Translations under genes and position numbers: made by a program | Assembly: GCF_041381155.1 (NCBI RefSeq) | Contig: NC_091134.1 | Location: forward strand, 4,764,255-4,828,254 | Source of the DNA: Argopecten irradians | Taxonomy: Eukaryota > Mollusca > Bivalvia > Pectinida > Pectinidae | Reading direction: 5' to 3' | DNA: 64,000 nucleotides | Notes under the pieces: generated by a model | What the model was told of the DNA's origin: nothing | The model's database searches: none | The model's input: only the letters and a program-made list of their open reading frames with translations | In this document: positions 1-64,000 of the stretch, one piece after another | Layout of the letters: every line of letters starts with the position of its first letter | How positions within the stretch are numbered: position 1 is the first letter of the stretch

Positions 1-440
1 AGTACCCACAGAACCCCCAAGACCCGACATAAGCCACCGGACTATGTTGTAAAACAATCCCGCCCATCTTCAAGTGCTAATCCACCTGCCAAAAGTAAGA
101 ATTAAGGCCTGAGGTTGAGAACCATGAGCAGCCTGGCATCTGATCAATCGCCCCTTGTAAGTGGTATGCATCTGAAATACTGACAACATTTACTGGTCTA
201 TAATCCACACAAAGTCATACGCTTCCGTCCATTTCTTTATCTTCTTTATCAGCAGGATAATGTCAGAGCCCATAGACTTGGTGACGTCTGTATGATTCCT
301 CGGTCAAGCACGTTGGTCGTGTCTATCAAACTCTAGCCCCCTTCTTAATGACTATCTGGTTTGGATGAGAAAACAATCATTCTGATACTCTAACCATTTT
401 CCCATGGTAAGATCGTCTAGTATACCCCGAGCTTGGCCCG
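1..440 (-). mobile_element. Ty3/Gypsy retrotransposon fossil, reverse-transcriptase part
   Basis: Read on the minus strand, this stretch carries the start of a Ty3/Gypsy-type reverse transcriptase. The conserved block with LCVDYRPVN is recognisable near 180-260, preceded by a KKxDGS-like stretch and followed by a NSYFWQV-like stretch. It is an old, broken fragment with several interruptions. No LTR, gag or integrase is seen and it may continue left of the window. The family call rests on the reverse-transcriptase motifs alone. Confidence 0.7.
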
Positions 441-1594
441 TAGTAATCCGTATAGCAACACTACTGTATGGGTGACGATCATGATCACTAGTTGACCGCC
501 AATTTATTCTAGAACAGATATTGTGTCGGCATTCACAGAAATCTTTCTGTTTCTATGTCGTGTCCGCGAACTCTTTATAATCATTACAGTGTTACAGATA
601 TTTTTGAATGGACGAGTAATTGTACTTTTGAAAAGGAGGGGTACAACTCTGAATTTTGTGTGTAACCGAAACCTAAAAGTCCGAGATATGTCGGAAAAAA
701 ATATGTGGTTATAGTATAAAGTTATTAAGTTGACAAGCTAGAAATTGTGCAAATACCTATCTGAACAATTAATGCAAACTATTGATCATGACTGGAGGGG
801 AAATTGGCATATTGTAATGGGTATTTTACCCATGTACCTATCTTAACGGGAGCACTGTGACAATGTAAGAATGACCAGAGTCTAATTGCCTGGTAGTTCT
901 CTGAGTGTTTATTGCGTGTTGCGACATAGTCAAACTCGTGACAACCTAGTCAGTCTCATACAGGGTTAATGTCCAACTTAGTGGATTTAAAAATATTCTT
1001 TAATTTCCCGATCATAATTTAAAAGTCATTTATTTGCTTAAAATTTTAATCATTTCAATATTTTTTCGTCTGTAAGTTTTCATTTGCTTACCTGTTTCAT
1101 TCCATTCATTCCTTTATGTGATGACATACGCATATTTTGTTTTCCACCTTTAACTTTTTGAAATAGTCTTAATCATTCAATTTCAATGAAATTGTTGTCT
1201 TTAATGAAACAAGGAAGGTCTATGAGGTGAGAAGAGGATGTATATAAGTTAATGGATGTTAATTTTAGGATACATATTTTGACTAAGATTTTTCTTCGAA
1301 TGCATAAACATATTCAATAAAAGAAAAGCTATATAATAATAAATATATTAACCCGAAGGTATCCACATATACAGGCAAATTGACAAAACTCGTTGATATT
1401 CAACCTAATTACTAACACAACATCATAATGTTCCCTGGTATGTTACGTTGATGACTAGTATGGTTCAAATAAAAACCTGAATCGAAGTCCAAACCACTAT
1501 GACAAACTTCATCAAATCTAATGAAATATACACCAACCACTTAACAGCCGGTTCAAATGACAACGTAAGTATTAATGTTCACAATGTACTGAAA
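441..1594. other. intergenic, no gene seen
   Basis: AT-rich DNA with no convincing coding exon. A 63-codon open frame from 523 shows no domain or splice context and is probably chance. Confidence 0.5.
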
Positions 1595-1880
1595 AAAGTA
1601 CAAATGGAATGTCCAAATGACAATCAAGATGTAAGTATTGATACAAGCAAGATACCGAGCAAAGTACAAATGGAATGTCCAAATGACAATCAAGATGTAA
1701 GTATTGATACAAGCAAGATACCGAGCAAAGTACAAATGGAATGTCCAAATGATAATCAAGATGTAAGTATTGATACAAGCAAGATACCGAGCAAAGTACA
1801 AATGGAATGTCCAAATGATAACCAAGATGTAAGTATTGATACAAGCAAGATACCGAGCAAAGTACAAAGGAAATGTTAAT
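1595..1880. repeat. 66-bp tandem repeat, about 4.3 copies
   Basis: Units begin at 1595, 1661, 1727, 1793 and (partial) 1859, nearly identical. The period is a multiple of three, so a frame from 1499 to 1879 stays open with a 22-residue repeat (core CPNDNQDVSIDTSKIPS), but two minus-strand frames are open as well. Each unit contains GTAAGT, a perfect 5' splice-site core. A real short repeat protein cannot be excluded but has no other support. Confidence 0.9.
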
Positions 1881-2300
1881 GTAAATACTAAAATAAGTAT
1901 GATACCGAACTCCAGATAAAAGCTGCATCATCGATGTTCAAACGGCAACCATGAAGTAAATTTTAATACAACCAAGATACCGAACAGTTCGGAACACACG
2001 ATAAACGCTCCTTCATGGACACAACAATCATGACTGTTTCCTAAATACTGATGAACAATGCCGATTAAAATGTATAAAAATGTCAAAATCGACAGATAAG
2101 GAGATGGCGATCTAACTAGTGATAATTTGATATGTAATTCCAATATTTATATAATTAAACCCGAACTTATGTCTGCTTTCGGGTATGTGAACGACGTAAA
2201 TCGATACGTGTAGAGAAGTTAAGTACATTAATTATCTGTGATTATCTACATAATCCGCCTGTAGCGAGGGACGTTATACCCCGGTTGTCATGGGAATAGC
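1881..2300. other. intergenic upstream region of the cyclase-like gene
   Basis: No gene seen. This is the proximal upstream DNA of the gene that starts at 2358. Confidence 0.4.
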
Positions 2301-2308
2301 TATATAAA
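2301..2308 (+). promoter_or_regulatory. TATA box of the guanylate-cyclase-like gene
   Basis: TATATAAA lies 57 bases before the ATG at 2358. A start of transcription near 2331 would give a 5' leader of about 27 bases. The proposed first exon then ends in a strong GTGAGT donor at 2371. Confidence 0.45.
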
Positions 2309-2357
2309 TGTATGATGGATATTTATACGAGCTACACGAGATTACGAGAGAGATATC

Positions 2358-5300
2358 ATGACGCAATTTGGTGAGTACTCCTCATGTGTTTCCATTTCAA
2401 AACAATGGTCTATCAACCATTACTTTCATCTTCAAATGAAAAACTTCTTATTTGCACACAGCCTGATTTGCCACATTTCTCTTAAACACTAAACAGTTTA
2501 TTCATGTGAAATTTATAAAGTTTCAGGAAGGAGCACAAGAAGTGAACAATAGCCTGATCTCAATGTTTTTGTTTACTTCATTTAAAGGTTGGGTCGCAAG
2601 TTGGGCGTCATTAGTTTTTTTGTTTAAAAGTGTAAACAGAAATTCTGAAAGCAGCAACAATACCGTCGGCAGTGTGTGCTTTTATGGTATATAAAAATCG
2701 CATCCGATCCATGTCTATTTACTTGGATATACATATGAAACGTCTTCTTTTTTATAAGTTTTAGACTAAACATTTTTTGCTTCTATTCCTAAAACTCTAT
2801 TACAGGGCTGGTTTTCCTCTTTCGACACGTGTATATCGTTATTCCTGTTGTTGGATTACCCATTAGGTGTGAGATCTCCACGTTACGTTGCTTTATATAT
2901 GTTTTGTTGAAATAAGGTACAGTTCTACATTTTGTTTTTTTGTGTAATTAGTTTATTCTGTTAGACATGTTTTAAACGATAACACTTTGTATCTGTTTTC
3001 ATTTCATATTTTAGAATTAAGGTGCTTAACATTCAGATGTTAAGAGCAAGAACCACGTGATCACATATGAGAAAATTAAAACAAAAACTTAGATTCGTTC
3101 GAATGCTTTGAATCTCTAGATTTTTTTTAGTAATGGATTCTTCGTTGAAATCAAATATATATTTTAGTATTCAAATCAAGGAAATCGTAGGACTTCATGA
3201 ATACTTCAATAAAAGGTGCATACATTTTAAATTTAATATATTGTTGATATTTAGATGATGAACACGTATACAATGTAATATATTGTCTTAATATAGTTCA
3301 TCTATCTCATAAGACAATTTTAACGTTCTTTATATATTTCTTTGTAAATTTCCACGTCCTACACTTATCTCTATAGAGTTTAATTCGAGATATTTGTCTG
3401 GATGTGACCTAGCCGGATCTGACGAGCAACATTAATGAAGAATAGAACGTTTGTTATTCCGAAAAAAAGTTTTCCTTCTCCTTTTCAGGAGTTCATATAA
3501 AATCTGTTTAATTGCCCATTGTTAGTGTTTCGGCTACTGGCTTTGTACGATATCCCTGTAATCTGTATACCTTTCTCACGTTGTTTATTGTCCGTTGTCG
3601 GTGTTTCTGTTGCTGGCTCCGTACTGTATCCCTGTAATCTGTATATGCCATTGTCGTGGTTGTATTATTGCCCGTTGTCGTGTTTCTGTTGCTGGTTCTT
3701 ACTGGTGTATCCCTGTAATCTGTATACCATTGTCAGGTTGTTTATTGCCCGTTGTCGGTGTTTCTGTTGCTGGTTCCTACTGTATCCCTGTAATCTGTAT
3801 ATCATTGTCAGGTTGTTTATTGCCCGTTGTCGGTGTTTCTGTTGCTGGGTTCCTACTGTATATCATTGTCAGGTTGTTTATTGCCGTTGTCGGTGTTTCT
3901 GTTGCTGGTTCCTACTGTATCCCTGTAATCTGTATATCATTGTCAGGTTGTTTATTGCCCGTTGTCGGTGTTTCTGTTGCTGGCTTCCTACTGTATCCCT
4001 GTAATCTGTATATCATTGTCAGGTTGTTTATTGCCCGTTGTCGGTGTTTCTGTTGCTGGCTTCCTACTGTATCCCTGTAATCTGTATACCATTGTCAGGT
4101 TGTTTATTGCCCGTTGTCGGTGTTTCTGTTGCTGGCTTCCTACTGTATCCCTGTAATCTTTATACCATTGTCAAGTTGTTTATTGCCCGTTGTCGGTGTT
4201 TCTGTTGCTGGCTTCCTACTGTATCCCTGTAATCTGTATACCATTGTCAGGTTGTTTATTGCCCGTTGTCGGTGTTTCTGTTGCTGGCTTCCTACTGTAT
4301 CCCTGTAATCTGTATATCATTGTCAGGTTGTTTATTGCCCGTTGTCGGTGTTTCTGTTGCTGGCTTCCTACTGTATCCCTGTAATCTGTATACCATTGTC
4401 AGGTTGTTTATTGCCCGTTGTCGGTGTTTCTGTTGCTGGCTTCCTACTGTATCCCTGTAATCTGTATACCATTGTCAGGTTGTTTATTGCCCGTTGTCGG
4501 TGTTTCTGTTGCTGGCTTCCTACTGTATCCCTGTAATCTGTATACCATTGTCAGGTTGTTTATTGCCCGTTGTCGGTGTTTCTGTTGCTGCTGGCTTCCT
4601 ACTGTATCCCTGTAATCTGTATACCATTGTCAGGTTGTTTATTGCCCGTTGTCGGTGTTTCTGTTGCTGGCTTCCTACTGTATCCCTGTAATCTGTATAC
4701 CATTGTCAGGTTGTTTATTGCCCGTTGTCGGTGTTTCTGTTGCTGGCTTCCTACTGTATCCCTGTAATCTGTATATCATTGTCAGGTTGTTTATTGCCCG
4801 TTGTCGGTGTTTCTGTTGCTGGCTTCCTACTGTATCCCTGTAATCTGTATACCATTGTCAGGTTGTTTATTGCCCGTTGTCGGTGTTTCTGTTGCTGGCT
4901 TCCTACTGTATCCCTGTAATCTGTTATCATACTGTATCCTGTATCTGTATACATTGTCAGTGTTTATTGCCCGTTGTCGGTGTTTCTGTTGCTGGCTCCT
5001 ACTGTATCCCTGTAATCTGTATACCATTGTCAGGTTGTTTATTGCCCGTTGTCGGTGTTTCTGTTGCTGGCTCCCTACTGTATCCCTGTAATCTGTATAC
5101 CATTGTCAGGTTGTTTATTGCCCGTTGTCGGTGTTTCTGTTGCTGGCTTCCTACTGTATCCCTGTAATCTGTATACCATTGTCAAGTTGTTTATTGCCCG
5201 TTGTCGGTGTTTCTGTTGCTATCTTCCTACTGTATCTCTGTAATCTTTATACCATTGTCAAGTTGTTTATTGCCCGTTGTCGGTGTTTCTGTTGCTGGCT

Positions 5301-8300
5301 TCCTACTGTATCCCTGTAATCTGTATACCATTGTCAGGTTGTTTATTGCCCGTTGTCGGTGTTTCTGTTGCTGGCTTCCTACTGTATCCCTGTAATCTGT
5401 ATACCATTGTCAGGTTGTTTATTGCCCGTTGTCGGTGTTTCTGTTGCTGGCTCCGTACTGTATCCCTGTAATCTGTATACCATTGTCAGGTTGTTTATTG
5501 CCCGTTGTCGGTGTTTCTGTTGCTGGCTTCCTACTGTATCCCTGTAATCTGTATACCATTGTCAGGTTGTTTATTGCCCGTTGTCGGTGTTTCTGTTGCT
5601 GGCTTCCTACTGTATCCCTGTAATCTGTATACCATTGTCAGGTTGTTTATTGCCCGTTGTCGGTGTTTCTGTTGCTGGCTCCGTACTGTATCCCTGTAAT
5701 CTGTATATCATTGTCAGGTTGTTTATTGCCCGTTGTCGGTGTTTCTGTTGCTGGCTTCCTACTGTATCCCTGTAATCTGTATACCATTGTCAGGTTGTTT
5801 ATTGCCCGTTGTCGGTGTTTCTGTTGCTGGCTTCCTACTGTATCCCTGTAATCTGTATATCATTGTCAGGTTGTTTATTGCCCGTTGTCGGTGTTTCTGT
5901 TGCTGGCTCCTACTGTATCTCTGTAATCTGTATACCATTGTCAAGTTGTTTATTGCCCGTTGTCGGTGTTTCTGTTGCTGGCTTCCTACTGTATCCCTGT
6001 AATCTGTATACCATTGTCAGGTTGTTTATTGTCCGTTGTCGGTGTTTCTGTTGCTGGCTCCGTACTGTATCCCTGTAATCTGTATACCATTGTCAGGTTG
6101 TTTATTGCCCGTTGTCGGTGTTTCTGTTGCTGGCTTCCTACTGTATCCCTGTAATCTGTATACCATTGTCAGGTTGTTTATTGCCCGTTGTCGGTGTTTC
6201 TGTTGCTGGCTCCTACTGTATCCCTGTAATCTGTATACCATTGTCAGGTTGTTTATTGCCCGTTGTCGGTGTTTCTGTTGCTGGCTCCCTACTGTATCCC
6301 TGTAATCTGTATACCATTGTCAGGTTGTTTATTGCCCGTTGTCGGTGTTTCTGTTGCTGGCTTCCTACTGTATCCCTGTAATCTGTATATCATTGTCAGG
6401 TTGTTTATTGCCCGTTGTCGGTGTTTCTGTTGCTGGCTTCCTACTGTATCCCTGTAATCTGTATACCATTGTCAGGTTGTTTATTGCCCGTTGTCGGTGT
6501 TTCTGTTGCTGGCTTCCTACTGTATCCCTGTAATCTGTATATCATTGTCAGGTTGTTTATTGCCCGTTGTCGGTGTTTCTGTTGCTGGCCTCCTACTGTA
6601 TCCCTGTAATCTGTATACCATTGTCAGGTTGTTTATTGCCCGTTGTCGGTGTTTCTGTTGCTGGCTTCCTACTGTATCCCTGTAATCTGTATATCATTGT
6701 CAGGTTGTTTATTGCCCGTTGTCGGTGTTTCTGTTGCTGGCTTCCTACTGTATCCCTGTAATCTGTATATCATTGTCAGGTTGTTTATTGCCCGTTGTCG
6801 GTGTTTCTGTTGCTGGCTTCCTACTGTATCCCTGTAATCTGTATATCATTGTCAGGTTGTTTATTGCCCGTTGTCGGTGTTTCTGTTGCTGGCTTCCTAC
6901 TGTATCCCTGTAATCTGTATATCATTGTCAGGTTGTTTATTGCCCGTTGTCGGTGTTTCTGTTGCTGGCTTCCTACTGTATCCCTGTAATCTGTATATCA
7001 TTGTCAGGTTGTTTATTGCCCGTTGTCGGTGTTTCTGTTGCTGGCTTCCTACTGTATCCCTGTAATCTGTATACCATTGTCAGGTTGTTTATTGCCCTGT
7101 CGGTGTTTTCGGTGTTTCTGTTGCTGGCTCCCTACTGTATCCCTGTAATCTGTATATCATTGTCAGGTTGTTTATTGCCCGTTGTCGGTGTTTCTGTTGC
7201 TGGCTTCGTACTGTATCCCTGTAATCTGTATATCATTGTCAGGTTGTTTATTGCCCGTTGTCGGTGTTTCTGTTTTGCTGGCTCCTACTGTATCCCTGTA
7301 ATCTGTATATCATTGTCAGGTTGTTTATTGCCCGTTGTCGGTGTTTCTGTTGCTGGCTCCCTACTGTATCCCTGTAATCTGTATATCATTGTCAGGTTGT
7401 TTATTGCCCGTTGTCGGTGTTTCTGTTGCTGGCTCCTACTGTATCCCTGTAATCTGTATATCATTGTCAGGTTGTTTATTGCCCGTTGTCGGTGTTTCTG
7501 TTGCTGGCTCCCTACTGTATCCCTGTAATCTGTATATCATTGTCAGGTTGTTTATTGCCCGTTGTCGGTGTTTCTGTTGCTGGCTCCCTACTGTATCCCT
7601 GTAATCTGTATATCATTGTCAGGTTGTTTATTGCCCGTTGTCGGTGTTTCTGTTGCTGGCTTCCTACTGTATCCCTGTAATCTGTATACCATTGTCAGGT
7701 TGTTTATTGCCCGTTGTCGGTGTTTCTGTTGCTGGCTTCCTACTGTATCCCTGTAATCTGTATACCATTGTCAGGTTGTTTATTGCCCGTTGTCGGTGTT
7801 TCTGTTGCTGGCTTCGTACTGTATCCCTGTAATCTGTATATCATTGTCAGGTTGTTTATTGCCCGTTGTCGGTGTTTCTGTTGCTGGCTTCGTACTGTAT
7901 CCCTGTAATCTGTATATCATTGTCAGGTTGTTTATTGTCCGTTGTCGGTGTTTCTGTTGCTGGCTCCGTACTGTATCCCTGTAATCTGTATACCATTGTC
8001 AGGTTGTTTATTGCCCGTTGTCGGTGTTTCTGTTGCTGGCTTCCTACTGTATCCCTGTAATCTGTATACCATTGTCAAGTTGTTTATTGCCCGTTGTCGG
8101 TGTTTCTGTTGCTGGCTTCCTACTGTATCCCTGTAATCTGTATATCATTGTCAGATTGTTTATTGCCCGTTGTCGGTGTTTCTGTTGCTGGCTTCCTACT
8201 GTATCCCTGTAATCTGTATACCATTATCAGGTTGTTTATTGCCCGTTGTCGGTGTTTCTGTTGCTGGCTTCCTACTGTATCCCTGTAATCTGTATACCAT

Positions 8301-11300
8301 TGTCAGGTTGTTTATTGCCCGTTGTCGGTGTTTCTGTTGCTGGCTTCCTACTGTATCCCTGTAATCTGTATACCATTGTCAGGTTGTTTATTGCCCGTTG
8401 TCGGTGTTTCTGTTGCTGGCTCCGTACTGTATCCCTGTAATCTGTATACCATTGTCAGGTTGTTTATTGTCCGCTTTCGGTGTTTCTGTTGCTGGCTCCC
8501 GTACGGTATCCCTGTAATCTGTAAACCATTTTCACGTTACTTATGTCCCGTTGTCGGTGTTTCTGTTGCTGGCTCCCTACTGTATCCCTGTAATCTGTAT
8601 ACCATTATCAGGTTGTTTATTGCCCATTGTCGGTGTTTCTGTTGCTGGCTCCCTACTGTATCCCTGTAGTCTGTATATCATTGTCAGGTTGTTTTAGCAG
8701 GACGTTAATGGATGACAGGTTGCTCTTTCAAAGGAGTGTGGAGATTCAAAACCCTCAAACTAATTACAAAAGTAGAACATTTAGCCGTCTTCATACGATT
8801 AACCTCAATTTCTATTTCCCATATTGGTGAAAAGTGTGGAGAAACAAACTTACATGGTTACTTTACATTGTTTTCCCAGCATTACCTAGACAGAGCCGTG
8901 TCCTTCAAGAGCTTTATGATATACACTGTAACAACCTTCGCTCGTTACACACCGGAAGTTTGACAGACAGTGAGGCTAACATTGACCTCAAGTTCACACT
9001 GAAGGCCCTCGAAAGGCAACCGTCTTCAGGTATTGATATCTAGAGTAATTAATATTTCAATTAATTTAGTTATCAATTATTAAGTTATTATAATTACCAA
9101 TCTTTGAGGTATTTAGTAACAAAATCTATCACAGAAATTGATTTAATCTCATACAATATGGCGGTTTTCAATGAATATTTTGCCAGCCCGGCCTTCCAAA
9201 CAGATGAAGACTATGATGAGGATGAAGCGCAACCGACTTCAACAACTCGTGGTATCTGTGTGTATTTACAGTCTATTGCTGAGTCTGTGTCTCTACCAGG
9301 TGGTCACTATCTACCAGCAACTGCATAAACAGTAAGAGATCACGTGTGTCTCTATACAGGTAAGGATACACACCGTGTAACATGTAACTGTCCTAATACA
9401 GGTAAGGATACACCGTGTAACTGTCCTAATACAGGTAAGGATACACCGTGTAACTGTCCTAATACAGGTAAGGATACACTGTGTAACTGTCCTAATACAG
9501 GTAAGGATACACTGTGTAACTGTCCTAATACAGGTAAGGATACACCGTGTAACTGTCCTAATACAGGTAAGGATACACCGTGTAACTGTCCTAATACAGG
9601 TAAGGATACACCGTGTAACTGTCCTAATACAGGTAAGGATACACTGTGTAACTGTCCTAATACAGGTAAGGATACACTGTGTAACTGTCCTAATACAGAT
9701 AAGGATACACCTGAGGTGTAACTGTATCCTAAATACACATGGCCTAACAGGTAAGGATACACCGTGTAACTGTCCTAAACAGGTAAGTACACCGTGTAAC
9801 TTCCTAATACAGGTAAGGATACACAATGTCTAATAAGGTGTACACCTGTATGTCCTAATACAGGTAAGGATACACCGTGTAATGTCCTAATACAGGTAAG
9901 GATACACTGTACTGTCCGTATGTACACGTGTACTGTCCTAATACAGGTAAGGATACACCTGTAACTGTCCTAATACATACACTGTATGCCTATACAGGTA
10001 AGGATACACCGTGTAACTGTCCTAATACAGGTAAGGATACACCGTGTAACTGTCCTAATACAGGTAAGGATACACCGTGTAACTGTCCTAATACAGGTAA
10101 GGATACACCGTGTAACTGTCCTAATACAGGTAAGGATACACCGTGTAACTGTCCTAATACAGGTAAGGATACACTGTGTAACTGTCCTAATACAGGTAAG
10201 GATACACAGTGTAACTGTCCTAATACAGGTAAGGATACACTGTGTAACTGTCCTAATACAGGTAAGGATACACTGTGTAACTGTCCTAATACAGGTAAGG
10301 ATACACTGTGTAACTGTCCTAATACAGGTAAGGATACACAGTGTAACTGTCCTAATAAGGTTAGGATACACAGTGTAACTGTCCTAATACAAGTAAGGAT
10401 ACACCGTGTAACTGTCCTTATACAGATAAGGATACAATGTAACTGTCCTATTACAGGTAAGGATATACCATGTATTTGTCCTAATCAAAATAAAGAAACT
10501 TCCCGTAGCATGTATTCACTATCACCAGAAAGTATAATGATACACGTATATCTGTGGTACGGAAGGGACTTTGTATTTCATTCTGATGACGGAGAATATG
10601 GTGAACCTGCATTTTTGTACCCGAAAAGGGTACAAACGCTAAATACGAAAAAAATCCATTCGAAAAGCAAAACGTCCTCAATGTAAATATTAAGCTTACT
10701 GGCTTGTGCGAACATTTATATCCGAAATTGTCAAACCAATCCCTTGGAAAGTGACCATGTGTATATTACTTCCACTGAGTGCAGTTTTGTCATTCTAAAG
10801 ATGGCGTATTTTGTGAGATGTAAGTATAAGTTCGTGGCTTTGATTATGAAATCAAATCTACCGTGATCCTAAAGGTTAATCTTGTGCTTTGTTATAACAG
10901 GAATCCCATCATTACGGACAAATCTCACAACTCCGTGAGGTGCTATCAGATATCCACATGGAACTTCAAGCAACCATTAAAAACAAGTCCATCGCCGAAT
11001 TCCGTCTGCAGGCAGATCGGTCGATCGCAAGACTGGATCACGATTTCCAGCATCCATCATTCATCTTGGGGACCCTTATAAGATCTCGGGTAAGATTTGT
11101 CCACGTTCTGTCTGAAATCAGACTGGAAGCAGACTACTGGCAAAACCTACCCGTTCTTCTTTCAAAGTACAATCTATTGACACAGTTCATGCATGACAAC
11201 TTAGTTGTGTTAACACGACGGAGTCATTTCACCATGGATGCTTCCTTTATCGAAATGGACAAAGCATTCGAAGTGGTGGCATTGCTTGAGAAAGTTGATA

Positions 11301-14300
11301 TCTATAATAATTTAGATTGCTATATGACTATCAGTGATAATGAAACTAGCATTCGTAGCACGTACAGTTATGCCATGTTTCAGAATATTAACACAATCAA
11401 TGCTCACATTACGGTACTATCTCTACGTGGAGCGACCGTGCTTACAAATACCGAATGGAACTTTCTGAAATCACTGACACTAACTTCAAGATTTCTCCCT
11501 GACCAAGATTTCATTAACATACATAGACTTCATTCACGAAACAGTAGTTTGTGTGATGACACTAATGACAAGTTGAAAACTATTATTGATCATGTACTGA
11601 TGACCTCAAAGAGGCTACTATCAAGCCTGAACAACAGGATTCACGCCAGAAGTAGCGATGCTGTTCAGGAGATCGGGATATACACCATGCTCTTGCTACT
11701 TTGTGTCATCCTGTTTGGAATCGTGTGTGTTCTTCACCACGGAATTATCAATAGGCTGTTAACCTTTGAGGACATCGAGGATACCATAAGTAAGCAGTTG
11801 AGTGAAGAACAAGATCGAGTGACTTCAATTTTACATGATGCAATCCCTCTTGAGTACATAGAGGCTGTGAATGGTATCAACATAGTCAACAATGGCGATA
11901 GGACAAAGCCTGCAGGCAATATCAAAAAGAGCAAAATCCGTCGTTTGAAAAGTTCGATCGAATCCTTGACAAAATCAAGTAGATCTGCCTCTGTAGAACC
12001 AGAAACATACCCCCTTCCCGTAGAGGACACAGTAATTCCTGCTAATCTACCTCTGCTCAAATTATCAAAGCCTGATGTCATGTATGGGGTATTTGACAGC
12101 GCGACGCTATTCATGTGTGACTTTATCCATCTGAATGACCTGGTGGCCTTGTACGAGCCTGACCAGCTTGTAAACCTGGTCACATGTCTCATCCAGATCC
12201 TGGAGGCGCGCACCAAACTCTACAACGTTCATGTTCTGTGTAAAAATATCAACACCTTCACTGTCATATCTGGTGAGTAGATTTCTTCGTCTTACTGTAA
12301 CGCTGTGTTTTCTCCAGCTAGAGTAAACGAGTATTGGTGTTACGGAGACTGTATAATTTGATCTCTGTGGTGACTGTCACCGACAAGCTTTGTTTTTATG
12401 AAATAGGTAGTCATGATGTATGGATCTATAGTGTCATTTAAGGAGGGTATGAGGAAAAGGAATTTTCTAATTGATTTTATTTCATGGAAGATTTGAGTAC
12501 ATCTTTTCAATAAAAGACCCATATATACAATAGTATAATAGTATAGCAGGATGGCTAAGTCGTGAATTAAGTATCCACATTGTAGACGGTTAAGAGCAAT
12601 ATTAGGTGCCATAAATATCAGCAAAGCCATATCATAATGTGGTACAGCTAAATTAGGTGTTTACAGTCAATCAGTTTCGTTGTTTTGCTATAAAACTTAC
12701 ATGCGATTACAAAATAGCCATCAATGCTCCATATTGTTTCACTTTTACATTTTATAGTTTTTATATCTTTTTTAATGTCTTGTTGATCATCGGATACCGT
12801 GTAGCTCCGACTAGCGTTCAGACACTGCCTTCGCTTCTTTCCCGTTACAAAGGATTTAACGCAAATATCATTTGTTATGATGTAAATTTTATAAACATTT
12901 CTTACAGGCCTTCAATGTCAACACGCTCTTCGACATGTAACCGAGATCGCTAATATGGCACTGGATATCCGCGCATCATGTAGTGATCTAGAGATTGATG
13001 TACTTCCGGATTCAAAACTACGCATGCGTATCAGCATTCACACGTGTATGTTCCATTAAATGCTATTTGATCCAAACCTGGCATAATGATATGCAACACA
13101 GAAAAACCTAAAACCTCCCATTTATTTAATGGTTATTTCAAGCATTAAATAGAGAGATTCGTGTGTGTTTTCGCTCCATAACATGAAAATGTATCTAAAA
13201 GGAGGGAGGTCATGACCGATAAGTTTTATTTTTTATTAAAGATATTTAAAGGTTATATGGCCATGAAGTTAAGGTCAGGTCAGGGAGGTTAATTTTCTGT
13301 TTGTTTCATTTTAGACGAAACCGGTGGGCACTTGTATTATTTCAATTATTTTTTCCATCATCAATCAAAAACCCTTGACCTAAGAGTTAATCGAAAAAAT
13401 ATGCATACTTATCAAGAAAAAAACCAGTGTTTGGTTTCGTCAATATTATACCAAATAAAAAACATTGTCGTCTTCCTTAACTCGAAATGGTCTCTGTCCT
13501 GACCTTAACTTCTTTTCTTATCTTGCTCACCTAAAGCTAACCCCCCGATATCAGTAAACATATCGGTCATGGCCAATATAGGACCCAAATTGACACCCCG
13601 CCTTTCCGAAATTTGGGGAAACTATTTTAGATGAGGCGTTTTAAACAGCAGAGCCAATGTATTACGCAAAGAAACGATCGCAAACATTTTAAAGCCAGTG
13701 TAAAATGCCTGTAATATATACACTATTGATTTATTATCAATTTTAAGAGTTTTATCTTTATTTTTGCATAACCAAGATGTTATAACATAACCATTAAATT
13801 TACGACATCACTTCCATCCTTTTCATGTTTAAGCTGATTGTGTTTATAAACTGACGTCACATCCGGAACCTCGTTTCCACATATACGGTGACATTGTTGA
13901 TATCACGATGGAGTTGCAGAAAAACTGCACGGGTAAGTATGTCTAAAAAGTGTGCTGTTTTTGTTCCTTTGTTTGTGTTTGTGTCTTTCAAATGGACGAT
14001 TTGGTTAACGAATATTTGTGTAAGCATTACTTTGAATATGTTGATTTGCATCATGCATGAAAATAAAACAAAAAACTAATCCATGTCAAAAACAATTATA
14101 ACTAAAACGTTATGTTCCTCTATGAATTATTTACTCTCTGGAACGCCTTGTCCTGCTTTTTCGGTAGCTAATCGCACTACATGTATTTATTTGACTTTGG
14201 GTTTACAATGTAGCTTATACTTTTCGATTATCACCACGTTACTTCATACAGCAAACAGAATCCATATAAGTGATGAAGTTGGAACCATACTTCGAAAAGA

Positions 14301-16513
14301 ACATCAATACCAAATTGAAAGAAAGGGAATGATCCTATGTACGGTACGGATTTTATGTGTATGTGCTGAACCTAAATGTGGTAAAAGTAATATTTCATTA
14401 AAAGACACTTTAATGTGAACTATTTCTTGTAATTTCAAGTGCTAAGATATGAAATTAAGAAATAGAAAGTTCATTTTTGGAAAAATACTGTAAAAGAGTT
14501 ATTCTGACTTAAATATAATACAATTATGCCTATCATATTTCAGCGCAAAATGTTTGGCGCGAAAGCTTCTATAATATGACATATTGGTATGCTTATAGTC
14601 TGACCCGCAACCATTGATAGGTTAAAGGTAGGTTTCGCCCAATGAAATATAAAGACTACGAAATTGAAATTTATCCTGTATATAGATATAATCTTCAGAT
14701 CATTTTCAATGCATACAGCGAACAATATGGGTGGTCAGTTGCCTAGCTTGACCAGGAAAATAGAGCGAAGTAAAGCTTTACATAGAACATGACGTAATTT
14801 TTTCCAAAGCGAGGCCGCAGCAACAAACGGAAGCGTGCCGATGGCAGTGACAGCTTGCCACGGCATGTTTAGTTAAAAAAACAACAACAACAAATCGAAT
14901 TGCGATGGACTGATTATACATATCATATAATCTAAAACACTTCGTGTTACTTACATACATGTACGCTCGCTAGCTTAGTACACCAAATATACATGTAGTT
15001 AGTCTGCGGCTGTATGTGCGCTGGCATATGTGTTGAAATTTAACTCACCACGTGCAACGCCGTTACACGAGTCCCAACAGATCCGGGCAAGTTCCGCTTG
15101 AGATGTGGCTTCTGTTTCTTCTATTGCTACATGCCATCTCTGAATTTAATTCCCTACAGATATCCTAGGATGCTACCGATTCCATTATAATTTCCTCCAC
15201 TTTGTTGCCGATTCAGACATATTTTTTTTTATCTTACACACTTTCGTTCAGCCATTTTGTTTACTTTTAGTGCGTAACAATGCGCATGCGCGAAACTTCG
15301 ACAACACAATCCATCGCAGCTTCATTTGCATACTATTTTGTCTGACGGACACCGTAATAAATCAAGGATTTCCTTCAATTTTGTATTCAAGACACATTTG
15401 TTCAATCTCAAACGCATAAAGAAATTAAATTGAGGTATTTTTGATATGTTTTTTCATCTCTTCTTCCGTTTATCGGATTTTACAAAAAAAAATATTTATT
15501 TGGTTGGGCGAAACCTACATTTAAGTTCTACAGAGCGAGAAAAACAATTTGGAAAATAGTGACAGTGACACTGTTTGGCAATTTTTACAATCAAAATCAT
15601 AAATCTGCAGGCATAAATCAGTTGACCCCACACTAGTATGACATTGATGTTTGTGATATTTGAGACCTTTGCATGAATACCTTACAAAACTGATAACCTA
15701 GGTTTACAACAATGGTGAGGACGCAGTTTGAATAATACCAAGAGATTGGAAGGTACTTGCTGCAAATAAAGCTCATACATTACAACAGTATCTCATGTTC
15801 ATCCTTATAATTATTACTGCTTTTCAAATCAAACGTCTTTTCTGACGACATAATAGGAAGTAAAATAATTTGAATTACGTTATTCATAGGGTATAAACTA
15901 ATTTACTTACAGCGAATAACACAGAATGAAGAACACTTTTCAGATCGAGGAATTTTGAAGCCATAAACCGATGACACAGAAAGATCGAATGCGACATTTG
16001 TGATTTGATAATAATAAAAAAACAATACATAGAAAATTAGGGTTTGGTAATGAATTTATGTAATATACGTGTAGATGTATATTTTCCTAATAGCTGAAAA
16101 AGACATAGATAGGCATTATACAACTATAATCGTGAAGGCAATTCGTATCGTGAACATTGTACACCTTAATGTTCGCCTCAATTTGTTTATTTATCAAACC
16201 TAAAATGGGACCAAACCTACTCACAGTTTCCTTACCTTTAATATATACATGTTTGTTGCTACAGAACGGTAGGTACTTGTCGACACAATGGCTGCTAGGA
16301 CGGCGAGTGTCGGTATGTAACCCAAACCACGAAGTCCGAGGTAAGACTTTCCTGCCCATCCAGCTCGCGGAGAAACCGATCTACATCTTTGACAAGGAGA
16401 AGGTCAAATATGTGTCGCCTTACTGGATGTCCTCATCTAACCAGTTCAACGAATCAATATCGATGAGTGAAACGTCTTATTCTGATTCGGATTTTAGTTT
16501 CAACGACAGGTAA
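2358..16513 (+). CDS. NIT-type receptor guanylate cyclase homologue, probable pseudoenzyme
   Basis: Spliced gene of about 770 codons. Exons: 2358-2370, 2806-2868, 8880-9029, 9135 to about 9259, 10901-12272, 12908-13045, 13834-13932, 14252-14343, 16265-16513; phases agree at each junction. Order: N-terminal hydrophobic signal or anchor (exons 1-2), helical extracellular region, one membrane segment (11678-11752, IYTMLLLLCVILFGIVCV), short helical linker (VTSILHDAIP), class III cyclase domain from 12071, short tail. No kinase-homology domain is present. This matches the NIT-domain cyclases of spiralians, which make cGMP at membranes. The first metal Asp is kept (FMCDF), but the second Asp (GDAYM-type site) is Asn, the guanine-recognising Glu and Cys are Cys and His, and the transition-state Asn and Arg are Asp and Glu. 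I infer loss of catalysis and a possible partner or receptor role. Exons 1-2 and the 9259 donor are the least certain parts. Confidence 0.75.
3519..8700. repeat. 76-bp satellite array, about 68 copies
   Basis: Head-to-tail 76-bp units fill most of a 6-kb intron (2869-8879) of the cyclase-like gene. Interior units differ mainly at two spots: TATACCATT or TATATCATT, and CTTCCTAC, CTCCGTAC, CTCCTAC or CTTCGTAC. The first and last units are more divergent. Since 76 is 3x25+1, reading passes through all three frames before meeting a stop, giving regular 64-residue open frames without ATG; these are not genes. Each unit has CAG|GTTG in the sense of the host gene. Confidence 0.97.
9344..10480. repeat. 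33-bp minisatellite, about 30 copies, splice-site-like unit
   Basis: Units of 33 bp lie in the intron between the exons ending near 9259 and starting at 10901. There are disordered copies at about 9710-9990 and very regular copies elsewhere. Each unit contains CTAATACAG directly followed by GTAAGG, that is, a branch-point and acceptor-like end joined to a strong donor-like start, in the sense orientation of the gene. The 33-bp period keeps an 11-residue Cys-rich frame open, but other frames are open too. Confidence 0.95.
14622..15524. mobile_element. TTAA-flanked inverted-repeat element (MITE)
   Basis: TTAA at both ends (14622-14625 and 15521-15524) encloses matching inverted ends with the core GTAGGTTTCGCCCAA. 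The length is about 0.9 kb, with no transposase-like frame. TTAA flanks are the usual target duplication of piggyBac-type elements, but the ends are not a piggyBac end I recognise. It lies in the last intron of the cyclase-like gene. Confidence 0.65.
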
Positions 16514-16562
16514 CACGATTTAAGGATAATAGCACCAAAGGTATATATTGATTAGGATCGTT

Positions 16563-16568
16563 AATAAA
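16563..16568 (+). terminator. poly(A) signal of the cyclase-like gene
   Basis: AATAAA lies 50 bases after the stop codon at 16511-16513. Confidence 0.5.
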
Positions 16569-16569
16569 G

Positions 16570-18000
16570 TTTTTAAATCACTCTGAGAAAGTTAAGTATA
16601 AATCATGTATTAACAACGCCATTATTACAGAACTACATATTGATATAATGAATATTGGAAGAAACCTCCATGGCCGTGTCCACTAGGAACCTATTGCCTC
16701 CCTCAATTTACTCTCAAGACTGGGAACGATTCCAAAAGTCTGTATCTGGGTGATCTGACTTGAGCAGCAAAACTGTTTAAATGGAAGTTGAAATCAAGAA
16801 TTCGTAACCCACTTTGAGGATGAGACATGGAGAGTTCAACCTGTGGAGTAAAATATCAAACACGAGGCTTAGCTATTTTCTTGTTCAGTCAAAACTATTT
16901 TAAAAGAATTATTTTCTTATTTATTTAGGAATCAGATTCCCTCACCAATCACACTCTTAAGACGTGGAACGATATATGCGTCTCTATACGAATGATTTGA
17001 CAAATTATTGAAAAATCTGCCACCCTCTTGGAGGATTAGACATGGGAATTTCAATCTGAGAAATTGAAAAATACTTCGTTTATTGTAAGTGGTAGTGTAA
17101 TCAATATATACCCGAGTTAATCCTTCATGTAATTGTACTTAAAAGAAAACATTCAACATATACCAGTATAGTCTGCTTCATCTTTAACCTTTGAACAAAA
17201 CTTGATTAAACAATATGAAGACATTGAAGGATTCTTACGTATTGTAGAAATAAAGATTAAAACATACACCCATTGTACACGTTTTTATTTTCTTTATTAT
17301 TTAACATAATAAGTACATAATTTCCGTTTTCACGTCCGCCGTAACGTTTATCCTGTGAACCAAACAAATAGAATACACAATCAGTACATTTTGTAATTAC
17401 ATTTTTCAGATTGAAATATAAATAAGGTTTTATGATGGAAATAAATGTGGTATTACTCACCCGAGTGAAAGATATTTTAATATTGACCAATCAGATTACA
17501 GCATTTACATTGAAAACATCGGTTAGGCGGGAAATGCATTCTTAGATATATCAAACAAACAAAAATAATATTTCGTGTATCTTTCGTATTACGTTTATTA
17601 ATAGTTGAAGCGTAAATATGTTGCATTAGATTATCTTGTGATATTTTGAATCATTAAATGGCCACTCTCAAAATGTATATCTTTGCTTTCAACAATAAAT
17701 AATTGAAACCATTCTAGATATCTTCGTCCTTCTAATTCACAATTAATATATTCCTGTATATACCTAGAAGGCCCCATTGCTGTGGCGGCGTTGCCACTTG
17801 GTTTGCTGTAATAGTAAATTTTACACTAAAAATATCAATTTGTTTTCACGAGTGGCTTAATAACGTTGAATGTCCTACCTACAATGTAATGCATTTTTTA
17901 ATTTACTGTGTATAAACTATACAAAGCTATACATTTCTACATTTGGATATGGAAATTTATTCCTCATTAAATTATAAGCATCATTCGCTATACATTTTGG
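16570..18000. other. intergenic, possible 3' end of the SRCR gene
   Basis: No clear gene. On the minus strand, 17766-17808 has a good acceptor and an in-phase short frame (ANQVATPPQQWGLL) that could be a further, perhaps terminal, exon of the SRCR gene. Too short to be sure. Confidence 0.3.
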
Positions 18001-18042
18001 GTTTATAAAGTCATAGACAGAACCGTCTATGACTTCATAAAC
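18001..18042. repeat. short near-perfect hairpin
   Basis: An 18-bp arm (18001-18018) and its reverse complement (18025-18042) with one mismatch enclose a 6-base loop. It could be a tiny foldback element or an RNA hairpin; nothing further supports either. Confidence 0.75.
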
Positions 18043-18277
18043 ACAATATGCTTAAATATAGAGATGAAATCAAAAAGAAAACCTTTAAACAATATATTTA
18101 GTTGACTCATGTGTTACCTTGGTAACATATTTTATGTTCTACGTACCTTGGCCGAAGTCTATCCAATGACCTGAAACAGTACACGAATATGAAACTTTGG
18201 CCGTATTTATCTTGAGGTAATCGTCTTTAAAGGTAAACAGATCAATTTCAAAGTTAGCGAAACGATGAATTCACGAA

Positions 18278-18372
18278 ATGGAGATAACTATTATGTTAAT
18301 CTTATCCTTTACACTATGTTACCATGTTAACGGGCAGATTCCAGCTGAGACCAGCGCGAATAACACAAACAG
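18278..18372 (+). CDS. candidate signal-peptide first exon
   Basis: ATG at 18278 opens a 31-codon frame that ends at a GTATTT donor after CAG. The start MEITIMLILSFTLCYHVNG looks like a classic signal peptide with a cleavage point after VNG, followed by a polar stretch with an N-glycosylation site. It lies opposite the SRCR gene, and no following plus-strand exon was found. It may be a first exon of an unrecognised secreted protein or a relic. Confidence 0.35.
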
Positions 18373-18780
18373 GTATTTTATGTTTGTCATGCATCATGTT
18401 ATGGCACAAGATATATACCGTTTTAATATGCCTTAGCTAGCAACCGTAATTGGTTGTCGTATCAAGATATTTTGGATCCGTTACACTGAACGCAAATACG
18501 ATACTATAACCATATGAACTAGCTATATGGTAAACAGCTTATTGTTGTTGTTTTCATATTAAAAGAGTTCAGATATAATGAACATACATTACTGTTTTTC
18601 ATTGCTTCTACCTTTCCCCTGGTACACAATATGATCTATCAGAGTTACATTGTGCTTCCCTTCGTTTTTCTCCGTCACTTTGGTTTACACCGTCAGTACC
18701 CACAGAGAGAAATAAAAGGGAAGTAGCACTGATAAATCAACGGGAAATTCCAGGGAAATATTACAGAAGTGACAGCTTAC

Positions 18781-21700
18781 CTGTAGTTGGGTTAGTTGGA
18801 GTTGTTGTTGTGGTCGTCGGTGTTGGAGTTGGAAAGGTGGTAGTTGATACTGTAGATGTAGGTTGAGTGGCAGCTGGAGTAGCTGTAGGAATACAAAGTC
18901 TCGCGACATTACACGCGAGATTTCGAAAGCATAACCGAATAGTAAAGGCTTTGTAGAAAATGTTAATATATTCACATAAAAAATACACATACATAGAAAA
19001 AAATATATACATATATGTGTACTTGTATATACATTTGTATCTATCAATTACTGGTCAACACGATTTCTATTGGGCGTTAGATTTTAGGTTACAAGATATT
19101 ATGAAGACAATGGGAAAAGATCCAACATTTCATATAACATTATACAATAGGTGGATGTCCTGTTATCTGTTGGTTACCTCTTAACATACTCTTTGCTTTG
19201 TAATTGTATGTAACCTGTTCGGCGATTATCATTAAGTGAATATTTCACATAATGTGCTAACCATTTCTTCTATATCACATCATTGTTTTTACCACTTCAT
19301 GATTATATTGATTGGCTTTATGTTGCACTCTCGTTTTGGTGTGAAATCTTCATAACATTGCAAAAATTATGTTATTCAATTATCTCGTAAAAAATAAAAT
19401 AAATCTTTAGGGATTTTTTTTCTGAAATCATTACGCCGTTGCATCAACCAATCAGAGGCGATGTTGCACGTTCAACGTAAATACCATGAAGTTTTAAGCC
19501 AATGAAAATGCATATTACAAGCAATATATACAAACGGGGTTTGCATCATGTAATTATGGTGTTAAAGCCGACTTACCTGGATCCAAACAGCTGATATGTA
19601 TAACGTGGTTGTGATGACACTGAACTTGTCTCCTTGGACACAGGGTTATGTTCCGTTCTTGTCCAGTACACAGGAACTGTTCTCCAATCACAGGCAAGGC
19701 GCCATTTTGTTCAACCGTGAATGATCCAATAGATCTATTAATGAAGAGTTTATACTGAAATGTATTGATGTACCCATTTTTATACTAGTTGTTGGGTTTT
19801 TTTTTACTAACTGCAAAATTAACCAAAAAATGTTTTCTCAAATTAGGAGGATACACAAAGATACCTGAATACTTTAAACATGGACATTTATGCTAATTAT
19901 TGTAAACCAACGTTCTTTCGCGGCTACTTCATTTCGCGATTTCACTTGTAGAATATATCAATTCGCGGAAAAAAAACTTTCGTGAATTTTTCTTGAATGC
20001 GCAATTCGCGAAAATAAATTCCACACGAAAGAAAGTTGTTTGACAGTATTCGAAGTGTATCTTGAGGCGAAAAAAATGCGTTTCTGAAAGCTGAAGATTT
20101 ATTTCTTATCACGAAAAAAACATTTGTGAAAACATCCATGTTTACAGTAAATGAAGTGCTAATGTCCTTGCTTTGTCAATTTTAAACATTCATTATTTTA
20201 TTTTGAACAAAATTTAGCGTTATGTTACAATTGAGAATAGTAGCAATGTAAAAGTCTTGAATTGTAAGGTATAATCAACTGACCCCGTAGGGGCTCCGAT
20301 GGTTCTGCAGACGACTTGTGTAGCTTCCTCCGTCCATCCGTCCATACAGACCAAATGTCCTTTACCTTCTGATTTGATGATCAGTAAACCCTCGTTTTGT
20401 TTACCACTATGAGATAACAGGAAAGCATCCACCGGCGGGGGAGCTGAATAGTAACCAGTAAACAGTTCAAATATTCACCTCACTTAATGTTTTCATGAAA
20501 AGGTTTGACCGGGACACAATAACAATTAATGTCATTATCTCAGTTAACGTAGTCGCCACCAAAGTTCACATGATTTTCTAAAGCATCTGGCGTAAAAATA
20601 ATTTGCAAACAGAAAAAAAACAATGTTTCGATAAGTTTGTCTCATTACTTTGGTCAACAAAATTTGAACTAATGAAAGAAGACTTTCAGATGGGAAAGGC
20701 ATTTTTGTACAAATAGCTTGAAATCAGAATATTTATTCTGCACATGCGTATTTACAACCGAAGTATGGAAGCTCATGAAGTACAGTATATATTAACTAAA
20801 CCCATAGTGATATATCTAAATATTACATATACAACCGTTTTGCTGCATTATAATTTTAACTCAAAGTCACGTTAATTTTTCAAAATCTTATGTATTCAAA
20901 ATCTTATGTACAAATTGACATATCTGGATGTCTAGAAACAAGATGAAATGAGAATAAAACTGAAATTGAACTATTGTCAATAATATAAAACAATAGTTAA
21001 GTCTGATATCGTAATACTTAAATCTTGGCAAGGGCAGCCAATTGTTTTGAATTATTAAAATATATTAAATGCTTAGATATGAATTAATTGAACTATTAAA
21101 GTACACTTCATGATTATACATGTATATTGATTAAGTAAGAATGAAAAGGGAGAGATACCACATTAATGGTATTCCGAACGACCTTAACTTACCTGGGGGC
21201 GAACAGGTAACGTGTATGACTTCATTATTAGTGCACGTCACCTGTTTCACGTTTATGGCACACTTAGACAGGTTGGTTTCATGGCCATTACAAGAAATGT
21301 GTGCTTGAAGTACTGGTACTCCAAAATCGGGAACGCCCTTATATGTAGCCGTGTATCTAGATAGATAAGTCAAAGTAAGTTCATTTCCTCCCAAAAATAA
21401 TTAAGAAAATTCGAAACAAAATATTCTTTATGACGTAAAAGTGTTTATTACAAAATAGATGTTTTTAATATGTTGTTAATACAACTATTTTTCATAATGT
21501 TGCCGTTACATTTCTAAGCCTAAATTCTATCCTTATGTATAATTTTGTAGTTTTAACATTTAAAAAGGCCCAAACCATCACATTGGACTTAGATACTAAA
21601 CCTGTTACTTACCCCGCAGGTGTCCCGATTGATCTGCAGACTACGTCACTGTTTTCGTTGGTCCAGTCGTCCGTACAAGCCGTGTAAACAATACCGCCGG

Positions 21701-24700
21701 AGGTTATAACCATGACACCATCGTGAACGTTCACACCATTGGCTGCCATCAAGGCCACGTGCACATCCTCTAATATAGAGAAACCACATTCACAAAAAAC
21801 TTAACGGCGTTAAAGGGACTATGACCACCGAAATACAATAAAAAACAACTTAAAGCAAAACAATGTGCTACACCAGCATTTTTATCGGCAGTATAAGGGC
21901 ACATATTAAAAAAAATTGATTTGGAAATATGTCCAAGGTTTAGCTCATAAATCAACTTGGTTAGTTTGATGTTACGTCAAGGACGAGTATCCCACGTAAC
22001 CTATTTTGTCAGAGAAATCTTTGAGCCGAGTTGTGAAAATGTGAAATGTATTAACAGCTTCATAGATCAGCAGCTGGTTTGTTTATTTTACAGTGATCTT
22101 ATGAATACAATACAATTTGGTAAAAAGAGCATGATGTTAAGACACGTGGCTATAACACACGTGCTTGTCATTGATTAAAAAGATAAAAGATTATAAACAG
22201 TTAGAAATAACAAACATGATACGGATGTAAACATTGGCAACGAGATTGCTAATATTTCTAAAATAAAATCGATAATATGATACATGATATTTACAAGAAA
22301 ATATATTCCGTTTAGCTATTAAATTCATGTCTCGCGAAGTCAATGATATTATCTTTATCATAATTACATTTTATTCAATAGCTGTAGTCAATTTTTCATG
22401 CCTCTGGATTTCAATTACTTAGACTGTTGTTTATACATTTGTTTGTTTATTTAATTAAAGTCCTATTAACAGCCTGGGTCACGTAAGGACGGTCTCCCAT
22501 GTATAACGTCCTATTAACAACCTGGGTCATGTAAGGACGGCCTCCAATGTATAACGTCCTATTAACAGCCAGGGCAATGTAAGGATGGCCTCCCATGTAT
22601 AACGTCCTATTAACAGCCAGGGTCATGTAAGGACGGCCTCCCATGTATAACGTCCTATTAACAACCTGGGTCATGTAAGGACGGCCTCCCATGTATAACG
22701 TCCTATTAACAGCCAGGGTCATGTAAGGACGGCCTCCCATGTATAACGTCCTATTAACAGCCAGGGTCATGTAAGGACGGCCTCCCATGTATAACGTCCT
22801 ATTAACAGCATGGGCAATGTAAGGACGGCCTCCCATGTATAAGGACGGCCTCCCATGTATAACGTCCTATTAACAGTCAGGGTCATGTAAGGACGGCCTC
22901 CCATGTATAACGTCCTATTAACAGCCAGGGTCATGTAAGGACGGCCTCCCATGTATAACGTCCTATTAACAGCCAGGGTCATGTAAGGACGGCCTCCCAT
23001 GTATAAACGTCCTATTAACAGCATGGGCAATGTAAGGACGGCCTCCCATGTATAACGTCCTATTAACAGCCAGGGTCATGTAAGGACGGCCTCCCATGTA
23101 TAAACGTCCTATTAACAGCATGGGCAATGTAAGGACGGCCTCCCATGTATAACGTCCTATTAACAGCCAGGGTCATGTAAGGACGGCCTCCCATGTATAA
23201 CGTCCTATTAACAGCCAGGGACATGTAAGGTGGCCTCCCATGTAGTAACGTCCTATTAACAGCCGGGACATGTAAGGACGGCCTCCCATGTATAACGTCC
23301 TATTAACAGCCAGGGTCATGTAAGGACGGCCTCCCATGTATAACGTCCTATCAACAGCCAGGGTCATGTAAGGTTGGCCTCCCATGTATAACGTCATATT
23401 AACAGCCCGGGTCATGTAAGGACGGCCTCCCATGTATAACGTCCTATCAACAGCCAGGGTCATGTAAGGTTGGCATCTTATGTATAAACGTCCTATTAAC
23501 AGCATGGGCAATGTAAGGATGGCCTCCCATGTATAACGTCCTTTTAATAGCCAGGGTCATGTAAGGACGGCCTCCCATGTATAACGTCCTATTAACAGCC
23601 GGGGACATGTAAGACGGCCTCTCATGTAAGGACGGCCTCCCATGTATAACGTCCTATTAACATCCAGGGTCATGTAAGGACGGCATCCATGTATAACGTC
23701 CTATTAACATCCAGGGTCATGTAAGGACGGCCTCCCATGTATAACGTCCTATTAACAGCCAGGGTCATGTAAGGACGGCCTCCCATGTATAACGTCCTAT
23801 TAACAGCCAGGGTCATGTAAGACGGCCTCCCATGTATAACGTCATATTAACAGCCAGGGTCATGTAAGGACGGCCTCCCATGTATATCATGTGTAGTGTA
23901 ATATGCATGTAGTGTGTGCGGTGAAGGGTTTGGGAGACTGCGGTATATTCGACTTATGTGCACTTGTTAAGTGGAATTGTTGCCATTTTATAGTGCTGAA
24001 ACATGCTGCCGAAAACACCAAGCAAAACACCCTGCCTGGTCATATTATATTGACAACGGGCGAACCAGTCGTCGTAATCCCCGAATGATGTGCGCTATGC
24101 TACCATTTTAAAGACTTTGGTGTATCGCGGCTAGGGGATAGAACCCAGAGCCTCCATCACAAGGGCGATCGCTTAACAGAATGCCAAAAGTGAGGCGGTG
24201 TCAAGGAAGACGTTAATATCCTAAATTTAGTCGCATTTTACGACTATGCAATAGGAGCAGCAGGTACAATTCACTTAAGTGATAAATGGGCATTTTTCAA
24301 TGCCAGGTAAAATTCGTTTTCAATCTTTCTGACCATACTGATAACAATCGTATTATAATGAAAACGTATTAATGAACAAAACTTTCATTAGAAATAACTC
24401 ACGTGTAGTTATCGGCGAAGGTTTGTTAGATGATGTCACTACACTGGTCGTTGAAGTCATCTGTACGTATGGTGCTGCCGTCACGTGATGAGTATGGTGG
24501 TGTTGCCCATCTGTATAACCTAATGTTTATGCATGTGTAAATAAAAGAAATAATTCCAACAGAAGCACAGACGACATCAACAAATCATCACCATACTCCA
24601 ATTTATAAAAAGAGCTTTATTTCCAGATAACCAGATATATAGTACAAGTAATAGAACAATGTAATCTGGAAGAGTTTGATGTACTTTGTTATTAATTCGC

Positions 24701-27700
24701 TGTGTTAATTAATATTCCCCAACCAATCAAATATTGGTGTGTAGGATATGCTAGCCAAAGGTGCGCCATCATACATATGCTAGAACACCCAATGAATGTT
24801 ACACCCTAATGCATATCAAAAATAAGAAAACCAATGCTTATATTTATATAATAATTCCCGTTATCAAAAGAAAACAAATAAAAAGTTAAGTATGAAAATA
24901 AAAATGTATACGTCTGCATAGAGTAAAATATCATTTTGTCATTTGGTGGAACAGCCGATGATTTGGCGGGAAAGAGTGAGTTCTAGCAGTTTCTTGTGTG
25001 TTACCATGGACTAGCGACTAAACAATAACAGCAGTTGAAATAGTCCCATCGATAAAACAGGATATACAATTATAAATACATCACCTCAATCCATTTCATA
25101 TATCTTGATTAGAAAATATTCTCATATTGATCAATTTTTGGAATACCCGGTATGTTATTTAAAGCCCAGTCTTTTCTTTATCCCTTGAACGCTGATGAAG
25201 GTATTGGTACGCCAGAGCCTAACTGACAATGTTGATACTGGAAATTATCATACTTAAGGCTTAGTAGGAATATATAGGTACTGTTCAGTGGCAATGTTAA
25301 TATAAAGAAATGTCGGAAGGTTGAGACTGACCACAAATCTCTAGAATATTGAAAACATCACTATAGTGTGGCTTGATTATTTTTGGAGTAGGAAGAGATA
25401 ATCTATTATAGAACTCTGCTGGGAAAGTATTATCAACAACTTCGGCCCTGTGGCCAGTCTAGGTTTAAGATAGGTAAATCATATTCCATACTGAAATACT
25501 AAACTGGGTCAAAAACACATTATAGTTTAGTACTGTAAACTAACTTTTATTCGTGGATGTTAAATTTCGCGATTTTTTTTTCAAAACAAGTTCGTGGAAA
25601 TTAACATTCGCGGACCAGAATACATATAGTTCTACTTTCATTTGATACTATCATTCTAAGTAATATCGATGATAATTGGCTGAGATGACTCTGTAGGGGC
25701 ATCAACATACATTTACCCTGACAACAAAATAATAAGGTGGGTGGTCAACCTATCAGATAAGATCTTGAATTCAGAGAAGAAATGGGTATTGGAGAGAGGA
25801 CTTAATTTTGCGGTAAGTCCCAATAAATTACCCATTGTCGATTTTATTACGGGCATAGAGACAGCATGAAAATACATAGGTCTTAACTCGAAGGCAGCTT
25901 CTCACTAATGTACAGACTGTGTTAAGTTCTTGAAAAACACCAAACTCCATAAGTCTAACATAGCAGAAGATGAACAATATGCCCTAGCATCACTTAAGGC
26001 CGACGTGAACAACCTTACATTACCAGCTGATAAGGGACGGGCTGCTGTGATCATGCCCAAGTCTATGTACCAGGAGAAGATCGGGATACTCCTTAGTAAT
26101 GAAAACACCTACAATCATCTTCAGAAGGATCCTACTGCTAGATATACCACCAAACTAGTACAGCTTCTTAGGTCTCATAAGGACCAAGGACTTCTGACTA
26201 TTGGCCAGTATAGGTAATTACATCCTATATCCACGGACGTCCCTAAGTCCTATGGTCTCCCTAAAGTACACAAGGAAGCTGTTCGTCTCAGACCGATTGT
26301 AGCGTCTATATGCTTTATCACTTATAACAAAGCTAGGTTCCTGGCCAAAATCCTATCTCCACTGGTAGGCCGTATAGCTCACCACATCAAGAACAGTACT
26401 GAACTTGTGAAAACACTATAACAGTATAAGCTGAGCCCAGATGAGTCTTTAGTGTCATACGATGTGACTGCCCTGTTCACCAGTGTACCAGTACAGGAGA
26501 GCGTACTATCATCCGACAGAGACTCGAGATGGATCAGACACTCGCCGAACGAACGATACTATCCCCCCAACAGATCACAGAGCTCCTGGAAGTTTGCTTT
26601 AGTACCACTTACTATGTAGTTGATGGTAAAATATACCAACAAACTGAAGGTGCGGCTATGGGCTCCCCAGTCAGCCCAATCGTAGTCAATCTCTTCATTC
26701 TCACTTCGAGGAATCGGCTCTGAGGACCTTCCAGGACAGCTCAATGTATTGGGGGAGATACGTGAATGATACCTTAGCCATAATACATAGCAATGTGGTA
26801 GACGATTTCACTGACCATCTTAATAATTGTCACTCAGCCATAAAATTCACTATCGAGAGGATGAAAGATAACTACATTCTAGTACTAGACACGTACATTC
26901 GGCTTCGTGACGATGGTTCGCTTGTGTTCAGTGTGAACCGTAAACCCACACATACCGACCAATATCTCCAATTCGACAGCCATCAACCGCTAGAACACAA
27001 GCTGTGTGTTATAAGAACTCTGACCCATATAGCCAACTCCAAATGCTCCACTGATCAGGCCAAAACGCAGGAAGAAGATAACATGAAGGAAATTTTCAGT
27101 GTTTCGGGCTGTATTAGGTGGGCGTGGGACCTCCCCAGCAGCAGGACCAAGACCACTGAACTGGCAACTAGCGCCAACCAGCCAAGTCTCTACCATACAT
27201 CGGAGGTATTTCGGAGGCCATCAATCGCAAAATCTGCTAAGAGAGAGTTACAGTACACACCAAGCCCCATAATACCATTCAGGGGATGCTGGTAGAACCC
27301 GAAGACAAAATCATCACCATGAACAAGTCAGGTGCTTTGTACAAAATAGCATGCATGTGCTGAATGTTCATCAACATATGTGGAGGGGGGGACGGAAAGT
27401 ACTACAGAGATTCGTCTCCTGTTATGGTTATGATATGGCTAGGCGGATGATTATGTAATAAGGTCGTACGAGTTATCTCACTTCAGTGTAATATTATGTA
27501 ATCCGGAATTTGGATGAACCGGAAGTGTTGTTTTTGTAAGTTAGATAAAACAGAGAAAAAAAGATGGAAGCTGGTGGCAACGTGTTTTGTGATATCCTCT
27601 CAGCCAAACGAGTAAAACCTAACACTAATTCCCTTCCCCCGTTGCCCGCTACACTCCTGTTGGGGTCCATATGAGAGACCACTCCCACGTTTTCACAACA

Positions 27701-30700
27701 GACAATATCAGAGTGTTGGACAAAGATTCACGCTTGTTCCAACGTGGTGACAAGAAGGTCATTTACATCAACGCCTCCAAGCCTGACCTAAACCAGGACA
27801 GAGGACGCCACGACCTGCCCGCAGCTAATGCCAGCCTTGTTCAGTCATATGACGGTTAATTCCCTGTCATGTAACTGAACACCAATAAATCTGCCCCCTG
27901 TCTTTAGGGCTGAAGAAGCCTGCTGGATAGCAGGTGAAATCTACCTGTAAGGAGATTTTTTTTGACTGAACCTGTTTAAACTTCGGTATATAATACAAAA
28001 TACCCAATTATTCTATGGGGATATCAGCATATACAGTTATCCTGACTCCAGATTACCCTATTATTCTGTAGGTGTATCAACATAGAGTTACCATAACTCC
28101 AGAATAACCTATTATTCGGTAGAGGGTATCAACATAGTTGCCCTGACACCAGAATATCCCATTATTATGTAGGGGATATCAGCATCGGTTATCATGACTT
28201 CGGAATGCCCTATTATTCTGAAAGGGTATCAGCATACAGTAACCCTGACTCCATAATACCCTTTTATTCGATAGGGGTATCAGCATACAGTTACCCTGAC
28301 TCAAGAAAATACCCTTTAATTCGGTAGAGGGTATCAGCATACAGTTACTCTGACTCAAGAATACCCCATTATTCGGTAGGGGGTATGAACATATAGTTAC
28401 CCTGACTCCAGAATATCCCATTATTCTGTAGGGGATATCCGCATACAGTTACCCTGACTCCAGAATACCCTATTATTCGGTAGGGGTTATCAGTATATAG
28501 TTACCTTGACTCCAGAATATCCCATTATTTTGTAGGGGATATCAGCATACAGTTACCCTGACTCCAGAATACCCCATTATTCTGTAGGAGTATCTGCATA
28601 CAGTTAACCTGACTCTAGAATACCCTATTACTCGGTAGAGGGTATCAGCATACAGTGACCCTGACTCCAGAATAGCTCATTATTCGGTAGGGGGTATCAG
28701 CATACAGTTCCCTGACTTCAGAATATCCATTATTCTGTAGGGGTATCTGCATACAGTTACCCTGACTCCAGAATCCCCTATTATTCGGTAGAGGTATCAG
28801 CATACAGTTAACCTGACTCAAGAATACCCTATTATTCTCTAGGAGTATCTGCATACAGTTATTCTGTAGGAGGTATCAGCATACAGTTACCCTGACTCCA
28901 GAATATCCCATTATTATGAAGGGGTATCAGCATACAGTTAACCTGACTTAAGAATACCCTATTATTCCGAAGGGGTATCAGCATACAGTTACCCTAACTC
29001 CAGAATACCCTATTACCCTGACTCCAGAATACCCTATCATTCTGTAGTGTATTAGCATACAGTTACTCTGACTCCAGAATAGCCCATTATTCTGTAGGGG
29101 TATCAGCATACAGTTACCCTGACTGCAGAATACCCCATTATTCTGTAGGGGTATCAGCATACAGTTACCATGACTCCAGAAAAGTCCATTATTCTGATTA
29201 TATGGTGGAGACCAAATGTAGTCAGATGATAGTTACCGTTGGTACAATTAGTGATCGTCGTATCAGTCCGGGCCCAAGCTACCTACAAAAGGCAAAATTT
29301 AAAAATGTAAATAGAGATTCTCTTAAATAATACGATACTCAGCAAATTATTTTTTTCGACAAGATCTCAATCACGCCTGCTGAGACTAGTGTTCAAAATC
29401 CTTAAGGATATCGTAAAAGGCATCTAAATTTTGGATATGCCTTTTCACCTTTCCCAGCGTTACTCTTCCTAACATCTCCCTTAATCGCGCTTCATTATTT
29501 ATAGTCTTGCGATGAGAGTCTTCCCCTGTGAGGAAGGCTTTGGGTTAAGTTTGAAACACACAATAGTCTGTTAAAGTGGTAGTTTCTGGTCCTGCTTGGC
29601 GCTCAGCATACAGGGAGTAGGACGACTGGTTTGCAAGTTGTCGGTATAATGTGACCATGGGGGGAGGAAGGGCGGGGCCGAAGTAAATTCTTGAAATCAC
29701 TACTTGTCACAGAGTTCTGCATGGATTCTACCGAATTTGGTCAGCAACATCCTTAGGAAAAGGGAAATAGAGATTGTATAAATTTTGGCTCTGACCCCCC
29801 GGGGGCAGGAGGGCGGGGCTCAAAATGGAAAATAGAGATAAATCCTATAAATAGTTACTTGTCCTAGAGTTCTGCATGGATTGAAACCAAATTTGGCCAG
29901 AAACATTCTTGGGGGAAGGGGAACAGAGTTTGTATACATTTTGGCTCTGACCTTCCCGGGGGCAAGACTGGCGGACGCATAAGTGGAAATAGAGTAAACC
30001 CTATAAATCGCTACTTAAGTCCTAGAGTTCTGCATGGATGAAACCAAATTTGGCCAAGAATATCCTTGGGGGAAGGAGAATAGAGTTTTCATAAATTTTG
30101 TCTTTGACCCCCGCGAGCAGAAGGGGTGGAGTCCAATAGGGGAAATAGAGATAAATCATTTAAATCGCTATTAGTCATGGAGTTCTGCATGGATTGTAAC
30201 CAAATTTGGACTGAAACATACTTGTGGGAAGGGGAATAGATTTTGCCTAAAATATAGCTCTGACTCCCTGGGGGAAGGAGGGGTGGGGCCCCAAAGGGGA
30301 AAATAGAGGCAAATCGTTTAATTCGCTTCTAATCCTAGAGTTCTGCAGGAATTGCTATTTAGCCCAGAAACATCCTTGGGGGAAGGGTAACAGAATATAA
30401 ATTTTGGCTTTGACCCTCTGGAGCAGAAAAAGTGGGGCCAAATAGGGGAATTAGAGGTAATTTTTCACATTCCTTCACAACATTACTTGGCATTACAAAA
30501 CAGGTGAGTGATATAGGCCCTCTTGGCCTCTTGTTAGATATTTGGCTTGAATCTTACTTGACCGTCATAGTCTATCTTGCTGTATGCGTATCCGAACTTG
30601 ACCAGCTGACTGCCTAGGCTCGGAAAACATCGGTCTTCGTGTCGGTCACACTCTGAGTGGATGTTGACACACATAACCTTTGCATGGGCTATGTACGGAC

Positions 30701-30833
30701 ATATCTCACAGGAGATGGTGTGGTGTCTGTTCTCAGGTAAGCTTTGAGGGAATGGAGACGCGCTGTCAGATGACAGTGGGGAGAAATTGCCGACTCTTAT
30801 TGACGCTAGTACGATTATCCCCAAAACTAGCAT
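18781..30833 (-). CDS. secreted protein with two SRCR domains and Thr-rich linkers
   Basis: Minus-strand exons in order: 30558-30833 (signal peptide and Cys-rich part), 29237-29282, 24403-24510 (His/Thr/Ser-rich), 21613-21769 with 21193-21356 (SRCR 1), 20284-20443 with 19577-19734 (SRCR 2), 18781-18882 (Thr/Pro-rich). All phases agree. The ATG at 30831 directly follows a splice acceptor, so the leader is in an upstream exon (31279 to about 31340). The start MLVLGIIVLASIRV is a signal peptide. About residues 41-75 hold six Cys in a pattern I do not recognise. Each SRCR is split into two exons at the same place and keeps the W-then-VVCR core and the CxGxExNLxxC block. SRCR proteins are typically extracellular ligand binders, often in immunity. 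No membrane anchor is seen; the 3' end is unresolved. Introns carry a 48-bp array, a Penelope-like element, a 51-bp array and a 155-bp tandem repeat. Confidence 0.75.
19896..20160. mobile_element. dispersed repeat with TGTAAACCAACxTTxTTCGCG-like end
   Basis: Starts with TGTAAACCAACGTTCTTTCG and ends with an inverted TGTTTACAGTA, with many TTCGCG motifs between. Similar starts occur near 25540 and 47760, so this is a small dispersed family. It lies in an SRCR-gene intron. Class unknown. Confidence 0.4.
22440..24275 (-). mobile_element. dispersed element with expanded tail domain
   Basis: Begins with a TTTG-rich run, continues as the 48-bp array and then a unique body (23886-24275, with motifs CGGTATATTCGAC and TTTAGTCGCATTTTACGAC). 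The same parts occur at 33885-34430. Read on the minus strand it ends in the (CAAA)n tail typical of the local SINE family. It lies in the SRCR-gene intron between exons 24403 and 21769. Confidence 0.55.
22457..23885. repeat. 48-bp minisatellite, about 30 copies, SINE-tail derived
   Basis: Head-to-tail 48-bp units with the core GTCCTATTAACAGCCAGGGT and ATGTAAGGACGGCC. The reverse complement of about 35 of the 48 bases matches the 3' end of the SINE at 47357-47572 (ACATGACCCTGGCTGTTAAT and GACGT). The period is 16 codons, so long minus-strand frames appear open; these are not genes. Confidence 0.93.
24511..25779. other. SRCR-gene intron, no gene seen
   Basis: AT-rich intron DNA. A stretch near 25540-25620 resembles the TTCGCG dispersed repeat at 19896. 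No coding exon recognised. Confidence 0.4.
25780..27985 (+). mobile_element. Penelope-like retroelement, broken
   Basis: Plus-strand protein matches to a Penelope-like element appear in order: N-terminal part with ALASLKxDxxNLTLPADKGR (25950-26040), reverse transcriptase with YGLPKVHKE (26250), SYDVTALFTSVP (26455) and AAMGSPVSPIVVNLF (26650), then an RxVNDTLAI block (26765), and a C-terminal part of the GIY-YIG endonuclease region with NQDRGRHDLP (27800). It is interrupted in several places and not functional as it stands. It is antisense within an SRCR-gene intron. Confidence 0.8.
27990..29195. repeat. 51-bp degenerate minisatellite, about 23 copies
   Basis: Units of about 51 bp with ACAGTTACCCTGACTCCAGA and a following short inverted pair (ATACCC and GGGTAT). 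Copies differ by many substitutions and small indels, so the array looks older than the 76-bp and 80-bp arrays. It starts right after the Penelope-like element and ends just before the SRCR-gene exon at 29237. Confidence 0.9.
29540..30480. repeat. dispersed element with about five 155-bp tandem units
   Basis: The motif GTTCTGCATGGATT recurs at about 29715, 29869, 30028, 30181 and 30333, each followed by a GGGGGAAGGG-like stretch and GACCCCCxGGGGGCAGGAGG. Unit spacing is 152-159 bases. It lies in the SRCR-gene intron between exons 30558 and 29282. Confidence 0.75.
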
Positions 30834-31278
30834 CTGGTAAATACAAGAAAAAATCATGACAGAGTTACCCCATTGAAACTTGAAATTGATGATAAAAAAT
30901 AAATAAATCTACGGTTGATAAACAAAATAGTGTCGCACATATGATATAGTCAAATAATGGTTAACGATCTTAAATGAGTATGTGGTTGTGACATGCAACA
31001 AAATTAACGCAACTGAAGGAAAACGAACATCATTTTTCCGTCATGCTCTGATCCTTATTAATTTCTCGTACTACAGGCAAGGAAAGCAAGTTCTTTAGAC
31101 ATACTTAACATACACATGATATGGGCCTACAAAACATACTGACGGACCATTAACTGTGAATATATCAGTAGGAGCGATGCTAATATTTTCCAATTCTCAA
31201 CTATTGAAGCCTTGGTTACATTAGAAATAACACTGAAATAACGCCATAAGAACACACAGTACATAAACCTGTACTAAC

Positions 31279-31340
31279 CTTGCCGTAGAGTCTGAGAACA
31301 GTAATTGGGTTAACACGTGAGATAACCCCCGACAGATGAC
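31279..31340 (-). other. 5' UTR exon of the SRCR gene
   Basis: On the minus strand a donor (GGCAAG|GTTAGT) lies at 31278-31279, and a TATA box 25-30 bases upstream of the proposed start sets the other end at about 31335-31345. It would splice to the acceptor directly before the ATG at 30831-30833. Confidence 0.5.
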
Positions 31341-31364
31341 CAGATAAGGTGTCTCAGTAAATGT

Positions 31365-31372
31365 CTTATAAA
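31365..31372 (-). promoter_or_regulatory. TATA box of the SRCR gene
   Basis: TTTATAAG on the minus strand, about 30 bases before the proposed transcription start and upstream of the 5' UTR exon. Confidence 0.5.
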
Positions 31373-32240
31373 GAGGTGATTTTACGTCAGTACGCACAAG
31401 ACGCTTGGCGTGTTTCTGGGTTTTTTTCCTTATCTGTATTGCAAAATTAACCTTGAATACTTCTACCTTTTGCTTATTTCTTCAGAAATAAATTAGTATA
31501 TTAAATAGCATTCAGAATCCGTTCAGCTCATAACAATTATAGAGGTTGCACATATAACACACGATTGAGTCATTTTTTGAAAGATTTTAAAAGACAAGAG
31601 CTTTAACGAGTGTCTTTTATAATTAAAAAAAATATGTGACCTGTTTCTACCACATTTTAATCATCTACAAGAAGGCTAACTCAAGATAGCGTTATTTGCC
31701 GACATATACAAATAAGGTGTAGTGTTGTCATCATAAGCAAATATGCACTCATGAATATTAAAAAATCTTAATTGCTTAAATAATGTATTATATGTAATAA
31801 CCAATCATTTAAATTATGAACAGCAATTCCATACCGAACGGTTTTTTTTAAATTGAGATTTCTATAGATACTTGACCAGTAACCTCAGTCACCTAGTCAT
31901 TGTCGGACTACATTTCTTCCCGCCAAATAATCATCAAACCATTGTAGCCAAGTTAAAGTCCGGTCTGAGTGCGTCAACCCTACCATAATCACCCCAGGGT
32001 CCTCGTAAGGTAAGATGCACCACTAAACAAAAGCCAATTATGAATTTTTATGTCAATAGCTTTTGTTACGAACGGGAAAACAGAAAAGACTTCGACGCCG
32101 TCATACATTCGATTTCAACAGCGGTTTGTTCTGCAAGCAGCGATCAATGTACATCAACATGACGTCAGCAATCTGTGACGTGACCACGACAAAAACGTAG
32201 TTTGGGCTAAAGTTTAAAATATCGACCAATCAAAAAACCA
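31373..32240. other. intergenic, no gene seen
   Basis: AT-rich DNA upstream of the SRCR gene with no recognisable exon. Confidence 0.5.
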
Positions 32241-32429
32241 GGGCCCAGTTTCATGACATTCCTAAATTTAAGGAATGCCTTAGTTAAAATTCTACATAGG
32301 AAATCATTATAGAAGATAAGGAAAAATCTTAAGTTAAGGAGCGCTTCCTTAATTCCGTAATGTTTTCCTAAGGTGAATTTTAAGATAAGGAATTCCTTAA
32401 ATTTAAGGAATGTTCATGAAACTGGGCCC
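32241..32429. mobile_element. MITE with long inverted ends
   Basis: A 189-bp element whose ends (GGGCCCAGTTTCATGA and inverse) pair over about 45 bases, continuing through ATTCCTxAAATTTAAGGAAT. No target duplication is certain. No coding potential. Confidence 0.8.
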
Positions 32430-32664
32430 AGAAGGTGTTATTCCTCTAGTAGACCATCAATATATTTATCCAACACCAAGTACATCTATACAATGTCTGA
32501 GAGTGGAATAACGTTGAGGAAAGATTTGATTTATACTCCTCTGGTCAAGTCATAAATAGTATAAAACAATAAACTGCTTTGTTTTTGTTAGGGTTTTTTT
32601 TCTGAAGAGAACTAAGCCATGTGACGAACGCCGATGCTTTAATTCAACACATATATTATGCTAT

Positions 32665-33884
32665 GTTTACACTATGTTCCCGGCGGCCAAGGCAGCCCCG
32701 TTTCAGACCACCGTGGACAAAACGTGGTGACCGCGAGACAACGTGAGACAGCGCAGAAGGACGTGATAGATAAACGTAGGCGGTCGTGAATACCGTGATT
32801 GCCGTGCCAGATTTTCAAACTGTCAAAAAAAATGCCACGGCAGTCACGGAACAGATGGTGAACGACACAGGACGTAATAAAACGGGATTGACGTAACAAA
32901 ACGTAACAGTGCGTACGAGGCCATAAAAAAACTTCCAGACGGTCCGTGGTGGAACGGGCAGCAAGCACGTTTTCCGGATTATTACTGTGATTTCAAGTTT
33001 TGTGACGTTCTGTTGCGTTTTTTCCATGTTTTATCACGGTTGATGCAGATTGGATGCACGTTTTGTGGCGTTTTGTCCAGGTTTGTCAAGGTTTTGACGG
33101 CAAGCCAAGGTGGATGATAGCCGTTTCGATGCGTTCTGTCAAGGCACATCACGGCTTGTAGCGGTTGAAAGCCCGACGTGATACGGCGTGTTACGTCTTA
33201 TTACGGTCTTACGTTGCAAGCAATATATGATGGAGTATAATTGCCTGACCTGGTACATATTTGCTACTTCATGGAGTTATTTTTATTAATAAATAGAAAT
33301 AGTCATACTCAAACACATTTAAACCATCAAATTAAACCAAAGCTATTATTGCAAAAGGCAGATTAAGTGAGAACCATTACAGAAAAAAAATATTTGCGTA
33401 GAAAAACTCGGTTCTTATAATTATGTATTTATACCAAATATAGTTAAGATTTTCTTTTCTTTTATCATATTTTGTAATTTAAACGTGTTTGAAATGTTAT
33501 TTTCGGCAATAAAAATTGTTTCATTTGCTCCAAAAACGCCAACCATCAGACTTTCATCCTTAGTAAGCCTTGGCAGAACATGAAAACGTATCGGAGCTTG
33601 ATCAAAACATGTAAAACGTAGCAGACCTCATCAGATCGTAAGAGGTCAGGAGAGAACGTAGTGGTACCTTGATAGACCGTGCTAAAGTCGTAGTGTACCT
33701 TTAACCTCCGGGAACAGCACTTTCCCCTATATCCACGGTCCACCACGTAATCCGTAAAAGACCGTGGCAAAACTTCATAAGACCTAGCTCAACTTGAATA
33801 CAGAGACAAAAATAGCCAAAATTCCACGGCGCACCATGTTTCGGGGACACGGGCTGCCGTGGCCGCCGAGAACATAGTGTAAAC
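32665..33884. mobile_element. 1.2-kb inverted-repeat DNA element
   Basis: Starts GTTTACACTATGTTCCCGGC and ends with the inverse of GTTTACACTATGTTCTCGGC; the inverted match extends through CGGCCAxGGCAGCCC. Inside are many degenerate short repeats around ACGT, TCACGG and AACGTAG, in one orientation in 32690-32950 and reversed in 32960-33220. No transposase frame, so non-autonomous. No clear target duplication. Confidence 0.7.
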
Positions 33885-34430
33885 CTTACAACACACCCAA
33901 CCCAGTCACAATATACTAACAACAGGCAAACCAGTCGTCCCAAGTTCTTTATCCTGAATGATAAGCAGGAAAGGAAACTGACATTTTATCACATGGTCGA
34001 GCGCTAAACAGAAGATAAAAAGGGGCGGTGTCAAAGGAAACGTTAGGAAAAGGAGAGTAACTTAAGAGGAAGAGAATATATAAGATCGTAAATTTAGTCG
34101 CCTTTTACGAGCATGCAATAAGGTGCATTTCTAACACCTACCAGCAGGGCATTGGGACAATCTTTTAATTAACATTTATTTGAAGAATGTTGTAGGATTG
34201 TTTGTTTGTTTGTTTGTTTGTTTGAATAATTAACGTCCTATTAACAGCTATGGTCATGTAAGGACGGCCTTCCATGTATGCGGTGTTTTGCGTGTATGTT
34301 GTTAGAGGTGCGTGTTTTGGTAGACTGCGGTATATTCATGTAGCGTCTTCTTGTAAAGTGGAACTGTTGCCCTTCTTATAGTGCTATATCACTGAAGCAT
34401 GCCGCCGAAGACACAAAGCAAATGTTGTAG
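33885..34430. mobile_element. second copy of the 48-bp-unit dispersed element
   Basis: Contains the TTTAGTCGCCTTTTACGA body (about 34090), then a (TTTG)n run and a single 48-bp unit (34230-34278), then the TGCGGTATATTC block. The parts match 22440-24275 but in a different order, and only one tail unit is present. Confidence 0.55.
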
Positions 34431-34561
34431 GATAACAAACTACATGACAATTGTTTTATATTAATGTACGACGGCTTGTCGTTTTGGATTTCTTTACTTT
34501 AACAAATTCCAGTTCAAAACTTATTTTAAGACGATTTTGGTGTATTCCCCATAAAGTGGAT

Positions 34562-34758
34562 ATAATTTCGATGTAATAACCGCTGATTTTATTGTAAAAC
34601 CTGAGACATTACTGAATGAGCAGGTGTGCGTTATCATTTAATTTTCTCGATTTTTAGCGATGCTAAGCAACAACACAAAATGATCTACGTGGGTAACAGT
34701 GGCCTGCGCATGTGTACTTTGATAATATATTGTCAGACATGTATCGCCTTTATACTTT
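34562..34758 (+). repeat. duplicate of the Kv promoter-upstream segment
   Basis: About 190 bases closely resembling 38953-39139, which ends at the TATA box of the potassium-channel gene. Similarity stops just at the TATA region. It could be a decapitated second promoter or a dispersed repeat. Confidence 0.7.
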
Positions 34759-35644
34759 AGCATCCAAAATAATTACTTCATTTTTGTCTTTTCGGTTTCC
34801 ATAATGAAGCTCACAAAATTTTACAAGTATGAAGTCGTATATATATATATGATATAGTTTTCTGAAAGTCCAAGTTAAAACATCTTTTAATGATCTGGTC
34901 TGCACTATGACAAATATAAGACATAAGAAAGGTGAACAATATCTAATAAATCGCTAGCTACTCACAATTCTTGTAATCGTTATAAAGCCTCTGTCAGAAA
35001 AACAACACTCTTAATGCATTAAAGCTCCGTGGTACCACCACGTGCTTTTTAATAATGGTATCTTTATAGCTACAGGGCTAATTTGATTTGTTTGACTTGG
35101 CATTGATTTGCATTAAACGGTACAAACCCGTTATATAACACCGAAGGTTTACCTGCCTTTTGGCTATAACGCGCCGTAATTAGTACTAGTAAATTGCGGT
35201 AAAATTTTGTCGAATGACACCAGATACGGCCAACACAAATGTTTACACTCCTCCAAAATGTATTAAAATGGAGTTAAAAAAGGAGTTTTATTGTCCGTAT
35301 AACTATGTTTTAAGTATTGCTTAATGAAACAAAGCGATCTGTTACTAAAACGTAATCAAAAGTGTGTTGAATTTGGGAAATAAGAAGACCTATTTCGGAC
35401 AATTATACCGAATGCGAAACTTATAATTTTGTGAATAATTAACTAATATATATACTGGTCATTGGTAATTTCGATCGATTGATCTGATAATCGTATAATC
35501 TTTCGTCCTATTTCTATTCTATACTCTAACTTAATCCTATTTTAACCTAGAGTCGTAGATGAGGCAGAGAGCATTGACTTGCCCGGACATCATGTTCCTC
35601 GTAGAGCAATTTTATACTGATGTATGTTTTCCGTTTATTGACAT
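34759..35644. other. intergenic, no gene seen
   Basis: AT-rich DNA without recognised coding exons or clear repeats. Confidence 0.45.
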
Positions 35645-36365
35645 ATTTTTAAAGCCGATAACGGCTGAGCCAAGCGGCTTTATCAGCCCACCATCATTAG
35701 ATGGTGGCTATTCAAATCGTCTTTCGTCCGTGGTCCGTCGTCCGTCCGTCCTTCCGTCCGTCCGTTAATATTCTTGTTACCGCTATTTCCCAGAAAGTGT
35801 TGAAGGGATCTTTCTCAAGTGTCATACGTAGGTTGCCCTAGGACCCTAGTTGTGCATATTATATTTTGGGACTGATCGGTCAACAAGATGGCCGAAGAGT
35901 GGCCATCTTGGATTTTGATAGTTAAAGTTTGTTACCGTTATTTCTCAGAAAGTACTAAATGGATCTTTCTCAAATGTCATATGTAGATTCCCCTAGGACA
36001 TTTGTTGTGCATATTGCATTTTGATAACGATCGGTGAATAAGATGGCCGACTGGCGGCCATCTTGGATTTTGATAGTTAAATTACTGAAGGGATATCTCT
36101 CATATTTCATGCGTAGTTTCCCCTTGGGCTTTAGTTGTGTATAGTACTTTTGGGACTGACTGGTCAACAAGATGGCCAACTTGTCGCCATTTGGATTTCA
36201 CCGCTGATTCTCAGAAAGCAATAAAGCGATCTGTCTTAAATGTCATATGTTGTATATTTGAAAAAGTTTGAAAAGCAGGAAAAAGATCCTTCTTTCCATT
36301 GTCAGACATAGATCATTCTATGGTGGGCGCCAAGATCCCTCTGGGATCTCTTGTTCAGATAGGTG
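35645..36365. mobile_element. dispersed element with tandem CAAGATGGCCGA units
   Basis: Begins with a short hairpin (GCCGATAACGGCTGAGCCAAG and CCACCATCATTAGATGGTGG) and a GTCCGTCC run, then four or so degenerate units of 125-155 bases (at about 35792, 35947, 36078 and 36203) with CAAGATGGCCGA and CAGAAAGxxxTxAAxxGATCT. It ends near CCAAGATCCCTCTGGGATCT. Class unknown. Confidence 0.6.
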
Positions 36366-36828
36366 CGTGTTGGACCCATCTCCGGTTGACGCGTGCGCAT
36401 CTGCTGACATCCGGTATTTACAGTTCGACAGATAGCCATGTCATCAACCTGTTCATATTATTATAATCATAACTTGATATTTTTGCAGTTCACAAATAGA
36501 AATGGAATTTTCGTGATGCATTTAACTGTATTATTAGCATGTTTCCAGGTAGGTTAGTGGCTTCAGAAAATTTTCGGCTAATCACATTACACTGACTGCG
36601 TCAACAAAACATGGCGGCCGAGAAGTAAAGTATTGATTCTCCAACTGATCGTGAACTACAGGTACGTTACGTTCACAAATAATCATATTTGAAACTGTAA
36701 ATGCCTTCAATATATCTTTTAGGAAATCATCGTATTGAATTAGAACCCACGACTGCAGAAAGGATGCGCAACAATGACGAATATCTTTGCCGATTCATGT
36801 CAAAAATGACAAGCCGCACGAACGTAGC

Positions 36829-37790
36829 GAGACGTCTCGGCACTTGGAGACCTTGGCACTTTGATATTCGGCACTTGGATATCGGCTCTTTTTTTCGGCA
36901 TTTGGAATGTTCGACACTTTGTGAAGAGAATTCAACACAAAGATTTTGAAATATTATAAGGCTTTCTCTATACGAGAAATATTGACTTTCTTTTCTATAA
37001 TTTTATCCGAATTTATGAGGGGAATAACTCGTTGTGTGTGTGCAGCTGCACAACAGTGACGACCGATGAAAGTTGTTAAGGGGCTGCGGTCGGTGGTTTT
37101 CCTCCGGGCACACCGCTTTCCTCCACAAACAAACCTGGCACATCCTTAAATGACACTGGCTGTTTATAGCACGTTAAACTGATAAAACCAAAAATTAAAG
37201 TTGCTTAAAAGTTGTTATATTTTAGTCATTATACAATAATTGTGGAACAAACACATTTCTAATTTATTAGCATTTAATCGTTTTAATATATTATGGATAT
37301 TTTACTTATATATAAAATATCTAATGTATTTTGACTATATTTCGATCGATATATATGTATATAAATATCGTAAATTGACACACTCGGGATTGTGTTTATG
37401 AATCATCGTTGCTTAGAATTAAAAAAAATAGGAATTATTCAATATTCTTGTACATGTATTTACAAATATTTGTGTAACTCAAAATAAACAAGTGCTGCAA
37501 ATTGTAATCAATCTTAATTTTTACAATTTATGTTCGTATTCTGTCAATATATATACAGAAGCATAACTATATATGAATGAAGTATTACATTTATCAAGAC
37601 CTTATCAGTGAGACTTTATATACTAATGATGTATATTGTTAACAAAATGTCAAATTCAGTTACCATTATTATCGTTGTACCGACAAGTGCCGAGATATCT
37701 GGAAAAAAAGTGCCGAATTGACCTCGGAAAAGTGCCGAAGTGACTCCAACTCCAAGTGCTGAGGTCTCCAACTATCGAGATGTCCTGATG
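36829..37790. mobile_element. inverted-repeat element with TCGGCACTT motifs, nested SINE piece
   Basis: The left part (36829-36910) has several TCGGCACTTGG-like motifs and the right part (37680-37790) has the same motifs inverted, including TTGGAGACCT. Between them, about 37040-37192 is a truncated copy of the SINE seen at 47357 (CGGTGGTTTTCCTCCGGGCA through the tail). Ends are approximate. Confidence 0.5.
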
Positions 37791-38952
37791 CAGTCCTTCA
37801 TAGCTCATCGATCTGTAGGATAGAAACGAATTAGCAATCAAAATTTGTTATTGCAGCGGCTTTTCATGTCATACTGACATAATTCTAGTTCAGTATTTAC
37901 AAGTGTGGTAACGGTCATATGATGATGTTGGTTACTTCATGTTACGAAAGAATAACGAATGTTAGTAATATTATACATTTTGTACCGTTTTTAAGATGTT
38001 CCAATGTCCCTTAATTCTAGATTGTTATTCATATCTGTTTTTCCTTTCAACTTTTATTAAAAAAGGAAATAACACAACAATAAAATAAGAAATACGCGGC
38101 ATAAAATCATCAGAATGAGAAAAAATTATATAAAGAAAATCTGATAAGATGCATAGTCGCGCGATAGACAAGTTCGCATTATTCTTTATTCATTGGCATG
38201 ATAATGGAACGCGTTTCAAAAAGTTATCATATAATTTTGTAATTGCAGAGTGTTTTTCTTTTTATAATAACTTGATATGATAGTATCGTGTGTCTAGAAC
38301 TCATAGAGACAATTCAGAACTAACAAGACTAAACATAATCATTAATCAGTAGGAAGGGCACACTGTACTGTACAAAAAATGAAGGACCAAAGGCTTCAAG
38401 AGATCAAGCAATTCAAACATCAAATAATTTTATCGTTCAAAGCATGTTTAGACCAACCCAGTCTTCAGTTTGCATTCCATGATTAGTGTGTCACAGATTT
38501 GACCTAGAACTACATTTATAAAAAGAGGCGACTGTTCTGTTATGTTCTCTGTGGATTGGATTTGAAATGCTTTTTGCGATATCTCGTTCACGTTTACCCA
38601 TGTCTTAATCGATTGTGATTTACATTAACATCACTTGACATTAACCTTACATATTACATGTAGCAGGCTTGTTTTAAAAACTGTATTAAATGCGCGATTT
38701 TGGTCTGTACAACACCAGCCTGTATTATCAGACAACACATGAGAAATAGATACCCACGCATTTCTGGTATACTATTTATCTTTGACTCAGTTCATGCAAT
38801 GGCTAAAGACACAATCCTCCTTACATAAGATGAACGAATGTTGCTGATTTCCAAAGCGAACAACGTTGCACTGTTTGTCCCTACGAACTGACTATAGCGT
38901 TTTTCGCAACTATTTATATGTGATCAAATTAGGCTTTATGTAAGGAAATGAA
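37791..38952. other. intergenic, no gene seen
   Basis: AT-rich DNA upstream of the potassium-channel gene with no recognised coding exon. Confidence 0.45.
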
Positions 38953-39139
38953 CATAATTTCGATTTAATAACCGCTGATTTTGATGTAAAACCTTAAACA
39001 TTTATGTATGAGCAGGTGTGCCTTATCATTTAATGTTCTCGATTTATAGCGATGTTGAGCAACAGCATAAATATTGTTCTAACTTTGGCTTACGCATGCG
39101 TACATTGGTAATAAATTGCCAGCCATGTATCGCCTTATA
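38953..39139 (+). repeat. Kv promoter-upstream segment (pair of 34562-34758)
   Basis: Runs from ATAATTTCGAT to the TATA box of the potassium-channel gene and is closely similar to the segment 4.4 kb upstream. Confidence 0.7.
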
Positions 39140-39143
39140 AAAG
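39136..39143 (+). promoter_or_regulatory. TATA box of the Kv gene
   Basis: TATAAAAG lies 60-67 bases before the ATG at 39203, placing the start of transcription near 39166. Confidence 0.55.
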
Positions 39144-39202
39144 TCGAAGAAGGTGGGTGGCAGGATTTGTTCAGCATTTGACGACACGACAAACAGACAG
39201 CA

Positions 39203-42200
39203 ATGGCGCAAGGTAAGATCGAATATTATCAACGTTTGGATTCTGATAATGATAAACTTTATGTAATTTGTGTAGTTGAATTGCATAAAGTACATGCATG
39301 TTTTTGATTTTGTTCAACACAGATATAAATAATCCAATCCTTAATTTGTACCAGACCCACAATTTAGCTATATATTAATGCTTATTTTGGCACGCATGTA
39401 TCAATATGTATAAACATACACGTTTATGCTGCATCCAATTATCCGAATATTCTAAAAACGAAATCTTGTGTTGGTATTTGCTTTTGTTTTTTGTTTTGTA
39501 TATGCTTTTTTTCTGTCGCGAAAACGTGTAGACGTATTGATTTAACGAGCATGATTTTTGAGATTTCATTTCATTATCAGTACCCATAATTTAGTATACT
39601 CTATTTGCAGATCCGATACTTTTTTCAGTGGCCTTAGTACTGTATATATTTCATGCTATGTACAACCCTAAGCGGATTTCTGTTAGAAATTAAGAATATT
39701 CTGTCCGTTTTCGTGATGGCTATGTTTCTAATACACATAAGGATATTTTTAGTCAATAGAAGTCAATGTTGCGTTCAAATAAGCATAAGCTCAATAATGT
39801 ATGAATATAAACCCATGGTAGTAATAAATCATCCGGATCTGCTAGATTATAACCGTATTTCCGCGATAATATCCGATGAGGTTTGGATGGGACCGGACTA
39901 CTTCAAGTTCACTCTTCGATAAAATGTTGTGTCATATGATACTATAGATAAACTTACTTAGTTTACATTTTACTTTTTCATAGATGACATATTCTCTTTG
40001 ATTACATATTAAAGTAAACGTCGTTTTCGTTCTGATTATGGCCTCAAGACTTAGGTGGCACAGATATATTATGTTTGTAAGTGGCCTAATGTATAGAAAG
40101 AAAGAAGTTGAAAATTTACAATGAAAATTCATGTTATTTTAATTTTAATATGTATTTAATATCAAAAAGGAATATGTGATCAAGTATTGTTACATTCATT
40201 ATTCATAACAACAAAATGAACCGCTTGTCTAGACTACAACCAAGTGTTTTCACTGAATCACCCCAATATAGGGACATCTGCTTGGAGAGCGATTCGGGCA
40301 ACTTCTTGAAACGATGCTTTCAATACATTAACAGATTAAATACAGATTCCTGGAAAAAGAAACTTAATCCAAAACCTTATCATCAGCTTTATCCTTCACA
40401 TTCAAAATGCACACACCATGTAAACACTTTTACCATCATCCGTATAATAAAATGAAGTTATGACTATGAAGAATTTAATTTTCGGATGTATATTGCGTAC
40501 GTAGACCGATACAGCCATGACTTACAATCAACAGCTCATCTGTCATGCCATCAATAGGCAGTAACATTAACTTCTCGGGTGAAAATCAAATATGGCGGCT
40601 AGCTTCGCATCGGACCGCATCACTACTCTGTCAATGATACCTGGACGTTCCGCCTTGGTTATCTCCATTGTTTTCGAATTGGACATTACTGATACACGAT
40701 TAATTTTTAAGATGACGATACTTATTTCTAAAATATCTGAAAGGTGTCATTGTTATATTTCTAATCAATCGGAAGCTATAAACTTTCAACAATCGGAACT
40801 ATATCTTTGGTCATCCGAACCTCTTTAGTTACCCTACTTAGCGATTAACGCTATTTTAAAGACGAGTAACATGCCGAATAGTTATTATAAAAATCAATAT
40901 ATTTTGAAAATTAAAAAGTTACAAATAGATATGTTTATTAATGAAAGAGGGATACCTGTGTACTTCTATTTACCAATGTAAATTGTCTTAAATATTCTCA
41001 TACATACCACAACTAATGATAGATAGAGGCAAAACCCCATAGTCAAATGTATTTCTTCATGAATTAATGCTCTTTTATCTTGTGTTCTATATGCGTAATT
41101 TGAAACAATCATCTGAATTCTTTTAAGATCTTGTGACAGAACCGAAATCCAAAGATGATGCCCGGGATTTCTGCCATATCAGTGTTGGGGGCAATATGTA
41201 CGAGATCAGCAAAACAGTGATGAAGTCAGTCCCAGGATCCCGACTGTACCGGATAGCCAAGGACACGAGTCGCGGGAACTTCTTTGAGCGTCCCAGGAGA
41301 GCTTTTGAGTCAATTCTGGCCTTTCACCAGACAGGACAGCTACATATGCCTGCCGACTTATGCCCCGGCGCCTTTAGGCAGGAAATGAAATTCTGGGGTG
41401 TAAATCCTGACGTCATGGAGAACTGTTGCTATCATCGTTATGTCACGTTCGCACGAGACCAGCAAATACTGACTGGTTTCCTACAGCAAACCATTCAGAC
41501 GGAGGAGAAATTGGAGGCTTTGCTGTCGGATAGGTCCTCCCAGATCGCTCGGGCACGTGCCCGGGTATGGACCATATTGGATAACAAGGATAACTCCGTG
41601 ATAACCAAGGTAACAACTTTATTGTGTATCACGTGTTTGTTTTACGCACCCATGACGTAATGAAAAAAGCTTAATTTAACAATTGTATCTGTTGAAATTT
41701 TACAAGCCTACAATAGAAAGTTAATTATCAAGACAATAATACATTATTACTCTCCTTAATTCTGGAATACAAAAGTATAAAAGGTGAAAGTATCAAGAAA
41801 GTACACAGATGTTTAATATACATACGCATTGATTAGGTATTAAAAATATCAATGTTTATTGTGGTATTGTTTTTGTGCAATTGTGCTATGACTACTTCTA
41901 TTGATAGCCTTTTGATTTTTTAATCTTGCTTCCTATCTGGTATCCGTTACCTGTTAGATAAATATGTATCATATGAAGCTGATATTACGAAACGTAACGC
42001 ATCAGGACGAAAACAATCCTAACTGGCAAGAAATAATTGAAGGAATATTTTACATGCACACTTCGAACTAATTCCATTCCGTTGTGACTAAACATATTAC
42101 GAGAAAACCGCTCATTTTCATTAACAGTTTCTAACACACAAACTATAGTTTAAAATATATTTAAATGATGCCATGAGATAGAATTATTCTCTAAAAATGA

Positions 42201-44434
42201 TATTAAAAATGCATGTATTTTTACATAATTGCAAAAGTAAAAGAAAAAAGTCTTTGTTCAATACAAGTATTAATTATTTTTTCATTTACGCATGTATGTA
42301 GCAGAAAACTATAGATAATCTAAGGAAAAAAAATTAAGCACTGGATTACAAGCACGCAGTCATTATCTTAAATTCGCCTGCTGATGGAATGAGAGATGCC
42401 AAAATAAGCAAAACACAAATAAATTTAGACGGTTTGTCCAATGATTTGCACCTGCTCTTATGATAAGGTGATGCATGAGTTCTATAAGAATGACATTCGT
42501 CTTCTCAAATGTTTAGTGTTTGTAATAGTTATTTTCTTATCTGGCGTTTTATGAAATTTTCCGTAAAGAATTTTTTTCTCCAATTTCAGATCTATTTCGG
42601 CGTAGCCACCGTTTTCATCTTGATCGCAATCTTCGCCACTGCCCTGGGAACACTGACGTATCCTGTCAGAAATATCACCGTCGAAAACTTCGAGATGAAT
42701 ATCAACAACACCATTGGCCTTGGAGCGAATACCATTGACGTGGATACGCCAAAACATTTCTCATTCAATCGCAGAGTAAAACGAGACGAGGCTGAATACA
42801 GGGGAACGCCTTCTCATGAGGACAGCTCTGGTCATCAGCTAATGCAGAGACCCGGAGTATTGGTTAATAGCTTAACTGTTGACAAACACAAAGATCGCGA
42901 GGATGTTCGGAGATCTGGTGATGATTTACATAAAAGTGGAATACAGGTCTCAGACGTTGAATCCTCTTTACAAAACCATATCTTACAAAGAAATCATGAC
43001 ACGGATCAAAAAGAGGGCAAACAAATTCATCAAATGGAACAAAATGCAAAACATCAACAAGACTATTCTAAAGACCTCTCAAGTGATATTCTGAAAAAAA
43101 TTCAAGACACGACACAGACAAAGGATTTGCAAGTTAAAATCATGGAAACTAAAGATGAATCCCTTTCACAACTTAAAATTAGCAAGAGGTCTTTGCCTAG
43201 AGAAGATGTTCATGATGGTGTTCCTAAAGGAAAGATTAAGATAATCCACAGTGCTATTGATGTGAATGATATTGTAGTTAAGAGAGGTAATGACGAAAGA
43301 GACAAGTCATCTATTGCGTACGGCATTCCTTTTTCCAAAAGCCCATCCATTGGGGGTCAAAGTATGTCGATGAGAAATGAGAAATCACAGGACTTTAATC
43401 ACATCCGCATGAAACGGAGTATAGCTGATGTCAACAACATATCCGGAGTGAATGAAAATATGACTGCTTACGAAACGGACAACACGGGACAAACTTCCCA
43501 GGTTACTACTGAGACAACGGACTCTATTGTGAATGTCACGGTTCCTGATACTTTCGCCAGTTACGCTAATAGCAACGTCAAGCACAGGAATAGAGGCAAC
43601 CCCACGTTCGATGCAGGTGAGAAAGTGAACGCTGCTGACAATGATACGGAAGACGACACAGGAAATGGTCAAAGAAACGCAGAACAAGTGAAAGAAATAA
43701 TCGACAAAATACTTCCGAATCCTCCATCTTCAAAGATCCTTACGATCGAGGCAGCAGCGAACGAAGAACACTTTACCTATATGTATATAGAATATGCCAC
43801 AAACATCTTCTTCACATGTGAACTGATTCTTCGTCTGATTTTCTGTCCGCGTTCGATGAAATATGTGTTTTCGTTTCAAAATGTGATCGATATTCTCGTC
43901 CTAGCGGCTGTCTACTCCAGAAGCCTCGTCACCTATTTGGACATCAGTGAATATCAGGACAACATCGATATCCTTTTATATCTCCAGATGTTACGGGTGC
44001 TCAGGCTGCGCCGACTACTGGACAACGTTACGGCCTACAAAGTCCTCTGTTACTCGATGAAAGTTGGAAAAAACGATATCTTTCTCATATTGCTGTATGT
44101 CTTCTTTGGAGTGCTGTTTTTCTCGAATTTCATCTATTTTTTTGAGCGAAACGAAGATTTTCCCAGCATTCCCGAAGCTTGGTGGTGGAGCATGGTTACT
44201 ATAACAACCGTTGGGTATGGAGACATGGTACCGAAAACATTCATCGGAAAAATCATTGGATCAGTGTGTGCTCTCTCCGGGGTTTTCATGTTCTCTCTGA
44301 TCATTCCAATATTCGTCAATACGTTTTTGTCGATTTATCAATATGCCGAGGTCCGGGATAGGAACGATGCCCTAGTATACAACAACAATGATAAGAAACA
44401 GAAAATGAGTAATATCAAGGAACAGAGTGTTTAA
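39203..44434 (+). CDS. divergent voltage-gated potassium channel with giant S1-S2 loop
   Basis: Three coding exons: 39203-39212 (MAQ plus one base), 41128-41609 and 42590-44434, in matching phases; about 778 residues. Residues about 15-120 form a T1 tetramerisation domain (HISVGGNMYEISK) with the zinc site of non-Shaker Kv subunits, H-x5-C-x20-CC. S1 is at about 165-186, S2 560-582, S4 near 625-643, S5 660-683, pore with TVGYGD at 704-709, S6 to about 747. The extracellular S1-S2 loop is about 370 residues instead of the usual few dozen, hydrophilic, with six or so N-glycosylation sites and four dibasic sites, two of furin type (RVKR, RMKR). S4 has Arg at three canonical steps and then Asp; S6 keeps only one Pro of the PxP motif. 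It likely forms K+-selective channels at the plasma membrane, alone or with other Kv subunits. The single large third exon makes the loop part of one uninterrupted frame. Confidence 0.9.
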
Positions 44435-44739
44435 TTATGAAGATTAGCAAAACCGTCATAGAAGAAGTTCTTTATAGGGACATGTTTAATAATGCCTTAT
44501 TGCTATATTTACTTTCATTTTCCCATCTACTATGATATGAACTACAGTAACCAGACCAAAGTCTATCTGGATATAAATAACACGTAAAAGCGTGACAATA
44601 ATTGCGCCACTAAAGTTGACATGGAAACGTCATCTCACCGTCAAAATTACTGTACCTAAATTGCTGTTGCTTAGAAAATACCTTTGTTGATAAACAGTTT
44701 TCCTTGTCTAACCTAAGCAACTTTAAAGCAGAGACCTCA

Positions 44740-44745
44740 AATAAA
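44740..44745 (+). terminator. possible poly(A) signal of the Kv gene
   Basis: AATAAA about 300 bases after the stop codon. Other near-matches exist, so the choice is uncertain. Confidence 0.3.
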
Positions 44746-47344
44746 TAAGTAATGTAATTATAACCATTACACGTTCGTGGAATCCATGGTTTATATATAT
44801 GTATATATGTCAGAGTTTTGCAGACAATCAGAAGCGGACTAAGTATACCAGTCATAGACACGCCCATAAAACCATACAGTTACTGGTAAAATATTGGGAC
44901 TAAATGATTGACTAGGTAACTTTGGCAGGTGCCCATGTGTAAGAAACCGATTGCTATGTTCTAGGCTATATCATAACTTCAAAGACCGCGAGCCATAGCA
45001 TGTGACCTTGTCTAATAGCAACAAGTGTATATATGTATTCAGCATACCATTTTTATCTTGCCAGGACATCGAAGTGCTGTATAGTATATTATAAATCAGT
45101 GCTTAGTGATTGTTGGCTCAGGATATAACGCTACAAATTATGAAGACACAGAGTGTGGCATTTCATCAAAGTGTTCTCAGTAAATGTCATATATCAGCTT
45201 ACCGCGAGAGTAATGAGTTGTTGCTACGTGTCTGTGCAATAACATTATTTTTAGTCATTGTCACAGCAATCGTGTTACGTTTTATATAATTTCTAATTGT
45301 CTGAAGCATTTGAATGAGGGTGTCTAGGGAGAGCGCTTTTGTATGAAATATGATACAGTACAGGATATTTTATCGTTATTTCTTGACTTTTTCCACCGTC
45401 ATCATTGACAAGGCTACTGATCTGTGTTTGCAATTGCTATTTATGGTTTTGCTGATATTAGCTCTGTGATGATTATAGGCTTTCGAACGATACGGGATTT
45501 ATTACACCCGAGCGGAGGGAGGGGGTAATAAATCCAGAGTGACAAAAAATCATGCAATAACCTTAACATATTTTTCATATGTTAGAATAAAATTTATCTG
45601 ATCGTATTACAAGATGTATCAGAACACAAGTACCAATGATGATAAGAATTCTCGTTTTCGTTCAAAACTTTTCCATGTCAGAATACTAATTTACATGTTT
45701 TATGTGTTTGTGATATTTTGAATTTTCAGCAAATCATACTGATGTGTTAATGATATCATATTCCGTAAAAATGGCACATATCAAACACATTTACATCCCA
45801 ACACTTTTCATGAAGAGAATAATTATCTAGGAATGCTTTCATAAAACACACATTCTTGTGTCACGTGATTTCACTTTTCTTATGGATTTTTTTTTTCAAA
45901 AGATTAATTGGTCCAAATCACTTAATTTTATTACAAAATTACATTTTAATCGGAAACACGATTGTTATGTCTAAACATGTACAAGATAGCATTTAATATT
46001 TATTTGAATTATCTAAAATCGCTTTTAGTTTTCGTTTTGTAGCGTGTCTCGTTCTTGGCAATGTACATTTGCTATTTTGTAATAGCTTGGTTGAGATGAC
46101 ATAAAATAACTGTAAATACCGGTTCTTTATAGGATTTTATATTTTTAAAAGTTTTACCGTAAACATGTCCAATACATTTCAATCTTATTTTCGGAAACAA
46201 TGAAATTATAATCGAACAAAACTTGTCTATAAAGACAACTCAAGGGACCAAGAAAAATTATCTTCATAGTGAAGTGGTCTTCATACACAGAATAAATTAG
46301 GTTAAATTTCGCCTTAAGTAATGAAGCAGGTGGTCGATAACGCTAAATGCAGATTATAAAAACATGTTTTGTATGTTAGCACTAGCTAATTGTTTCATTT
46401 AATATTCAAGTTTATTGTAAGTTTATTGTGATTCTCGGGTTACCAATTATTTTACCATTTCTCGCCGAATGCACGTTGATAATGTTCATCATTATGGCTT
46501 TAGATATCGTAGTGTGGAATAGATACGAATTAATTATGACAAGACAATCATTGTGTTAGCCTGATTGTATCGATTTTTGTCATGTGATACGAATCTCTAA
46601 AAATAGAATTACCCCACGTACAATTGTGTCAAGTAATTCTGCGCGTCCGTTAAATCTGCGCATAAACAAATCGGGTCAATTAAGACTATCAGATATTTGG
46701 TACTCTCTCATTTGAAAATACTCTCTTTTTTGTTTAGACAGTCCAGATCTATCAGAAGTGTCATAAAACGTATAGAATGTGTGTATGTTCAGCGTTATTG
46801 TTAAAAAACACTTGTTAAGCATCTAAAAGGTGAAAAAAATCGAACTATCCTAACACGTGATGTTACAGTAACATATTCCCTTATGAATATTCATAAATGA
46901 AGGTTGCCTAGTTTTCGACGCCATATTTCTATAATACAACAAAATTAAGCATAAAAATAAAACTTTCAATGCTGAGCTGCATTTACGTTACCTGAAAGTT
47001 TATTGTGAAATTTTGATACACTGAAATAAGCATCAATGATGGATTTTGGAGCATACGTTCCCTGTACGTAAACTGTTTTGTTGCTCTTTTCATGTGACGT
47101 CACGGGATCCGGTGAAGCACGAAAGTTATACTACGAACTTATATGGAGGCATTCAACAGTAATTATTGTCGTATTTTATGATCTAATCACTAATCGTATA
47201 TATAAGGAATACAGTGTCTATATGAAAAACGCAGCCCCATTAATGAAAAACGATAGCAGGACATGGACTTCCGGTGGTCGATGTTTGTGCATCGGAAAAA
47301 TATCTAAATATTATTATTGAAGTCTTACCGGACATGTCCGAAGT
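44746..47344. other. intergenic, no gene seen
   Basis: AT-rich DNA. An 11-bp perfect inverted repeat (GGATTTATTAC and inverse) around a GC-rich centre lies at about 45489-45531 and may be a small dispersed element. No coding exon recognised. Confidence 0.45.
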
Positions 47345-47356
47345 GCTTGGGTAGGT

Positions 47357-47572
47357 TGGCCGCGGTGGCCGAGTGGTTAAGATGTCCCGACATATTACCA
47401 TAAGCCCTCCACCTCTGGGATGCGGGTTCGAATCCCATGTGGGGCAGTTGCCAGGTACTGACCGCTGACCGGTGGTTTTTCTCCGGGTACTCCGGCTTTC
47501 CTCCACCAGCAAACCTGGCACGTCCTTACATGACCCTGGCTGTTAATACGACGTAAAACTAAACAAACCAAA
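47357..47572 (+). mobile_element. tRNA-derived SINE with intact target duplication
   Basis: The head has a tRNA-like A box (TGGCCGAGTGG) and B box (GGTTCGAATCC), then a body (CCGGTGGTTTTTCTCCGGGT) and a tail (ACATGACCCTGGCTGTTAAT, then AAACTAAACAAACC). It is flanked by a perfect 12-bp duplication GCTTGGGTAGGT at 47345-47356 and 47573-47584, so the ends are exact and the insertion is young. Confidence 0.92.
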
Positions 47573-47584
47573 GCTTGGGTAGGT

Positions 47585-48882
47585 ACTTTGAAAATACCGC
47601 AGATATGCATTAAAATTACTTTTGTTAATTATTTGTTGTTCGAACTGAATAACAAATCCCAATAGTTAAATTTTGTAAACATATTCTTCGATTTTTCACT
47701 GATTTAATACTAAGGGCCACAAGCGAATTCCTTGTGTGCGCAGACTTAACGGACAGCTTTGTAATACTGTAAACCGCTTTATTTCCACGAGCTATAAAAT
47801 TTTTGCGTACCTTCGCGATGGCGATCCAACTCGAATTAAAATGTTTTGTGAATAAGTTTATAAAGCGTACAGTCACTATGAAGACTACACGATTGTAAGT
47901 GAGAATATTTGGTCGCGAATTCATTTATTCGGGATTATGTTGAGATATGGAATATTGTATACTCAAAATTCTCATATTTGCATATAACAGACTTATCTGC
48001 CCTTGTGTGTAGGTATTGATTGTGACGTCATGTGTTTGCGAGCGTAAAGTCATACTTTTCGGAGAAAACGACGTGAATTGCGCTCAAAAAATATTGATGT
48101 AACAATCGATACCTACCCGCAAGGGAGGTAATTCTACTGAAGCACAAAAGAGATAGGTAATGGTGTATAAATATTTTGTTGTACAGTGTAAATAGAAAAC
48201 ATTAATGTGAATTTAGACAGCTCATCGCGAAACTTACAAAATATTGTATTGCAGTGTCTTGTCTTTACGGATTTGTGAGATGTTAATGTGACCGGTTATT
48301 AAATAAAAACAATAATATGGTGTGTAGTCTGTTGAGTACTGTATATTAATGCTATGTGTTTATTTGATAAGTATTGTGTCAGATTTCGTAAAACCATTTG
48401 AAAATAATTTGCAGTTCTATAGCGAAATTGTTGCTCTTTTGAAATCAGACAGAAAAATTACCTGTCCGTTTTCTTACATTTTTCGCCCTTTTAAATATTT
48501 GTTATTTTTCAATATTTTGATATTTTAATACAAGTGCTTAAATTACCATGAAATATAAAGTTATAAAGTGACCAAAGTGTATTCCATTCAAAAACAACGA
48601 GCCAGATTAATTGCAAAAATTCGCTCGAAACAGCAAAAATGCTACAGATATTGATACATTTTATTTGAAAATCACAAGACGTCTGTGATCTAGGTCGAAA
48701 CGAGACTGAAAACTCAAGAGATTCGGATCCTTTAATATTTCCCTTTTTGATTAAAATTATGTTATTAATAAAAGCAACAGGTCGTATCAGAAAGGAAAAC
48801 TAAAAAAAAAGGATTGTTGTAATTTTATTTGATCATTCACTTGTATGTGTTTCTCTTTCTGTCCAGTGCCGTCATCATTTAA
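47585..48882. other. intergenic, no gene seen
   Basis: AT-rich DNA. A stretch near 47760-47830 resembles the TTCGCG dispersed repeat of 19896. No exon recognised. Confidence 0.4.
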
Positions 48883-49560
48883 TTAAAGATACTCCGCCGC
48901 CGACAGAGCATGAATAATATTCATTATTTGAACAATAATTGGAGTTTAATCGTGTATATATATGTCTAATTAAAGTGAATGGTCGGGCAAAGAAAACCAG
49001 TCTAAATGAGTTCATTGGCCTTCCAAATGTTCTCACATATTAGAACGACGGTCAAGTTCTGCTTACGTTGCCCTGTTCTGACCATTGAAATAACTCTTTG
49101 AAAGCGAGGCTGCGTGGAAATGTAACCACGGACATAGTCAGTCGGAAGGATGTTTTAGGATTCCTAAACTATAAATTAATTTCTTCACATGCAGAGAGTT
49201 TTTGACGGGAGATTTTATTTTTCTATTCCAAATAATACCGGATACATTCACACCATTTTTACCAACTTTAACTCTCCTTGCCCGACTGTTTACTTTAGCA
49301 CAAAAAATAATGTAAAATAAAATGGTACATGCGCAATCAATACTTCATTCCATATAGAATATGGTGCCATGGAATTTTTTGGGGATGCAATTAATTATTT
49401 TTCACATTTTTAACTTTAAGCAAAATTAGAAGCTCAAACTTTTCAATGGTGGTAATGGTGTACAGTAAGTTACTTTTGTAACTGAAGAAAAATACTAAAT
49501 CGTCTGCTCCTGTTTTCGAAAGTGAAAAAATACCATGTGTCGGCGGTGGATCATCTTTAA
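48883..49560. mobile_element. TTAA-flanked MITE, longer family member
   Basis: Ends TTAAAGATACTCCGCCGCCG and the inverse of TTAAAGATGATCCACCGCCG. The right half (about 49300-49560) matches the element at 55293-55557 in reverse orientation. Inner inverted GTCGGGCAAAG motifs (48985 and 49280) suggest a palindromic build. Confidence 0.65.
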
Positions 49561-49774
49561 AGAATACTATGTTGGGAATAGTACATATGTTGCTAGGATA
49601 ACATCGTCGACCTAAAGTTAGTACCTCGTAATTATCCCAGGCCTGTGTTAGTATTGCACCCTAGATCCATAAATAATGAGTTACTGATGAAATGTCGGAG
49701 GAGCAAGTTCGTCAGTGTACTATCAATCATTAAACTCATAAGTATTATCATTAGCTTCAACACTACGCAATAAC

Positions 49775-52700
49775 TCAAACTTTGACATGTCTGTTCATAT
49801 GCACGATTTCCCATTGTTTCATCCAGGGCCCTGTGATGGTTGTATCCAATTCGGGGTCTTCAGCACTCTATAACACAAATTTACTAAAACGTAAGCGCCA
49901 CACCAAATAACAGTAAAAGATGAAAACACGATAAAGGCACAGGTCGTAATGAGAAGAAAAAAAAACACTTCGCAATTTTGACCTATGAGAAATACAAATA
50001 GTAAAAAAATAGTATTGGAACCTGCAAAAGGCCTATAATTAAACAAACGATAATAGAAACATTTTAATCATCTTAATAGTTTTCAGTATTAATTTTCATA
50101 ATGAAAATATATTATAGGCAGATTACATAAGAAATAAAATGTCTGTTTCCATCCTCGGTACTATGAAGTCATTAGCCCCTGTGTAACCAAATCATATTTT
50201 GTATGGTACATGCTTCACTTCGTAGGTATACTTATATACAACTAAATTGATAAAAAGTGTGTATGCATCGGGCCTAACCTTAGGTGTTTCTGTTGACTCG
50301 TAGATTGTTGTGTTGTTTGTAAATTCTGGCAAAATATGCTAAATAAATGTACATTCAGTCGACAGGGTCCATACATCTGTTACCAATCAACCATACCATT
50401 ATGTGTACTAATGCCTATAGTAGATTCGACAAAAGCATACATATCGCTTCTTTTTTGACCTTGTCATACAAATGGCGGTTAAACAGGAGCCAATACCTTA
50501 AGTACAATAGCATTGTAAGATACCTCCACAAGTCCGGTGACCGAGGCCTGCTGTTGGGCGTTCCTGTCCACAGAGTCGAAGGTTTCCCAGTCTATGTGGA
50601 GATTGGGGTTTTCTGATGTCCTCATAACGATCTTCTCCTTAAGACCCCACATTCCGCTCGGAGTGTCAGGACGCTGCCATCTTAAATCTACCGTCCACCG
50701 AATCTGAGAGGTCGTGTTCGGGAGGCTTCACGTATTATTGAAAACAAAGAAAGACTATTGAATGAAACACATTTTCACATATTGCCGAGAACCAAATTAC
50801 ATCATAATATTTCTCTTATCGTTAATATCGTTGAAATTCCATGTGTCATAACTTTACGCAGATAAGCAAATAAAGTATGTAGGTTATACCTAAGATACAA
50901 AAGATTGTCTTACCTACGGTGGGGTATCATGTTGGAGAAGAGAACCATCCCTCCAAACGGTATCGGGGTTACCTGCCTATCTTTGGATAAGTCCACACCT
51001 TTTGTAACAGAGTATTATATTCTATTTTGACATAAAGTAAGAAAAATATTTTATTTTGTTTGCTTAAAGCTAAAGAATAAATTACTTATTTTGTAATCAT
51101 CACTAATTTTGTTTTTTATATTGTTACCTAAAGTTCGGTTCATCTCATCTTCCTCCAGTATGGTGTACCATGTCCCTCCGGAACAACATTGGTGGGTAGC
51201 TACCTTCCCCAGCCTGTGGCCTCCCTTTACAAACTGTAAAAACAATTAAAAAAACCATTTAATACCACGCATATACCTTATCATAATTGGTAACCATGTG
51301 CTCTGTCGTCTATGACCTTCAACTTGTTGTGTCCCCTTGCAGAAAAAAATCGTCAGCCCATCAATTATTTACTCTTATCTATTTGTCAAATGGTTTGTAT
51401 TTATTTTTTGTTTATTAAGTCGGAATGGAAATAAATATCCGTAAATGTTTTCTCTTTTAATCTTTTAAATCTACTGGTTACGAGATTATAACAGTAGTTA
51501 TAAATGCATGCAGAAGAGTTAATCTTTGAAGAATAATGACGTTTAAAGAGAGTGTTCATATGTGAATCTGACCGGTAGGCAGTAAATATACTGGTCTGGT
51601 CTGATAATTTATCATTGGTATGGAAAAGACAAACTATATAGTCAATCTGGGATATTAAGAATTACGTATTTAAACTTTGAAACTAGAAGATTGACATATA
51701 CCTCCATACACCCATTATCAAAGTTTGTATCCACGAAAGGTATCCATGCCGTCGGAATGAGGATGTTATACGAGTCTTTGTCCATGTAGGCAGAGTCTGA
51801 GAAGATAAATTAAAGGGTAATACATTTTAACTACATACGAATGATGCGATGTGTAAATGTTCGGGAGAGAGGTGTTGCCAGAAGGTACAATATCACAAAT
51901 ATACCATTGCTTGGTAAGCATGCATTATTATATCACCTTGATGCCAAGGAACTGTAGTGTCTTCATCATTTGGAATTTTAGCACGAAGATTCCATACAGG
52001 GTTTCCCGCGATATTAGGACCAATCAACTGCTCAATGACGTTCAGTAGTCTTTCATTGGTCCAAAGTCGTTTCAAAGCCTGAAACATGAACAAATACTGA
52101 AGCATAACATCTCACAACTATACAATAAAAAAAAATTTAAAAAAAAATTAAAAAAATTCTGTATGAAATCAACATAATGAACATCATTCTTTCTCTTATT
52201 CTTAAAAATTAAAACACTGTTAAAGCTTGATATAAAAATGAAGACATAAGCTAAATGCTAGAAAATAAAGAAACCGGCTAAAAAGGAAAAGGCAGATATC
52301 ATTTAAAATTCTACTATCTAAAAGTACAAGAATTATGAAACAAAAGCATTAGACGAGTGAGCATTTAGACTTCAATTCACGGCCTTCCTTTCATTAATAA
52401 CATCAGATGAACTTAACACAGTACAACACGCCCGGATTTCTTAAATTTATTTCATACACACTGTTTCTATTTTTGGTGCAGGTCGTCCTAGACTGATCTA
52501 CAAAATGTACATAGTTTACATAACATTTCAGATCATCGGATTTATGTACTCAGAGTTTCAAAGAAATAGGTTTTCGTTTCCAAACCTAAGTTATGGATGG
52601 GGCAAGTTAGAATATTCTCACTGAGCTGATTTAACAGAATTGTCATCAGTTGTTCATAGGGTAATATACATTTTATCAACATAATAAATGAAAGGTATCA

Positions 52701-55700
52701 AACGTTTATAAAATCATTCAGATGAATATGAACCAGAATAAAGACATTTGTAGAAGGAGCATTGACCGATCGCCAGCCACGCCTCGTGCTCGCACTCGCA
52801 CGTGTAACTGCCGTTCAATGCCGGTGAAAATGTCGTACCATATAACCGCCAATCATCATCGTTAATATAAGTGCAGGAGCTAACGAGATTACTAGTAGAC
52901 TGAAATGCTTACTTATAGTGCACATACTTGATTACAATCAAGTAAAACCGCCATAAATGTTTAGATTAATACAAAAACATTATCATGAAAAATCTATAAA
53001 CCATCGTAATTTACATTGCGCATAGAAATATGAAACTCATGAAACTGATAACTACATGTTGTATTGTTCACAAAATATGTATACAACTATAACATTTATA
53101 TTTAAGGCCAGTTTAGATAAAGATAAAGATTGTGTTCCTGATTAAGTTTTTTTCCTGAAAGATACAAATATAACTAGAACTGTCGCCAGACGATTAATCC
53201 CCGCGCTGCACAAATAGTAATAACTCCATAAATAGAGACTACAGAACCAATTGATTTCCCATAGACGACCATGTTAACTGTCAAGGTTAAATGGAGTTTT
53301 CAAGTCTGGTTACCTGTGACTAATTTTGAAGATTGGCATCTCGCATACCTGTGAATTAAAAGAAATTAAGACCTACCTTTTTGCTAAACTTTTATGTGGG
53401 ATGCCATCTTATGTTGAATTCCGCACCAAAAATTGACCAAAATATTCATGAAATTCCAATATTGATTACCTCCCCCTGTCAGAAACAGACCAGACAGTAT
53501 TTTATAAATTCTATATTGGTTTCTTTTGGTTTATATTTATGTATATAGTGTGCATCCTTTTTCCAGAAAAGTCTGTTTACCATTTTCATGTCTGTATTTG
53601 TTTTGCACAAAGGTTTTTAGCCTATTTGCTAAACGAAATAAAGATATATATATATTTATAAAATGTCTTTACATATTTCACATCTACATGTCCATCCCAC
53701 ATTTTAAACATTTGAAACTTATGCGCCATGATTACCCAATCAGCAGGCTCCGAAACATTCACATCTTTGTGAAATCTTGTGCCCACAAGGGAATTTCCAT
53801 GAATCTATTTTTGGTTTGATTCTGCGGTCCCTATAGATGATATTGCAGAACCCTTTATAGTCAGTGTTCTGTGTACCTAGTATCAAAATTTGTCAAGTAG
53901 TTAGGGAGTTAACTGAACAAAGTTGTGTCTACAGACAGACGGACGGACAAACGGATTACAGTATTCCAGTATATTTCCCTAACTTCGTTGCAGGGGGTAT
54001 TATATAAATACTACCTGTATTAAAGGGTAACACTAGGCAGTGTCACCCTCTAATGCAGGTAGTATTCATTTTATTATACCAAAAGTCTAGAAACAAGACT
54101 AGCTTTCAAGTATTTGCAATCTATTGAAACATTTTAACTGATTTTAGCAAAAGTCGAAAATTCACCGTCAGCAGTAAAATAGCATATCAGCTTCTACTCA
54201 GTAGCGCTTATTACTATTGCATTGTAAAAGAGAATACTCAAAATAAGCATTTAGTGAAATATTCTGTTATCTTGTCTCCTGCGTTTGTTAAAATCTTAAC
54301 GTTTTTGGAAATCTCAATGAATTTTGGTTTCGTCCGGTCGTTTGTATACCACTTTAGCAACGTCACGAAGACGATTGCAATCGCATGTCTTCCGTTCACC
54401 TAATCAACGACGGGATTAATAAAAACCAACACACAGCGTTTGGGTGGTAAGCGAAAAGATGTAAACGGAAAATTCCGTACTTAATTTGAAAAGAAAACAT
54501 TGATTAACAGACTAATTTGGCAAAAATATTACTAATACGTCCAGATGAATTTTGAAGCGTCGCTTTAAAAACAAAGATTGCGTCGAAAGAAGAAACGAGT
54601 GAGCATCTTTTCGGACGGTAATATTATACAGTTGTTTCATGCCTTTTAAGTCAACAGTCAAAACTCATTCCCGGGGTGTTGGGACCAACCCTATGAACTG
54701 TTTCCCGAGGCCGGCCTGGACCATCAGGTTGGTCCCAACACCTCGGTAAAGAGTTTTGAATGCTGACTGAAAAGGCATGACACAACTGTATACTGTCAAA
54801 AATACACTGTAGCTGGGGGTCGTTACGAACGTATCTATTGTCTTCTGTTGTTATAATGCTAACCGCCGTGTGATAGTGTAAAATATCAAATATCTCTCGA
54901 TCAATCAGACTATAGGATTCTTACTTAAGGTATGATAATTCAATTTTGCTTGTTACAAGCATTTTCATCTGCTTAAAATATTTCTTTATCAGCCCATAAA
55001 TGAAAAAATGGCGTCGCCGTTCGTAACGTCGCTTCTGATAGGCTGAGATGACGGCGTAATAATTTCATAGACAAAAGAGTCCCAAAATGATTTTTTAATA
55101 TTTTAGATTTTTTAGATTATCTTTATTAATTGAATTATAAGGAGTAATTTGAATAGATATTTTATGTTATGGAGATATAACACAAAAATCTGAGTGTACT
55201 CTCATCATAAAGCGCTTCGCTGTTTATTTAGAGTACACTCAAGATTTTTCTGTTATATCTCCATAACATAAAAAATCTATTCAAGTTAATCCTTAAAGAT
55301 GCTCCACCGCTGACAAATGGTATTTTTTCCAGTTAAAAAGTTTGAGCTTCTAATTTTAATTCAAGTTAAAAATATGAAAAAATAATAAATTGCATCCCGA
55401 AAAAATTCCGTAGCACTATATCCTATATGGAATGAACTACTGATTGCGCATGCACCAAAGGCGAAATAAAATATTTTATATTATCTTTTGTTTTAATTAG
55501 GCATATATACAAATGAAGAATATCATTTATGCTCTGTCGGCGGTGGAGCATCTTTAAATAAACTTAATTATGGTGAGTGGTCTTACAGGCCCAACACGCT
55601 CCTGAAACAAAAGTAACGCCAAAATATCTCTATCCATGGCCTAAGATAAAGTTACAACACCAACAAATGCTAGATTTTCTGTGTAATCGGTGTTAATAAT

Positions 55701-58700
55701 GACGGTTCATTTCGCTGTTTTACCGAGTACAATGTAGGGTAGAGATAGTCAACTACTGAGTGGTAATTAGGACGACGCCGGAAGCATCAAAGGAAAACTT
55801 GATATTTGATTTATATTTTTTAGTTGTTCATGAAATGACGATAAGTGCTCAATTAACGGTAAGATAATATTTTTCAATGTTTGTAGCATGATGATTTGAT
55901 AAAACTTCTAACTTCTAGCAATTATAACCCTACCTCAGGTAGCCGAGCTGTTTTGATCACTAGAATATTAGCACCGGGAAAATCCTCATTCATTTGTATA
56001 AGCCTTTCGTGAAATCCAAGGTTCTCGTATAAATCTGAAGAAGATAACACATTCTGATGATAATTGGATTAATCTAGTCTCATTGGCATAATGAATGACA
56101 CATTTCTATGGACATCAACTAGAGACACTAATATCTTGCTAATAATGAATGGAAATAGGATGTTATGGTCGGCAAACGGGAGAAAATGTGTTGTTTTTTT
56201 TAATATAATACCAAGTCGGATGACAACAACAAGCTATTCATTCTCCGAAGTAAACAAAACAATCAACCTTAAAGTGAATATGTCGGGCAAAGAAAACCAG
56301 TAGTGAGCCAGGGAGGACGTTTTAGAATTTCCATTAGAGTGTGTTTTAGAAGATGTACTGTGTCTCGTCGTCGTAGTGAAGATAATATCAAACAATTCTG
56401 AAACCCTTCATACCTGATAGATAGAGTGTGTTTTAGAAGATGTACTGTCTCTCGTCGTAGTGAAGATAATATCAAACAATTCTGAACCCTTCATACCTGA
56501 TAGAGTGTGTTTTAGAAGATGTACTGTCTCTCGTCGTAGTGAAGATAATATCAAACAATTCTGAGACCCTTCATACCTGATAGAGTGTGTTTTAGAAGAT
56601 GTACTGTCTCTCGTCGTAGTGAAGATAATATCAAACAATTCTGAGACCCTTCATACCTGATAGAGTGTGTTTTAGAAGATGTACTGTCTCTCGTCATAGT
56701 GAAGATAATATCAAACAATTCTGAAACCCTTTCATACCTGATAGAGTGTGTTTTAGAAGATGTACTGTCTCTCGTCGTAGTGAAGATAATATCAAACAAT
56801 TCTGAGACCCTTCATACCTGATAGAGTGTGTTTTAGAAGATGTTCTGTCTCTCGTCGTAGTGAAGATAATATCAAACAATTCTGAGACCCTTCATACCTG
56901 ATAGAGTGTGTTTTAGAAGATGTACTGTCTCTCGTCGTAGTGAAGATAATATCAAACAATTCTGAGACCCTTCATACCTGATAGAGTGTGTTTTAGAAGA
57001 TGTACTGTCTCTCGTCGTAGTGAAGATAATATCAAACAATTCTGAGACCCTTCATACCTGATAGAGTGTGTTTTAGAAGATGTACTGTCTCTCGTCGTAG
57101 TGAAGATAATATCAAACAATTCTGAAACCCTTCATACCTGATAGAGTGTGTTTTAGAAGATGTACTGTCTCTCGTCGTAGTGAAGATAATATCAAACAAT
57201 TCTGAAACCCTTCATACCTGATAGAGTGTGTTTTAGAAGATGTACTGTCTCTCGTCGTAGTGAAGATAATATCAAACAATTCTGAAACCCTTCATACCTG
57301 ATAGAGTGTGTTTTAGAAGATGTACTGTCTCTCGTCGTAGTGAAGATAATATCAAACAATTCTGAGACCCTTCATACCTGATAGAGTGTGTTTTAGAAGA
57401 TGTACTGTCTCTCGTCGTAGTGAAGATAATATCAAACAATTCTGAAACCCTTCATACCTGATAGAGTGTGTTTTAGAAGATGTACTGTCTCTCGTCGTAG
57501 TGAAGATAATATCAAACAATTCTGAGACCCTTCATACCTGATAGAGTGTGTTTTAGAAGATGTACTGTCTCTCGTCGTAGTGAAGATAATATCAAACAAT
57601 TCTGAGACCCTTCATACCTGATAGAGTGTGTTTTAGAAGATGTACTGTCTCTCGTCGTAGTGAAGATAATATCAAACAATTCTGAAACCCTTCATACCTG
57701 ATAGAGTGTGTTTTAGAAGATGTACTGTCTCTCGTCGTAGTGAAGATAATATCAAACAATTCTGAACCTCATACTTGGTTTTAAGTGTAGTCTTCGCGTA
57801 GTGAAGAAATATCAAAATTCTGAAACCCTTCATACCTGATAGAGTGTGTTTTAGAAGATGTACTGTCTCTCATCGTAGTGAAGATAATATCAAACAATTC
57901 TGAAACCTTTCATACCTGATATAACTATTGGTATATCTTGAGTCTTTCTTTATTGTTTGCTTCATCGTTATTTACGTCATTTCCATGAATGGCCACTGGA
58001 TGACCTGTATCATTTCAGTGATCAAAGATATCCGGACTATTTGGAGAATACGTATTACTATGAGACCCTCACGGCTTCACCGCCTAGTGTTCGGCAGCCC
58101 TATAGTATACCCATCCTCGGTGCCAGGTGTACCACATTGGGCCGCATTTGCTTTGATTCTAATAAATATTTCTAAAGCTTTCCACAAATGAACAATCGTG
58201 TTCAAGTTATCGGCAACCATGTGAAAGTGAACCAAAAAACAAGAAAATTATAGATATCGGCCTGGATATGAACTCAAGCAAGGCACATGTAAGCTAGCCT
58301 TCACATGCATAGATACAGGACATTGCTTTAGCAGACGACTATTACGTAAGCTTGGAAACAAGCATATCATATGAAACATGTATAATAAACAAACTTAAAC
58401 AATGAACGCATTTAACAAAATTGAAAGTAATCACGCATTTAAAGTTATGTAGAAATTGCGAGTAGTACTAAATATATCATAATTTATCAAGAACATACAT
58501 CATTTGCGTCCTTGAAGTCTACCAAATTATACCCGAGGTATGTTTTGAGGCACAAAATTCTATTGCATTCGCCGGGTTTTAGGCGGAGCCATTCAAATGA
58601 CCATGATTTAGGTAATGAATAATTCATGAGACCACGGCAAATGCAGCCTATGATCCCAGGGGTTTATAAGCGATAGTGTGGCGTACATCTGGGGCCTTAT

Positions 58701-58997
58701 TTGGAGTAATTACAACATAACATAACTTTCGATCAGAGTTTCTGTATTTAATCTGATAATAACAATACAGTTCAATTAGCAATTGTTTATCAATTTGATT
58801 ACTTATGTACTTTACAAAGAAGTGGAATAATATAAATATTTTACATACGTCCTCAAAGTATTTCCGGATAATATGGTCCGGGAGTTGTCCTGGTTTCTTC
58901 ACCTCAGATGGAGTCGACATGGCCGGTATTGTAAATACCTCAGGCCAGGCTCCATCAGAACATCCCGGGAATTCTCCTGGCATATTGAGGTCACCGT
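49775..58997 (-). CDS. phytanoyl-CoA dioxygenase (PhyH) family protein
   Basis: Minus-strand exons: 58849-58997 (KKPGQLPDHIIRKYFED), then 55934-56034, 51937-52078, 51702-51796, 51128-51233, 50914-50998, 50524-50725 and 49775-49867 with the stop; phases agree from 56034 onward. The Fe(II)/2-oxoglutarate site is present: the HxD motif in PWHQD, split by the 51937/51796 junction, and the distal His in IPHR (50914 exon), followed by an Arg-rich stretch. The end TTITGPWMKQWE is typical of the family. Such enzymes hydroxylate small substrates; the substrate here is unknown. The expected exon between residues KYFED and LYENLGF (roughly 35-45 residues, phase 0 to 1) was not found in 56035-58848, where an 80-bp minisatellite lies. 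Either it is short and missed, or the gene is damaged or misassembled there. Further 5' exons may exist because the first exon seen starts in mid-codon. Confidence 0.8.
52714..52899 (-). CDS. Cys-rich terminal exon of unknown gene
   Basis: A good acceptor (TTTCAG) at 52900 opens a 61-codon frame that ends in TGA at 52714. It has seven Cys, with GSYTCECEHEAWLAIGQC resembling an EGF-like or other small disulfide domain. It lies in a PhyH intron on the same strand but does not fit PhyH. No partner exon was found, so it may be a nested gene, an alternative exon or a relic. Confidence 0.35.
   Translation of the reverse strand, partial: STSNLVSSCTYINDDDWRLYGTTFSPALNGSYTCECEHEAWLAIGQCSFYKCLYSGSYSSE
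53620..54066. mobile_element. dispersed repeat plus small hairpin
   Basis: The stretch with GACAGACGGACGGACAAACGG near 53934 looks like the end of a dispersed repeat. Directly after it, 54007-54034 and 54039-54066 form a hairpin with nearly matching 27-base arms (ACTACCTGTATTAAAGGGTA and inverse). Lies in a PhyH intron. Confidence 0.5.
54625..54792. mobile_element. foldback element
   Basis: Two arms of about 65 bases (from TATACAGTTGTTTCATGCC to GTGTTGGGACCAACC) are inverted copies around a loop of about 35 bases. Lies in a PhyH intron. Confidence 0.75.
55138..55292. mobile_element. foldback element
   Basis: Two inverted arms of about 64 bases (ATGTTATGGAGATATAACAC and TGAGTGTACTCT) flank a short centre (AAAGCGCTTCGCTGT). 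It abuts the TTAA element at 55293. Confidence 0.75.
55293..55557. mobile_element. TTAA-flanked MITE
   Basis: TTAA, then AGATGCTCCACCGCTGACA; the other end is the near-perfect inverse, followed by TTAA. Length 265 bases, no coding frame. Same family as 48883-49560. Confidence 0.8.
56303..57925. repeat. 80-bp minisatellite, about 20 copies
   Basis: Very regular 80-bp units (GATAGAGTGTGTTTTAGAAG and TCTCTCGTCGTAGTGAAGAT), mostly identical, with a disordered unit near 57765-57800. In the minus-strand sense of the PhyH gene, every unit reads TTCTAAAACACACTCTATCAG-like then GTATGAAGG. It lies in the PhyH intron region where an exon is missing. Confidence 0.96.
58019..58175 (+). CDS. candidate plus-strand terminal exon, unknown protein
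   Basis: After an acceptor (TATCATTTCAG) a coding-like frame runs to TAA at 58173 and includes YPDYLENTYYYETLTASPP and GARCTTLGRICFDSNKYF. An AATAAA overlaps its end. No upstream plus-strand exon was identified, so this is a candidate only. Confidence 0.25.
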
Positions 58998-60539
58998 CTA
59001 AGAAGCAGAAGGCATTAAATTATATAAAATATAACAAAAAAATGATTGGTGTGTAGAACAGTTGAGTTAAAACTTCGTTATCAGTCAATCTGTGTGTTTT
59101 ATCAGACTGTAAACACTACACAATGTCAAGGTCATTTCTAGTTTGATATATCGCATGCATTATACGATAACATGATAAAAAATTTCATTTTCATATACAT
59201 GTAAATATTGTAAATATTGAATTTATGCGACCAACTAGTACATATATGTACTGTACATATTAATAATACAACAGGAAAAAAACATGCAGGTAATGACACT
59301 TTATACATAGGCTTATAATATTGTGTTTAACAAATGTCTTATCTCGAAGATCTTAACACTATAACAATTTACTAATGGCATCCCTTATTATATCTTTCGG
59401 ATCTCTTCTATATCCAACACCACAGAGAATCGTCAATGGTATCTTATCACCATAATCTATTGTGCTCCTGTGTCCAATAATATCTGAAAGTTTTATCAGC
59501 TGTAGAAATGGCCACTAGATATAGTTAACTCTGATGAAATGGTTATCCCAACCGAAAGCTCTCCTTAACGAACTTGACGTCTTTGAAACCTAGGCAATTA
59601 CGACATCTGTAGCCACTGTATTTAACCTCAATTTGCCAAGCATTTTCCGTAGAAAACTAAATTAAAAAATACTGTTTGGTTAACAGTGTTTAGAAACCTC
59701 ATTGGTATTTGCCTAAAATAGCATAACATTTTGACCGGGAATAAATTGAGAAACCTAATCGTTCATTTTCCTGATAGAGTTTAGTTATGTTACGGGTATA
59801 AGGATATTTAAGAAAATATAAAGATTTGTATGTGTGCGTATTTAATTTATTCTTTCTACCAGTATCTGTCTTTGGTATACCGTTGAGGCCCACAGAAAAT
59901 CTGACATGTCACTAACACTTCCGGAGATAATATCTTCCCAGCGTATCCACTGTCTGTGTCTCTCGTCTTCCATGGTTCCTTGGTGGGTACATTTCTATTA
60001 ATCGCTTCCTTGTTGGTGTGGTGATCCCTGTATCAAAAGTCGAGGGATCTTTTAATCGCTCGGCTATAGCATACATGTTTCCTCTTTCTTTACTGCCAAT
60101 GTCCATAACTCAAGGACATCCTAAACTAAAGAAATTATATCAATATTGATGAAACATTAGCGTCAGAGTCCTATCTTTGAGCTGAGGGTTATACTTGTTC
60201 TTGTCATCCGAGACGGTCTTGCCTTTTGCGATTGCCATTTAACAAGTATCTACATGTTTTCTGGTGGATACGGTGACACCCAAAGCCGAAGACCGAGGGT
60301 CCTATCACATTCGAGGTTTGATAAATCACAGTATCCACCTTAAAACAGGCTGGTATGTGGTTTATTATATATATATAACATGTGATTTCTTCGACTACGT
60401 GCATTTCATCTATCTTCCCTTGGTAGTGAGTAGCTAGCCCCTCTCCCCGATGTTGAGTGGTCCTTTTGATAAATCCCGAAAAAATCACCACATTATACTT
60501 TTTACTGACTAGATGAAATTTTAAGCACTTTACAAACAC
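58998..60539. other. upstream region of PhyH, no clear gene
   Basis: A minus-strand frame at 59912-60106 has coding-like composition but no recognisable domain; it might be part of an upstream gene. Otherwise AT-rich DNA with nothing recognised. Confidence 0.35.
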
Positions 60540-61085
60540 AAATATTAGCTTCTACCATACCCCCTGCAAATATTAGCTTCTACCATACCCCCTGCAAATA
60601 TTAGCTTCTACCATACCCCCTGCAAATATTAGCTTCTACCATACCCCCTGCAAATATTAGCTTCTCATACCATATTAGCTTCTACCCCCCTGCAAATATT
60701 AGCTTCTACCATACCCCCTGCAAATATTAGCTTCTACCATACCCCCTGCAAATATTAGCTTCTACCATACCCCCTGCAAATATTAGCTTCTACCATACCC
60801 CCTGCAAATATTAGCTTCTACCATACCCCCTGTAAATATTAGCTTCTACCATACCCCCTGCAAATATTAGCTTCTACCATACCCCCTGCAAATATTAGCT
60901 TCTACCATACCCCCTGTAAATATTAGCTCTACCATACCCGAATTACTCTACCATACCCCCTGCAAATATTAGCTTCTACTACCCCTACCCCCTGCAAATA
61001 TTAGCTTCTACCATACCCCCTGCAAATATTAGCTTCTACCATACCCCCTGCAAATATTAGCTTCTACCATACCCCTGCGGCAAAG
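60540..61085. repeat. 28-bp minisatellite, about 19 copies
   Basis: Units of 28 bp with AATATTAGCTTCTACCATAC and CCCCTG. Two short disordered patches lie near 60665 and 60930. No open frame of note. Confidence 0.95.
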
Positions 61086-61859
61086 TTAGCTGGATATATA
61101 TGATTCAGATCGTACGTCGGTATGCACTATCTTCTACTTCTACTAATTTGTGGCAATGATCCCTTTACAGGCAATAACCTTTCACCTACTGGAATCAGTT
61201 CTAGTTTATTCAGATTCAGAAGAATTTCAAAGGTGGTGTTCAAGCTTATGTTAAAAATCCCATAGAAACTGCCCACAGCCCAATGCTCTTGAAACTTTGC
61301 ATATTGTAAGTACTTCTAGTTGTCCCTTTAAAATGACACTACTTTTTCCTTTTGTGATTTAAAAAGGCCCAAAGGGCCTGAATTCTTTGTACTCATTGTC
61401 ATTAAAACTAACTGCACAAACATGCCAAAAAAAGTTAGCATTTGTGAAATATTCTACATTTATTTTATTCATTTATCACTTGAGTAGATCGTATACTTTA
61501 TATTTAAGTCATTTCTTTTAGATTTTTAACGGAAAATTTTGTTTGAAATAATATTTTTTACGGAAAAGTAACACTTTTTGGAAAAAATGAAAACAAAACA
61601 TTGCTCTTTGTCATCTCATTTCACCCTGTTACTGGTTTTGTCCACAATTTTACCCCCAATTAAAAATACTCCCATGACATTTTCTGTCTATGTGTAAATT
61701 TGGTTCAAAATTAAAATCCGGGAAAACTGTTTTTGAGTGACTTAAAAATAAAGAGTGCATGTAGCAACGGACCACTTCTTTGTAAGTATACCTAGTTATA
61801 CATTTCCATTTTATGATTCCAGAGTCCGATATAAGTGAGAATCAGTGTACAGTAATCAT
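61086..61859. other. intergenic, no gene seen
   Basis: AT-rich DNA without recognised exon. Confidence 0.45.
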
Positions 61860-62280
61860 TTTTGATGCTAAATATCATAGTGACACCTTTTTAAATATTG
61901 GTTGCCATGGTAACAAAACGGAGGCTTCTGATTGGCTGAAATTTAAATGATGTTAGAATTAAGTGAAAATTGGTATATAGAGGTTACAATGTATGTTGAA
62001 TAACATGGTAACACTTTCAAAAATATTGGTTGCCATGGAAACAAAATGGAGGGCTCTGATTGGTTTAAATTTAGATATTGTCAGATTTAAGTGAAAATTG
62101 GTATATATGGGTTATAAAATATGCTGAATAACCTTCAATCCCTTTTTAAAAGATTGGTTACCATGGAAACAAAATGGAGGCCTCTGATTGGTTGAAATTT
62201 AGATATTATTAGATATTAGTGAAAATTGGTACGTATGGGTTATGGGTTATGCCGAATGAGATAGTAACAGTTTTAAATAC
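61860..62280. repeat. about 125-bp tandem repeat, three copies
   Basis: GGTTGCCATGG (or GGTTACCATGG) recurs at about 61904, 62027 and 62156, each followed by AACAAAAxGGAGG, CTGATTGG and GTGAAAATTGGTA. Confidence 0.75.
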
Positions 62281-63124
62281 ATTGTTTTGCAAAAAAAAGC
62301 TGTCAAAATTAAGATTGTAGCCTTTGTGGTGCTGGTATTATTTTTAAATTATACATATTTTATTTGAAAATCAAATGTAACTCTGTTTCCCTCTTTAATC
62401 ATGTTTAATTCAATTTAAAATAGTTTCTATCTAAATAAGAGAGATGGATAATCTTAAATTGTATCTTTTGCGTTTAAGTTGCTGACGAAATTATATTTCT
62501 TTCCAATAATTATTTGATTTCTGATATGAAATGCCAAATATTTCGAGCAAAGCCAATATCCTCAATTTTTATCCTGACAAAAATTTGATGTTTTTTTGCT
62601 TGAAAATCAATTTGTCGTTAAAATAATTCGTAAATATCATTATAAATGGATCTGAAATAAAGAATGAAGTATCTTTTATTAACACAAATAATTAAAAATA
62701 AAATTTTATGTTCAAAATATGGACACAAGGGGTCCCCTTGCCGTATACCCAAAGTTAATTTTAGAAAACATCATTTTAGGCCCTTTATGCCTTTTTAAAA
62801 CATACAAAATAAATAAAAAAAACACATAAAAAGTAGTTATGTACCTAGACATTTAACACTGCAAAATTTGAAAAAAATCGGCGCGTGGGCGGATTTTGCA
62901 ACCCCACCTTTCAAAGTTATTGTAACACATTCTTTTTTGTCTGCCGACATGCCCAAAATTATTACCATATCTATTATTATATATAATCATTTTTATCTAA
63001 TATCTATAAGTAATCTTGTAACCATGTCGACGTGACGTTGCGCAATAGTGATCAAGACGCCTTATCTCTGTTATTCAATAGATAAAGATTTATATTGGTC
63101 AGTATTGTACGACCGGACACCGAC
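62281..63124. other. intergenic, no gene seen
   Basis: Very AT-rich DNA upstream of the signal-peptide exon at 63125. No clear TATA box was fixed. Confidence 0.4.
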
Positions 63125-63178
63125 ATGCTCCGATCTATCCTCCTAACTCTGGGCCTGGCCTCTATCGGCTACTCTATG
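63125..63178 (+). CDS. signal-peptide first exon of a gene leaving the window
   Basis: ATG at 63125 opens 18 codons, MLRSILLTLGLASIGYSM, ending at a GTAATT donor in phase 0. The composition is that of a secretory signal peptide. No following exon is visible before 64000, so the gene is partial and its product unknown. Confidence 0.55.
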
Positions 63179-64000
63179 GTAATTATCATTGCTTTGTTAT
63201 TTGTTTCTTAGTTTGAAAATCCACTGACAAGACGCGCAAATTATAGGTGGTTGATAAAAACGAAAGTAAACAGGTAGTAATCAGGGCACCTACCTAATAT
63301 CAGGAAACAGGAATTTTCAGTTGGATTTGAATAGAGTGGGAATAGCGCTAGGACACATGTACGTGTTCGTCTGCGCAGGTACCAAACACTTACATTGTGG
63401 TGTGAAATAAAACCCCAAATTATAATTTTAAAGACATGTATAGGATACGACAGTGAATGCATAACAACGTAAATATTTCTACACATTCATAAAGGAAATA
63501 TTAATTGAATGTAACTAGGCTTACACATGATTTTGGTAATAAAGTAATAACACCTTATATTCATGATTTTATTTGTATCTGTGAACTGATTTTTCGTGTA
63601 TTTAACATTTTTATTTCCAGATGAATATTTTCTTATAATCATGACTACAGGGTGTCATTAACTGATATATTCAATAGTCAAATTAGTTTACTGGTTAGAT
63701 ATGCAATAGATGAATCCAAACTCAAAAGAGATCAAATTCAAGACATGAACAAACGTATCCTGCGATTCTAATGACTTTGTCGGAATACTTGTTTGTGTAC
63801 GTGTCACCTACCACAAACAATGATTGCTATCACAGAAATTAAAAACACGTTTTTCTTAATGTTGAAACGGTGAAGTGTAAGCAAACTGTGCAATAAATAA
63901 AAGTATATTACGGAATCCGTAAATAGATCAATAAGTATCGCGAAAATCGCAACAAAAATATTTTATATAATTTTCTTTAAAACTAACCGGCAATGATACA
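63179..64000 (+). other. intron of the partial gene, no exon seen
   Basis: AT-rich DNA with no convincing acceptor-led coding exon up to the window end. Confidence 0.4.

Follow-up and report, generated by a model that had tools for sequence, protein, structure and literature searches.

A divergent Kv-family gene of Argopecten irradians with a 372-residue S1-S2 loop and a possible furin-type excision of its middle segment

Introduction

Proteolysis of an extracellular tract has been described as a means of controlling the activity of ENaC, which, as outlined in PMC8791634, opens once cuts at two basic sites have released an inhibitory tract. The tract in the alpha and gamma subunits of ENaC is bounded by paired basic sites; the Kv-family gene reported here likewise has paired basic motifs, and removal of the tract between them is proposed by analogy. 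ENaC is nevertheless unrelated to a Kv channel in fold and ion selectivity, and its removable tract comprises a few dozen residues, as against 211 in the present gene. Large extracellular or lumenal loops between TMD1 and TMD2 are, according to PMC12799467, a feature of the six-segment channels TRPML and TRPP, which shows that channels of this architecture can accommodate a large S1-S2 domain. The TRPML/TRPP loop is a folded domain in another channel family, whereas the loop described below has no cysteines and a negative fold index. In TRPML1 this loop is also the place of a proteolytic cut; proteolytic cleavage of TRPML1 was reportedly described by Kiselyov in 2005.

Within the Kv family, Shaw/Kv3-type channels resemble the present gene in the T1 match, the six-segment core and the TTVGYGD filter. 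It differs, however, in having an S1-S2 loop of 372 residues, where the 26 Kv genes of our tree that lie outside its clade have 11-73, Leu and Gln at the first two S4 positions that are usually basic, and IIP in S6 in place of PxP. Searches of an open-access library returned no paper on a Kv channel whose S1-S2 region is cut by furin or is unusually long, as judged by titles and the beginnings of abstracts, with subscription journals outside the scope of the search.

Gene structure and channel core

The window, i.e., the whole stretch of 64,000 nucleotides that was analyzed, corresponds to 4.76-4.83 Mb of contig C1 in a genome of 846 Mb. The channel gene lies on the forward strand, and its exons and core features are as follows.

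41140-41609, + strand: exon encoding a Shaw-like T1 tetramerisation domain (BTB_2 match, alignment with 3kvt; AG before, GT after)
42590-44434, + strand: single exon encoding S1 to S6 with the long S1-S2 loop, the C-terminal tail and the stop codon (Ion_trans match, open frame; AG at 42588-42589)
42590-42655, + strand: S1 transmembrane segment (translation, paralogue alignment)
43973-44035, + strand: S4 of reduced charge (compared with the Shaker paralogue L017)
44204-44224, + strand: potassium selectivity filter TTVGYGD, intact (translation, alignment)
44291-44326, + strand: annotated stretch within the S1-S6 exon (alignment)

The T1 exon matched the Pfam profile BTB_2 (E 9.9e-16), and the nearest solved structure was the Shaw T1 domain 3kvt (E 2e-16), with which the residues align in what we take to be the zinc-site pattern H...C...CC of non-Shaker T1 domains. 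An intron of 980 bases separates this exon from the S1-S6 exon, and the two join in phase 0; the T1 exon is the most 5' exon identified, an upstream exon with the start codon not having been found. The S1-S6 exon is 1845 bases long, holds 614 codons without a stop inside an enclosing open frame of 646 amino acids, and matched Ion_trans (E 2.4e-26) over profile positions 20-240, with S1 preceding the matched part. The matches to Ion_trans and BTB_2 confirm a Kv-type gene, and we conclude that its product is a divergent alpha subunit of the Kv family whose T1 domain is Shaw-like; the pore exon on its own gave no assignment to one named Kv subfamily. At the regularly spaced positions that are basic in the S4 of L017, the gene has Leu and Gln at the first two, Arg at the next three and Asp at the last, and S6 reads IIP in place of PxP, a motif that is usual in the Kv family without being universal. 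Having neither the first PxP proline nor the first two S4 basic residues, the subunit may not gate normally on its own.

Elsewhere in the window, large tandem arrays occupy 3505-10485 (a 76-base unit repeated 63 times, and a 33-base unit in about 10 and 15 copies, whose arrays lack stops in several reading frames of either strand), and further arrays lie at 56335-57765 and 60539-61075 (80-base units in 17.8 copies at 98% match, and 28-base units). Two other open frames, as judged by eye, resemble part of a receptor guanylate cyclase of the NIT type (10898-12280, 460 amino acids) and part of a retroelement reverse transcriptase (26648-27295, 215 amino acids), and neither had a Pfam match at E 0.001.

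The S1-S2 loop and its reading frame

The loop and the motifs within it are laid out as follows.

42656-43771, + strand: S1-S2 extracellular loop, 372 residues, no cysteine (translation)
42656-42784, + strand: proximal loop flank, 43 residues, two N-glycosylation sequons, RVKR at its end (translation, composition)
42773-42784, + strand: furin-type site RVKR, followed by DEAE (translation)
42785-43417, + strand: furin-bounded middle segment, 211 residues including the distal RMKR, no sequons (composition tests)
43184-43189, + strand: dibasic site KR (ISKR, followed by SLPR) (translation)
43280-43285, + strand: dibasic site KR (VVKR, followed by GNDE) (translation)
43406-43417, + strand: furin-type site RMKR, followed by SIAD (translation)
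43418-43771, + strand: distal loop flank, 118 residues, Thr/Asn-rich, four sequons, net charge -12 (composition)

These results agree with the original prediction, which described an S1-S2 loop of about 370 residues, far beyond the normal length, encoded together with S1 to S6 in one exon: translation gave 372 residues, about ten times what is usual, all within that exon. The two furin-type sites and the two dibasic KR sites that it named are present at 42773 and 43406 and at 43184 and 43280, respectively, and its several N-glycosylation sites were counted as six sequons. The segments between the sites, put at about 131, 28 and 40 residues, measured 133, 30 and 40, so that the third length agrees and the others differ slightly. 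Additional basic pairs occur at 42908 (RR) and 43094 (KK).

The loop is very likely real coding sequence. No stop interrupts its frame over 372 codons, as against 17 and 39 stops in the other two forward frames, and second-order Markov simulation of the loop gave 18.6 expected stops, with none of 2000 simulated sequences open. Its composition (GC 0.41, AT skew 0.25) also differs from that of the neighboring intron (GC 0.29, AT skew 0.02). The codon score is uninformative on the reading frame: the values per codon were 0.181 in frame, 0.128 in another forward frame and 0.172 in a reverse frame, the middle third of the loop scored 0.071, and the first third scored lower than two other frames.

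The charge-hydropathy index was -0.087 for the whole loop and -0.111 for the middle tract, and this index, taken by itself, would suggest that the tract is open to a convertase. A single-sequence AlphaFold2 model, made with no alignment, had a mean pLDDT of 41 and a pTM of 0.23, and this low-quality model placed a helix within the 211-residue tract, where the pLDDT averaged over blocks was as high as 73. Protein (E up to 10) and DNA searches of the genome for a second copy or relative of the loop returned only the loop itself among the best candidates, which are all that the search scores, and very short motifs may escape it.

A clade of long-loop paralogues

The S1-S6 exon had 43 matches in the genome, and a tree of S2-S6 was built from an alignment of 35 of them. 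Five matches (L034, L046, L047, L050 and L053) were excluded as split or failing the motif filter and, read by eye, have no loop above about 65 residues; the broken or short matches C1:31845893 (two stops), C12:26819673 and C2:51653744 were also excluded and are omitted from the loop counts. The window gene forms an inner clade with L002-L007 (support 100/99), which, together with L008 and L009, makes a nine-gene clade (99/99). In this tree of 35, all eight loops longer than 100 residues fall within the nine-gene clade, with lengths of 373 (window gene, in alignment columns), 298 (L004), 230, 212, 134 (L002), 131, 116 (L009, outside the inner seven) and 107, the remaining member, L008, having 48; the loops of the 26 genes outside the clade range from 11 to 73 residues. 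As eight of the nine clade genes have long loops, the loop length is not peculiar to the window gene: a long S1-S2 loop is a character of the clade, of which the window gene is the extreme. The clade also has Gln at the second S4 arginine position (9/9, compared with 0/26 other genes) and has lost the first of the two prolines of PxP in S6 (9/9, compared with 7/26). The closest paralogue of the window gene is L002, with 64% identity in S2-S6.

The loops themselves are seldom alike. When each pair of clade loops was aligned and scored against 200 shuffles, only 4 of 36 pairs exceeded every shuffle (L003-L004, L003-L005, L006-L007 and L008-L009), and none of the eight comparisons with the window loop did so. 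The best matches of the window loop were to L002 (22 residues adjoining S2) and to L009 (diffuse, over 110 residues), each reached by 2% of shuffles, uncorrected. L003 and L004 are 81% identical in S2-S6, yet their loops align poorly, and cysteines number six, eight and five in the loops of L003, L004 and L005, compared with none in the window gene. Sequence comparison indicates that the clade loops have grown in eight members and are diverging fast. The paralogue loops were dropped as evidence of conserved sites, since no comparison with the window loop was above all shuffles. The motif RX[KR]R occurs twice in the window loop and once in that of L009 (REKR), and is absent from the other 33 of the 35 loops, including those of L002 and L003-L008.

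Several further features of these paralogues were observed. L009 (C1:4160410-4164300) shares its contig with the window gene, at a distance of about 0.64 Mb, and the REKR in its 116-residue loop is followed by DGND. The loop of L004 (C1:31831397-31835005) seems, when read by eye, to hold two copies of a cysteine-rich module (CGTCRTCNAT and CDPCRSCNAT), both of them followed by a KVEHT stretch, and because of this module pair the clade loops may also enlarge through internal duplication. The region C1:31824000-31854500 (L022-L025, L054) is a cluster of long-loop genes, with L003, L004 and L005 and the broken match at 31845893, which has two stop codons. L046 (C9:22176500-22181500) is a Kv-like pore exon with TTVGCGD instead of TTVGYGD as its filter.

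The genome holds about 40 Kv-family pore exons; in most bilaterian genomes examined, vertebrates apart, little growth of the Kv family is described in PMC9989356. Among the 35 aligned exons, PxP is full in 8, lacks the first proline in 16 and lacks the second in 11. Vertebrate silent KvS subunits (Kv5, Kv6, Kv8 and Kv9) have, as presented in PMC3440756, a broken PxP from which the second proline is absent, and this is the pattern of the 11 exons; the clade of the window gene differs from KvS in that it lacks the first proline and retains the second.

Frequency of basic motifs, sequons and composition of the loop

The two RXKR motifs of the window loop compare with 0.08 expected from its composition, and only 0.28% of 20000 composition shuffles reach two; for the broader RX[KR]R, the count of two compares with 0.13 expected (0.7% of shuffles). 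By contrast, the four KR pairs are not unusual, with 1.55 expected and 5.9% of shuffles reaching four. Across the 35 S1-S2 loops RX[KR]R occurs three times, whereas 0.44 occurrences are expected (1% of shuffles); this count is not independent, because it includes the two motifs of the window loop from which the question arose. In the cytosolic tails of these genes, which are out of the reach of furin, there is one such motif against 1.8 expected.

All six sequons lie in the flanks and none in the 211-residue tract. Shuffling of the whole loop gave 6831 sequences that had six or more sequons, and only 37 of these leave the tract interval free of them; from the tract's own composition, however, 1.2 sequons are expected and none is found in 27% of shuffles, and the absence is explained by the tract being poor in Asn. 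Asn accounts for 8 of 211 residues in the tract and 23 of 161 in the flanks (Fisher 0.0005, uncorrected), and Thr for 7 and 19, whereas Ser numbers 25 in the tract and 9 in the flanks, and the tract is also richer in Lys and Gln; six such single-residue tests were made, all uncorrected. When the loop was split exactly at the furin pair, the gain in composition was matched by none of 1000 shuffles, the residue groups having been chosen by hand, and the best single change point falls right after the distal RMKR. With the cuts left free, the best two-cut gain was reached by 58 of 1000 shuffles and the best one-cut gain by 155 of 500, and the proximal cut of the best two-cut split lies 16 residues before the end of RVKR. 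A division of the loop at the furin pair is suggestive but not decisive, and hinges on the furin sites being taken as given.

Alternative readings of the loop

That part of the loop is spliced out, or that the loop is a retained intron, so that a short-loop protein results, we consider very improbable. A consensus scan of the exon did find one good donor-like site, at 43617 (CAGGTGAGA), with an acceptor-like site downstream in the loop at 43735, and the codon score fails to single out the coding frame; but splicing from 43617 to 43735 would delete 119 bases and break the frame, the only later acceptor-like site that preserves the frame (44111) would cost S2 to S4, and no donor-like site near the loop start passed the scan. 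The loop is also unlike the adjacent intron in composition and is open over its 372 codons, and S1, loop and S2-S6 share one open frame in all seven inner-clade genes. The grounds for rejecting a retained intron are the frame, the composition and the gene structure of the paralogues, and the codon score played no part in this. The gene might also be a decaying copy whose loop reflects relaxed constraint, as the missing first exon, the replacement of two basic residues at the beginning of the S4 series and the loss of the first PxP proline could suggest; we hold this to be extremely unlikely, given 614 codons without a stop, an intact selectivity filter and intact splice sites, 64% identity to L002 in S2-S6, and an S4 second-position Gln and first-proline loss that are common to all nine clade genes.

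The remaining alternatives concern what becomes of the loop. It may be an uncut, disordered, glycosylated extension of a fast-evolving Kv clade, under weak constraint and with incidental basic motifs, which we regard as a real possibility, if somewhat below an even prospect. The distribution of loops of 107-373 residues over eight of nine clade genes, the rarity of alike loop pairs (4/36, none including the window gene), the lack of RX[KR]R in six of the seven other long loops and the negative fold index of -0.087 all speak for it; what speaks against it is the improbability of two RXKR motifs from composition, the agreement of the composition change with the furin sites when these are taken as given, and the established behavior of furin, which as a rule cuts any RXKR site that it can reach on the lumenal side. 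The original prediction had read the loop as prohormone-like, which, if cut in the secretory pathway, would release peptides or leave a clipped subunit held by other contacts. Its paired furin-type sites in a long lumenal loop are real, and the segment that they bound, free of sequons and different in composition, fits excision, but the length is common to the clade. The prohormone version, in which peptides of about 133, 30 and 40 residues would act as signals, we consider improbable, as the loop has neither amidation glycines nor repeated peptide units. Delimiting sites are there (RVKR, KR, KR and RMKR, i.e., four KR in a lumenal stretch, two of them inside furin motifs), although KR pairs in this number are expected often enough by chance. 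Rather than being part of a soluble secreted precursor, the segment is flanked by S1 and S2 in a channel exon, with a cytosolic T1 domain ahead of S1; no amidation Gly precedes any of the four KR, and there is no cysteine. The repeats in the exon are three short two-copy DNA families only, likely due to chance, and no similar sequence was found elsewhere in the genome among the best candidates scored, where very short motifs may escape. Amidation Gly or repeated peptides are not found in all prohormones. Sorting to the regulated pathway seems unlikely for a channel, and a constitutive furin cut would not be expected to bring peptides to regulated granules.

Proposed excision of the middle tract

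The reading that we favor, and place just short of an even prospect, is that a furin-type convertase cuts both sites and excises the 211-residue tract to leave a two-chain Kv subunit, most likely in maturation or regulation. Excision is favored because two RXKR motifs are improbable, the sequons all lie in the flanks and the composition split, when the sites are taken as given, matches the furin pair. Since S1-S2 is lumenal in Kv channels, the loop would pass through the trans-Golgi network, the site of furin-type convertases, where RVKR-DEAE and RMKR-SIAD, both of which conform to the known furin rule, may be cut. Cutting at RVKR and RMKR in the late secretory pathway would free the tract and give one chain of T1-S1 with a 43-residue stub and a second of a 118-residue stub with S2-S6. 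Both stubs carry sequons and so may be glycosylated, and the chains would stay joined through T1 assembly and transmembrane packing. The likely use of such a cut would be in channel maturation or regulation, by ridding the subunit of a stretch that impedes its gating, trafficking or contacts, and not in the supply of a peptide hormone; ENaC would be the nearest working analogue. Without the tract the loop would comprise 161 residues, near the 134 of the L002 loop, and the convertase P domain has seven matches in the genome, of which one contains an internal stop codon.

A channel can survive interruption of its polypeptide, because Kv11.1 split between voltage sensor and pore functions as two polypeptides, as described in PMC5805800; the split in Kv11.1 is at S4-S5, whereas the break proposed here is at S1-S2. 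Points against excision include the lack of furin motifs in the closest paralogue L002 and in L003-L008, the low Asn content that accounts for the missing sequons of the tract, the shuffles that equal the composition gain when the cuts are free, and the helix that the low-quality model drew within the tract.

Implications

The wider claim, of a Kv channel that is furin-matured in its S1-S2 loop, is made of two chains and has its activity set by proteolysis as well as by voltage, we put forward tentatively and as clearly short of an even prospect. If true, the ENaC principle of activation by excision would enter the Kv family. Even without cleavage, a Kv clade with loops of up to 373 residues and altered S4 and S6 represents an unusual radiation of potassium-channel subunits.
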